DNA of 45,850 nt, from positions 1 to 45,850 of the forward strand of contig JAREWP010000074.1 of the NCBI GenBank assembly GCA_029001845.1. Direction: 5' to 3'. Below the pieces are notes generated by a model that was given only the letters and a program-made list of their open reading frames with translations, had not been told where the DNA came from and ran no database searches. Below are positions 1 to 45,850 of the stretch, in pieces. Origin of the DNA: Candidatus Magnetocorallium paracelense (lineage in GTDB: Bacteria; Nitrospirota; Thermodesulfovibrionia; Thermodesulfovibrionales; Magnetobacteriaceae). Made by a program: the position numbers and the translations under genes. How positions within the stretch are numbered: position 1 is the stretch's first letter; each line of letters starts with the position of its first letter.

Positions 1-185
1 CGATTCAATTCAGCCAATGCTTTTCGGCAACTGCCTTCCTGAAAACCTCCTTTGCTTGTTCGCCAATCAAGCCATTTACAGACTTCTCTCGACAACGCTC
101 GTCTCGATATATCCGGTTTTTCTATTATTTTATTGTTTATTTGCTCTATTATATTATTCGTAAATTCTTGACCGCATACTCGCAT
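1..185 (-). CDS. DUF4338 (DruA-like) protein, N-terminal part, cut by the window edge
   Basis: Only the first 61 codons are present; the frame is open to the window edge. It begins at the ATG complementary to 183-185 (MRVCGQEF). The block SRRALSREVCKWLDW at about residues 28-42, followed by GSCRKALAEL at 51-60, resembles the N-terminus of DUF4338 proteins, where a short arginine-rich start is followed by a helix containing S-R-R-x-L-S-x-x-(L/V)-C-x-x-x-x-W and then a C-R-x-x-L-x-x-L helix. This family includes DruA of the Druantia defence system and many solitary copies that behave like mobile elements. The visible part cannot separate these possibilities. The recognition is from memory of the family pattern, on a short fragment. 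Confidence 0.55.
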   Translation of the reverse strand, partial: MRVCGQEFTNNIIEQINNKIIEKPDISRRALSREVCKWLDWRTSKGGFQEGSCRKALAELN

Positions 186-230
186 CTCTTTAGTATACTG
201 ATTATCGATCGCGGAGTCAAGTGTGTATTA

Positions 231-355
231 TGTTCATCCCCTTGAGGGGAGAGGACTAAGGTGAGGGGTGACGGTGGAGAAGCGTAACCGTGTCGAGTTC
301 TGTATCGCACCCCCTCACCCCAACCCTCTCCCCCTTCAAAGGGGGAGAGGGAGTA
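231..355. repeat. Inverted repeat of the CCCCTCACC/GGTGAGGGG kind
   Basis: A left arm (CCCCTTGAGGGGAGAGG, then AAGGTGAGGGGTG) is mirrored by a right arm (CACCCCCTCACCCC, then CCCTCTCCCCCTTCAAAGGGG). The two arms could fold into a long imperfect hairpin. Repeats of this look are scattered in many environmental bacterial genomes and usually have no coding content. It lies in the 186-904 gene-free stretch. Confidence 0.6.
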
Positions 356-597
356 AGTGAATAATTGCTGCTTTAGCTTAAAAGTCGGAGCACATTTCTA
401 TATTCCCTGAATCCTTATAAATAAAGGCTAAAACAGTGGTAATCATAAATATAATATTGTTGCCTTTTTGCGCACAATTTTATTTATAAGGGCAGTAAAA
501 TACTTTATGTATAACGCTGAATCACAGACCGGTAAAACTGAAAGACAGGCAATGCTTTGGCATTTTTTTGGATCAACCGGAACCGGTGTGTAGCTGT

Positions 598-726
598 TTT
601 TAACGCAGAGGTCTCAGAGATACGCAGAGGTCGCAGAGGAAAATTAAAAAAAACAGTCTAACGAATTAATGAAAAAACAATCCTCTCTGTGTCCTCTGCG
701 CTGTCTCTGCGCCCTCTGCGTTAAAA
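598..726. repeat. Inverted repeat with TTTTAACGCAGAGG ends
   Basis: TTTTAACGCAGAGG at 598-611 is matched exactly by its reverse complement at 713-726. The interior holds further CGCAGAG/CTCTGCG words, so most of the 129 bases can pair. This is a dispersed non-coding repeat type. The rest of 186-904 is AT-rich and shows no gene; it must carry the promoter of the downstream polysaccharide cluster, but no convincing promoter was seen. Confidence 0.65.
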
Positions 727-904
727 TAATACCTGGCATAAGCGATTAATTTTTCCACCACTTTTATTCAAAAAATAAAATTTAACACAATGATAAAGAA
801 AAATCAAGGTAACGATGCAAAAGATTGACTTGCAAAAATTGTAATTCCCTATTAAAACATGCTACTATAATTGAATAAATTTCTCTTTGAAACTCTCTTT
901 TTTA

Positions 905-2368
905 ATGAAATACTCCAAGGTCTATCTCATACATCCGGACTATCCCGGCAGTTTTTATTTCACTCCAAACTGGCCGATCGGATTAGGTTATATTGCCGAG
1001 GCCCTTAAAAACAACGACATTGAATATCGAGTAAGCGATTTACGCTTTCCTGAAAAGAGAAGAACCCTAATACAGGATATATCGATATTCGCTCCTGATC
1101 TGATTGCTCTTAGTTTAATGACTTCAAAGTATAAACACCATTACTCTCTTATCGATAAGTTGGGTGAGGCTTTCCCTGAAATTAAAATCACAGCAGGGGG
1201 CCCTCATATCTCTCTTTTAAAAGAAAAAGTTCTATATGATTGTCTCCGAATTGATTTCGGTATAACTTTGGAAGGAGAGGAAACGATAGTGGAGCTTTGT
1301 AAAGGAAGGGAAGAGAGTAAAACAGAAGGTCTGATTTACAGAGAAAACGGGGAAGTTCGTTATACCGGAGACAGGCAATATATAAAAGATATCGACTCCA
1401 TCGATTTTCCTGTTTATGGGGGTTTCGAAGCTGAAAGATATGACGCTAAATCAATCAATCTGGTCTCATCTCGCGGATGTCCTTATCAATGTATTTATTG
1501 TTGCGTAAAATTGGTTTCCGGCCAAAAATGGCGTGCAAGATCTCCGCAAAGTTTACTTAAGGAAATAGAGTTTTTCTATAAAAGAGGGTATCGTATCTTT
1601 AATTTTAATGATGACTGTTTTAATCTGGATAAAAAAAGAGTCTACGCCATTTGTGACGAGATTGAAAAAAGAAACCTTACGATTGAGCTGAATTGTCCTA
1701 ACGGAATTCGAGCTGACAGAGTGGACAAACCTCTTTTAAAAAGAATGAGGGAAACCGGGTTTCGTCATTTGGCCTTTGGTGTGGAAGCGGGTAATAATAA
1801 GGTGCTAAGGAATATAAAGAAGGGCGAAACGATTCAAGACATTGAAAATGGAATTAAACATGCCGTAGAATTAGAATATGATGTGGAACTTTTTTTTCTT
1901 ATCGGTTCACCGGGAGAAGAGGAAAGAGACATTGAGGACTCCTTCCGACTTGCCCTCAAGTATCCTTTAAAGGATGTCAGGTTTTATAATCTGATCCCCT
2001 TTCCCAATACTGAATTATATGACTGGATAGAAAACAATGATTATTTTAATCCCCATATGGACGACTACCTGAACGGAAATCTTATGTGGGTAAATGAACC
2101 CATATTCCGGACTCCGGAATTATCATTCAGCCAAAGAAAAGATATTTACAAAAGAGGTCTGACATTGGGTAATCGTTTAAGAAAGAAGTACAGATATAAA
2201 TACTATTTGGACAGTTTTCGAAAAGCCGGTTTTTTGGCCTATCCTGTAAGCTTTATCGCTTCAAGCGATATGTTTCAGCAGTTGTTGAAGAGAGTCGGTT
2301 TCCTGCAAAATGTAAGGTTTTTCCTGAAAAAAATCGGTTTTTTTGAAAGACAAATTACGAATGGTTAG
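905..2368 (+). CDS. B12-binding-domain radical SAM protein
   Basis: An N-terminal cobalamin-binding-like Rossmann region (about residues 1-150, with the AGGPH motif near 97-101) precedes a radical SAM domain whose cluster motif reads GCPYQCIYC, giving cysteines 192, 196 and 199 in the CX3CX2C spacing. The family uses a 4Fe-4S cluster and S-adenosylmethionine for methylation or rearrangement at unactivated carbons, often assisted by cobalamin. As first gene of a polysaccharide cluster it may modify a sugar or lipid precursor; the substrate cannot be read from sequence. I prefer ATG 905 over the in-frame TTG at 887 because MKYSKVYLIHPDYPG fits family starts; neither has a strong ribosome-binding site. 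The next gene begins 5 bases after the stop. Confidence 0.85.
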   Translation: MKYSKVYLIHPDYPGSFYFTPNWPIGLGYIAEALKNNDIEYRVSDLRFPEKRRTLIQDISIFAPDLIALSLMTSKYKHHYSLIDKLGEAFPEIKITAGGPHISLLKEKVLYDCLRIDFGITLEGEETIVELCKGREESKTEGLIYRENGEVRYTGDRQYIKDIDSIDFPVYGGFEAERYDAKSINLVSSRGCPYQCIYCCVKLVSGQKWRARSPQSLLKEIEFFYKRGYRIFNFNDDCFNLDKKRVYAICDEIEKRNLTIELNCPNGIRADRVDKPLLKRMRETGFRHLAFGVEAGNNKVLRNIKKGETIQDIENGIKHAVELEYDVELFFLIGSPGEEERDIEDSFRLALKYPLKDVRFYNLIPFPNTELYDWIENNDYFNPHMDDYLNGNLMWVNEPIFRTPELSFSQRKDIYKRGLTLGNRLRKKYRYKYYLDSFRKAGFLAYPVSFIASSDMFQQLLKRVGFLQNVRFFLKKIGFFERQITNG

Positions 2369-2373
2369 GATTT

Positions 2374-3312
2374 ATGGTTAAATCATGCCCCGTCTGTTTG
2401 AGCAAAGGAGAGTTTGTTTTTCTGAACAGATGGGAAAATTACAATATCCTTTATTGCCCTGAATGCAGTGTGACCTTCTCTAACCCTATGAGAGCTGCAG
2501 ACAGGAAATGGTATGAATCGACATATAATGAAAGGGAACTTCAACCATCGCTCTATTCTGACAGACAAACAACCTGGGAGCATGAAGAATTCATCAACAA
2601 CTGTCCTTTAAAGAGTGGTAAACTGATGGAAATAGGCTGTGGTGAGGGCTATTTTTTGGATATGGCTCAAAGCAGAGGTTACGCCATTGTCGGGATAGAC
2701 ATAAATAAACAGGCAATACATAGGGCCGCCAATAGAGGTTTTGACGTTTATGCTATGACGATAGATGATTATTCAAGACAATATAACCATATTGTATACG
2801 ATATGGTCTGTTTTTTTCATGTGCTGGAACATGTTGACAAGCCTCGACGTTTCATGTGTAAAGTAAACTTTCTGTTAAGAAAAAATGGATATATATTCTT
2901 TTCCGTCCCTAATCAGAATAGAATCGGGCGTATATTCAAAAAAGAATCCTGGGATTATCCGCCTCACCACTTGACCTCATGGACAAAAAACAGTCTAAAA
3001 ACGTTGCTGGAATCAAGCGGTTTTGAAATCGAAAGTTTTAAAGATGAACCATTAAGATTATTAAAGGAACTTCCGGTGCTTCTGCCGGGAACAGCAGGAT
3101 TCGGATTAAACAGAACAATAGAAAAGGGGGTCTATAGAACGAGGAAACATGAGTTTTTACAATTTATATTAAAAACTTTCTATCGGTTTTTTACGATAGT
3201 AAAAAAAATTTTCTTTACATTTATAGCATATATCACTTACCCCTGGTACTTTCTGACATGCAGAGATAAAACGGGAGGTTCATTGTTGGTTATTGCAAAA
3301 AAAATCAGATAG
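2374..3312 (+). CDS. Zinc-ribbon class I SAM-dependent methyltransferase
   Basis: Residues 5-8 (CPVC) and 28-31 (CPEC) form a rubredoxin-like zinc ribbon typical of one group of sugar-modifying methyltransferases. The methyltransferase fold follows with motif I EIGCGEG at 86-92 and the acidic FFHVLEHV segment near 148. A hydrophobic stretch close to the C-terminus (about 270-295) suggests contact with the membrane. The 312-residue length is usual for this family, which methylates nucleotide sugars or glycan ends. It lies 5 bases after the radical SAM gene and 11 bases before the flippase gene, so the three are probably one transcript. The acceptor is unknown. Confidence 0.85.
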   Translation: MVKSCPVCLSKGEFVFLNRWENYNILYCPECSVTFSNPMRAADRKWYESTYNERELQPSLYSDRQTTWEHEEFINNCPLKSGKLMEIGCGEGYFLDMAQSRGYAIVGIDINKQAIHRAANRGFDVYAMTIDDYSRQYNHIVYDMVCFFHVLEHVDKPRRFMCKVNFLLRKNGYIFFSVPNQNRIGRIFKKESWDYPPHHLTSWTKNSLKTLLESSGFEIESFKDEPLRLLKELPVLLPGTAGFGLNRTIEKGVYRTRKHEFLQFILKTFYRFFTIVKKIFFTFIAYITYPWYFLTCRDKTGGSLLVIAKKIR

Positions 3313-3323
3313 AGCAGAACATT

Positions 3324-4754
3324 GTGCGCAACAAGATTAAAAAAGCATTTGTAAACCTCTCTTTCAGGCAGTTGGCCGGTCTTATTGTTTCTGCTTTTGG
3401 GAGCATATTGTTGGCCAGGATATTGGGACTTGAAATTTTCGGCCTCTATGCTGTTTCATCCTTTTTTGTAAATCTTTTCGGCAGCTTTATCAGTTTTGGA
3501 ACCGGTGCTTTTTTGATTCGCATTCAAGGTGAACCTGAAGAGGTCTACATAAGAACTGCCTTTACAATGGTCTTGATAAAGGGATTTATCCTCCTGCTTT
3601 TTATCTATTATATTTTAGCTCCAATTATATCGTCCTGGTATGATAATGAATATTTATATGACTTGGTATTTTTTAGCTCTATTGCTGTCTTTTTATCTTC
3701 TGTCTTTAAGATTTCCACGGCTTTACTGGAAAAAGAGATGGCCTATGGAAAGGTCGGTATTATAGAGGTAACCGGAATCGTTTCCTTTTACATTCCCGCC
3801 GTTGTCTCGGCTTTTTTCGGTTTCGGTGTTTTTTCTATTGTCATTGGAGAGTTGTTTAGAGGCATAAGCAGTATTATTGCTTTTTTAATAAGACCTTTTA
3901 CTTTTCGTATTGTATTGTGTAAAAAAACGTACCTTGAAATGTTCCGTTTCGGTTTTTCCTACCTCTCTGCAATGATTCCATGGACAATAAATAACGCCTT
4001 AAACCCTGTTGTTGTCGGGAAGATCGCAGGCATGGAAGCCGCCGGTATTATACGATTGTCTGAGGGGATTGTTAATCATCTTACTTTCTTTACTGCCATA
4101 ACAGACAGAATATCATATCCTCTGTTTGCCGAATATGGGGATCAAAAGGAGCGTATCAGGAATGCTGTGGAAAAGGGAAGGATCTATCAGTTTCTGTTGG
4201 CATGTATACCGCTGTTCGTTTTTTCGGCCCTCAGTTATAAACTCGTCCCCCTTCTTTATGGAGATCAATGGCATGAAGTCACAAACGTATTACTATTGCT
4301 GTCCCTTACTTATGGAATAAACACAATCTTCGGATTATATTCCAGCAGTCTCATTGTTGCCGGAAAAAACTGGGATGTGATGAAATTTACTGTGATAAAC
4401 GGCGTATGTTTATGGCTCCTCTCACCGGTTACAGTTTATTTCGTAGGTTATCTCGGTTACCCTGTCGCTATATTGGCTTCTTCTTTTTCTTATTATATAA
4501 TGCACAAGTCATTCGTCAAAAATTACGGAGCACCCGTTTATCGCATTATTTTTAAATTATTGTTTTTTTCATACTTAATTATGCTTACAGCATGGTTGGT
4601 AAAAAATATCTTTTTTTCTTTAATCATTCTTTTATCTCTTAGTGCATTGTATCTGGGTTTTTCCAAGGAGATGAAAAGTCTGTGTTACGAACTGCTCTCT
4701 ATTATTAAAGGCAGTAAGAGTGAACAGGTCTTTGCTCATGCTACTGACAGATGA
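3324..4754 (+). CDS. Oligosaccharide flippase, Wzx/MATE-like polysaccharide exporter
   Basis: The product is a 476-residue polytopic membrane protein with about 12 hydrophobic segments and the N-terminal pattern FRQLAGLIVSAFGSILLARI that is typical of Wzx-type (PST family, MOP superfamily) flippases. These move undecaprenyl-linked repeat units across the inner membrane before polymerisation. The start is GTG at 3324, 11 bases after the methyltransferase gene. The stop TGA at 4752-4754 lies inside an 8-base direct repeat (AGATGAAT) that flanks a small inserted element, so the stop originally overlapped the start of the next gene. Family assignment is firm; the exported glycan is unknown. Confidence 0.88.
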   Translation: MRNKIKKAFVNLSFRQLAGLIVSAFGSILLARILGLEIFGLYAVSSFFVNLFGSFISFGTGAFLIRIQGEPEEVYIRTAFTMVLIKGFILLLFIYYILAPIISSWYDNEYLYDLVFFSSIAVFLSSVFKISTALLEKEMAYGKVGIIEVTGIVSFYIPAVVSAFFGFGVFSIVIGELFRGISSIIAFLIRPFTFRIVLCKKTYLEMFRFGFSYLSAMIPWTINNALNPVVVGKIAGMEAAGIIRLSEGIVNHLTFFTAITDRISYPLFAEYGDQKERIRNAVEKGRIYQFLLACIPLFVFSALSYKLVPLLYGDQWHEVTNVLLLLSLTYGINTIFGLYSSSLIVAGKNWDVMKFTVINGVCLWLLSPVTVYFVGYLGYPVAILASSFSYYIMHKSFVKNYGAPVYRIIFKLLFFSYLIMLTAWLVKNIFFSLIILLSLSALYLGFSKEMKSLCYELLSIIKGSKSEQVFAHATDR

Positions 4755-4756
4755 AT

Positions 4757-4910
4757 CTAAAAAAAGCATTTAGCTGTCAGTCATCAGCTGTCAGCTTTTT
4801 AATTGCAATACTTAATGATTCAAAACACATTCACCCGTAAGGTGAAGCTTATTATTGGCATAACATCAAGACTTTCCATGGCTGATTGCTGATAGCTGAC
4901 GGCTGTTTTT
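4757..4910. mobile_element. Repeat family B, copy 1, with 8-bp target duplication
   Basis: This 154-bp non-coding element is flanked on both sides by AGATGAAT (4749-4756 and 4911-4918). Its ends are imperfect inverted repeats built from CTGTCAGTCATCAGCTGTCAGC-like words (left, AGCTGTCAGTCATCAG; right, CTGATAGCTGACGGCTG). The middle holds the small hairpin TTCACCTTACGGGTGAA (written here as its complement). Related copies lie at 18083-18234 and 31612-31761 in the opposite orientation. No transposase is encoded, so it would move only if helped in trans. Confidence 0.8.
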
Positions 4911-4912
4911 AG

Positions 4913-5626
4913 ATGAATAATCTAAGAGAGTTTTATGAAGTAACTTATCCGGCAATGCATCCTGATATCGATGCCGGGGATGCTCTGTGGAAATTTGAAC
5001 TCTTTAAAGGGCTGCTGTATGTTGCAGATGGTTTAAGGATTCAAAATATACTTGAAATAGGATGTGGTTCCGGAAGACTTCTGGAAATGATATCTTCATA
5101 CTTTCATGCCCCCGGTTTTGGCATTGATCTCTCCTGCACGACCCTGACAAAAGCAAGAAAAAAATTTCATAACATATGTTTGTTACAAGGAGATGCAGCA
5201 AGTTTGCCTGTTAAGATCGATCGGTTAGATATTGTCTATTTTGCTGACCTCTTGGAACATTTAGAGGAGCCTGAGGCATTTCTTTCCCTTTTCAAGGATC
5301 ACAGCCTTTTTTTTATGCTCGTGCCGTTGGAGTCCGGACTGATTTCGAATCTTCTTTATAATTACAGAAGATTTTTTGGCAAAGTGACGACCAGGGAAGT
5401 ATACGGACATCTCCATCGTTGGAGGAGAAGGGACATTCTTGAAATAATAAAACGATGTAACCTGAATCTCGTGAAATTCGATGTGAAAAGGGTAAATATT
5501 ACATCCTATCAATCATTACGAGGAAAAATGTACGGACTTTTGTCTGAATCTGTGTATTTCCTGTCTCCCCGCCTTCATGAGCGACTTTTGGGAGGCTGGA
5601 CATTTGTGGGAGTCTGTAGCAAATAA
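4913..5626 (+). CDS. Class I SAM-dependent methyltransferase
   Basis: Motif I EIGCGSG lies at residues 48-54, followed by the acidic motif II region (GIDLS near 67-71) and DIVYFADLLEHLEEP around 104-118, the usual Methyltransf_11-type layout. Length (237 residues) is normal. The start ATG at 4913-4915 sits within the second copy of an 8-bp target duplication left by the inserted element just upstream; without that element the start would overlap the flippase stop as ATGA. The insertion removed the natural ribosome-binding context, so expression may now depend on sequences within the element. The substrate is probably a sugar or lipid of the surrounding glycan pathway, by context only. Confidence 0.83.
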   Translation: MNNLREFYEVTYPAMHPDIDAGDALWKFELFKGLLYVADGLRIQNILEIGCGSGRLLEMISSYFHAPGFGIDLSCTTLTKARKKFHNICLLQGDAASLPVKIDRLDIVYFADLLEHLEEPEAFLSLFKDHSLFFMLVPLESGLISNLLYNYRRFFGKVTTREVYGHLHRWRRRDILEIIKRCNLNLVKFDVKRVNITSYQSLRGKMYGLLSESVYFLSPRLHERLLGGWTFVGVCSK

Positions 5627-5634
5627 GAATTTTT

Positions 5635-6726
5635 ATGAAAAAAATAATTTTATTTTCGTTAATTACTTTGTCTCTGTTCCTGATTTCTATGGAAGTGCTT
5701 GCCAGGTTATATCAGTCCTATAGGGGGAGAACAATTGCGGATAGTATATTTTCTCCTGTTTACAGGCATTATTATTTCCTGGGGCCTTCATTTAAGCCAA
5801 ACTCGAGTGGAACTTTTCAGGCTATACAAGAGATGAAGATCAATAGTCTCGGGTTTCGAGGAGATGAATTTACAATAAATAAAAAGAAAAATCATCTCCG
5901 TATCATCACATTTGGCGGTTCCACATCACACAGCGGTAATTATCCTGAAAAACTTTCCGCCATGCTTAATAAAAAACATAAATCGAAATACGACAAAATA
6001 GAGATCATCAATGCAGCGGTTCCTACATGGAATACGACGCAGAGTTTAATACAGTTTATTACAAGAGCCATTTATCTGAAACCGGATATTATAATTGTTT
6101 ATCATTCGATTAATGATTATAAGATGGATGATTTTTACTGGCTATACCATCTGCCTGAAATCGATTTTGAAGAGTACGGCGGTTTCTTAAGGAACCATTC
6201 GCAGCTTTACTGTTTTATTAGAAATAAAGTAATTGTGCTGATGGATAAGATAAAGATTTCTCTTTGGCAGAGAGATGTCGTAAACAGAGTTTATGATATA
6301 GAAAGCTTCTCTAAAAGAGAGATTACGACGAAGGATGAGGAGTGGAAAACATCGACTCAGGTGTTTAAGATGGATATGAAACATTTTATTGCTCTTACGA
6401 AATTTTACGGAATTAAGACTGTCTTTGTAACTATGCCGTTAAACCACGATCCGAAGTTGGATTTTTGGAACAACCTGTCAAGAGCCGGATATGCATACCG
6501 GAATTTTGAGGATATTGTAAAAAAAGTCAACCTCTATAACTCTGTTTTAAGAAAATTGTCCGTTGAGCACAATATACTGCTAATCGATGCCGCTGACTCG
6601 GATATGAATAAAAATTCCGACTACTTTTCAGACCTTTGTCATTTTTCGGAAAAAGGCGCATACGCTTTTGCGGATTTTTTAAATAAAGAGTTGGATGTTG
6701 TTATAAGTACTCCGGTATTCAAATGA
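5635..6726 (+). CDS. Membrane-anchored SGNH/GDSL-type hydrolase
   Basis: A hydrophobic N-terminal segment (residues 3-20) acts as signal anchor. The SGNH fold is shown by GGST at 94-97 (S96 the likely nucleophile), the NAAVPTWNTTQS block, the YHSINDYK block III/N region, and DLCH at 333-336, which supplies the catalytic aspartate-histidine pair. Family members in polysaccharide clusters are usually acyl-ester hydrolases or O-acetyl transferases acting on exported glycan. The gene starts 8 bases after the methyltransferase stop and is the last gene before a 527-base repeat-rich gap. The exact reaction is not readable from sequence. Confidence 0.75.
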   Translation: MKKIILFSLITLSLFLISMEVLARLYQSYRGRTIADSIFSPVYRHYYFLGPSFKPNSSGTFQAIQEMKINSLGFRGDEFTINKKKNHLRIITFGGSTSHSGNYPEKLSAMLNKKHKSKYDKIEIINAAVPTWNTTQSLIQFITRAIYLKPDIIIVYHSINDYKMDDFYWLYHLPEIDFEEYGGFLRNHSQLYCFIRNKVIVLMDKIKISLWQRDVVNRVYDIESFSKREITTKDEEWKTSTQVFKMDMKHFIALTKFYGIKTVFVTMPLNHDPKLDFWNNLSRAGYAYRNFEDIVKKVNLYNSVLRKLSVEHNILLIDAADSDMNKNSDYFSDLCHFSEKGAYAFADFLNKELDVVISTPVFK

Positions 6727-6811
6727 AATTATGAGAGTTCAGCTTTGACATAATTTTTTTACGGTTTAATTATTGCTTCCTAACAATTCGTTGTTAATCA
6801 ACACTCAAAAC

Positions 6812-6905
6812 CATTAACCGGGTGAAGCACCTTCCGACGGAAGCGTGTTATGTTTGAGAAGGCGCAGGCTTCGAGTTTAGCCGGTGAAGGCGGAAGGTGC
6901 TTCAA
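6812..6905. mobile_element. Repeat family A (IS4-like MITE), degraded copy
   Basis: CATTAACCGGGTGAAGCACCTTCC at the left matches the interior of better copies (17906-18039 and 26358-26490), as do GGAAGCGTGTTATGTTTGAGAAGGCG and TTCGAGTTTAGCCGGTGAAGG; each is quoted here only as a landmark. The right end stops at GGAAGGTGCTTCA and lacks the terminal TTAAGTTAATG. No target duplication can be seen. Confidence 0.7.
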
Positions 6906-6956
6906 CACTTACAGTAAAACATCTTTTTTTCAACTCTATAAACTTCATAGTATTTA

Positions 6957-7053
6957 AAGCGTGTAGGTATTTTACCTACAAAGCGTGTAGGTGTTTTACC
7001 TACAAAGCGTGTAGGTGTTTTACCTACAAAGTATGTTAGGTGTTTTACCTACA
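6957..7053. repeat. Four tandem 24-bp units, each a perfect hairpin
   Basis: Units lie at 6957-6980, 6981-7004, 7005-7028 and 7029-7053. Each consists of AAGCG followed by TGTAGGT, a loop (G/A)TTTT, and ACCTACA, giving a 7-bp stem and 5-base loop per unit. The last unit is one base longer and reads AAGTATGTTAGG. The remaining parts of 6727-7253 are AT-rich and hold no recognisable gene. Confidence 0.9.
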
Positions 7054-7253
7054 TACTTTTATCTCATAAATATGTTATAACAGTTATATTATTTAATGCG
7101 TACAACAATTCGGTCTTGTTCATAAGAATTTTTGAATAGCTGTTTTCCCAGGCTCAAAAAACTTAACAGTCATGTATCCTTTAACGGCAAGCTGTAATCT
7201 ACATGACTGTTTGAATATCTATATTTTTATCTGAATACAGATAAGCGAGTTCA

Positions 7254-8513
7254 ATGAAACTGCTTCATGTAACCCCTGCTTACTACCCTTCTTACAATTA
7301 CGGAGGGCCGGTGCAATCTGTACATTCTCTTTGCAAAGCACTAGCTACAAAAGGGAAAGATGTTACAGTTTATACTACCAACTTTAACGGAGAGAAAAAG
7401 GCATTTGTTCCACTGAACCGGGAGGTTATTGTCGAAGGCGTTAAGGTTTATTATTTTAACTTAACGATACAAAGCCGTTATGCTTTCTCAATACCTATGT
7501 TGATGGCGGCAAGGCGAAGTATAAAGAATTTTCAACTGATACATATTCATACGCTCTTTTCTTTTCCTACGTTAATATTCTCTTTTTATGCGAGAAGATA
7601 TGGTATTCCTTATATTATTTCACCCAGAGGAATGTTGATTCGATCCATGATCGAGATGAAAAGCCCTGTTAAAAAAAAGGGATATATTTTTTTGTTCGAA
7701 AAAAAGAATCTGGTAAATGCAAGCAGCGTTCATTGTACTTCTGTAACTGAGAAAGATGAAATCGAAAGTTTCAGGTTCCCTGTAAAAAATGTTTTTGTCG
7801 TACCGAACGGGATACAATTAAAAGATTTTAACAGCCTTTCTCATAAGGATTATATATATAAAAAATACCCGGAATTAAGGAATAAAAGGCTGATTCTTTT
7901 TTTAGGCAGGATAAACTGGAAAAAAGGGTTGAATCTGCTTATCTCCGCCTTTGCATTTGTAGTGAAAGTTCATTCCAATGCATGCCTGATTATAGCCGGT
8001 CCGGACAACGAAGGTTATGGAGCTGAAGTAAAGCGAAAAATCAAGAACTCCGGATTGAAATATATCGATTATAGGTTAAGAAAGTCCCTCTCTGACTTTA
8101 ATAAAAAAGATGCACCCAATGGAGATGTTATTTTTACCGGTTATTTGGAAGGGAAGGAAAAACATGCCTTTTTATCTGGCAGCGATATTTTTGTCTTGCC
8201 CTCTTATTCAGAGAATTTCGGTATGTCCGTTGTTGAAGCAATGGCCTGTAAAACACCTGTCATAATATCGAATAATGTCGGCATACACAGGGATGTAGAG
8301 CGTTATAACGGCGGCATTGTTATTGAAAATACAATTGATAATCTTTGTAGAAGCATGAAGAGAGTGTTAGAGGATGAAACGTTGAAGAGAGAGTTGTCAA
8401 AAAAAGGTCTTTCCTTGGTAAATGAACTTTATGATGCAGATATTTCCGCAGGCGTTATGACTGAATATTATAAAACAATCGTTGATCGCCACGATGCTTC
8501 CTATATCCGATAA
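7254..8513 (+). CDS. Glycosyltransferase, GT4-like (GT-B fold)
   Basis: The N-terminus MKLLHVTPAYYPSYNYGGPV is the classic acceptor-binding start of GT4 enzymes, with a GG loop. The C-terminal half carries LFLGRINWKKG (about residues 213-223) and the E-x7-E signature in SENFGMSVVE followed by AMACKTPVI, which binds the nucleotide-sugar donor. These retaining enzymes add one sugar to a lipid-linked oligosaccharide on the cytoplasmic face of the membrane. The 419-residue length is typical. The next glycosyltransferase gene overlaps its 3' end by 20 bases when started at ATG 8494, indicating cotranscription. Donor and acceptor are unknown. Confidence 0.87.
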   Translation: MKLLHVTPAYYPSYNYGGPVQSVHSLCKALATKGKDVTVYTTNFNGEKKAFVPLNREVIVEGVKVYYFNLTIQSRYAFSIPMLMAARRSIKNFQLIHIHTLFSFPTLIFSFYARRYGIPYIISPRGMLIRSMIEMKSPVKKKGYIFLFEKKNLVNASSVHCTSVTEKDEIESFRFPVKNVFVVPNGIQLKDFNSLSHKDYIYKKYPELRNKRLILFLGRINWKKGLNLLISAFAFVVKVHSNACLIIAGPDNEGYGAEVKRKIKNSGLKYIDYRLRKSLSDFNKKDAPNGDVIFTGYLEGKEKHAFLSGSDIFVLPSYSENFGMSVVEAMACKTPVIISNNVGIHRDVERYNGGIVIENTIDNLCRSMKRVLEDETLKRELSKKGLSLVNELYDADISAGVMTEYYKTIVDRHDASYIR

Positions 8514-9582
8514 TCAAATCATATTAATTGCTTATACGTTGGAGCAGGGGAAGGGAGGGATTGCCGGAATAGCAAGACTTGCAGCAAAGGCATTGGCTGA
8601 AGAACATCTGTTGGCCAAGATCATCGTTTTTAAGGGCGCCAATGATAAAGAGCAAAAACTTTTTAATGTTCCCGTTAAATACTGTAAAGGGAGGATATCT
8701 GAATTTCTCTTTAACTTTTATAGAGCTTCCTTGAATAATAAACATATTTTATTTGACGGTTGCCACACTGCGCAGTTAAACCTTTTCCGAATGAGAATAA
8801 GTTATAAAAGCGCCGTATTTCTACATGGTATCGAAATTTGGGAGCATAGTAAATGGAGATATCTGATATCGACCAGAAAAGCCGATTATCACATCTATAA
8901 TTCACATTACACAAAAAAACGCACTTCCCGGCTCCATAAAAACCTAAAGAATGCATTTTCCATTTGCTGGTTGGGAACGGAGAAAAACAGTGCAGGAAGT
9001 CAGATGAAACAAGAAGATAAGATTACGTCGCCTAAAGTCTTGATGGTGGGAAGAATCGACAGCAGAGAGAATTATAAAGGGCATAAAGAAACCATCGCTT
9101 GTTGGCCGAAGGTATTGCAAGCAGTCCCGGGTGCTACGCTGGAAATAGCAGGAGAGGGATCGGGGCTTGAATGTATGAAAGGTGTTGCCATAAAAACAGG
9201 AGTTGGTAATAGTGTTACGTTTCATGGTTTCGTATCGGACAGCCTGTTGGAAAGATTGTACTCAGAGTCCTTACTATTTGTAATGCCAAGCCGTGGAGAG
9301 GGTTTTGGAATCGTCTATATAGAAGCGATGCGACATGGTCTGCCGGTTATTGCTTCCTGTCATGATGCCGGTAATGAGATATCGAAACATGGAGAAACCG
9401 GATTTAATGTCGATTTGAATAATTCTGATGAACTTTCCGAACGTATTGTTCAATTACTATTGGATCATAATTTACGAAAGTCTATGAGCGAAAATAGTTT
9501 AAACAGATGGAAGAGTCATTTTACCTTTAGTAAATTTAAAGAGCGTTTTATTCCGGCTATTGAAAACTTTCTTAAACAATAA
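8494..9582 (+). CDS. Glycosyltransferase, GT4-like
   Basis: This is a second GT-B enzyme of about 362 residues. The N-terminal half has GKGGIAGIARLAAKAL, a glycine-rich acceptor loop, and the C-terminal half has VGRIDSRENYKGH and the donor-site pattern SRGEGFGIVYIEAMRHGLPV with the two glutamates seven residues apart. ATG 8494 was chosen; an in-frame TTG at 8482 is the alternative. Either start overlaps the preceding gene, which suggests translational coupling. A 49-base gap separates it from the amidotransferase gene. It probably adds a sugar to the same repeat unit as its neighbours; specificity cannot be deduced. Confidence 0.85.
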   Translation: MLPISDNQIILIAYTLEQGKGGIAGIARLAAKALAEEHLLAKIIVFKGANDKEQKLFNVPVKYCKGRISEFLFNFYRASLNNKHILFDGCHTAQLNLFRMRISYKSAVFLHGIEIWEHSKWRYLISTRKADYHIYNSHYTKKRTSRLHKNLKNAFSICWLGTEKNSAGSQMKQEDKITSPKVLMVGRIDSRENYKGHKETIACWPKVLQAVPGATLEIAGEGSGLECMKGVAIKTGVGNSVTFHGFVSDSLLERLYSESLLFVMPSRGEGFGIVYIEAMRHGLPVIASCHDAGNEISKHGETGFNVDLNNSDELSERIVQLLLDHNLRKSMSENSLNRWKSHFTFSKFKERFIPAIENFLKQ

Positions 9583-9631
9583 AAATATCAATGGATCTGC
9601 GATTCGGGTCTGTATCAACTGATTTTATTAA

Positions 9632-11488
9632 ATGTGTGGAATAACAGGTATCGTTGGTGACGGAGCCGGCAGCCATGTAAACTCCATTCAAAAGATTCTT
9701 GCCGCAATGGATCACAGAGGTCCGGATGGTAACGGGATATACAACTCCTCCCGCAATGATTGCATTATGGCAGGCAATCGTCTTGCCATATTGGATATCA
9801 GCAAAAGAGCATCTCAACCAATGCATAGCGAAGACGGCAGGTTCACCTTTGTCTATAACGGGGAGTGTTACAACTTTTTGGAATTACGGAACTCTTTGGA
9901 AAAGGAGGGTGTCGTTTTTTTATCGTCAGGCGATACGGAGGTTGTCTTTAAATGGTTGGTTCTTAAAGGAAAGGATGGACTGAAAGATATTAACGGAATG
10001 TTTTCTCTGGCCCTGTGGGACGATAAAAAGAAAACTCTTCTGCTGGCTCGAGATCATCTGGGGCAAAAACCTCTTTACTGGCTAAGATTCGACAATTTCT
10101 TTTTATTCGCTTCCGAAGTCAGAGCTCTTCTTGCTTCCGGTTTAATCGAGAGAAAAGCGGATAGGAGCTCTATTCAAAGTTTTCTGGCATACGGAACCAT
10201 TGCCTGGCCGAATACCATTATTGAAAATATAAGGCAATTGCCTCCAGGTGCTTTTTTTATTGTAACCGGGGATATGAATTTTAAAGAAAGCATATATCGG
10301 CCTGTGAATGAAAACAGGTCTGCACCTGAAAGCGGCGAATTGAGAAGTATTTTTTTAGAGACCGTAAAACGCCATCTTATAAGCGACGTACCTGTGGCTC
10401 TTTTTCTCTCCGGAGGTATCGATTCTTCATCATTAACAGCAGCCGTGAATATTCTGGATATGAATGAGTCCGTAACCAATGTGTCACTGACTTATCCGGA
10501 TGACCCCGAGTTTTCCGAACATAAGTACTCCGGAATGGTAAGCGATATGACCGGATGTAAATACATGGAATTTCCCGTTTCCGGGAATGAATTTGGTAAG
10601 CTCGTACCCAAGGCATTGGATGCATTGGATCAACCCTCCATGGACGGCGTCAATGTATGGTTAATATCCCATGCCGCCGGCCAATCAGGATTTAAAGTCG
10701 CCCTGTCAGGTCTGGGAGGCGATGAGTTATTCGGGGGATATCCGACCTTTTATGATATTCATTGGTTTATGAAATGGCGCAACCTGCTTCAACCGTTAAA
10801 GTCCATTAAGCCTTTATTTCTGCGCCATAATCCCCGATATCACAGAGTTGAAAAGTTTTTCGATTTACTGGAAAATCAAAGGGATATTTTAAAACTTTAC
10901 CTGATACGAAGAGAGGTGTTGTCCCTTGAATTGAGAAAGAGTGTTTATTCCGTTAATATGCATGATTCCACCACATTGCTTTCTGATGACACCCTCTCTT
11001 TTCTAAAGAGGCTTACTGAAGGACACACCGTTTTAAACGCCATCCGGTTGCTGGAACTCTATTTCTATATGAGTCAGGTTTTGCTAAAAGATGCAGATAT
11101 AATGGGAATGGCCCATTCCATTGAAATTCGAGCGCCCTTTCTGGACTCTGCATTTCTTGAACGTGCTCTGAGAGTCGATATACCTCTGAGAAGCAACCCC
11201 TTAAAGAGCGCCTGGACCGGAGAAATCGGAGATTGGTTGCCAAAGGAAATTGTAAGAAGGAAAAAGCAGGGATTCCAGTTGCCTCTTGCCGGTTATTTGA
11301 AGGGTGAGTTATACCATTTGGTCGAAGAAAACCTTTATTATCTTTTCGAAAATTATTCCTGCTTTAACAGAAGGGAAATAGTAACATTATGGCAACGATT
11401 TCTGATTAATCCAAAAAAGAGAGGTTGGAACCGAATCTGGGCTCTCTTTGTTTTAGGCTATTATTTGAGAAAACACAATTTACGATAA
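9632..11488 (+). CDS. asnB: Asparagine synthase (glutamine-hydrolysing), AsnB-type amidotransferase
   Basis: The protein starts MCGITGIVG, so after removal of Met1 the Cys2 nucleophile of the class II glutaminase domain is exposed. RGPDGNG and the NGECYNF segment complete that domain. The synthetase half has the ATP-pyrophosphatase loop LSGGIDSS at 259-266 and the SGLGGDELFGGY motif near 358-369. At 618 residues it is the usual length of the AsnB group found in surface-polysaccharide clusters. Such copies may amidate a sugar carboxylate (for example a uronic acid) rather than aspartate; that role is inferred from context. Ribosome-binding signals are weak. All key catalytic residues I can identify are present. 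Confidence 0.9.
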   Translation: MCGITGIVGDGAGSHVNSIQKILAAMDHRGPDGNGIYNSSRNDCIMAGNRLAILDISKRASQPMHSEDGRFTFVYNGECYNFLELRNSLEKEGVVFLSSGDTEVVFKWLVLKGKDGLKDINGMFSLALWDDKKKTLLLARDHLGQKPLYWLRFDNFFLFASEVRALLASGLIERKADRSSIQSFLAYGTIAWPNTIIENIRQLPPGAFFIVTGDMNFKESIYRPVNENRSAPESGELRSIFLETVKRHLISDVPVALFLSGGIDSSSLTAAVNILDMNESVTNVSLTYPDDPEFSEHKYSGMVSDMTGCKYMEFPVSGNEFGKLVPKALDALDQPSMDGVNVWLISHAAGQSGFKVALSGLGGDELFGGYPTFYDIHWFMKWRNLLQPLKSIKPLFLRHNPRYHRVEKFFDLLENQRDILKLYLIRREVLSLELRKSVYSVNMHDSTTLLSDDTLSFLKRLTEGHTVLNAIRLLELYFYMSQVLLKDADIMGMAHSIEIRAPFLDSAFLERALRVDIPLRSNPLKSAWTGEIGDWLPKEIVRRKKQGFQLPLAGYLKGELYHLVEENLYYLFENYSCFNRREIVTLWQRFLINPKKRGWNRIWALFVLGYYLRKHNLR

Positions 11489-11536
11489 TTCCGCCTGAAT
11501 CGTTATCTGTTTATTAAGCCCCTAAGTAAGATACGT

Positions 11537-13261
11537 ATGAATATATTGGGAATAAATGCATTTCATGCAGATTCTTCTGCAGCTCTGCTTCAAAACGGTA
11601 TATTAACGGCTGCTGTGGAGGAAGAGAGATTCGTAAGAAAGAAGCATTGGGCCGGTTTTCCTGAGAATGCCATTGTCTTTTGTCTGAAAAAAGGAAAACT
11701 TGCACCTGAAGAGATAGATCATGTCGCCATATCTTTTAATCCACAGGCCAATTTTTTTAGAAAATTTCTATACGCAATAACTCACAGACCTTCTGTCTCC
11801 TGGATAAGGAACAGGTTAATGAGGCAGGCAGAGGGATTTAATATAAAAAAAAGACTTTCCATCCTCCTGTCCTTTTCTCAAAGAAATTTTAAGCCTCCTA
11901 TCCACTACATAGAACATCATAATGCTCATATAGCAGGCGGTTTTTTTTTATCTCCCTTTAAAAATTCCGCCATACTATCTGTCGATGGAATGGGAGATTT
12001 TGTCAGCACCGTATCCGCGTACGGGGACATAAAAGATTTTAAAAGATTATCAACGATCTTTTTCCCTCATTCGCTCGGGTATTTATATAATGCCATCACA
12101 CTTTATCTCGGATTCCCCAATTATGGAGACGAATATAAAGTGATGGCGCTTGCATCGATGGGCAAGCCTGTCTATATGAATGAATTCAGAGATATAATCA
12201 TTTGCAGAGAGGGCGCCTTCCGATTGAATTTAAAATTTTTTAGTCATCATCTGAAAGGTATAAGAATGAAATGGGATCACTCTATTCCGGAAGTAAAGCC
12301 TTATCACAGCGAGGAATTGGAGAGATTGCTGGGGCCTGTGAGGAAACCTGACGATCCATTGAATCAGCAGCACTACAACATTGCAGCCTCTTTACAAAAA
12401 GCAACGGAAGAGACTGTTTTTTATTTATTGGAAGCTCTTTATAAAAAATGCTCCTGTAACTCATTGGTTGTAACGGGAGGAGTTGCTTTAAATTCGGTTT
12501 TAAACGGAAAAATCACTAACCAAACGCCTTTCAAAGAACTATTCATTTCGCCCGGACCGGGAGATAACGGACTCGCTTACGGAGCTGCTTATTACGTTTG
12601 GCATAAGATTCTTAAAAAAACGGAACGTTATCCAATCAACCATGCATATTGGGGGAATGAGTACTCTGAAGACGATTTCCTGGAAGAAATAGGAAAGTTC
12701 AAAATAACTAAATATAAGTATTACAATGATCATGATTTGCCGCTTACTGTTGCAACGGATATAAGTAACGGGGCGATCATCGGATGGTTTCAGGGAAGGG
12801 AAGAATTCGGACCGCGAGCCCTTGGCAATCGTTCTTTGCTGGCGGACCCCCGGAGGGCGGATATTAGAGGATTGATAAATACCAAAATTAAGGGGCGTGA
12901 GAGTTTCAGACCTTTTGCTCCGGCTATTCTTGAAGAATATACAGATGAATATTTCGATTTTCCCGTTCATTCGCCATTTATGGAAAAAGTACTTCCCGTT
13001 ACAGAATCTGCGATTAACAAAATCCCCGGAGTGATTCACAGCGATCATACAGCCCGCCCTCAAACCGTATCTAAATCCGTCAATCTTCCTTTTTGGAAAT
13101 TAATCGATACATTCAGAGTCATTACAGGCGTGCCGTTACTGTTAAATACGTCATTAAATGAAAACGAACCCATCGTACACTCTCCATTTGACGCCATTCA
13201 GTTTTTTTTGAGGACCGAAATGGATGGCCTGGTTTTGGGGAATTATTATTTAAAAAAATAA
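11537..13261 (+). CDS. Carbamoyltransferase, NodU/CmcH/TobZ family
   Basis: The N-terminal YrdC/Kae1-like half starts MNILGINAFHADSSAALLQNG-like (18 residues seen as MNILGINAFHADSSAALL) and contains HHNAHIAGGF near residue 126, the metal-binding histidines. VVTGGVALNSVLNGK near 311 and EEFGPRALGNRSLLADPR near 420 are hallmark blocks, followed by ESFRPFAPAIL. These enzymes transfer a carbamoyl group from carbamoyl phosphate, by way of carbamoyl-AMP, to a hydroxyl of a sugar or antibiotic. The 574-residue length is standard. Its stop and the next start overlap as TAATG. In this cluster it most likely O-carbamoylates a sugar of the exported glycan. Confidence 0.9.
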   Translation: MNILGINAFHADSSAALLQNGILTAAVEEERFVRKKHWAGFPENAIVFCLKKGKLAPEEIDHVAISFNPQANFFRKFLYAITHRPSVSWIRNRLMRQAEGFNIKKRLSILLSFSQRNFKPPIHYIEHHNAHIAGGFFLSPFKNSAILSVDGMGDFVSTVSAYGDIKDFKRLSTIFFPHSLGYLYNAITLYLGFPNYGDEYKVMALASMGKPVYMNEFRDIIICREGAFRLNLKFFSHHLKGIRMKWDHSIPEVKPYHSEELERLLGPVRKPDDPLNQQHYNIAASLQKATEETVFYLLEALYKKCSCNSLVVTGGVALNSVLNGKITNQTPFKELFISPGPGDNGLAYGAAYYVWHKILKKTERYPINHAYWGNEYSEDDFLEEIGKFKITKYKYYNDHDLPLTVATDISNGAIIGWFQGREEFGPRALGNRSLLADPRRADIRGLINTKIKGRESFRPFAPAILEEYTDEYFDFPVHSPFMEKVLPVTESAINKIPGVIHSDHTARPQTVSKSVNLPFWKLIDTFRVITGVPLLLNTSLNENEPIVHSPFDAIQFFLRTEMDGLVLGNYYLKK

Positions 13262-14487
13262 TGAAAATTATTTTCATTAATCAATATTATTGGCCTGATG
13301 AATCGGGTACGGCGCAAATACTGACTGATTTGGCGGAGTCACTGGCAGGGAAGGGCGCGAAGATCGAGATTTTTACAAGCAAGTATAGTTATGTGAACAG
13401 GAGATACCGTTTTATAAAAAAAGAGGAGCGTAACAAAGTAAGGATTTATAGACTTTTCTCTACTCGTTTAAAGCATTTCGGTATTATAGGGCGCTTAATT
13501 GACGGCGTTGTTTTCTCCATTATGTCCTTATTGAGGCTTTTGGTAAGAGCCAACGACAGTTATATTCTTGTGCCAATGATGGATCCTCCTATGTTAGGAA
13601 TTGTTTTTGATTTGTTGAAACTTAAAAAAAGAATTCCAATAATCTATTGGTGTCAGGATATTTATCCTGAAATTTTTTTGGCCTCTGTGAAACACCAAAA
13701 AACTCCTTGGATAGAGAATCTTTTGATAAAGGCTCGCAATCATGTATGGAATCAATCGAATGCAGTTGTCGTGTTAAGCACGGATATGAAAAAGTATTTT
13801 AAAGAAAAGTGTAAAATGGATTGTAACGTAGTTGAAATATCCAATTGGGCTGATGGACGAAGAGTTTATTCTGTAGAAGAAGAGATGAATCCTTTAAAGA
13901 ATGCCTGGGAAATTGACGATGAGTTCATCGTCGGTTATTCCGGTAATCTTGGCAGGGTTCACGATTATAAGACAATTTTAGAAGCGGCTGAGATTCTAAG
14001 CGGTCACCTGGGAATACGTTTTTTACTTTCAGGAAACGGCTGGGGCATGCAGAGATTTAAGCGGGAAATCCCTCAAAATTTAAAGAGATTGTTTATTTTT
14101 AAATCTTATCAACCCCGCGATGAACTTAAAAATGTATTATCTCTGTCTCATATACATTGGGTTTCATTAAAACCGGAGTTTAATGACTTTTTGTTTCCCA
14201 GTAAATTTTACAGTATCATTGCAGTTGGCAGACCTGTCTTACTTATAGGAGACGATAAAACAGAAATTGCAAGAATCGTTGCGGAGAATGAAATAGGTTT
14301 TGTCATCTCAAATGGTGATTATAAGATGCTTGGTGAAAAAATATTGTTTTTAAAAAAATACCGGGATATAAGAATTGAGATGGGAAAAAGGGCGCGTACA
14401 TTATTTGAAAAAAAATATGATTTATCTGTAGCGCTGCACCATTGGGAAGAGTTGCTGGACGATTTGCACTCGGATAACTTTGGGTGA
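13261..14487 (+). CDS. Glycosyltransferase, GT4 WbuB-like
   Basis: The start MKIIFINQYYWPDESGTAQI followed by LTDLAESLAGKG is the signature N-terminus of WbuB-like N-acetylamino-sugar transferases. IPIIYWCQDIYPE near residue 123-135, VGYSGNLGRVHDYKTI near 221-236 and the ALKPEFNDFLFPSK-like block (here SLKPEFNDFLFPSK) support the assignment. Members often add an N-acetylated fucosamine-type sugar in O-antigen pathways. Its ATG overlaps the carbamoyltransferase stop by one base (TAATG), a sign of coupled translation. It is the last gene of the plus-strand polysaccharide run; the next bases hold ATPase remnants. Confidence 0.85.
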   Translation: MKIIFINQYYWPDESGTAQILTDLAESLAGKGAKIEIFTSKYSYVNRRYRFIKKEERNKVRIYRLFSTRLKHFGIIGRLIDGVVFSIMSLLRLLVRANDSYILVPMMDPPMLGIVFDLLKLKKRIPIIYWCQDIYPEIFLASVKHQKTPWIENLLIKARNHVWNQSNAVVVLSTDMKKYFKEKCKMDCNVVEISNWADGRRVYSVEEEMNPLKNAWEIDDEFIVGYSGNLGRVHDYKTILEAAEILSGHLGIRFLLSGNGWGMQRFKREIPQNLKRLFIFKSYQPRDELKNVLSLSHIHWVSLKPEFNDFLFPSKFYSIIAVGRPVLLIGDDKTEIARIVAENEIGFVISNGDYKMLGEKILFLKKYRDIRIEMGKRARTLFEKKYDLSVALHHWEELLDDLHSDNFG

Positions 14488-14570
14488 ATAAAGGGGGGGA
14501 CAACCGGTATTAGAGTGAGATCGGATAGACTTTTATGTCAGCATATAAAATTACTTATCACTGTCATTAA

Positions 14571-15116
14571 TTTCAGCTTGAGGTTTTACAGTTAGGAGCT
14601 TTTCGCAGGAATGAAGCTATAAGAGACTTAATACTACTGCTGATGGAAAGGGTCGGATCTAAGCTTGACATACAAAGGCTCTCAAAAGAGACAGGCTTAT
14701 CCAGACCTACTCTGAGTAACTATATCGCCTTTCTTGAGGGAACTTTTTTTATTGCAACGATTAAACCTTTTAGCGTAGGAAGGGGCACGGAGATAAGAAA
14801 GGCCCCCAAACTCTATTTCTGTGACAGCGGTCTCGCTAATCATTTTTCTAAACTCAATGGAAGTGTGATTTTCGAAAACTCCGTTTTCCAAAACCTGAGG
14901 CTTAAGGGCGCCTTGAATTATTATCAAAGAAAAAATGGCAGAGAGATCGATTTTATTTTAGATAAAAGTGAAGCCTATGAGGTTAAAGTCAGGCCAACGG
15001 AAGGGGATTTGAGAAAATTAACGACACTGGGAGAGGATTTATCGCTGAATAGTGTCAGAATCGTATCGAAAGATTATACTGAACTGAAAAATGCAATATA
15101 CGGATTTCTTTTATGA
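14571..15116 (+). pseudogene. C-terminal remnant of an AAA_14/DUF4143 ATPase
   Basis: The open frame runs from 14571 (just after a TAA) to 15116; the first ATG is at 14643. It contains only the C-terminal DUF4143 part: a winged-helix-like segment (IQRLSKETGLSRPTLSNYI), the APKLYFCDSGLANH block near the middle, and the nuclease-like REIDFILDK with EVKV, where E and K resemble a PD-(D/E)XK core. The N-terminal Walker A and B ATPase domain that normally precedes it (about 200 residues) is missing, and no start with a ribosome-binding site is seen. I call it a decayed gene. Intact relatives are ATPases of unknown role carried in variable chromosome regions. Confidence 0.75.
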
Positions 15117-15249
15117 TTTAATTCATTGACAAGACAAACCTTCAGAACACCTGACTCCAAACTTCTAATTCTACTTTGTCACATTAATCAAAAAACAACG
15201 TTTATCAATATAAGGACAGGCGTCCCGCCTCTCCTCCGATCTGTAATTG

Positions 15250-15808
15250 CTAAAATTGTCTGTTTGAGGTGATTAACTGATTCGAGAAATTGTCATATTC
15301 ATCTATAACGATGTACAGTTTAGGCAGGTTAAAGTCATTAATCATCATCATTATATCATTAAGGTTTAGAGGGGCGTCTTTTTCCAAGTCGATCTCAATC
15401 TTATCAATAAAGTATTTACTGTATCTTCTGGTTATGCTTCTAAGGCCCAAGTTGCATATATAATTAAATCGATATCTTATATCCTCTAATACTCTCCGAC
15501 GGATCGATAACGGAAAAATCCAGCGACAGCACTATATAGCTGTTATGTCCCTGTGTCGGATTTTTCCCTATGTTGGTTTGGCCAAAGAGTTCTTCAAAAC
15601 TCTCTGTTTCATTAATATCATAGTAATATAAGAGGGTAGTGCACATAAGGGATTTCCCGAATCTTCTGGGTCTCAGAAAGATGGGACTCCTGTATGCTTC
15701 CAAAGACGGATATATTCCGTTTTGTCCACATAATAACCGTTTTTCTTTAATCAGATTTTTATAATTGGCTTCGCCGCATATGACTCGTCTCTTTGTTTTA
15801 CGATTCAT
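15250..15808 (-). pseudogene. Truncated and frameshifted AAA-ATPase-like gene (PF09820 type)
   Basis: The N-terminus (from 15808) reads RRVICGEANYKNLIKEK, followed by FLRPRRFGKSL, the Walker A-like motif of the AAA-ATPase-like family usually paired with a DUF1703 nuclease domain. The frame closes after IRGYKISI near 15464. A second frame at 15250-15450 continues the family sequence (YFIDKIEIDLEKD, then KLYIVIDEYDNFSNQLI, the Walker B region) and stops soon after. So there is at least one frameshift near 15460 and a loss of everything after the Walker B segment; intact proteins are about 500 residues or more. It lies tail to tail with the DUF4143 remnant. Confidence 0.8.
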
Positions 15809-15969
15809 TTAATTCTCCTGAATAAGTCATGATTTATTAATATATGTCTATCTTAAGTCAAGTTTATCTGTTTATAGCCAGCGAGAATCGCTGCTATTAT
15901 ACTTTACTTGTTGCTCTCTTTTCCCGAGTCAGTGTAAACTATCTCTGCAATAATTTTTAAAATCCTCTG

Positions 15970-16692
15970 GTGAGTGTCTTGGGCAACAAAATTTTTTGTT
16001 TTATCTGTACCATTGCCCTTTTGCAGGGTATATTTTTAACGGATGCAGGTTCTGTGACGATAGAAGATGTAATTAAAGAAAAAGGAGAGCGACGACGCCC
16101 GCTTCTCTCGTCTCTTTTTAAACAAAGGATATCTTTCTACCCTCCGAAAAGACTTACTCTGATAGCAATCAAAGAAACAAAACGCCTTGAATTGTGGAGC
16201 CCCGACAACAGTGGGGAATGGCGTTTTATTATAGATTATCCCATATACGGACTTAGCGGCGGAATCGGGCCAAAACTTAAACAAGGTGACCTTCAGACAC
16301 CTGAAGGTATATACAATGTTGTGGAATTAAACCCGAACAGCTCATTTCATCTCTCAATGAAACTGAACTACCCTAATGAATTCGATGTCGAGATGGCCCG
16401 ACTGGACGGCAGGGAAGACCTTGGAGGCGATATTTACATACACGGTGATACGCAATCGAAGGGATGTCTGGCAATAGGTGATTTGTCGATCGAAGAACTC
16501 TTTATTCTTATTTATGATGTACGTCCCGATCACGTAGAAGTGCTTATAACTCCCCTTGATTTCAGAATTGCCTCTCACCTTACAAAAGAGCTCGATGTGT
16601 TGCCGCTCTGGACAGCTAAACTTTATAAAAAATTAACTGAAGAGCTGAATATATACAGACAGAATCCGTTCCGTCTCGGTAAACTGAAATAA
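15970..16692 (+). CDS. L,D-transpeptidase (YkuD domain, YafK-like)
   Basis: A hydrophobic signal segment (about residues 8-24) directs export. The YkuD catalytic motif appears as YIHGDTQSKGCLAIGD, with His158 and the nucleophile Cys166 in the expected H-G-x5-G-C spacing. KQGDLQTPEGIYNV upstream is the usual substrate-site block (G-D-x-x-T-P-x-G). These enzymes form 3-3 cross-links in peptidoglycan or attach lipoproteins to it. At 240 residues, without LysM or peptidoglycan-binding repeats, it is closest to the YafK/ErfK branch. The start used is GTG 15970. It ends 92 bases before the next gene, a binding protein, and may be cotranscribed with it. Confidence 0.85.
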   Translation: MSVLGNKIFCFICTIALLQGIFLTDAGSVTIEDVIKEKGERRRPLLSSLFKQRISFYPPKRLTLIAIKETKRLELWSPDNSGEWRFIIDYPIYGLSGGIGPKLKQGDLQTPEGIYNVVELNPNSSFHLSMKLNYPNEFDVEMARLDGREDLGGDIYIHGDTQSKGCLAIGDLSIEELFILIYDVRPDHVEVLITPLDFRIASHLTKELDVLPLWTAKLYKKLTEELNIYRQNPFRLGKLK

Positions 16693-16784
16693 ATCCCGTG
16701 CGTTTTCCCTCCTCCTTTCTTCCATATTACATACATTTTATGTTACCTTATACATTCATCTTTTTAAACACCGGACTCAAGTTA

Positions 16785-17732
16785 ATGTCCTATAGAAATA
16801 TTCTTACACTTTTTTTCACTTTAACGATTATACTCTCTTTCAGTTCCTCTGTATACGCTGAAAAGATACTTATAATTCAAACCATACCGACAATGCCTTA
16901 CAAGAGGGCGCTTAAGGGGTTCAGGGAAAGCTGCAACTGTAATATTTTAAAAAAGGTTTTCCAGGTAAGAGCACATAAGAATCTGCAAAAGGATATTTAC
17001 GAGCAGAAGCCGGACAGGCTTGTTGTGATGGGAACACCGGCTGTGCAAATGGTTAGCAATGCAATCGACGATCTGCCCATCCTGGCTATGATGGCGGATG
17101 ATCTCGCCCCTGAAATTACCGCTCGCAGCAACATAGACCATGTTGTCGTCAATCTTCCTCCGGAAAAACAGGTTCTTGCTTTTCTCGAAGTAATTCCCGG
17201 TCTTCGTAAAATAGGCATACTATACACTGAAAAAGATTCCGGTCACATTGTCAGAAGTGCTCAACGTGCGCTTACAACGAAAGAAACCCGTCTTATCCCG
17301 AAAGTGCTGGCCAACGCCAATGAGCTCCCTTTAAAGATCAGGGACATCAGAGAAGAAATAGACGGACTTTGGGTCACTCCCGATTCGGCAAGCAAGGAGC
17401 CTTTGCTTGTGAAGCATATAATTCTCCATTCCATGCACTTTCACTTTCCTATCCTCAGTACCGGCTGGTTATACGCCGAAATAGGAGCAGCCGTTTCAGT
17501 AGATTTAGACCCTTATTATATTTCAGAGGAGGTCTCTTATATATTAAACGAAAAGCTTTTATCTGCAAAGAAAAAAGGCATCGAAAAAGAGGTGCCCCGC
17601 TCCTTTGTAATAGACGCCAAAAGGGCAAGAATATTTATAAATCAGACTGTAGTAAAAAACATCAATCTTAAAATCGCCGAAAAATACAAAGGCGCCAAAT
17701 ACTCCTCCCTCGATATCCGCAACCTGAAGTAA
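16785..17732 (+). CDS. ABC transporter substrate-binding protein-like periplasmic protein (PF04392 type)
   Basis: Starting at ATG 16785, residues 1-25 form a signal peptide ending near SSVYAEK. The mature part has two Rossmann-like lobes: QKPDRLVVMGTPAVQ, then PEKQVLAFLEVIPGLRKIGI and a second lobe with IDGLWVTPDSAS. This resembles the family of putative ABC substrate-binding proteins (PF04392, TrpX-like), whose members bind small ligands and are often found without transporter genes. An upstream in-frame GTG at 16698 would add 29 residues but would bury the signal peptide, so I prefer ATG 16785. No permease or ATPase gene is adjacent. Ligand unknown. Confidence 0.7.
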   Translation: MSYRNILTLFFTLTIILSFSSSVYAEKILIIQTIPTMPYKRALKGFRESCNCNILKKVFQVRAHKNLQKDIYEQKPDRLVVMGTPAVQMVSNAIDDLPILAMMADDLAPEITARSNIDHVVVNLPPEKQVLAFLEVIPGLRKIGILYTEKDSGHIVRSAQRALTTKETRLIPKVLANANELPLKIRDIREEIDGLWVTPDSASKEPLLVKHIILHSMHFHFPILSTGWLYAEIGAAVSVDLDPYYISEEVSYILNEKLLSAKKKGIEKEVPRSFVIDAKRARIFINQTVVKNINLKIAEKYKGAKYSSLDIRNLK

Positions 17733-17905
17733 CGATATCTCATAAGGCGCTTTGCTTAATCCCCGGAATTTTCCCAGCCTTCCACCCACTCATTCAAACC
17801 AGAAAACAGAATATTTCACCACAACTTTAGACAAACCTGCAAAACCATCTTATTGAAACAATGTTACCCTGACTCTTGGCAGAGAGGTTTTTGTTATTAT
17901 ATACC

Positions 17906-18039
17906 CAATGTCATTAACTTAAGGAGCAAAGCACCTTCCGCCTTAATCGGCTAAACTCGAAGGCTCCGCTTCTCTCCGCCTTCTCAGACATGACCCGCTT
18001 CTGTCGGAAGCAACTTTACCCCTTAAGTTAATGGTATTG
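17906..18039. mobile_element. Repeat family A (IS4-like MITE), complete copy with target duplication
   Basis: The element is 134 bp. Its ends read CAATGTCATTAACTTAAGG on the left and, on the complementary strand of the right end, CAATACCATTAACTTAAGG. It is flanked by ATTATATACC at 17896-17905 and 18040-18049; the match extends two more bases (CA), so the duplication is 10-12 bp. The interior is also palindromic (GCACCTTCCG versus CGGAAG arms). It carries no open frame. Confidence 0.85.
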
Positions 18040-18082
18040 ATTATATACCCATATTATTATAATCAGAATAATTAATTAATCT

Positions 18083-18234
18083 AAAAACGGCAGTCAGCGA
18101 TCAGCCTTCAGCTAAGGAAATTAATGACATTGCACTTAAAATAAACATCACCTTACGGGTGAGTTAAAATTAAGCTGTAAGCTGTTGTAATTAAAATGCT
18201 AACCACTGATGGCTGACTGCTAAATGCTTTTTAT
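18083..18234. mobile_element. Repeat family B, copy 2
   Basis: The copy begins AAAACGGCAGTCAGCGATCAG-like (first 18 bases AAAACGGCAGTCAGCGAT) and ends GACTGCTAAATGCTTTTTAT. It shares the central ATCACCTTACGGGTGA hairpin with the other copies at 4757-4910 (opposite orientation) and 31612-31761. No clear target duplication was found. Together with the family A copy just upstream it fills most of the 547-base gap 17733-18279; no gene is visible there. Confidence 0.75.
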
Positions 18235-18279
18235 AGTTAATAGCTTTACCCGTTGAGAACTGAAAATATGGAGGGCTTT

Positions 18280-19212
18280 ATGAGAAAACGATTTTTTGTA
18301 ATTCTTTTTCCGGTTTTTATTACATATTTTTTTTTATTACTACATCCTGCCTCGGGCGATGAGAAAACATTAAAAATGTCGACAACAACCAGCACGCTGG
18401 CATCCGGTCTGTTAGATGTTTTACTGCCCGAACTGGAAAAAGATACAGGGATAAAAGTAAAGGTAATTGCCAAAGGAACGGGAGCTGCTATTCGCGATGG
18501 TATGGACGGCAACGTAGATATGATTTTTGTACACGCCAAAGACAGAGAAGAGGCTTTTATTAATGAAGGATACGGAACCAAGCGCTATGCAGTAATGCAC
18601 AATGACTTTGTAATTCTCGGCCCCTCCGAGGACCCGGCGATGATTAAAGGTTCAAACGATGTCGTTGCATCTCTGAAAAAAATTGCCTCTGCAAAAGCTC
18701 TTTTCGTTTCCAGAGGAGATGACAGCGGTACTCATATAAAGGAACAGAGTCTGTGGGAAATGACAGGGTTTCCCCTGGAAATAAAAAAGACTGCTATCGT
18801 GAAAAAGAACAGAGAAAGGGAAGTTCGTTCCTTTTTTCCGGAAAACTCCGGAAGATGGTATCTCTCTATAGGGCAGGGTATGGGAAAGACACTGACTTTG
18901 GGCGATGAAAAGCAGGCTTATCTTATTTCCGACAGGGGTACCTATATCAAATACAAATTCGGCAGAGATATCCCCATTGATCTCGATGTGCTCTGCGAAG
19001 GGGACCCCTTACTGGAAAACCCCTATGCCGTCATTCCCGTTAACCCGGGAAAGCATCCCCATGTACGTTTCAAGCACGCAATGGTCGCTGTCAAGTGGTT
19101 GATTTCAAAAAAAGGACAATCACTTATTGATAGTTATAAGCTTTTTGGAAACCAATTATTCTACTCCGATGTATATCCTGAAAATAAGCCCATTAAGACC
19201 AGGTTTAAATAA
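18280..19212 (+). CDS. tupA: TupA-like tungstate ABC transporter substrate-binding protein
   Basis: A signal peptide (about residues 1-26, ending in ASGDEK) precedes the mature start LKMSTTTSTLASGLLDVLLP, which carries the TTTS oxyanion-binding motif of TupA. VIAKGTGAAIRDGMDGNVD, VMHNDFVILGP and FVSRGDDSGTH are the other signature blocks, and the 310-residue length is normal. TupA binds tungstate in the periplasm for delivery to a TupB/TupC importer; tungsten serves aldehyde oxidoreductases and some formate dehydrogenases in anaerobes. ATG 18280 is chosen for the GGAGGG ribosome-binding site at 18270-18275; a TTG at 18253 lies upstream of it. No permease or ATPase gene is next to it. Confidence 0.87.
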   Translation: MRKRFFVILFPVFITYFFLLLHPASGDEKTLKMSTTTSTLASGLLDVLLPELEKDTGIKVKVIAKGTGAAIRDGMDGNVDMIFVHAKDREEAFINEGYGTKRYAVMHNDFVILGPSEDPAMIKGSNDVVASLKKIASAKALFVSRGDDSGTHIKEQSLWEMTGFPLEIKKTAIVKKNREREVRSFFPENSGRWYLSIGQGMGKTLTLGDEKQAYLISDRGTYIKYKFGRDIPIDLDVLCEGDPLLENPYAVIPVNPGKHPHVRFKHAMVAVKWLISKKGQSLIDSYKLFGNQLFYSDVYPENKPIKTRFK

Positions 19213-19284
19213 CCACAAAGCACACAGGGCGCGAAGAAAGAGAATTTCTTTAAAAACTCCATGCTCTTCGCGACCTTCGTGGTT
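19211..19284. repeat. Inverted repeat after tupA
   Basis: AACCACAAAG (19211-19220) pairs imperfectly with CTTCGTGGTT (19275-19284), and the inner GCGCGAAGA pairs with TCTTCGCGA. It lies directly after the tupA stop and before the converging dus gene, so it could act as a bidirectional transcript end, although no U-run follows the stem. Confidence 0.6.
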
Positions 19285-19336
19285 AAAATTCTTCAAGTTC
19301 TTCCATCAATATAGGGAGCGGAATGGGGGAAAGGCA

Positions 19337-20443
19337 TTACAAAAATAAATGCAGGTTTGGTCTCGAAGAAACCTGTGGGAGGTTCTCAAAAACAGCATTT
19401 AGTTTGTCGCCGGCTTCTTCCATGCTTTTTGATGCAGACATTTTTTTGAGTATCTCGTGGCCGAACTTAAAGTTGGCGCAATAATAGGGCAGGTATTTTT
19501 TAAAAAATTTTAAGGAAAAAAAATCGTTGTAGTATTCTGACAGTAGTTCAAGATAGCTTTTAGGGGCAGAATAAAAAATTGAATCATCTGGTTGAAATTG
19601 ATTAGACCATTGTGCAAAAAGCCATGGCCGGGCAATGGCCATTCTTCCCACGGACAACCCGTTACATTTTGTCTGCTCAAACATGCGAAGGCCATCTTGG
19701 GCTTCAAAAAGATTGCCGTTGCCGAACACCGGGATGTCAACAGCATCCTGAACATCCTTGATGACTTCCCATTTCGGGGACCGGCTTCTTCTATCCGGCG
19801 CCACCCGTGGGTGGAAAGTCAGGGCATCGGCCCCGGCGTCTTCAAACCGTCTTGCCATATCTGCGGCATATTGCCGGTTATCCTCCCACCCGGTCCTGAA
19901 TTTGACAAATAAGGGGATATCAACGGCCTGCCGGACAGTTGATACAATTTGGGAACATCGGAGCGGATCTTTTAGCAGGGCCGCACCTGCGCCCTTTTTA
20001 CAGATAGCAGCCACCGAGCACCCGAAATTGAGATCCACACCAAAAAAACCTTCTTTTTCAATACGTTGCGCCGCCCTTGCCATGACATCAGGTTCGGATC
20101 CGAATATCTGGCAGACAAGATGGGGCAATTCTTCATTGCGCCACCTGAATACCAGGGAAACATCCCTGTTTTCATGGGGAAGGGCATTGGCAGAGCACAT
20201 GCCGGTGAACAAGAGGCCAAAACCACCGTATTTACTGATCAGGTGACGTGTAGCAATATGCCCGAGACCAGCCATGGGGGCCAGGACAATGGCTGGGGAA
20301 ATGGTTCTGGTTTTTATTTGAATAGTTCGATTCAGAAAGCCGGACAGTTTTTGGGGGTTCATTTTTCTTTGGAATCTGCCTGTCATGCGGTCACCAAACA
20401 CGGTGTAAGGCGCAGAACATAAAGTCAGAGCACCTGATCTCAT
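19337..20443 (-). CDS. dus: tRNA-dihydrouridine synthase family protein (Dus)
   Basis: The TIM-barrel FMN enzyme is recognised by the N-terminal PAIVLAPMAGL block, the catalytic block VDLNFGCSVAAICKKGAGAA (Cys142 aligns with the active cysteine of DusB), VKFRTGW, and the phosphate-binding GNGNLFEAQDG plus SVGRMAIARPWLF. It reduces uridines in the D-loop of tRNA with NADPH. The frame allows 368 residues from 20443; Met20 (20386) and Met28 (20362) are also possible starts and the family usually begins about 20 residues before APMAG, favouring Met28. Cysteine is followed by serine, not proline, as in a subset of Dus proteins. The gene looks richer in G+C than its neighbours and faces the plus-strand tupA. 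Confidence 0.85.
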   Translation of the reverse strand: MRSGALTLCSAPYTVFGDRMTGRFQRKMNPQKLSGFLNRTIQIKTRTISPAIVLAPMAGLGHIATRHLISKYGGFGLLFTGMCSANALPHENRDVSLVFRWRNEELPHLVCQIFGSEPDVMARAAQRIEKEGFFGVDLNFGCSVAAICKKGAGAALLKDPLRCSQIVSTVRQAVDIPLFVKFRTGWEDNRQYAADMARRFEDAGADALTFHPRVAPDRRSRSPKWEVIKDVQDAVDIPVFGNGNLFEAQDGLRMFEQTKCNGLSVGRMAIARPWLFAQWSNQFQPDDSIFYSAPKSYLELLSEYYNDFFSLKFFKKYLPYYCANFKFGHEILKKMSASKSMEEAGDKLNAVFENLPQVSSRPNLHLFL

Positions 20444-20455
20444 GACTGTCCCATA

Positions 20456-20834
20456 TTAAGGATAGATATGCCTTATCCCGTCGATATCGTCCTGCTCTAA
20501 GGTCCTTTTTTTAGTTTCACCGGGGGCGACATACCCGTACATCGTCTTTTCACTATCTCCTGATTCGTAGAGGTCACCCAGGGCCAGGGAATGGCCCAAT
20601 TCATGTGTGATAACACTCTGAAGATCGAATTTACCCGGTTCTCCTGTAATGGACCATTTATGATAGGAGTTAAATTCGATATCACTGTCTATTATTTGCC
20701 CTGTAGATGTGTAATACCAGATATAGTTTACGGCTAAAGTTTCACCGGCCCCTGCATTACGATGATTGATTACATGTATGTCATCGTATTGGTTTATGCT
20801 TGTCGTTGTCGTGGTTAGTCTTTTTTGTACTCAT
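20456..20834 (-). pseudogene. Matrixin-like zinc metalloprotease fragment with frameshift
   Basis: Read from the minus strand, the frame ending at the TAA complementary to 20456-20458 contains THELGHSLALGDLYES, the HExxHxxxxGxxD zinc site of matrixins, then MYGYVAPGETKKR (Met-turn region) and the C-terminal LEQDDIDGIRHIYP, a standard matrixin ending. Upstream lies NYIWYYTSTGQIIDSDIEF. An ATG (complementary to 20832-20834) with a perfect AGGAGG site precedes it but is one base out of frame; loss of one A in the A6 run (T6 at 20821-20826) would join the two. No signal peptide remains. A matrixin is normally longer (over 200 residues), so the 5' end is probably lost. Confidence 0.8.
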
Positions 20835-20861
20835 ACTTACTGTACCTCCTTAAGAAATAAT

Positions 20862-21010
20862 GTAACTACTTAGGTGTATAGACTGAAGGCTGAAGACTAT
20901 TAGGTAAAACATGCGTTATCGATAAAAATCTTAGTTTTTTATTGGCTGACACTCCCAAACCATCAGATTTTTTACTTCAGCCTTCAGCCTTCAGTCTTCA
21001 GCCTAAGTGC
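20862..21010. mobile_element. Repeat family C, copy 1
   Basis: The left arm (ACTTAGGTGTATAGACTGAAGGCTGAAGAC, quoted as landmarks ACTTAGG and GACTGAAGGCTGAAGAC) is mirrored by a right arm of CTTCAGCC repeats ending in GTCTTCAGCCTAAGTGC. A second copy starts near 21598. The stretch has no open frame of note and lies just upstream of the matrixin remnant. Confidence 0.65.
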
Positions 21011-21213
21011 TTTAGTCGTTACAAAATAAGTTAAATTCAACAAGATGAATCGCTAAAGATTATTTATATCAGATACTTAACATAAAAAACAAGACCTGTC
21101 GTAAAATACATGAAACACTTTCTGTATATCGTTACAATATAGACAGGATTTAAAATACCTGTTAAACAGAGCAACCAGACCAGCTCCTTTATGACTCTTT
21201 TTAACGCTGAAGA

Positions 21214-21369
21214 ACAGCATAAATTCAGTGGGAAAAAGTATTTGCACGCTGTATACAAAGAAATCGGTTATATGTTCGTAAAGCCATTGAACGTGGTCTG
21301 GCAGATAATAACTCTGGCAGAACCAAAGATGTTAAGGAAGTTCGAAAAAAATATGCTCTTTCTGAATGA
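21214..21369 (+). pseudogene. Antitoxin remnant (ParD/CopG-like C-terminus)
   Basis: A frame open from 21214 to the TGA at 21367-21369 reads VFARCIQRNRLYVRKAIERG, then LADNNSGRTKDVKEVRKKY and ALSE. It resembles the C-terminal part of a ribbon-helix-helix antitoxin, including the R-x-x-Y-V-R-K-A-I-E-R-G-L stretch. No start codon precedes it in frame, so the N-terminal DNA-binding part is missing. Its stop overlaps the start of the toxin remnant as ATGA, the usual arrangement of a parDE-type operon. The assignment rests mostly on this overlap and on the recognisable toxin start downstream. Confidence 0.5.
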
Positions 21370-21436
21370 AAGTACACTGGACAGATACGGCAGAGGAACA
21401 ACTTGACGCAATTTATGACTATATTGCAAAAGATTC
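21366..21436 (+). pseudogene. ParE/RelE-type toxin remnant, cut by a family A repeat
   Basis: The first 24 codons read MKVHWTDTAEEQLDAIYDYI and AKDS, the normal N-terminus of a ParE-superfamily toxin (strand, then helix with A-x-x-x-L-x-x-I-x-x-Y-I). Intact toxins are about 90-105 residues. At 21437 the frame runs into a family A repeat and stops soon after at TGA. No continuation of the toxin is visible after the repeat. The gene is therefore dead; the truncation probably followed a deletion as well as the insertion. Confidence 0.7.
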
Positions 21437-21554
21437 AGGGGTGAAGAACCTTCCGACGGAAGCGGGTTATGTTTGAGAAAGCGCAGCGAAAGGGAGCCTT
21501 CGAGTTTAGCCGGTGAAGACGGAAGGTGCTTTGCCCCTTAAGTTAATGACATTG
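21437..21554. mobile_element. Repeat family A (IS4-like MITE) inside the toxin gene
   Basis: The right end reads CCCCTTAAGTTAATGACATTG, that is, complete; its last 19 bases mirror the left end of the copy at 26358-26490. The left end begins only at GGGGTGAAG, so about 18 terminal bases are lost and no target duplication can be seen. The interior (CCTTCCGACGGAAGCGGGTT and GAGTTTAGCCGGTGAAG) matches the other copies. Confidence 0.8.
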
Positions 21555-21597
21555 TATTTACAATATTACTTCATTATAGGTTACAATAGATATACAT

Positions 21598-21722
21598 AAC
21601 TACTCAGGCAGACAGACTGAAGGCTGAGGACTATCAGGTAAGAACAAAAGTATCAACAAAATATTATGCTTTATAATTGGCCGGGGAGCCGAAAAAATTC
21701 ATGATTTGCTTCAGTATAAACA
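21598..21722. mobile_element. Repeat family C, copy 2 (partial)
   Basis: ACTACTCAGGCAGACAGACT followed by GAAGGCTGAGGACTATCAGGTAA matches the left arm of the copy at 20862-21010; the segment TTATAATTGGC near 21674 matches TTTATTGGC there. The right arm is short, ending at TTTGCTTCAG. Nothing else is recognisable between the toxin remnant and the DUF362 gene. Confidence 0.55.
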
Positions 21723-21752
21723 CTAAAACAATTACAGATAAACTAAAAAACG

Positions 21753-22880
21753 ATGAATGAAAATAAACGAAGCATGACAATAGTTATCGCCAAAAAATCG
21801 AGTTACGATTACCGGAAGCTTAAAGAGGATGTATATGAAATACTCGAAAGACTCGACGGGGGTGTTATATACAGGGGAGTCCAGGTGCTCATTAAGCCGA
21901 ATCTCCTTGCATCGGCAAAACCTGAGAAGGCTGTTACGACTCACCCTTTGCTGGTAAAGGCAGTTACCGAATATGTGCTTGAAAAGGGCGGGTGTCCGAC
22001 TGTTTCCGACAGCCCTCCTTTGGGAAGATTCAGGAAAATAGTAAAAGAGACCGGTTTGGAGGAAGCACTGAAAGGAATGGCGGTCACTGTAAAAGAATTT
22101 GAGTTTCCTGTTGCAATATCTTCAAATTACGGCTTTAGTAACATTGAGCTCTCGAAAGAGGCAGTCGAAGCGGAAGTCATAATCAATCTTCCAAAACTAA
22201 AAACACACTCTCAAATGGGATTGACTCTGGCTGTAAAGAATCTGTTCGGAACGATAGTGGGAACGGAAAAAGCAGCCTGGCATTACAAGATCGGAGAAAA
22301 CAAGGGCAGCTTCGCCGAACTGCTGGTGGCGATATATAAAAAACTTTCTCCACCTATAAATATAATCGACGGTATTCTGGCTATGGAGGGTAACGGGCCG
22401 GGTTCCGGTGGAACTCCCAAGTATATGGGAGCGTTGATCGGCAGCGACAATGCTGTCTCTCTTGACAGGTATGTATGTGAGACGATAGGTATAGCACCTT
22501 TTTCCCTGGCAACGAATAAAGCCGCGCAGAAGCTGGGCCTGACAGAAGAGTACCAGGTTATCGGCGAAGTCGGTAAAGTCAGAGACTTTAAAATGCCTCG
22601 GACATCGTCTCTTCTTTTTGGTCCTGAATTCGCAAGAAAATTCCTGAGACACACGCTTACGAGCAGACCTTCGTCGGAAAAGGATTTATGCAGACTTTGC
22701 AACGAATGTATCAAAATATGTCCTGCCGGCGCCATTGAAATGAAAAAAAGAACTCTTGATTTCGATTATGATCAATGCATAAGATGCTATTGTTGCCTGG
22801 AAGTGTGCCCGCACAGCGCCATTAATATCTATACCCCTCTCCCAGGTAAAATACTTAAGAAGGTTTTTCCACAACAATAA
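21753..22880 (+). CDS. DUF362 protein with C-terminal 2x[4Fe-4S] ferredoxin domain
   Basis: The DUF362 domain fills residues 1 to about 300, with VLIKPNLLASAKPEKAVTTH near 48-67 and the conserved INLPKLKTHSQMGLTLAVKN block near 144-163. The C-terminus carries two cluster motifs: cysteines 313, 316, 319 and 323 (CRLCNECIKICP) and 342, 345, 348 and 352 (CIRCYCCLEVCP). DUF362 proteins are common in anaerobes; their reaction is not established, but the ferredoxin tail shows that it handles electrons. Length (375) is typical for the fused form. The next gene starts one base after its stop, so both are probably cotranscribed. No ribosome-binding site of note precedes the start. Confidence 0.88.
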   Translation: MNENKRSMTIVIAKKSSYDYRKLKEDVYEILERLDGGVIYRGVQVLIKPNLLASAKPEKAVTTHPLLVKAVTEYVLEKGGCPTVSDSPPLGRFRKIVKETGLEEALKGMAVTVKEFEFPVAISSNYGFSNIELSKEAVEAEVIINLPKLKTHSQMGLTLAVKNLFGTIVGTEKAAWHYKIGENKGSFAELLVAIYKKLSPPINIIDGILAMEGNGPGSGGTPKYMGALIGSDNAVSLDRYVCETIGIAPFSLATNKAAQKLGLTEEYQVIGEVGKVRDFKMPRTSSLLFGPEFARKFLRHTLTSRPSSEKDLCRLCNECIKICPAGAIEMKKRTLDFDYDQCIRCYCCLEVCPHSAINIYTPLPGKILKKVFPQQ

Positions 22881-22881
22881 A

Positions 22882-23562
22882 ATGAGAACTCTTGCAAGAC
22901 ATATAAATATATTAAATCTCATCTTAACGATTTCTCTCGTGCTTTTTGCTTATTATGTTTATGGCGAATACACAGAGGAGACATTTCTTGAAATGTCTGA
23001 AAACAATAAAAAAACAGTCTCTGAGAATAATGATGCTTCATTGGCTCTGAAAGGCCTCAATAATACGTTGCAGCCAAGGGAGGATTACAATGTAATTACC
23101 GATTTGAATCTTTTTCATCCGGAAAGAAAATTTATTAAAGAAGAGGAGAGTGTAGATTTAAAACTTAAAGACAGTAACGATTTCGTACTTTACGGTACTA
23201 TGCTGACAGATGAGGGAGGTATTGCATATATCGAAGAAAAGAGGTCAGGCAAGAAAAAGAAGGACGGGGAATCGGAGAAAAAGACTGTAAGAACAGGAGA
23301 CGAGATCAATGGATACATTGTTAAGTCAATCACTTTGGAGGAGGTAGAGCTCCGGAGAGACGACGTTATCGTTATAGTTAGTGTGAATGACCCGACAAAG
23401 GAACGAAAAAAACTTCCCAAAAAGAAACCGGCCTCCAACAAAAAATCTTCCGCCAAAAACGAACATAAAAACAAGAGAAAGAGTAAAGATAAGAAAAAGC
23501 AGCCCTCTATGCAGGACATTTTTAAAAAAGCGAAGCAGTCCAGGACATCGGAGAATCCTTAA
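22882..23562 (+). CDS. GspC/PilP-like inner-membrane protein
   Basis: A short cytoplasmic start is followed by one membrane segment (about residues 9-27, ILNLILTISLVLFAYYVYG). A periplasmic part follows with NVITDLNLFHPERK near 69-82 and a beta-rich domain NDFVLYGTMLTDEGGIAYIE, then VRTGDEINGYIVKSITLEEV, the pattern of the homology-region domain of type II secretion GspC and pilus PilP proteins. The C-terminal 60 residues are lysine-rich and low in complexity. No other secretion gene is adjacent, so a solitary role or a secretion-system clamp is equally possible. It starts 2 bases after the DUF362 stop. Confidence 0.6.
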   Translation: MRTLARHINILNLILTISLVLFAYYVYGEYTEETFLEMSENNKKTVSENNDASLALKGLNNTLQPREDYNVITDLNLFHPERKFIKEEESVDLKLKDSNDFVLYGTMLTDEGGIAYIEEKRSGKKKKDGESEKKTVRTGDEINGYIVKSITLEEVELRRDDVIVIVSVNDPTKERKKLPKKKPASNKKSSAKNEHKNKRKSKDKKKQPSMQDIFKKAKQSRTSENP

Positions 23563-25829
23563 CTGCCTTCTAAAAAACGTTTGGCCATACCCTTGATATT
23601 ATCTGGGACATCCTTAAGTAATATCAATTTCTCAAGGTAAAACCTGGTGCTTTCAATATTCCCGCCTATCAAGTTCGCCCTTCCCCTGGCCATAAGATAC
23701 AGATATTCAGGCACGTGGAATGTCCGGGCTTTATCGTAAAACTTTTCGGATTCTTCTTTTTTTCCCTGCGCAGTAAGGAGATTTCCCATAACCAAATAAG
23801 GCTGGTAAAAGGGAGGCGACTTTTGTAAAGCCTTTGAGGCGTATTTCAGGGCGTTAGTGAAATCCTTTTTAAGCATCATAATATCAGCCATATCGGAAAG
23901 AGCCAAAGGATTATCAGGGGCCAGAGAAAGGGCTGTATTGAGATAACGAAGCGCAGAATCATGATCTTTCCGGCCCATCATTACCTGAGCCATACCAATA
24001 TATGAATTCGGAAAGGAGGGATCCGATTTTATTCCCAGTTCATACCATTGTATTGCATTGTTAATATCTCCCTTTCGCCTGTAAGCGTTACCGGTGAGTA
24101 CAGATATAATTGTTCTGTCAATACCTTCAGTCTTATCGGTAACTTCCCCGTAATACATCAGAGCGCTGTCAAAGTCGTTTTCAAGGGCTGAACGAAACCC
24201 TTTGAGCATATTGATTTTGTATGACGAAAGCAGTGTACTTTCAAGCATATTGATTATTTTCTCAACCCCCTCCATGTTGCGGCTGAAGAGATAGATCATT
24301 CCCAGGCTGTAAGCCTGTTCGTTAAAAAAAACCGCTCTCCCCTCTTTGTAGCTCTTCTTTACTCCCATATTGAAATATCTCTCGGCCTTCTCAAAATCGT
24401 TCTCTTTTAAATAGGCATTGCCAAGGGACATCATTGCCCTTATATTTTCGGAACCCTTATTCAGGGTGTCTTCCCACAAGACAACAGAGTTTTCCCAAAC
24501 ACGATTTCTCTTATAAGTAGCAAAACCAAGAAGAAGGGATACAATAACAATAACGGTAAAGCTCTTTTTTACGGGAAATGCCTTGTCATCATCTCCTTCA
24601 CCATATTTTTCGGTTAAAAGAATCCATAGCTCAGTTATCACACCTGCTGTGAACCCTGCCATGGGCAGGTAATTTCTATGCTCAAAATAGAGATCGGAAC
24701 CAACAGCGATAAAGCTTTCAAGAGACAGAGCAATGAAATACCAAAGTATGCCGAAACTCAGAAAGGGGTGCTTCTTTGCCTTTATGATGGCGAAAAAGAG
24801 TAAAGAGAGAATCAGTATAAGGGAGAACAGAGTTGTCATCGGCTCTGCAAGTCCCTTTGATAAAGGATATCCCCAATGGTCGAATACAAACCTGCCGGGC
24901 AGCGGCATAAGTATAAGCGAGATATATTCGCTTATTACCCTGAATTCAGTGAGTATATGTTCCAAAGGAGTCCAGTAAACGTCCACGGCAGTCCACCCCT
25001 TTTGAGGGATCGGGCGATCATAATGCAGTAATATCGCAGCCATATCCATAATATGGTCTTTTAGGCGGAGATAAAAAAAAGCAGGTATTATGCCGCAAAG
25101 GGCAATAATAAAAATGATTCTGAAATTTTTAATAAACCTTTTTATTTCAAAGGAGGATATAAAGAAGTAGTCATAAAGGGCTAAAAGCGGAATAGCCATT
25201 ATGGCGTTCTCTTTAGAGAAGATTCCCAGCATTATCGATACCAGACTGAAAAGTGTAAATACAACGTGCAGGACTTTCCCCTCGGTCCTGCTGCTTACGG
25301 CATAAAACAGTAGTCCCAGCAAGACAAACATAGCGGCCAGTGAAGCCATTCTCTGAACTATATAGGAGACGGCATTTATGTTAATCGGATGGAGTGCAAA
25401 AAATGCGGCTGACAAAAATGCGGCGCCTGCGATAGATTCTTTGTTTTTCCGCCCGTATCCCCTCCTGAGAAGAGTAATGCGAACAAGCGTAAAGAGCAGT
25501 ATAGAGTTTATCAGATGTATCAGTATATTAATGATTCTATAGTTGGCGGGATCGAATCTGGAGATAGAGTGATTCCAAAGAAATGTGAGATATGCAACCT
25601 TTCTGTAGCCGAAAATATCGGAAATGTCTGTAAGTCCGACCGGCCTGTTGGCCACGACATCGTCAAGCGCCCAGGTTCCGTTAAGCGACACAAAATAGGC
25701 GGCAAAAACCGATAATGAGAGAAAAAGAATAACAAAAACCGTGATCCCGGCATTGCTGTTTGCAGTTCCCTGAAGAGCTTCCTCTTTCTCAGCTCTCTCT
25801 CGCCCTTTTTTTCTTTTTGCTTTACCCAT
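23559..25829 (-). CDS. Polytopic membrane protein with C-terminal TPR repeats (TMTC/GT-C-like)
   Basis: The 756-residue protein has about 10-12 membrane segments in residues 33-430, beginning with a loop WALDDVVANRPVG that carries the acidic DD pair expected near the catalytic site of GT-C glycosyltransferases. RIINILIHLINSILLF follows, a pattern shared with TMTC-type O-mannosyltransferases. Residues 440-756 contain at least five tetratricopeptide repeats (for example NAIQWYELGIKSDPSFPNSY and SALRYLNTALSLAPDNPLAL). Bacterial relatives are poorly characterised and may glycosylate exported proteins. The 3' end overlaps the GspC-like gene's end by four bases on the opposite strand. A short lysine-rich N-terminus precedes the first membrane segment. 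Confidence 0.75.
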   Translation of the reverse strand: MGKAKRKKGRERAEKEEALQGTANSNAGITVFVILFLSLSVFAAYFVSLNGTWALDDVVANRPVGLTDISDIFGYRKVAYLTFLWNHSISRFDPANYRIINILIHLINSILLFTLVRITLLRRGYGRKNKESIAGAAFLSAAFFALHPININAVSYIVQRMASLAAMFVLLGLLFYAVSSRTEGKVLHVVFTLFSLVSIMLGIFSKENAIMAIPLLALYDYFFISSFEIKRFIKNFRIIFIIALCGIIPAFFYLRLKDHIMDMAAILLHYDRPIPQKGWTAVDVYWTPLEHILTEFRVISEYISLILMPLPGRFVFDHWGYPLSKGLAEPMTTLFSLILILSLLFFAIIKAKKHPFLSFGILWYFIALSLESFIAVGSDLYFEHRNYLPMAGFTAGVITELWILLTEKYGEGDDDKAFPVKKSFTVIVIVSLLLGFATYKRNRVWENSVVLWEDTLNKGSENIRAMMSLGNAYLKENDFEKAERYFNMGVKKSYKEGRAVFFNEQAYSLGMIYLFSRNMEGVEKIINMLESTLLSSYKINMLKGFRSALENDFDSALMYYGEVTDKTEGIDRTIISVLTGNAYRRKGDINNAIQWYELGIKSDPSFPNSYIGMAQVMMGRKDHDSALRYLNTALSLAPDNPLALSDMADIMMLKKDFTNALKYASKALQKSPPFYQPYLVMGNLLTAQGKKEESEKFYDKARTFHVPEYLYLMARGRANLIGGNIESTRFYLEKLILLKDVPDNIKGMAKRFLEGS

Positions 25830-26029
25830 TGTATTTCTAATTTGTTATAATGATTCTTTGCCAATCGATCATTGCACTATTTTATCATTTTTAATATTAT
25901 GATTTCCCGATTGACAAGTTTGCACCTCCTTACATTTTTACCGATCAAGGCGCTCCTCTGTGGATAAAGAAAAAAAAGAGCGAAAAAGAGGTAAAATCGT
26001 CTTTTTTTGCCAAAAAGTTAATTATTTTG

Positions 26030-26058
26030 TTGACAAATCGATATTATTCATGTAATTT
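26030..26058 (+). promoter_or_regulatory. Candidate sigma-70-type promoter for rho
   Basis: TTGACA at 26030-26035 is followed after 17 bases by TAATTT at 26053-26058. A second TTGACA lies at 26198-26203 but its -10 region is poor. If used, the 26030 promoter would give a leader of about 500 bases that includes the family A repeat. Other parts of 25830-26561 hold no gene. Confidence 0.35.
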
Positions 26059-26357
26059 AATATAGACATACTCTTTAAATTCCATCGGTCGTTGTCACCG
26101 GACTTTTTTTCTTGCTAACAATGCTTTTATTATAATCCGCTTAATTGAATTATAATTTACCCGCTTTGTATAAAATTTAAGTATCTGTTCACAGGGATTG
26201 ACAGTCAAATTTTGACCACAAATTTCTGACCTTTGTAAAAATTTACGGACTGGTTTATTTTAAATTCTTGCCTGTAAGAGCAAGCCGGTATGAATCTCGG
26301 TTAACCCATAGTTCTAACCCTGATTTTATTCCCATAGCCGATTATAACTGCTATTAC

Positions 26358-26490
26358 AATGACATTAACTTAAGGGGTGAAGCACCTTCCGACGGAAGCG
26401 GGTCATGTTTGAGAAGGCGGAGAGAAGCGGAACCTTCGAGTTTAGCCGCTGAAGGCGGATGGTGCTTTGCTCCTTAAGTTAATGACAGTA
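26358..26490. mobile_element. Repeat family A (IS4-like MITE), complete copy in the rho leader
   Basis: The element is 133 bp with the left end CAATGACATTAACTTAAGG and the right end mirrored as TACTGTCATTAACTTAAGG. It is flanked by ACTGCTATTA at 26348-26357 and 26491-26500; the match extends by TA on the 5' side, so the duplication is 10-12 bp. It lies 71 bases before the rho start codon. Confidence 0.87.
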
Positions 26491-26561
26491 ACTGCTATTA
26501 GTTAAATTCCAAGTAGGTACAACATCCTCGAAGACATCTTCTTGAAAAGGAGCAATTATCA

Positions 26562-27821
26562 ATGAGTAACATAGCGATTTCCGAGTTACAGGAAAAAAAT
26601 ATTGAAGAACTGACCAATCTCGCGCAATCCCTCACTGTGGCAGGTGCGTCAAGTATGCGAAAGCAGGAACTCATATTCGCCATTCTTCAGGCACAGGCCG
26701 AAAAAACAGGAAACCTTTTCGCTGAAGGTGTATTGGAAATTCTGCCTGACGGTTTTGGTTTTCTGAGGTCACCGGATTATAGTTATCTCCCGGGGCCTGA
26801 CGATATATATGTATCGCCTTCTCAAATAAGGCGTTTCAACCTGAGAACAGGAGAACTTGTCTCCGGTCAGGTGAGACCTCCAAAAGAAAATGAAAGATAC
26901 TTCGCTCTTTTAAAGGTCGAAGCAATTAATCATGATCCGCCTGAGGATAACGTCACAAGACCGCTTTTTGACAATCTTATTCCATATTACCCTACCGAGA
27001 GGATCGTACTGGAGTATGAAGCCTCCGATTACTCTACAAGAGTCATGGAGTTGATTACGCCTACAGGCCAGGGACAAAGGGGTCTTATCGTGGCGGCCCC
27101 CAGGACGGGAAAGACGATTTTGCTTCAGTCCATAGCAAAAGCCACAAAAAAGAACCATAAAGAGATACATCTAATTATATTATTGATTGATGAAAGGCCC
27201 GAAGAAGTCACTGACTGGAAAAGACAGGTGAACAAAGCGGAAATAATCAGTTCTACCTTTGACGAACCCCCTCACAGGCACTGTCAGGTAGCGGAAATGG
27301 TAATGAACAGGGCGAAACGACTGGTTGAGTGCAAAAAAAATGTAGTGATTCTGCTGGACAGCATAACAAGGCTTGCCAGGGCCTATAATGCAGTAATACC
27401 GGCCAGCGGGAAGGTGCTGTCAGGCGGTCTCGATGCAAATGCGCTTCAAAAGCCGAAGCGTTTTTTCGGTACGGCAAGAAACATCGAAAAAGGCGGAAGT
27501 CTTACGATAATAGCAACGGCTTTGGTAGATACCGGCAGCAGAATGGACGATGTTATATTTGAGGAATTCAAGGGAACAGGTAATATGGAACTTCATCTTG
27601 ACAGAAAGCTCGTAAGTAAGAGAATCTTCCCAAGTATAGATATAAATGCATCCGGCACAAGGAAAGAGGAACTCCTTGTCAGTAAAGACGTTCTTAATAA
27701 GATGTGGGTATTGAGAAAGGTCTTAAATCCTCTGAGCAGTCTGGAGAGCATGGAATTTCTTTTGGATAAATTAAAGAACACGAAGACAAATAAAGATTTT
27801 TTGGAAATGATGAATAAGTAG
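26562..27821 (+). CDS. rho: Transcription termination factor Rho
   Basis: The 419-residue protein has all Rho parts in order: the N-terminal helical Rho_N domain ([18 protein letters not shown]), the cold-shock RNA-binding domain with [20 protein letters not shown] near 61-80, and the RecA-like ATPase with Walker A APRTGKT at 179-185, Walker [16 protein letters not shown] near 264-278, and the R- and Q-loop region [20 protein letters not shown]. It unwinds RNA from transcription complexes as a hexameric helicase. The AGGAG site at 26547-26551 supports ATG 26562. An inserted repeat lies in the leader, where autoregulation of rho normally takes place. Nothing is missing from the protein. Confidence 0.98.
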
Positions 27822-27906
27822 ATTATAATATCAGTAATCGATTATCTGTCATCTGAGGCGATTTCTTTTTTGTGTAAATTCAATTTTTTATAAGCCAGGG
27901 GGTAAA

Positions 27907-29097
27907 ATGAAACGTCGTGATTTTTTTAAAGCATCGGCAATTGCTGCCGCCGGGATAGCCGTTAATACGTCCGGAGTCGATGCAGATACAGGAAAAACTG
28001 TTGTTAAAAGTTACAGAGAGTTGGGAAAGACCGGCCTTAAAATGAGCGATATTTCTTTCGGTTGCGGCCGTTTGCCCTCATCTTCTCTTGTCCTCCGTGC
28101 AATAGACAGAGGGATAAACTACTTTGATACAGCCCCGGATTACGGCAAGAGCGAAGAGAATATTGGCGGGGCGATGAATAAGATTCAAAGAGAAAAGATA
28201 ATTATTGCCTCGAAATTCTGCACCTTTAAACCTTATCCCGGTCATTTACCATTGGGCAGTAAAAAAAACGAATATATAGCTTCCGTCGAAGGAAGTCTTT
28301 CCAGGTTGAAAACCGACTATCTCGATATTGTTTTTGTTCACGCCATAGGAGAGTCTCACAAGGATGTTAAAGAGGCGGAAAAACGACTTCTCGATAATGA
28401 AATGCTCTCTGCTTTCGAAACGTTAAAAAAAACCGGAAAAGTACGTTTTCTTGCAGTTTCGTCGCACGGTCCCAACAATATGGAGCACCTCCTTCTCAAA
28501 GCCGTTAACTCAGGATATTACGATCTGATCATGCCTGCCTTTAATTTCATGAAGTTTCCAAATGTTCCTCAGGTAATAAAAGAAGCAAAGGAGAAAAATG
28601 TCGGTGTTGTGGCAATGAAGACTCTGGCCGGAGCAAAGGAGATGGATTTGGACTTAAAGGGAAAGGCCTTTGAACCTTCTGTCTTTAAATGGGTTTTAAA
28701 GCACAGTGAAATTAGCGGGCTGGTAATAACTATTAAAACAGTTTCCGACCTTGATCTTTTTTTACAGGCCTCCGGTCAACCCTTTACGGCAGAGGATCGT
28801 AAGGTTCTTGACCTCTATGCTGCGAAATATGGTAAAGAATACTGCCGTACCGGGTGCAGCGATTGTGAGCCTTTATGCCCTAATGGTGTGGATATTGCGT
28901 CCATTATGAGATATCATATGTATTTCAAGGACTACGGCGCTGAAAAACGGGCTATGACTGCCTATAGGACAGTTAAAAACAATGCCGAAGGGTGCGCGGC
29001 CTGCAAGACAAAACGATGCATGGACGCCTGTACTTACGGCCTGCCTGTGAGGGAGATGTTAATAGAATCCCATGAAAACCTTTCCTCTTCTATCTAA
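27907..29097 (+). CDS. Aldo/keto reductase with twin-arginine signal and ferredoxin-like tail
   Basis: The N-terminus MKRRDFFKASAIAAAGIAV is a twin-arginine signal, so the folded enzyme is likely exported with its cofactor. The aldo/keto reductase barrel follows: FGCGRLPSS, INYFDTAPDYGKSEENIG (Asp-Tyr of the active site), the lysine in IIASKF, and the histidine in IVFVHAIGE. The C-terminal part carries cysteines in CRTGCSDCEPLCPNGVDI and in CAACKTKRCMDAC, which could hold an iron-sulfur cluster, although the spacing of the second set is unusual. Family members of this architecture are common in anaerobes; the substrate is not known. The following gene overlaps its stop as TAATG. Confidence 0.85.
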   Translation: MKRRDFFKASAIAAAGIAVNTSGVDADTGKTVVKSYRELGKTGLKMSDISFGCGRLPSSSLVLRAIDRGINYFDTAPDYGKSEENIGGAMNKIQREKIIIASKFCTFKPYPGHLPLGSKKNEYIASVEGSLSRLKTDYLDIVFVHAIGESHKDVKEAEKRLLDNEMLSAFETLKKTGKVRFLAVSSHGPNNMEHLLLKAVNSGYYDLIMPAFNFMKFPNVPQVIKEAKEKNVGVVAMKTLAGAKEMDLDLKGKAFEPSVFKWVLKHSEISGLVITIKTVSDLDLFLQASGQPFTAEDRKVLDLYAAKYGKEYCRTGCSDCEPLCPNGVDIASIMRYHMYFKDYGAEKRAMTAYRTVKNNAEGCAACKTKRCMDACTYGLPVREMLIESHENLSSSI

Positions 29098-30026
29098 TGG
29101 GCATGACATCTGTTCCCCGTTTTTTACTTCTGGTTTTACCTCTTATCGTTGGAGCCGTTCTCTATATCGAGGGTCAGAACTACGATCCCGGACTATTGAT
29201 TTTGACTGACAATACAGGTCAGGCCGGAGTTATTCTCCCCAAGTCGCTCGGAGATTTCAGGTTGACCGGAGAGGTCAGAATCTTTACAAAGGAAAATCTC
29301 TATGAATATATTAACGGCCATGCCGAATTTTTTATAGGCGCCGGCTTTGAAGGTCTCTCCCTCTTCGATTATTATCTGTCAGGTAATAACTCCGATCAAC
29401 CCGATGTCGTTGTTGAAGTTTACAATATGGGAAAGAACATTCAGGCATTTGGTGTTCTTTCCGACGAGCTTGGCGGAGAGGTTTCTTATCTTGAAAACGG
29501 AAGTCCCGGACGTGAAAACGACAATGGTGCGATATTTTCCAGAGGCAAATATTACATAAAATTAACTGCCTTTTCCAGGGAGCTTCCTCTAAAAAACCTT
29601 ACAGACGCAATAGCTGAATTTATACCGGAAGGCGCCTCTTTGATTTCTCCTTTTTCCGTATTTACAGTTCCCGGCGAAGTGGTAAACAGACGGTTTATAA
29701 AGGAGGGCTACAGAGGATTGGATTTTTTCAATAATGTTCATGAGCTTGAATATCTGCTGGGAAATAAAAAATTTTTTCTGTCTATTGTAACAGATACGTC
29801 CGAAGGCATAGAGGACCTTAAAAAAAAATTTTTCGTTTTTTTTGAAAATGACGGTATCGAATATAACAGGATGACGACAAAGGATAAAACTCTTTCGATC
29901 TTCAAAATATCCGATCCCTATGAGGGCGATTGGTATATAGCGGTCGGTGAGGAGAGGTTAGCAGGCATTTTCGGGGATGTCGATAGTGGATTGATTGGGG
30001 ATTTGCGATTGACGATTGACGATTGA
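29097..30026 (+). CDS. DUF6599-like secreted/anchored protein
   Basis: A hydrophobic N-terminus (residues 7-22, VPRFLLLVLPLIVGAVLYIE region) serves as signal or anchor. The segment LYEYINGHAEFFIGAGFEGL, followed by VVVEVYNMGKNIQAFGVLSD, is the pattern I associate with DUF6599 proteins, which have no assigned function. Its TAATG overlap with the aldo/keto reductase gene suggests that the two are made together, perhaps as reductase and partner outside the membrane. The C-terminus (DLRLTIDD, then stop at 30024-30026) lies inside a heptamer repeat, so gain or loss of one repeat unit would change the last residues. Confidence 0.65.
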   Translation: MGMTSVPRFLLLVLPLIVGAVLYIEGQNYDPGLLILTDNTGQAGVILPKSLGDFRLTGEVRIFTKENLYEYINGHAEFFIGAGFEGLSLFDYYLSGNNSDQPDVVVEVYNMGKNIQAFGVLSDELGGEVSYLENGSPGRENDNGAIFSRGKYYIKLTAFSRELPLKNLTDAIAEFIPEGASLISPFSVFTVPGEVVNRRFIKEGYRGLDFFNNVHELEYLLGNKKFFLSIVTDTSEGIEDLKKKFFVFFENDGIEYNRMTTKDKTLSIFKISDPYEGDWYIAVGEERLAGIFGDVDSGLIGDLRLTIDD

Positions 30027-30078
30027 CGATTGACGATTGACGATTTAGGGATTTAGGGATTTAGGGATTTAGGGATTT
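30006..30078. repeat. Two adjoining short tandem repeats
   Basis: CGATTGA is repeated about five times from 30006 to about 30042, directly followed by four to five units of GATTTAGG up to about 30078. The first block overlaps the last codons of the DUF6599-like gene. The rest of 30027-30176 shows only an ordinary leader for the threonine synthase gene. Confidence 0.85.
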
Positions 30079-30185
30079 GGGAGGTTGATTGGATAGATTG
30101 TCAGCGCCTGTTTCCGCTTTGAAATTATCTGACTTTTTGTTGTCATTTTTTAACTTGGTGTGCTATTCTTTTTAGGGTGATATCA

Positions 30186-31556
30186 ATGAACAGTGACGTA
30201 CGATATAGAGCATATTTCGAATGTATCAACGATGAATGCAGAGAGGTGCATGAACTGGATGAGATTGTGTACAAATGCGGGGCCTGTGGTTCATTACTCC
30301 AGGTTACACACGATCCGGATCAACTTAAAAGCAAATCTCCCGGTGAATGGAAAGAGCTTTTCGCAACACGATGGATGAGAAACGACTGGCCCTACGGATC
30401 GGGTGTGTGGGGTAAGAAAGAGTGGGTTCTTCCTGATATTGAAAACGAAAATGTCGTGTCCCTTTATGAAGGCGGCACAAATCTTCTATGGGCGGAACGG
30501 TTCGCCAAGTCCATAGGTATTTCCGATCTATGGGTCAAACAATGCGGTAATATGCATACCGGTTCATTTAAGGATCTGGGAATGACAGTTCTCGTATCTC
30601 AAGTCAACAATATGATATCCAAGGGGCGGAAAATTCAGGCTGTTGCATGTGCGTCTACAGGAGATACGTCGGCCTCTCTTGCTTCTTATTGTGCAACGGC
30701 GGGAATTCAGTCGATCGTCTTTCTGCCTAATAACAAGGTATCTACCGCTCAGTTGATACAGCCAATATCCAACGGCGCCCTTGTATTATCCCTTGACACC
30801 GATTTTGACGGCTGCATGGAGATTGTAAAAGAAGTTTGTAAAGACAACAATATCTATCTCGCCAATTCCATGAATTCCCTGAGAATCGAGGGACAAAAGA
30901 CAATCGCAGTGGAGCTTGTACAGCAATTCGACTGGGAGGTGCCCGAGTGGGTGATTATCCCCGGCGGGAACCTTGGTAATGTTTCGGCTCTTGGAAAGGG
31001 TTTTGAGATGATGTTTGAACTCGGGCTTATTAATCGTATGCCCAGGATTGTTCTTGCCCAGGCGGAAAACGCAAATCCCCTTTACCGCTCTTATTTAAAG
31101 GATTTTAAAGAGTTTGAACCTGTACATGCTGAAAAGACATACGCTTCGGCCATTCAGATCGGTAACCCTGTCAGCGTGGAAAAAGCAATTCGGACAATGA
31201 AAAAGTTTAACGGTATTGTTGAACATGCAACCGAGGATGAGCTTTCCAATGCCGCGGCAAGAGCGGATATGACCGGTATGTATAATTGTCCTCACACAGG
31301 AGTGGCCCTGGCTGTTTTAATCAAACTTGTAGAACGTAAGGAAATCAAAAAAAATGAGAGAGTTATTCTTATCTCCACTGCGCATGGGTTAAAATTTACG
31401 GAGTTCAAAATCAGTTATCATGAAAACCGCATGGAAGGGGTCGATCCCAGGTACAGAAATCAGCCCGTTGAATTGGCGCCTGACGTCGATGATGTTAAAC
31501 GAGCCATACATGATCGGTTAAAAGCAGGAATAAACGCCGGCCCATCGTTTTTATAA
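30186..31556 (+). CDS. thrC: Threonine synthase
   Basis: Cysteines in the N-terminal ECINDECRE and YKCGACG form a small zinc ribbon seen in this branch of ThrC. The PLP lysine is Lys129 in [20 protein letters not shown] and SIVFLPNN follow, and [15 protein letters not shown] is the phosphate-binding block. The enzyme converts O-phosphohomoserine to threonine in the cytoplasm. The length of 456 residues fits. ATG 30186 is chosen because AGGGTGAT lies 8-9 bases upstream; a GTG at 30177 is also in frame. No other threonine genes are adjacent. The call is secure. Confidence 0.95.
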
Positions 31557-31597
31557 AATTATGTCGGGTCCAAACGAACATCGTACTTCTTAATTCA

Positions 31598-31611
31598 CTG
31601 TCATTAACTTA
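31598..31611. repeat. Solo end of repeat family A
   Basis: CTGTCATTAACTTA matches the terminal bases of family A elements, with no body attached, and directly abuts a family B copy. It may be a scar or a target shared by both families. Confidence 0.5.
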
Positions 31612-31761
31612 TCCTAACAGCAGTCAGCTATCAGCCTTCAGCAAAAGAAAGTGTTAATCTTATGCCAATAATAAGCTTCACCTTACAGGTGAATGTATTT
31701 AGAACCGTGAGTGTTGCAATTTAAAAGCTGACAGATGATGGCTGCAGCTAAATGCTTTTTT
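31612..31761. mobile_element. Repeat family B, copy 3
   Basis: This copy runs from CAGCAGTCAGCTATCAGCC to GCAGCTAAATGCTTTTTT. ATGCCAATAATAAGCTTCAC is shared base for base with the complement of the copy at 4757-4910. It fills most of the 247-base gap between thrC and the cNMP-binding gene on the other strand. No target duplication is clear. Confidence 0.8.
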
Positions 31762-31803
31762 GTTCTGTACGTTACCTTACACCTGAAATGTAGACCTCAC
31801 TTG

Positions 31804-32589
31804 TCATGTAACAAAGATATCCTTCAGTCTTCTGTTTGCATGAAGCAGTCTTTTAGCCGTTGTTTTGGCAATGGCGTAAATCAGCGCCGGTCTTGCTCTG
31901 GAGAGCCCTTCCAGTTCTTCTCCGTGAATTGCCTGCGTCACACATTTCTGTGAGGCTACGACAGTGGCGGTGCGGGTGCTTTCAGTTAAAAAACTTATTT
32001 CCCCGAATATTTCACCTTCTCGGATTTCACCGACTTCGGCGTTTTCACTAAAAACGGTTGCCCGACCTTCTATCATTTCAAACAAAAAGTGAGGGGTGTC
32101 GCCCTCTTTAACAATGACGTCGCCCTTTGAGTATTGCCTTATATCCACGGTGGTTCGCACATCGTCACCAATAAAAGAAGAGCAGAGATCAAGCATTATT
32201 TGGTGAAAGAGAGAGTTATATTCCAGCCATAAATCCAAGAGAGTATCGTTTTGTTTTAAATATCCGATGAAATCCGTACTTGTGAATATTAAAGCAGAAA
32301 TCGAGAACTCAGACGAAATTATCTCATCTGAGTGTTTTCCTTTTTCCGGAGTGATAATGAAATCGTTATTTGAATAAAAACGAACCAACTTTTTGTTAAG
32401 CGAACATTTGAGCATACCATCAACAATGTAGATAATCGATGAAGGATATTCTGCAGCGATGTTAACATTGCCTTCAATCTTTATGCTCCGGGGCAGATGT
32501 TCCAACTTTCCGATTATTTGACGGCTTATATTTTTAGATTTTTCGTAATCCTCCAATGTCCGTGGTTGTAAATCCGATATGCTCAACAT
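31804..32589 (-). CDS. Cyclic-nucleotide-binding domain protein without a visible HTH
   Basis: The C-terminal half is a cNMP-binding beta-roll: DVIVKEGDTPHFLFEMIEGR near 150-169 and GEIREGEIFGEISFLTESTR near 181-200, where E-I-F-G-E-x-S-x-L-x-x-x-x-R-T-A-T forms the phosphate-binding cassette. The N-terminal half (residues 1-135) looks like a second, degenerate copy of the same fold (IEGNVNIAAEYPSSIIYIVD). No winged helix follows the last helix, so it probably acts as a sensor that binds a partner protein, not DNA. The length is 261 residues. It stands alone on the minus strand, transcribed away from the methyltransferase gene at 32698. Confidence 0.8.
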   Translation of the reverse strand: MLSISDLQPRTLEDYEKSKNISRQIIGKLEHLPRSIKIEGNVNIAAEYPSSIIYIVDGMLKCSLNKKLVRFYSNNDFIITPEKGKHSDEIISSEFSISALIFTSTDFIGYLKQNDTLLDLWLEYNSLFHQIMLDLCSSFIGDDVRTTVDIRQYSKGDVIVKEGDTPHFLFEMIEGRATVFSENAEVGEIREGEIFGEISFLTESTRTATVVASQKCVTQAIHGEELEGLSRARPALIYAIAKTTAKRLLHANRRLKDIFVT

Positions 32590-32697
32590 AATACTTTACC
32601 TCAGGAAGTATAATTTTGTAATATCTCTGTCAATGATATTGATATCTCTATAACACACAAATCGATTTCATCTCAAGTACGGGGAGTAAGAGCCTAT

Positions 32698-33507
32698 ATG
32701 TTAAACGAAGTTGCACATAGAAAGCAAAAACGAGAACTGGAGATTACATTAATTATCGACTCCCTCTATCCTGTGATTTCTCTTTTAACCTCTGAAAATC
32801 GAAAACTTAAGATATTGGAATTCGGCAGCGGTAAGGGGCATCAAATTCCATACTTAAAAAAGCTCGGACAAGTTACGGCCTCCGACCTGTTCATCTCTCA
32901 TGAGATAAAGGAGATCGATGGCATAACGTTCAGAGAATGCAGTATTACAAACACTCCCTTTCAAGCAAACGAGTTCGATCTGATCTTCTCCAACCATGTC
33001 ATTGAACATCTTGAAGAGCCGGGCGCAGCTTTTAACGAGTTGCAGCGCATCGGTCAGAGAGATTGTATTTACGCCTTTTCCGTACCAACCAATATATGGC
33101 TTCTTTTGTCTCTCTTTGCCCAGTATTACTCAAAAGTGCGTGAGGGAGTCAGGTTCTTGTCAAAAAAAGGATTTCATAAAGCGTCTCCCCATGTTACGCC
33201 TGTAAAACATACAGACTCCCCTGTTCGGGTCGAAGGAAAAAACAATAAAGAGAGCGGGAAGTTTCAATGGCTAAAACATCTCCTGCCAAAGGGACACGGA
33301 GTAAAAAACAACTTTGCCGAATGCTATCATTTTTTTCGTCTCTCCCAGTGGAAGCGACTTTTTTCGGATAGCGGTTTTAAAGTTATAAACGTTGTCCCTC
33401 TGTTATTATACGGCCCTTCCGAGTTTCCGGTTATCCCTACGATCAGACCGATTTCCGGATTGAATATGGCGTCCAGTGTCCTTTTTTTAATGAAGAAAAA
33501 GGTATAG
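32698..33507 (+). CDS. Class I SAM-dependent methyltransferase
   Basis: Motif I is ILEFGSGKGHQIPYL near residues 39-53 and FDLIFSNHVIEHLEEPG near 94-110 is the motif IV region, placing it in the Methyltransf_11 group. The 269-residue protein has a long basic middle part (about 135-205) with several lysines and histidines that is not part of the core fold. It resembles methyltransferases that modify lipid-linked sugars. The small gene 26 bases downstream may be cotranscribed. The substrate is unknown. Confidence 0.8.
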   Translation: MLNEVAHRKQKRELEITLIIDSLYPVISLLTSENRKLKILEFGSGKGHQIPYLKKLGQVTASDLFISHEIKEIDGITFRECSITNTPFQANEFDLIFSNHVIEHLEEPGAAFNELQRIGQRDCIYAFSVPTNIWLLLSLFAQYYSKVREGVRFLSKKGFHKASPHVTPVKHTDSPVRVEGKNNKESGKFQWLKHLLPKGHGVKNNFAECYHFFRLSQWKRLFSDSGFKVINVVPLLLYGPSEFPVIPTIRPISGLNMASSVLFLMKKKV

Positions 33508-33532
33508 CACAGGCATAAGGATATAAAACAAT

Positions 33533-33844
33533 ATGATTGACAACAAATTAAACAGTTCATCGAAATGGAAAATAATCACTACTCTTTGTCCTTTAATCAA
33601 GGTGATAAACTATCTGCCTGAGAGTAAAAATTTTTTTCACGAAAATATCGAGTATGTAGAATTGCTTGTTAAGTCCATGCACTCTCTTCAGATGGAGTAT
33701 CGCAGGGAAAATATTGCCATGTTGAGCAAAAAGCTGGGAAAAGAGAGGCTGTTAAAGCTCCTGAATCTTATAAGTCCAATATTACCGGGACACCTGCGCT
33801 ACAATATAAAGGAATCGATCGATTATTTGAAGTCCCTTTCATGA
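33533..33844 (+). CDS. Hypothetical protein, 103 residues
   Basis: I do not recognise this gene. The protein is mostly helical and basic, with no signal peptide or membrane segment. It begins MIDNKLNSSSKWKIITTLCP and ends SIDYLKSLS. It lies 26 bases after the methyltransferase gene, and a weak AGGAT upstream of the start at 33533 could serve as ribosome-binding site. Coding character (codon choice like its neighbours) supports that it is real, but there is no functional clue. Confidence 0.55.
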   Translation: MIDNKLNSSSKWKIITTLCPLIKVINYLPESKNFFHENIEYVELLVKSMHSLQMEYRRENIAMLSKKLGKERLLKLLNLISPILPGHLRYNIKESIDYLKSLS

Positions 33845-33955
33845 TAGCTGTTCAAACAGGATCACAAGATAAACAGCCATGCTTCTGAGGGGCGCTGCAA
33901 TGGATGAAATGGAATCCTGCTATACTATTTCAGATTAGCCGAGACAGAACTTATT

Positions 33956-34429
33956 ATGTACAATTTTTTCAAATCCGTTTCTTTTATCTCCATATGTTTC
34001 TTTCTGTTCGCCCATGACTGCCTTGCAGAGGAATTTATCGTTCCTTCCAGGAAGGATAAGTGTTCTGTCTGCGGCATGTTTGTGTATAAATATGGGAACT
34101 GGACTTCCGAAATTGTTTTCAAGGACGGAACATATGCAGTATTTGAGAGCCCCAAAGAGATGTTTATGTATTACTTTGACATAAGCAGGTACAATAAAGG
34201 AAAAACAAGAGACGATATCGCAGCTATCTTTGTTACAGAATATTATACTACCACGGTTATGAACGCCAAAGATGTTTTGTTTGTTTCAGGAAGCGATGTA
34301 CACGGACCTATGGGAGAGGAGTTGGTTCCGGTAGACGGAAAGGAAAGGGCATTTGTTTTCAGATCGGACCACGGCGGCGCCAGAATACTGAAGTTTAAAG
34401 ATATTACCCCTGATTTTTTTGAAGAATAG
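33956..34429 (+). CDS. nosL: NosL-family copper-binding protein
   Basis: A signal peptide (residues 1-24) precedes the mature protein. KCSVCGMFVYKYGNWTSEI near 36-54 is the NosL block C-x-x-C-G-M, which in NosL binds Cu(I) for nitrous oxide reductase. Further conserved parts are FKDGTYAVFESPKEMFMYYF and AKDVLFVSGSDVHGPMGEEL. The 157-residue length fits. NosL-like proteins also occur in sulfate reducers and other anaerobes without nosZ, and no nosZ or nosDFY gene is visible here. A copper chaperone or metal-delivery role is therefore likely, but not specifically denitrification. Confidence 0.85.
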   Translation: MYNFFKSVSFISICFFLFAHDCLAEEFIVPSRKDKCSVCGMFVYKYGNWTSEIVFKDGTYAVFESPKEMFMYYFDISRYNKGKTRDDIAAIFVTEYYTTTVMNAKDVLFVSGSDVHGPMGEELVPVDGKERAFVFRSDHGGARILKFKDITPDFFEE

Positions 34430-34496
34430 TTTATCCCGAAAATAAGTCCTTGGCAGCTTCGTTGTTAAAGATACCATGTTCTTCAATCACTATATA

Positions 34497-34668
34497 TTTT
34501 CATGCTTTGTGGTGGCCCGGAGGGCCATGGACGTTTGTCCCGAAAATAAACTGTAGGGGCAGACCTGCGTGTCTGCCCCGGCGATGGCGAACACACAGGT
34601 TCGCTCCTGGGAACCATTATGAATAATTTTCATGCTTTTTAGTGCCCCAAAGGGTCGTGGACGTTTGC
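34497..34668. repeat. Direct repeat pair around a perfect hairpin
   Basis: TTTTCATGCTTTGTGGTGGC (34497 onward) and TTTTCATGCTTTTTAGTGCC (34627 onward) are related; each continues with a GGG-rich stretch and ends in GTGGACGTTTG or ATGGACGTTTG. Between them GGGGCAGAC (34556-34564) and GTCTGCCCC (34571-34579) form a 9-bp stem. A third, inverted copy of the TTTTCATGCTTT unit lies at 38254-38280. Confidence 0.75.
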
Positions 34669-34686
34669 TTTTTAATTTTCCTATCA

Positions 34687-34998
34687 ATGAAATATAGAGT
34701 ATTTATTGGATTTATCTTCCTGGAGATTGTCGTTCTTCTCTTCTTCTACATACACAGTGAGAAGACTGTCGAGTTAAGAGCAGGTGAAATCGTTGGAAAA
34801 CTGGAGATCGTGAAAAAACTTATGTTAACCGATTTCTCGTTATGGACAGATGCGAGATACGCCAGGCATCCTTCTCAGGCCGATCTTTTCACGCCCTTTC
34901 AGGACTTTCCCGGTTCTATAGAACATTTCCCTTCAGGCTCTCTGGTGACTCCGGTAAATGTGAAGGGAAAGACTTCTATCATCTTAACAGTCAGGTAA
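34687..34998 (+). CDS. Small membrane-anchored hypothetical protein, 103 residues
   Basis: From ATG 34687 the protein begins MKYRVFIGFIFLEIVVLLFF, a single membrane anchor, followed by a periplasmic domain with SLWTDARYARHPSQADLFTP and a C-terminal VKGKTSIILTVR. I do not recognise the family. It lies downstream of nosL after a repeat-filled gap. Its pattern (anchor, short soluble domain with DARYARHPS) could fit a small metal- or sensor-type membrane protein, but this is a guess. An upstream in-frame ATG at 34642 lies in the repeat and is less likely. Confidence 0.55.
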   Translation: MKYRVFIGFIFLEIVVLLFFYIHSEKTVELRAGEIVGKLEIVKKLMLTDFSLWTDARYARHPSQADLFTPFQDFPGSIEHFPSGSLVTPVNVKGKTSIILTVR

Positions 34999-35264
34999 TC
35001 GTCAGGCATAGATTAAGGCGAATGTATACCGAACTGCCACACCAGAGCTTTTAAACACCGATTTCCACATCTATGGAACCCCCTATAATAAGCCCCTAAC
35101 CCGGCATGTCTGAGACCAAACAGGTTTCATGTAATAGAATCATTGCTGCTTTGACTGCTTACTTTAAAACTTCTTTTCCCATGAAAAAATACTTTCAAAC
35201 ATTGCTTTTTTTATTTTTCATACTCTATAATTATATGAAAAATCTTATAAACCATATATATATA

Positions 35265-35294
35265 TTGATAACGAATCACTTATATATATATATT
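35265..35294 (+). promoter_or_regulatory. Candidate promoter of the CRISPR-Cas operon
   Basis: TTGATA at 35265-35270 is followed after 18 bases by TATATT at 35289-35294, 65 bases before the first gene of the type III locus. The 34999-35358 region is very AT-rich, with runs of TA repeats on both sides (ATATATATAT near 35254 and TATATATATATATT near 35281). No gene is seen in this region. Confidence 0.4.
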
Positions 35295-35358
35295 TAAAGC
35301 ATAAAGTTACTAAAAGTTAAAACTATCTTTACTCTTGTTCAGATAAAAAACCGATAGC

Positions 35359-36648
35359 ATGAAATCATTTACTGATCTGATATTACTAATAGGCACAAAC
35401 CCTTTACCTGATTATGTGGTGGCCGATTTTTTTTTAAACCATATAAAAAATGACCGAAACCTGCTTAAAAGAATCTGGATGATTCATTCCAAAAAAACAG
35501 AATTTCAGGTAGGAACCTGTGAACAGGCGAAAAGCATTAAGAGGCTGTTAAAAGGAAGGCATACCGAAGTTGATTTCCAAATGGTCGAATTATCCGATGT
35601 GAGCAGCGCGAAAACGATTACCAATGAAATCGTTCATTTTTTGCTTAAAAGCGACCTGTTGTCAGAAAAAAGTAAAGTCCATTTAAATTACACCGGCGGC
35701 ACAAAGGTTATGGGCACTCATGTGTATCGAACGATAGAACAGGATCGTTCTCTGAAAATTGCGGAAAAATCTTACTCCTACTTAGACGGACGACAGTTTC
35801 GACTTGTCAGCGATGACGATACCATCATTGCAGACAATCTGTTGGATAAAGTGAAAATTTCATTTAATGAGCTTATCTCCCTTCACGGCTATGAGAGAAA
35901 AAATAAGGACAGTGATCATGATTACACGGACTCTATAGAGGTTTTTATAAAGTTGATAGATGAGAACCGTTTATGTGAGTACTATGATATAGAGAATAAT
36001 GGATATGATCGGTCGTACTTCTTGAGCACTAAAAAACCTGAAACTCTCGCCGCAAAGAGAGGTGAACTGGATTGTACAATACTTTCTAATTATAAACCTA
36101 ATACTGCTGTCATGGAAGTAATACAGGCAATGGAGGAGAAATACAGGTTATTCGATGCCAATGGAGAGTTCGACATGGAAATTATCTGTAATAAGAGAGA
36201 GTGGGCACCGGTTAAACAAGCCATTAAATTTCTTGATGGTATGTGGCTTGAAGATTACCTTCATTGTGTATTGACAGACCATTTTACAGGTTATGAAGTT
36301 TTGAAAAATTGGGAGATTAAGAGGTCGAGCTATGACTTTGAACTCGATGTCATACTAATCAAGGGATATCAGTTGACAGGCATCTCCTGCACGACCTCAA
36401 CTGTTAAATCGGAATGTAAAAAGAGAGGTTTTGAAATTATCCACAGAACAAAACAGATTGGAGGAGATGAGGCAAGGGCTGTCCTGGCAACAAGAGTAAA
36501 AGAAGATACAAGGAAAAAATTGCAGGACGAACTGGAGCTGGACACCGGGTCCGCCTCTTTCAATATTTTAGTACTCGGTGAAGACGATCTGAAAGCAAGT
36601 GAGTTAACAGATAAAATAGAGGAGTTTCTTTTAAACAAATTTCTGTGA
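35359..36648 (+). CDS. CARF-domain nuclease of the Card1/Can2 (DUF1887) type
   Basis: The N-terminal CARF sensor shows the two hallmark loops, GTNPLPDYV at 12-20 and NYTGGTKVM at 110-118, which bind cyclic oligoadenylate in Card1/Can2. A linker domain (about 165-280) leads to the C-terminal PD-(D/E)XK-like region with FLDGMWLEDYL at 291-301 and FELDVILI at 327-334. In active family members the next strand carries the E-x-K pair; here it reads GISCTTS (341-347), so both are replaced, though Lys350 lies close by. The 429-residue length is normal. It is first in the type III locus, as expected of an ancillary effector triggered by Cas10. Whether it still cleaves nucleic acid is open. Confidence 0.82.
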   Translation: MKSFTDLILLIGTNPLPDYVVADFFLNHIKNDRNLLKRIWMIHSKKTEFQVGTCEQAKSIKRLLKGRHTEVDFQMVELSDVSSAKTITNEIVHFLLKSDLLSEKSKVHLNYTGGTKVMGTHVYRTIEQDRSLKIAEKSYSYLDGRQFRLVSDDDTIIADNLLDKVKISFNELISLHGYERKNKDSDHDYTDSIEVFIKLIDENRLCEYYDIENNGYDRSYFLSTKKPETLAAKRGELDCTILSNYKPNTAVMEVIQAMEEKYRLFDANGEFDMEIICNKREWAPVKQAIKFLDGMWLEDYLHCVLTDHFTGYEVLKNWEIKRSSYDFELDVILIKGYQLTGISCTTSTVKSECKKRGFEIIHRTKQIGGDEARAVLATRVKEDTRKKLQDELELDTGSASFNILVLGEDDLKASELTDKIEEFLLNKFL

Positions 36649-36723
36649 TCGGTGAGATTTAAGGAAATTCCCCCTTAAAAAAGGGAGTTAGGGGTTCATT
36701 CTTCAACCCAACCTGCAAGGAAA

Positions 36724-38232
36724 ATGATGAAATTTTACGGGCTTGTTATAAATGTCGTTTCCATTCAGAAGTACCTCTTTGGCAGTAATAAACTAAAAGA
36801 AAGCCAGGGCGCCTCTTATTTAATAAAGCACATCTATGATGAACCTCTTCAGACAGCGATTGGTGAAATATTTACAGATCCAATCGATTTCCAGGCATGG
36901 AGGGAGAAGCCTTCACAATCTTATATTGCAGCCGGTAAAGTCCCTTTTGAAATCGGTTATAAAGGCGGCGGCAATGCTTTGTTGTTCTTTTCTGATGAAA
37001 AGAAGTTGCAGGAATTTGTCAGCAAGTGGACCACTAAACTTCTGAAAACAGCACCCGGTGTTGTAACTGCCGTGGCCTGTAATTCCATTGATTCCAACCA
37101 TTTTAAAGAATCCATGAAAGAGCTGTTCAAAAAACTAAGGGAGAATAAATACAAACACATTCCGGCTGTGATTATACCCCGTCATGGTATAACTGCCGAG
37201 TGTTCCCATACCGGTTACGCTGTTGAGACATACAACAAAAAAGAGCATGACTATCTCTCAAGCGTTGCAAATGCAACGGTCAATGTGTCGGAAGATGCTT
37301 TAGATAATTTTAGAAGTATTTTCGAAGACATACTTGGCAATGAGTTTACCTTTACCAATAATCTGGAAATGTTGGGGCAGAGTAAAGGCAAGGATAATTT
37401 CATTGCTATTGTTCACATTGACGGCAATGATATGGGATACAGATTCAGCAATGCCCATTCCATAGAATCTCTCAGAACCCTTGTTTTAGAAGTAGAACGT
37501 GCGGCGATAGGAAGTTTCGAAGCCATGCTGGCCGCTATTAAATCTCAAATAGATGCTCTTGGTCTAAAGAAAAATTATGACAAAAAAAAAAGGAGAATAC
37601 TTCCTCTTACCCCCATAATAGTAGGAGGAGACGATATAACCTTTGTATGCGACGGCAGGCTCGGCGTATATCTGGCGAAGCTCTTTATAGACTCTTTCGA
37701 GACTTTTAAGGTAAACGAGAAAGAGCCTCTCTCCGCATGCGCGGGAATAGCAGTTATAAAAACAAAATATCCCTTTTACAGGGGATATATGCTGGCTGAG
37801 GAGTTGTGTAAAAAAGCCAAAGATGTAAGAAGAAGGAAAAAAGATACTGCCTCATGGCTTGATTTCCACATATCCTATGGCGGAATTTCCGGTACGCTAA
37901 AGGAGATAAGGGAGAGTCAATATAATGTGGATCAAGGCAACCTGCTTTACAGACCTTACAAGACAGGGAGCTCCAATGGAGAGGCGCCTTCCCTTGAGCA
38001 GATGATCGAAAGTTCGAGAGAGCTTAAAAAATTTCCAAACACCAGGATAAATGAACTGCGAAGCGTGCTGAGTCAGAATGAGAATGTAAGCAAAATATTC
38101 GTGGATAAATTAAAGGCAAGGGGAGAGAAGCTCCCGGAGGTTCCGGGAATACAACATCATAAAACTCTCTTTCAAGACAGCAGGGCGCCCTACCTGGATA
38201 TGATAGAACTGATGATGTTTACTTTTCCATAA
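36724..38232 (+). CDS. cas10: Short Cas10 (cyclase-type, no HD domain)
   Basis: The 502-residue protein starts directly with the first palm: VVSIQKYLFGSNKLKESQGA at 11-30 is the Cas10/Cmr2 opening motif and GGGNALLFF at 81-89 follows. IVHIDGNDMGYRF at 229-241 belongs to the second palm, with the intact GGDD at 301-304 (codons at 37624-37635), and SACAGIAVIKTKYP near 337-350 is the following conserved block. An HD nuclease domain, which in other Cas10 proteins comes before the first palm, is absent, and no zinc ribbon is visible. It should therefore make cyclic oligoadenylate on target RNA binding but not cut DNA. This fits the neighbouring CARF protein. Confidence 0.88.
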   Translation: MMKFYGLVINVVSIQKYLFGSNKLKESQGASYLIKHIYDEPLQTAIGEIFTDPIDFQAWREKPSQSYIAAGKVPFEIGYKGGGNALLFFSDEKKLQEFVSKWTTKLLKTAPGVVTAVACNSIDSNHFKESMKELFKKLRENKYKHIPAVIIPRHGITAECSHTGYAVETYNKKEHDYLSSVANATVNVSEDALDNFRSIFEDILGNEFTFTNNLEMLGQSKGKDNFIAIVHIDGNDMGYRFSNAHSIESLRTLVLEVERAAIGSFEAMLAAIKSQIDALGLKKNYDKKKRRILPLTPIIVGGDDITFVCDGRLGVYLAKLFIDSFETFKVNEKEPLSACAGIAVIKTKYPFYRGYMLAEELCKKAKDVRRRKKDTASWLDFHISYGGISGTLKEIRESQYNVDQGNLLYRPYKTGSSNGEAPSLEQMIESSRELKKFPNTRINELRSVLSQNENVSKIFVDKLKARGEKLPEVPGIQHHKTLFQDSRAPYLDMIELMMFTFP

Positions 38233-38253
38233 AACCGGATGAATGTCTATGAA

Positions 38254-38660
38254 CCTCCGGGCCACCATAAAGCATGAAAATTATAGACAACGACGCGCGG
38301 GTTCAAGTTTGTAACTTGAATGCATAGGAATTTTCATTTTTTCAATGCGGGTTACGGCGGGTATGACAAATAACAAACCAATCGTAGGGGTTCAAGATTT
38401 TGAACCCCTACAACGGTTGCTATATTGCCACAAGGTGTTTGAACGTCCGCCGAAGGCGCTAAATTTAACCCTGTGTTTCATGCTATGTAGAACGGTTAAT
38501 GAACTACAGGGTTCAGGTTACAAACCTGAACCCGCGCTTTTAGCATGAAAATGTGTTAGCAGACAGTTTCTTAATCTTACTCATAATCTTACTCATACTT
38601 ATGTGAGTGAACAATTTTAGATTAAGAATATGATTAAGATTATGAGTAAGACATTTTAAA
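38254..38660. repeat. Hairpin-rich repeat block between cas10 and cas7
   Basis: Four inverted repeats lie here. TTCAAGTTTGTAACTTGAA is near 38302; GTAGGGGTTCAA (38384-38395) pairs with TTGAACCCCTAC (38400-38411); GGGTTCAGGTT (38509-38519) pairs with AACCTGAACCC (38523-38533); CTTACTCATAATCTTA (38576-38591) pairs with TAAGATTATGAGTAAG (38635-38650). The left border carries an inverted copy of the TTTTCATGCTTT unit and the right border AGCATGAAAATG, so a mobile-element origin is likely. No gene is visible in 38233-38715. Confidence 0.8.
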
Positions 38661-38715
38661 ACGATTTATTTTAGTGCGTTTTAAGTCTATTTTCAGAATA
38701 AAGACAGGCTGAAGA

Positions 38716-39402
38716 ATGAAAACATATACCATACATATTGAACTGAAATCGGACGCATTGATCGGGTCCGGTGAAGGGTTTGGCGCCTTAATAGAGAGCG
38801 ATATTGTGTTTGACGATTTGGGTATTCCCTATATTCCGTCAAAAAGGATAAAGGGATGTTTGAGGGAGGCTGCTTGTGAAATATGCCACATGCTTAAAGA
38901 TTTGGGCATTACCTCTTTTATGGATTTAACGGCGAATCCGAAGGATGAGTCCGATTTTACGATTCTCAACGATACATTTGGTAAACCCGGCCAGGATAAG
39001 CCGACTCCTGTCTACTTCTCTAATCTCACCATCCGGGATTATGAAAAAGAGAGAGAGTGGCTCGAATATCTGTTGCATCAATATCCCTCCATTATTTCAA
39101 GAGAAGGCATCTTGTCCGCCTTTACAGCCCTGAGACAGCAGACAGCCATAGACGAAACCGGTATAGCCAAAGAGCACTCTCTGCGCACGATAAGGGTTAT
39201 TAAAAGGGGATTGACTTTTACCGGTGAAATTACGCTGAAAGAGGATGGAGAGAGAGTAAGGCTTCTGTCACTGGCATGTCTGAATCTTGGAAGTATGGGC
39301 TCAAAAAGACGACGCGGCTTTGGTGAAGTTGAGTGCAGATTTTTTGACGGGACAAAAAATGTCTCCATATTGGATGAACCGGTGGCTGAATGTCGTGTAT
39401 AA
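38716..39402 (+). CDS. Csm3-like Cas7 (type III-D RAMP)
   Basis: A single RAMP fold of 228 residues. It opens with the strand YTIHIELKSDALIGSGEG, followed by Asp29 in LIESDIVFDD, the likely position of the RNA-cleaving aspartate of Csm3. YIPSKRIKGCLREA is the conserved RAMP motif after it, QTAIDETGIAKEHSLRTIRV near 134-153 is the thumb region with typical III-D residues, and NLGSMGSKRRRGFGEVECRF near the end is the glycine-rich loop. It should form the crRNA-binding backbone. Its TAA (39400-39402) overlaps the preferred GTG start of the next gene by 8 bases. Gene order and overlap recall the Cas7-Cas5-Cas11 order of the fused III-Dv protein. Confidence 0.85.
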   Translation: MKTYTIHIELKSDALIGSGEGFGALIESDIVFDDLGIPYIPSKRIKGCLREAACEICHMLKDLGITSFMDLTANPKDESDFTILNDTFGKPGQDKPTPVYFSNLTIRDYEKEREWLEYLLHQYPSIISREGILSAFTALRQQTAIDETGIAKEHSLRTIRVIKRGLTFTGEITLKEDGERVRLLSLACLNLGSMGSKRRRGFGEVECRFFDGTKNVSILDEPVAECRV

Positions 39403-40984
39403 ATTAGGATACCAAATAAAAAACCTCTCTCCTCTAATTATCACAACCAATGTAGGTGACGTCAATATGATAACCACTGTCGAGTATATTCCCGGCAGTT
39501 CCCTGCTGGGCGCCTTTGCTGCCAGGTATATTCCAGGGAATCGTCTTAACGGGCCGGAAGCACATAAAGAGGAGACTTTTAATAACCTCTTTTTATCGAA
39601 TGGTCTGGTATTTACAAACGCATATATCTGCTCTATTGATGAAAAGGGAAAAACCATTGATGAAAAGGAAAAAACCATAAAAAATCTTCCCATACCTCTG
39701 TCCATTCACCATGAAAAAGGTGAGGAGGAGACTTTTTATGATTTGCTCCTCGATTGTGATATCGACGATCGACAAATGGTCATGGCAGGCGGTTTCGGCC
39801 ACTTCAAAGGAGACAATCTGTTTAGGGAACCGGTAAAAAAGAGGATAAATTTTCATCACCGTCGTGATCCTCAAAGAGGTACGAGTGAGGAGGGCGTTAT
39901 TTTTAATTATCGGTGCATAGAGGCGGGCAAGGTATTTGAGGGGAATATTTTGGGAAGTAAAGAGAATTTGGACCGCTTTTTAACTCACTTCGAGAAAGAG
40001 AGTATCCTCTATTTGGGACGTTCGAGAAACTCTCAGTACGGGAAAAGCAGGTTTGAAATTATTTCATCCTCACCGGAAGCGTATTATGGAGAGAGAGACG
40101 CCCAAAACCCGGATAATATCAACGAATATGACAGTGGAAAGTTAACCCTTACTTTACATTCAAATACGATTATTTATAATGATTGCGGATATTCTACAGT
40201 AGATCCCAATGACCTGGAAAGAGTTTTAAAAAGAGATATAACCGGTGATCTCAAAATTACAAAATCTTTTATCAGAACAGGTTTTGTGGAGAGTTTTGTC
40301 TCTGTCTGGAAAATGCGCATGCCTTCGGACAGATGTTTCTTACCGGGTTCATGCTTTATGCTGGAGGGGATTCCGAGAGAAAAGCATCACAGGCTGATTG
40401 AATTACAGAAGTCAGGCATTGGAGAGCGTAGAGGGGAAGGGTTGGGCAGGGTTGTTTTCGGTCTGCAAAACAAAGAGACGCTCAAAGCAGATAAACATAA
40501 AAAGAGAAAGACCGGGAGACCTGTAAGTTCCGAAGCACCTGGTGAGACAAAAAAAATCGTCACAAACCTGAGCAAGGAGCTGATAAAAAGATTTGTAGAG
40601 AAAAAAGCGCTCCTCGATGCTGCGGACTTCGACGTAGAAAAATTACCTTCCAAGTCAACGACGGGAAGAGTTGAAGCCATGGCGAAAACACAGGACAGGG
40701 ATCAATTTCAAAAATCTTTGGAACGACTGAGAAAGACAGCAAAAGACCAATTGGAACATTGCAGAAACAGCTCCCACACGATGTATGAGTTTTTGACGTC
40801 CCACAGAGTGGAGATATCTCAAATTTTAAATGATAAATTCTTTAGTGACACGAAACTCAGGGAATTCAGTAGTGAGGCGGGATATGACCCTGAAAATGAT
40901 ATGGACCTTGAAAGGGAACTCTTTATCCTCTATTATAAGACTTTTTTTGGCGCCTTAAGAAGAGTTTTAAAGATAAACGAATAG
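39395..40984 (+). CDS. csx10: Csx10 (Cas5-like RAMP) with helical Cas11-like C-terminal region
   Basis: From GTG 39395 the 529-residue product starts VYKLGYQIKNLSPLIITTNV, the normal Csx10 opening, followed by VEYIPGSSLLGAFAARY. NFHHRRDPQRGTSEEGVIFN and ILYLGRSRNSQYGKSRFE, then GIGERRGEGLGRVVFG, are the other Csx10 blocks. ATG 39359 would add 12 residues; the ORF is open to 39287. Residues from about 380 on are strongly helical (LSKELIKRFVEKKALLDAAD, LPSKSTTGRVEAM, then FQKSLERLRKTAKDQLEH), and could serve as the small subunit Cas11, absent elsewhere in the locus. Csx10 marks type III-D systems, where it binds the 5' handle of crRNA as Cas5. It is separated by 9 bases from the next RAMP gene. 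Confidence 0.85.
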   Translation: MYKLGYQIKNLSPLIITTNVGDVNMITTVEYIPGSSLLGAFAARYIPGNRLNGPEAHKEETFNNLFLSNGLVFTNAYICSIDEKGKTIDEKEKTIKNLPIPLSIHHEKGEEETFYDLLLDCDIDDRQMVMAGGFGHFKGDNLFREPVKKRINFHHRRDPQRGTSEEGVIFNYRCIEAGKVFEGNILGSKENLDRFLTHFEKESILYLGRSRNSQYGKSRFEIISSSPEAYYGERDAQNPDNINEYDSGKLTLTLHSNTIIYNDCGYSTVDPNDLERVLKRDITGDLKITKSFIRTGFVESFVSVWKMRMPSDRCFLPGSCFMLEGIPREKHHRLIELQKSGIGERRGEGLGRVVFGLQNKETLKADKHKKRKTGRPVSSEAPGETKKIVTNLSKELIKRFVEKKALLDAADFDVEKLPSKSTTGRVEAMAKTQDRDQFQKSLERLRKTAKDQLEHCRNSSHTMYEFLTSHRVEISQILNDKFFSDTKLREFSSEAGYDPENDMDLERELFILYYKTFFGALRRVLKINE

Positions 40985-40993
40985 CGAGACAAT

Positions 40994-42334
40994 ATGGCAA
41001 AAGGCAGACTGCTGTTACAGGGAACGATCGAACTCCTCTCCCCGGCTATTATCGGGTGCGGCGAGAGTAACCGGAGTGATTTGGACATCATATTGGATGA
41101 CCGGGGCAAGCCCTTTATACCTGCCACCTCTTTTATCGGAATGCTCAAACATTTCATCACTCAATACCATGACGATAATGAAGCCAAAACAGAAGCTTTC
41201 TGGGGCTACATAATAGAAAAAAAGGGCATGCAGAGTGCAATCGGTTGTTCCGACCTTTTGTGCGTGGATTTAAGCCCGAAAATTTCCCTTCGAGACGGTA
41301 TAAAGATTTCAAATAAGACCGGCATTGTTAAAAAGGGTGATAAATTCGACTATGAGGTAGTTGAATCCGGTACAAAATTTTGCTTGTCCGTGGATGTTGT
41401 TTTTACAGGTGAGACAAGAGAGTTCTGTGAAAGAATGATCGCCACTATACAGGATATTTTAAAAACAGGGGATATGCATATTGGGGCAAAGAGTAACAGC
41501 GGTTTTGGAAAAATCAGGCTGAAAGATGAAAAGATTTGTCTCTTTGACTTCAGCCAAAAAAACGATGTTCTTCGATGGCTTGGAAGGGACTTTTCAAAGC
41601 CCTGTAATTTAGATCATATAGAGAGAATTCCCCTTGCAACAGAAGAGTTCGTTATTAACGGCTCCTTTGAACTGAAGAACTCACTCCTTGTTCGTTCCTA
41701 CCCTTCCGATCCCGAAATGCCCGATTCCGTACATATTCATTCCGCCGGCAAACCGGTTTTACCGGGCCCGTCACTCAAGGGCGCCATACGTTCACGAGCC
41801 GAAAGGATCGTGAACACACTTGAAGGCGATCCCCAAAAGGGAAAAGCCGATGAAGTCATAAACGATCTTTTCGGTTATGTAAATAAAGATACAAAGAAAA
41901 AGGGAAAGATTGGAATAGATGAGGTGGTTTTGCCGAAATTTATTGCCGAATTACAAACTCGCATTAAAATTGACCGTTTTACCGGCGGGACAGTCGAATC
42001 GGCTCTATTTGAGCCGATGCCTCTTTTTAGCAATTTGAATGAAAAAATTCACAATGTCACGATCACCATAAGAAATTGTAAGGAATATGAAGCAGGTCTC
42101 ATGCTGTTGGTGCTTAAGGATTTATGGACAGGCGATCTCGCTGTGGGCGGTGAAAAAGGCGTGGGGAGAGGTGTCTTTTCCGGTTATCAGGCAACGATTT
42201 TATGTAACAATCATGAGCCTCTGGTACTGGAGAAAGATATTTCCCGGGCTTCCCCGGAAGTGAAAGAAAGGTTGCAGAAGTATGTCGATGCACTGGTCAG
42301 TTATATGAAAGGAGAGCGAGAAAATGCAAAGTGA
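40994..42334 (+). CDS. Two-domain Cas7 fusion (Cas7-2x-like RAMP)
   Basis: Two RAMP domains are joined in one 446-residue chain. Domain 1 has GCGESNRSDLDIILDDRGKP at 21-40, FIPATSFIGML, the thumb RDGIKISNKTGI at 100-111 and the glycine loop GAKSNSGFGKIRL at 164-176. Domain 2 has HIHSAGKPVLPGPSLKGAIR at 247-266, the thumb TRIKIDRFTGGT at 322-333 and GGEKGVGRGVF at 385-395. Asp29 of domain 1 is a candidate for RNA cleavage; domain 2 has Asp244 in PEMPDSVHI. Such double Cas7 subunits (Cas7-2x) are known from the III-Dv complex of Synechocystis. The Csx19 start overlaps its stop by 11 bases, with a GGAG ribosome-binding site upstream. Confidence 0.83.
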   Translation: MAKGRLLLQGTIELLSPAIIGCGESNRSDLDIILDDRGKPFIPATSFIGMLKHFITQYHDDNEAKTEAFWGYIIEKKGMQSAIGCSDLLCVDLSPKISLRDGIKISNKTGIVKKGDKFDYEVVESGTKFCLSVDVVFTGETREFCERMIATIQDILKTGDMHIGAKSNSGFGKIRLKDEKICLFDFSQKNDVLRWLGRDFSKPCNLDHIERIPLATEEFVINGSFELKNSLLVRSYPSDPEMPDSVHIHSAGKPVLPGPSLKGAIRSRAERIVNTLEGDPQKGKADEVINDLFGYVNKDTKKKGKIGIDEVVLPKFIAELQTRIKIDRFTGGTVESALFEPMPLFSNLNEKIHNVTITIRNCKEYEAGLMLLVLKDLWTGDLAVGGEKGVGRGVFSGYQATILCNNHEPLVLEKDISRASPEVKERLQKYVDALVSYMKGERENAK

Positions 42335-42923
42335 TTGTCTGCAATTGAAAAGTGTAAAAACAGAGAGCAGAACGCTTTCCCTTGTAAATCGAATAGAAGA
42401 GGAGATAGAAAACAATTTTGACCATGCCTCTATTGTGGCCTACAGAGACAATGGCGTTTGGGTCGGTTTTTTTAAGAATCACAGGATCCGTTTTTATGAT
42501 AACAGCAGCATTGATTTAAAATATATTCGAAAACTCCGCGTATTTAACGATAGCAGAGAACTTCTTTGTTGGCGAGCTTCCGATTATCCGGAAGGCCTCA
42601 GAGGAAGAATTCGTATCGATGAACAGGGCGGAACGGAACAGGTTATCGATGCTTATCAGATGCTGATTGGAACAAGAGAAGACAAAGCCCGCCACAATGC
42701 TCAGGCAGTCGGTTTCAAGAAAATCACAGAAGATAGAGGCGGCGAGCTGATATTGCCTTTCCCGGATTTGGAAGTGGATGCAATGAAGAGGGTTTTTATT
42801 AAAACAAGAAACTATATCGGCTATAATGAGCTGAGTCAGGCCGGCTATATAGATTGCCGATTTAAGGGATTCTTTACCGGAGATGGCAGTTTGGAGAATA
42901 TGGAGGCGCTCTCTTATGGGTAA
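42324..42923 (+). CDS. csx19: Csx19 (type III-D accessory subunit)
   Basis: LKYIRKLRVFNDSRELLCWR at 65-84 is the key block of the Csx19 family (TIGR03984), followed by LRGRIRID at 92-99 and EQVIDAYQMLIGT at 105-117. KTRNYIGYNELSQAGYIDCRF near 160-180 is shared by related proteins (18 of these residues quoted as landmark: TRNYIGYNELSQAGYIDC). Csx19 is found almost only in III-D systems and in the III-Dv structure belongs to the effector complex. The 199-residue length is at the long end. It starts inside the preceding gene and its own TAA overlaps the next start as ATGGGTAA, with GGAGG at 42902-42906 as ribosome-binding site. This makes coupled translation likely. Confidence 0.82.
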   Translation: MQSDCLQLKSVKTESRTLSLVNRIEEEIENNFDHASIVAYRDNGVWVGFFKNHRIRFYDNSSIDLKYIRKLRVFNDSRELLCWRASDYPEGLRGRIRIDEQGGTEQVIDAYQMLIGTREDKARHNAQAVGFKKITEDRGGELILPFPDLEVDAMKRVFIKTRNYIGYNELSQAGYIDCRFKGFFTGDGSLENMEALSYG

Positions 42924-44286
42924 GAAAAGGAAAAATAGAAATAGAGAAGGACATGGGAGAAGTGTAGACTTTCAGAGCGGACTTAAACTCATAGCTGAAA
43001 GGGAAGGGCTCTCAGTTACCTCACACAAACAAGAAGTAAAACAGTCAACACCATGTAAAGAGCATGTGAAAAACATCGTTCCAGGAAGGGATGCAACTGC
43101 GCCATACAACTTTATTCCTTTAAACACATCTGTCGTCGAAATGGAAGCCGCACCCTCTTTCGATGTTTATCATAGGAACAAATATACCGGTCGTATCGAA
43201 ATAGAGATTGAGACAAAAACGCCTTTGTATATTCGAGATACATTAACGGAAGAGCAGATAAGGGAAAAGGAAGAACTTGAAAACAGGGGCAAAAAGTACA
43301 TAAATCCCGATTTTTATTCACCTGGCGGAAAGATTATGATACCCGGCAGTTCTATAAGGGGAATGGTAAGGACTCTTGTGGAGATTGTAGGCTTTGGGAA
43401 CTTTGGTTTTTTTGAAAAAGATAGAAAATATCACTATCGTTCATTTGCAGATAAATCGCTGGATTTAAGAGATAAATATGTTGAGAGAATGCTTACCGAT
43501 GATCCGAAGAAAGGTTATACACAAAAAGTTAAAGCCGGGTATGTAGTGCATGAAGGTGGAAATTTTTTTATAAAACCCGCCAAAGAGATGAATGGCTGCC
43601 TGTTCTTTCGTGTAGAGGAAGACTTGGTAATTAAAAAAAGAGTGTTAACAGAGCCTATGAATATAAAAAGGAGCTTTGAAGATGGAAAAGCTAAATACTA
43701 TGGCAATAATAGATATCGTATGGGTTTTAAAAGAGTCAGATTTACTTATGAACCCCCTAAAAAACATTCCAATCATTCAAGACCCTTGTATTACGCTAAT
43801 GTAATCGATATCTGTAATATGGATCAGACAATCCACGGTTCAGTCGAAGGTGCTTTGGTTCACAGTGGTTGGATGCGTGGTTCACGACCAAGAGGAAAGC
43901 ATCTACATTGGGTTGTCGGGCCGCCGTTGGACATAAAAAAGGAATTCCTTCCAGGTGTAATAGAAGATTATAAGAATGACAAAAACAGACATGAAGAGGC
44001 GGATTTATTGTTTTATTTTAAGGAAAATGCAAAAGCTGAAGTTCCGTGTTTTTATATTGAAGAGGACGGGAGGATTGTATCATTTGGACATACAGGTATA
44101 TTTCGACTTGCTTATGATCGCAAATTGAATGATTTTTTACCTCAATCCATTCAGTACAATACAAATATCGATTTGGCGGAGTCCATCTTCGGAAATGAGA
44201 CTTCATTTGCAGGTCGTCTCTTTTTTGAAGATAGTGTTTTGCAGGGAAATCAAAATGAAGCTATCATGGAAGAGGAGATTCCTTAA
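42916..44286 (+). CDS. TIGR03986-like RAMP, N-terminal part (zero frame)
   Basis: After a basic, probably disordered N-terminus (residues 1-60) the domain starts with APYNFIPLNTSVVEME at about 62-77, the signature opening of TIGR03986 RAMP proteins. YTGRIEIEIETKTPLYIRD, IMIPGSSIRGMVRTLVE and FGNFGFFEKD follow, and HSGWMRGSRPRGKHLHWVVG lies further on. The frame ends at SFAGRLFFEDS... EEEIP and TAA at 44284-44286, in the middle of the family: the expected continuation ILSTPKPTTFQHYL is present one frame over (44286 on). The intact protein would have 739 residues. In III-Dv complexes the comparable protein is Cas7-insertion. Both parts keep their family motifs, so the break is recent, recoded, or reflects two genes. 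Confidence 0.83.
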   Translation: MGKKRKNRNREGHGRSVDFQSGLKLIAEREGLSVTSHKQEVKQSTPCKEHVKNIVPGRDATAPYNFIPLNTSVVEMEAAPSFDVYHRNKYTGRIEIEIETKTPLYIRDTLTEEQIREKEELENRGKKYINPDFYSPGGKIMIPGSSIRGMVRTLVEIVGFGNFGFFEKDRKYHYRSFADKSLDLRDKYVERMLTDDPKKGYTQKVKAGYVVHEGGNFFIKPAKEMNGCLFFRVEEDLVIKKRVLTEPMNIKRSFEDGKAKYYGNNRYRMGFKRVRFTYEPPKKHSNHSRPLYYANVIDICNMDQTIHGSVEGALVHSGWMRGSRPRGKHLHWVVGPPLDIKKEFLPGVIEDYKNDKNRHEEADLLFYFKENAKAEVPCFYIEEDGRIVSFGHTGIFRLAYDRKLNDFLPQSIQYNTNIDLAESIFGNETSFAGRLFFEDSVLQGNQNEAIMEEEIP

Positions 44287-45136
44287 TATTCTGTCGACTC
44301 CGAAACCTACGACTTTTCAACACTATTTATTTCAAAATGATCAGGAAATAACACCTGATGGTAAAAATTTACGTGGCATTAAAAATTATAACGATTCTAC
44401 GTTTTTAAGTGGTTATAAGCTGTACTGGCATAAATCAGGAAGTACATGGCAGGCAAAGGAGATAGCTTTTTTTAAAAGTGATTTCAATAAATTACTAAAG
44501 GACCAAAAGGTAAGTTATGATGACTTTAAAGATTCAATTAAGCATGATAAACAAAATAAACAAAAAATAATAGTTAAAATAGATTGTTTACCTGATCACT
44601 TAAAGTCAATAATTTTATACTCAATCGGCACATTTGAAACTCAACATACAAAAATCAAACCTGTTAAAAAAGGGAAGGTGTTTCACGGCCAGATTCGTTT
44701 TGAAAACCTTTGCGCCGTTGAACTGGGAGCGTTACTTTTTGTACTGGACCTTCCACAGGAATGTTGTCATAAGCTGGGAATGGGAAAGCCCCTTGGCTTG
44801 GGGTCGATACGGATCAATATCTCTCTTTTATTGTCTGACAGAGAAAAGCGGTATAAAGAACTCTTTGCAGAATGGGACACCGCTGTCGAGAAGTCGGAAA
44901 AATCCGGGATCGATGAATTCAGGAATGAATTCGCCCGTTTTATTTTGCAAGCAACAGGTGAAAAAGCACCGGGATCGGAACCGTGTGAGCAGCTTTGGAG
45001 TATTGAAAGAATGCGTCAACTAAGGAGAATGCTCGATTTTACAAACAGACCATCCGATGAAAAAACGAAATATATGGAACTCGGTGAGTTTAAAGAGAGA
45101 AAAATACTGCCTTCTCCAACAGAAATATCGAGTTGA
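44255..45136 (+). CDS. TIGR03986-like RAMP, C-terminal part (+1 frame)
   Basis: The frame reads NILSTPKPTTFQHYLFQND from 44285 onward, then LSGYKLYWHKSGSTWQAKEI, IKPVKKGKVFHGQIRFENLC, ELGALLFVLDLP and the glycine loop KLGMGKPLGLGSIRINIS. This is the exact C-terminal half of the TIGR03986 family. If translated alone it would start at ATG 44255 (GCAGGGA 6-12 bases upstream), giving 293 residues of which the first ten (MKLSWKRRFL) are unlike the family. If reached by a +1 shift at 44281-44286 the family alignment continues without gap. The stop TGA (45134-45136) overlaps the TTG start of cas6 (TTGA). The tail ends MELGEFKERKILPSPTEISS. Confidence 0.8.
   Translation: MKLSWKRRFLNILSTPKPTTFQHYLFQNDQEITPDGKNLRGIKNYNDSTFLSGYKLYWHKSGSTWQAKEIAFFKSDFNKLLKDQKVSYDDFKDSIKHDKQNKQKIIVKIDCLPDHLKSIILYSIGTFETQHTKIKPVKKGKVFHGQIRFENLCAVELGALLFVLDLPQECCHKLGMGKPLGLGSIRINISLLLSDREKRYKELFAEWDTAVEKSEKSGIDEFRNEFARFILQATGEKAPGSEPCEQLWSIERMRQLRRMLDFTNRPSDEKTKYMELGEFKERKILPSPTEISS
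44272..44286 (+). promoter_or_regulatory. Possible +1 recoding site (Shine-Dalgarno-like hexamer, slip codon, stop)
   Basis: The codons are GAG GAG ATT CCT TAA. GAGGAG can pair with 16S rRNA; one codon separates it from CCT, and TAA follows at once. Slipping one base forward on CCT-T leads to AAT ATT CTG, that is, into the frame of the C-terminal half. The layout and spacing equal those of the prfB frameshift site (AGG GGG TAT CTT TGA). A fixed mutation or an assembly error in TT remains possible. Confidence 0.5.
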
Positions 45137-45612
45137 AAAACCTGACCGCCACTCTATCTTCTTTCACCTTTGCAGCTTTCCGCCTGACCATCAGGGCTTT
45201 AACCCCTATCCGCCTCCCCTCATACAAAGGTTCCGCTCTTCGAGGCGGATTTGGTCATACCTTTCGAAATATTGTATGCACATTGAAGTCAGCGGATTGC
45301 GATCGATGTAATCTGATGAGAAAATGCATATATCCCTATATCTTTGAAACACCTGCACCCGATGAAAAAGATACATTTCTAAAAAGCAATGACAAACAGC
45401 CTCATCCCTATATCATTCGACCTCCTGTGGAGGAGAGACTGGAATACACCCCTGGTGAGGAACTGACCTTTGAACTGATACTGATTGGAAAGGCCATCGA
45501 TTATCTGGCTTATTTTGTGTTTACATTTATTCAAATGGGAGAAAGGGGGATCGGAAGAGGCAGGGGCAGATTTTATTTAAAAAGTATCCATTCAACGATA
45601 GCGCTTAGATAA
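45133..45612 (+). pseudogene. cas6: cas6, 5' half only, cut by an insertion-like sequence
   Basis: The start is TTG 45133, overlapping the previous stop as TTGA. The 159 residues contain PSYKGSALRGGFGHTFRNIV at 29-48, cysteines 49, 56, 59 and 65 (CTLKSADCDRCNLMRKC), then YIFE and the glycine-rich loop GERGIGRGRGRFYL at 136-149. This is the N-terminal ferredoxin-like half of the Cas6 family (PF10040 type), which processes precursor crRNA. Intact members are about 270-330 residues; the second half is missing because the frame stops at TAA 45610-45612 inside the sequence AGATAAATTAGGCC, which belongs to a repeated, insertion-like block. The rest of cas6 may resume beyond the window. Confidence 0.8.
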
Positions 45613-45850
45613 ATTAGGCCACTTATGCTGAGATAAAGTAGGCCGGAGAATAGGCATCCGTATAGGAATGAGCTGCTATAGCAAGAGGCAAAGAGAGGAG
45701 GATGTAAAGTGTGGATTGAAAGCGGTCTGTCTTGAAGAGAAAAGGATTAAAAGAGAGGAGATATTTGTTGCACAGAGAGGCAACGATTACTTGTGTTTTC
45801 AATGGAGATAAGAAATTGTTTACCGATTAAGTCATCGGTATTGATAATGT
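45607..45850. mobile_element. Putative end of an insertion sequence (edge of window)
   Basis: AGATAAATTAGGCC (45607-45620) and AGATAAAGTAGGCC (45631-45644) form a direct repeat with 24-base period around ACTTATGCTG, which recalls the repeated transposase-binding sites at the ends of IS21-like elements. Downstream to the edge no gene is recognised; the small frame from ATG 45668 to TAA 45809-45811 (47 codons, MSCYSKRQREEDVKCG...) is not convincing. Family assignment is a guess; the element is called mainly because it breaks cas6. Confidence 0.45.

What the first reader, a model, noticed from the sequence alone, without database searches (positions are those of the whole stretch)
4745..4922. 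MITE inserted precisely in an ATGA stop/start overlap, with both genes preserved
AGATGAAT flanks the element on both sides. The left copy contains the flippase stop (TGA at 4752), the right copy the methyltransferase start (ATG at 4913). Removing the element and one repeat restores AGATGAAT, in which stop and start overlap as ATGA. The 8-bp target duplication thus split a coupled gene pair without damaging either protein, and put a 154-bp spacer with hairpins between them.
Basis: seen in the sequence. Interest (0 to 1): 0.75.

Follow-up and report, generated by a model that had tools for sequence, protein, structure and literature searches.

The report
Small transposon splitting two overlapping genes
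A short, non-coding, high-copy mobile element landed exactly where one sugar-export gene's stop overlapped the next gene's start, and because it copies the few bases it lands on, both genes stayed whole; this is an ordinary mobile element with an instructive landing site.

Summary
The repeat is real: AGATGAAT at 4749-4756 and 4911-4918, with the flippase stop TGA (4752-4754) in the left copy and the methyltransferase ATG (4913-4915) in the right. Deleting the insert plus one copy gives an ATGA stop/start overlap. The insert belongs to a MITE-like family of about 240 copies in this 6.0-Mb genome. It was not found in 59 order-level relatives, nor, by an exact 24-mer of its core, in 84,980 other species.

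Across 116 copies the duplication is 5 bp: 34 are exact against 4 expected, 32 of those fit NTNAN, and only this copy shows 8. An in-genome unoccupied site confirms 5 bp. Here the duplication is ATGAA (perhaps ATGAAT); the extra AG is the element's own TTTTTAG end. Any ATGA overlap fits NTNAN, so a 5-bp duplication there regenerates both stop and start. About 0.3 such hits are expected by chance, so one needs no special targeting.

No relative carrying the gene pair was found, so the ancestral junction is inferred. No forward promoter or Shine-Dalgarno is supplied. Loss of stop/start coupling is likely but untested. The mobilising transposase was not identified.

The parts
3324..4754 (+). flippase (polysaccharide export) gene, 476 aa, GTG start, TGA stop at 4752-4754
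   Evidence: ORF, Pfam PF13440 E 2e-45, translation
4751..4755 (+). left copy of the target duplication ATGAA; holds the flippase stop
   Evidence: position fixed by the family ends and the family's 5-bp duplication
4749..4756 (+). left AGATGAAT as reported; AG and final T are extensions outside the 5-bp duplication
   Evidence: only 8-bp case among the 34 copies with a duplication
4756..4912 (+). MITE-like element (157 bp), ends TCTAAAAA...TTTTTAG; subterminal arms of 7-bp units (TCAGCNN / GCTGANN); core stem-loop TTCACC-CGTAA-GGTGAA
   Evidence: 34-nt inverted arms 79% complementary; about 240 genome copies; alignment
4830..4846 (.). core stem-loop of the element
4913..4917 (+). right copy of the target duplication ATGAA; holds the methyltransferase start
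4911..4918 (+). right AGATGAAT as reported; its AG is the element's right end
4913..5626 (+). class I methyltransferase gene, 237 aa; in-frame TAG from the element lies directly upstream of the ATG
   Evidence: ORF, Pfam PF13649/PF08241, N-terminus resembles a homologue in G251 (MNNLREFYEVTY / MNPLGDDFYEQYG)
5635..6726 (+). next gene of the apparent operon (GDSL-like), 8-bp gap

Best explanation
A non-autonomous DNA transposon (MITE-like, 157 bp, one of about 240 copies in this genome) inserted, with a 5-bp target duplication, into ATGAA at an ATGA stop/start overlap between a flippase gene and a methyltransferase gene of a polysaccharide operon. The transposase prefers NTNAN, which ATGAN satisfies, and the 5-bp staggered cut spans both the stop and the start. 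Gap repair therefore gives each flank its own complete codon: left ATGAA keeps the TGA stop, right ATGAA keeps the ATG start. The genes went from a 4-bp overlap to a 158-bp gap filled by a hairpin-forming RNA. Shown: sequence arrangement, copy family, ends, 5-bp duplication, NTNAN preference, and an unoccupied paralogous site for another copy. Inferred: the ancestral overlap at this locus, that the pair was translationally coupled, and the transposase type (possibly IS1380-like).
For: Direct repeat and ends. About 240 genome copies: 241 pattern hits versus 3 in the reversed-pattern control. 34 of 116 copies carry an exact 5-bp duplication at canonical ends (null mean 4.0, max 15 in 500), 32 of 34 NTNAN. 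Copy L061 sits in another repeat family whose unoccupied members show the uninterrupted site with one TTTAT. Operon neighbours are 5, 11 and 8 bp apart, so the 158-bp gap is the exception. Methyltransferase N-terminus resembles that of a homologue. The flippase has its expected family domain and an uninterrupted frame.
Against: No empty site at this locus: no relative carrying the pair in 100 near relatives, 396 genomes of the phylum, or GTDB 220. Most copies (82 of 116) no longer show an exact 5-bp duplication at the aligned ends, so the family is old and decayed or its ends are variable. No transposase with matching full terminal repeats was found.
Confidence: 0.86

Rival explanations
1. The element makes 8-bp duplications, and AGATGAAT is the whole duplicated target.
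For: The direct repeat here is 8 bp long.
Against: Only 1 copy of 34 with a duplication has 8 bp; 29 have exactly 5. The right AG is part of the conserved end TTTTTAG present in most copies. The unoccupied site of L061 shows 5 bp.
Confidence: 0.04
2. The element is kept at this junction because it serves the methyltransferase: its hairpin ends pair so that the flippase stop and the methyltransferase start meet at the base of one stem, and a ribosome finishing the flippase opens the stem and re-initiates, so coupling is retained by structure.
For: The folded RNA (-59.9 kcal/mol, z -3.4) pairs 4755-4763 with 4906-4914, which places UGA and AUG side by side at the stem base with AU of the AUG paired. 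No Shine-Dalgarno precedes the AUG before or after insertion.
Against: This geometry follows automatically for any inverted-repeat element inserted here. Weak Shine-Dalgarno sites are common in this window. No expression data; one locus only.
Confidence: 0.1
3. The element targets gene junctions or ATGA overlaps specifically.
For: Many copies lie next to gene ends, and stop codons TAA/TGA and ATGA fit NTNAN.
Against: Among 116 copies no second ATGA split was seen; gene ends inside the duplication are about as frequent as gene ends 6-11 bp away (counted by eye). Expected number of ATGA hits by chance is about 0.3.
Confidence: 0.05
4. The element supplies a new promoter or terminator that uncouples the two genes transcriptionally.
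For: Terminator-like stem-loops with T runs lie in the element on both strands (4 found, 0.3 expected).
Against: No forward sigma-70-like promoter in 4600-5100 (the single match is on the minus strand, and 1.6 are expected by chance). The terminator-like stems have only 3 G-C pairs and are part of the longer hairpin.
Confidence: 0.15

Closest known systems
Bacterial MITEs in transcribed regions (Correia/NEMIS, ERIC, RUP, BOX)
   Same: Short non-coding interspersed repeats able to form hairpins, lying between genes or in operons, sometimes next to stop codons; operon insertions can alter downstream expression by attenuation or RNA cleavage (PMC3049150)
   Different: Different sequence, ends and target: 5-bp NTNAN duplication here; RUP and Correia are TA-type (own knowledge). 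In BOX the repeat often encodes the stop codon (PMC3049150), whereas here the duplicated target carries both stop and start
IS1380 family and its derivatives
   Same: 5-bp duplication (IS1247: 5 bp, PMC3281130). This genome has an IS1380-family transposase gene (L135) and 178-bp derivatives with ends CCTAAAAGTGACAATT and 5-bp duplications that share the terminal CCTAAAA
   Different: The terminal repeat beyond CCTAAAA differs (ACAGCATTTAGC versus GTGACAATT); target of the IS1380-type derivatives looks like TNNNA, not NTNAN

Membership tests
MITE | short, non-coding, many copies | tested here: met
   157 bp, no ORF of 80 aa or more in it; about 240 copies
MITE | terminal inverted repeats | tested here: met
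   34-nt arms, 79% complementary; ends C(C)TAAAA...TTTTAG(G) conserved
MITE | target-site duplication of fixed length | tested here: met
   5 bp, 34/116 exact versus 4.0 expected; unoccupied site
MITE | shares terminal repeats with an autonomous transposon of the host | tested here: inconclusive
   only the terminal CCTAAAA is shared with the resident IS1380-family element; searches with PF13701, PF01609 and PF13751 gave no better match
IS1380-derived MITE | 5-bp duplication | tested here: met
IS1380-derived MITE | full terminal repeat matches the IS1380-family element | tested here: not met
   matches over about 7 bp only
ATGA translationally coupled gene pair (ancestral state) | stop and start overlap as ATGA | tested here: inconclusive
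   follows from removing the insert and one duplication, but no natural empty site was found
ATGA translationally coupled gene pair (ancestral state) | translation of the second gene depends on that of the first | not testable with these tools
   needs reporter experiments

The most novel reading that the evidence does not exclude
The inserted hairpin keeps the two genes translationally linked: it holds the flippase stop and the methyltransferase start together at the base of a long stem, so a terminating ribosome opens the stem and re-initiates 160 nt downstream. A mobile element would thus have turned overlap coupling into structure-mediated coupling.
Probability: 0.1. Interest if true: 0.55.

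Novelty: new member of a known kind. Interest (0 to 1): 0.32.

Why it matters
It shows a simple rule by which a transposon can enter the tightest kind of operon junction without harm. If the target motif (NTNAN) covers ATGA and the duplication is at least 4 bp, stop and start are each duplicated and both proteins survive. It predicts that elements with such targets can accumulate in overlapping gene pairs and loosen operons, and it gives a clean natural test of what happens to translational coupling when a hairpin is inserted. The element itself is an ordinary lineage-specific repeat.

Tried and rejected
Empty site at the locus: searched with the methyltransferase in 100 relatives and 396 genomes of the phylum and with the flippase in GTDB 220; none carries the pair. 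The best methyltransferase homologue (G251) shows no flippase frame upstream in the 1.4 kb held. The MITE core 24-mer was sought in 84,980 species and in viral contigs: none. Matches in order-level relatives are only short stretches, mostly arrays of the 7-bp units. An autonomous partner with matching ends was not found. A second locus with an ATGA split was sought in those 116 contexts and not seen. A phage-collection search gave nothing.

Full report
Observation. The sequence is as described: AGATGAAT at 4749-4756 and 4911-4918, with the flippase TGA at 4752-4754 and the methyltransferase ATG at 4913-4915. Joining the flanks with one repeat gives ...CTACTGACAGATGAATAATCTAAG..., in which TGA and ATG overlap as ATGA. 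The genes are a polysaccharide flippase (PF13440, 2e-45) and a class I methyltransferase, in a tandem series of radical SAM, methyltransferase, flippase, methyltransferase and GDSL-like genes. The other gaps in that series are 5, 11 and 8 bp, so the 158-bp gap at the insert stands out.

The element. A DNA search of the genome (G000, 6.0 Mb, the only genome held of its genus) gives the maximum of 40 scored copies plus self-matches, and a core pattern gives 241 hits against 3 for the reversed control. Aligned copies end in C(C)TAAAA and TTTTAG(G), have arms built of 7-bp units (TCAGCNN / GCTGANN), and a small core stem-loop. The core 24-mer does not occur in 84,980 other species genomes or in viral contigs, so the family looks lineage-specific; more diverged relatives would escape that exact search.

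Length of the duplication. With 91 well-anchored copies, identity between the flanks peaks for 5-mers at the ends. Over 116 copies, 34 carry an exact 5-bp duplication at the canonical ends against 4.0 expected (max 15 in 500 partner shuffles); 32 of the 34 fit NTNAN (ATTAA, TTTAT, ATAAT, TTCAT, ATGAA, ATGAT ...). Total repeat length is 5 in 29 copies, 6-7 in four, and 8 in this copy alone. The copy in L061 lies inside another repeat family, and several members of that family, including window 20861-20990, show the same site unoccupied with a single TTTAT-type junction. In the window copy the right-hand AG is the element's end TTTTTAG, so the duplication is ATGAA (4751-4755 / 4913-4917), possibly ATGAAT. 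The 8-bp reading rests on neighbouring bases that match by coincidence.

Why both genes survive. ATGAN is one form of NTNAN. A 5-bp duplication starting at the A of ATGA contains the whole TGA and the whole ATG, so each flank receives a full copy. The ATG is immediately preceded by an in-frame TAG from the element, so the start is unambiguous in that frame. The protein begins MNNLREFYEVTY, like a homologue that begins MNPLGDDFYEQYG, by eye: BLASTP of this protein against the 54-residue N-terminal piece gave no alignment, although the longer alignment of the two proteins has E 1.7e-21. Both reading frames therefore look intact.

Is it special targeting? In 332 kb of non-redundant sequence there are 7 ATGA overlaps between open frames of 100 codons or more, about 126 per genome, against roughly 100,000 NTNAN sites in non-coding DNA (extrapolated from 769 in the 45.85-kb window). 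About 240 insertions would then hit an ATGA overlap 0.3 times by chance. No second split overlap was seen in the 116 contexts. One case does not require targeting.

Effect on expression. The inserted RNA folds strongly (-59.9 kcal/mol, z -3.4), pairing 4755-4763 with 4906-4914, which places the stop and the start at the base of one stem. No forward promoter-like site is present, and terminator-like stems are weak. No Shine-Dalgarno precedes the ATG either with the element or in the joined sequence, and many genes in the window lack a good one. Loss of ATGA coupling is the plain expectation. Structure-mediated coupling is possible but untested.

Source of the transposase. The genome has an IS1380-family transposase gene with ends CTTAAAAGTGACAATT and 178-bp derivatives with ends CCTAAAAGTGACAATT and 5-bp duplications; IS1247 of this family also makes 5-bp duplications (PMC3281130). 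Only the terminal CCTAAAA is shared with the present family, and the targets differ (TNNNA versus NTNAN), so an IS1380-like enzyme is a lead, not a demonstration.

Known parallels. Repeats of the MITE kind in operons are known to attenuate, stabilise or destabilise transcripts, and pneumococcal BOX elements often encode the stop codon of the gene before them (PMC3049150). No held paper was found on a MITE splitting an ATGA overlap, but the library covers only open-licence papers.

Limits. No empty site at this locus could be found, so the ancestral overlap is reconstructed, not observed. Gene calls are open reading frames, not curated annotation. The census covers about half of the copies.

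Noticed in passing
window 20861-20990 and 21597-21726; also L069, L100, L057, L086, L056, L130: A second interspersed repeat family with inverted ends (AGACTGAAGGCTGAAGACT ... TTCAGCCTTCAGTCT), into which a copy of the present element has inserted in L061.
   Followed up: partly
G000 C2:5136-5313, C13:4053-4230, C37:49525-49702, C59:111658-111835, C93:51711-51888, C102:13945-14122: A 178-bp family with IS1380-type ends CCTAAAAGTGACAATT and 5-bp duplications of the form TNNNA, presumably moved by the resident IS1380-family transposase (L135).
   Followed up: partly
window 31613-31764 and 18083-18236: Two further copies of the same element in the window; the one at 18083-18236 has an ATTAA duplication.
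   Followed up: yes
L138, L139, L140, L141, L145, L146, L148 (order-level relatives): Arrays of the 7-bp unit GCTGANN/TCAGCNN, some apparently inside genes, occur in related genomes without the element's core.
   Followed up: no
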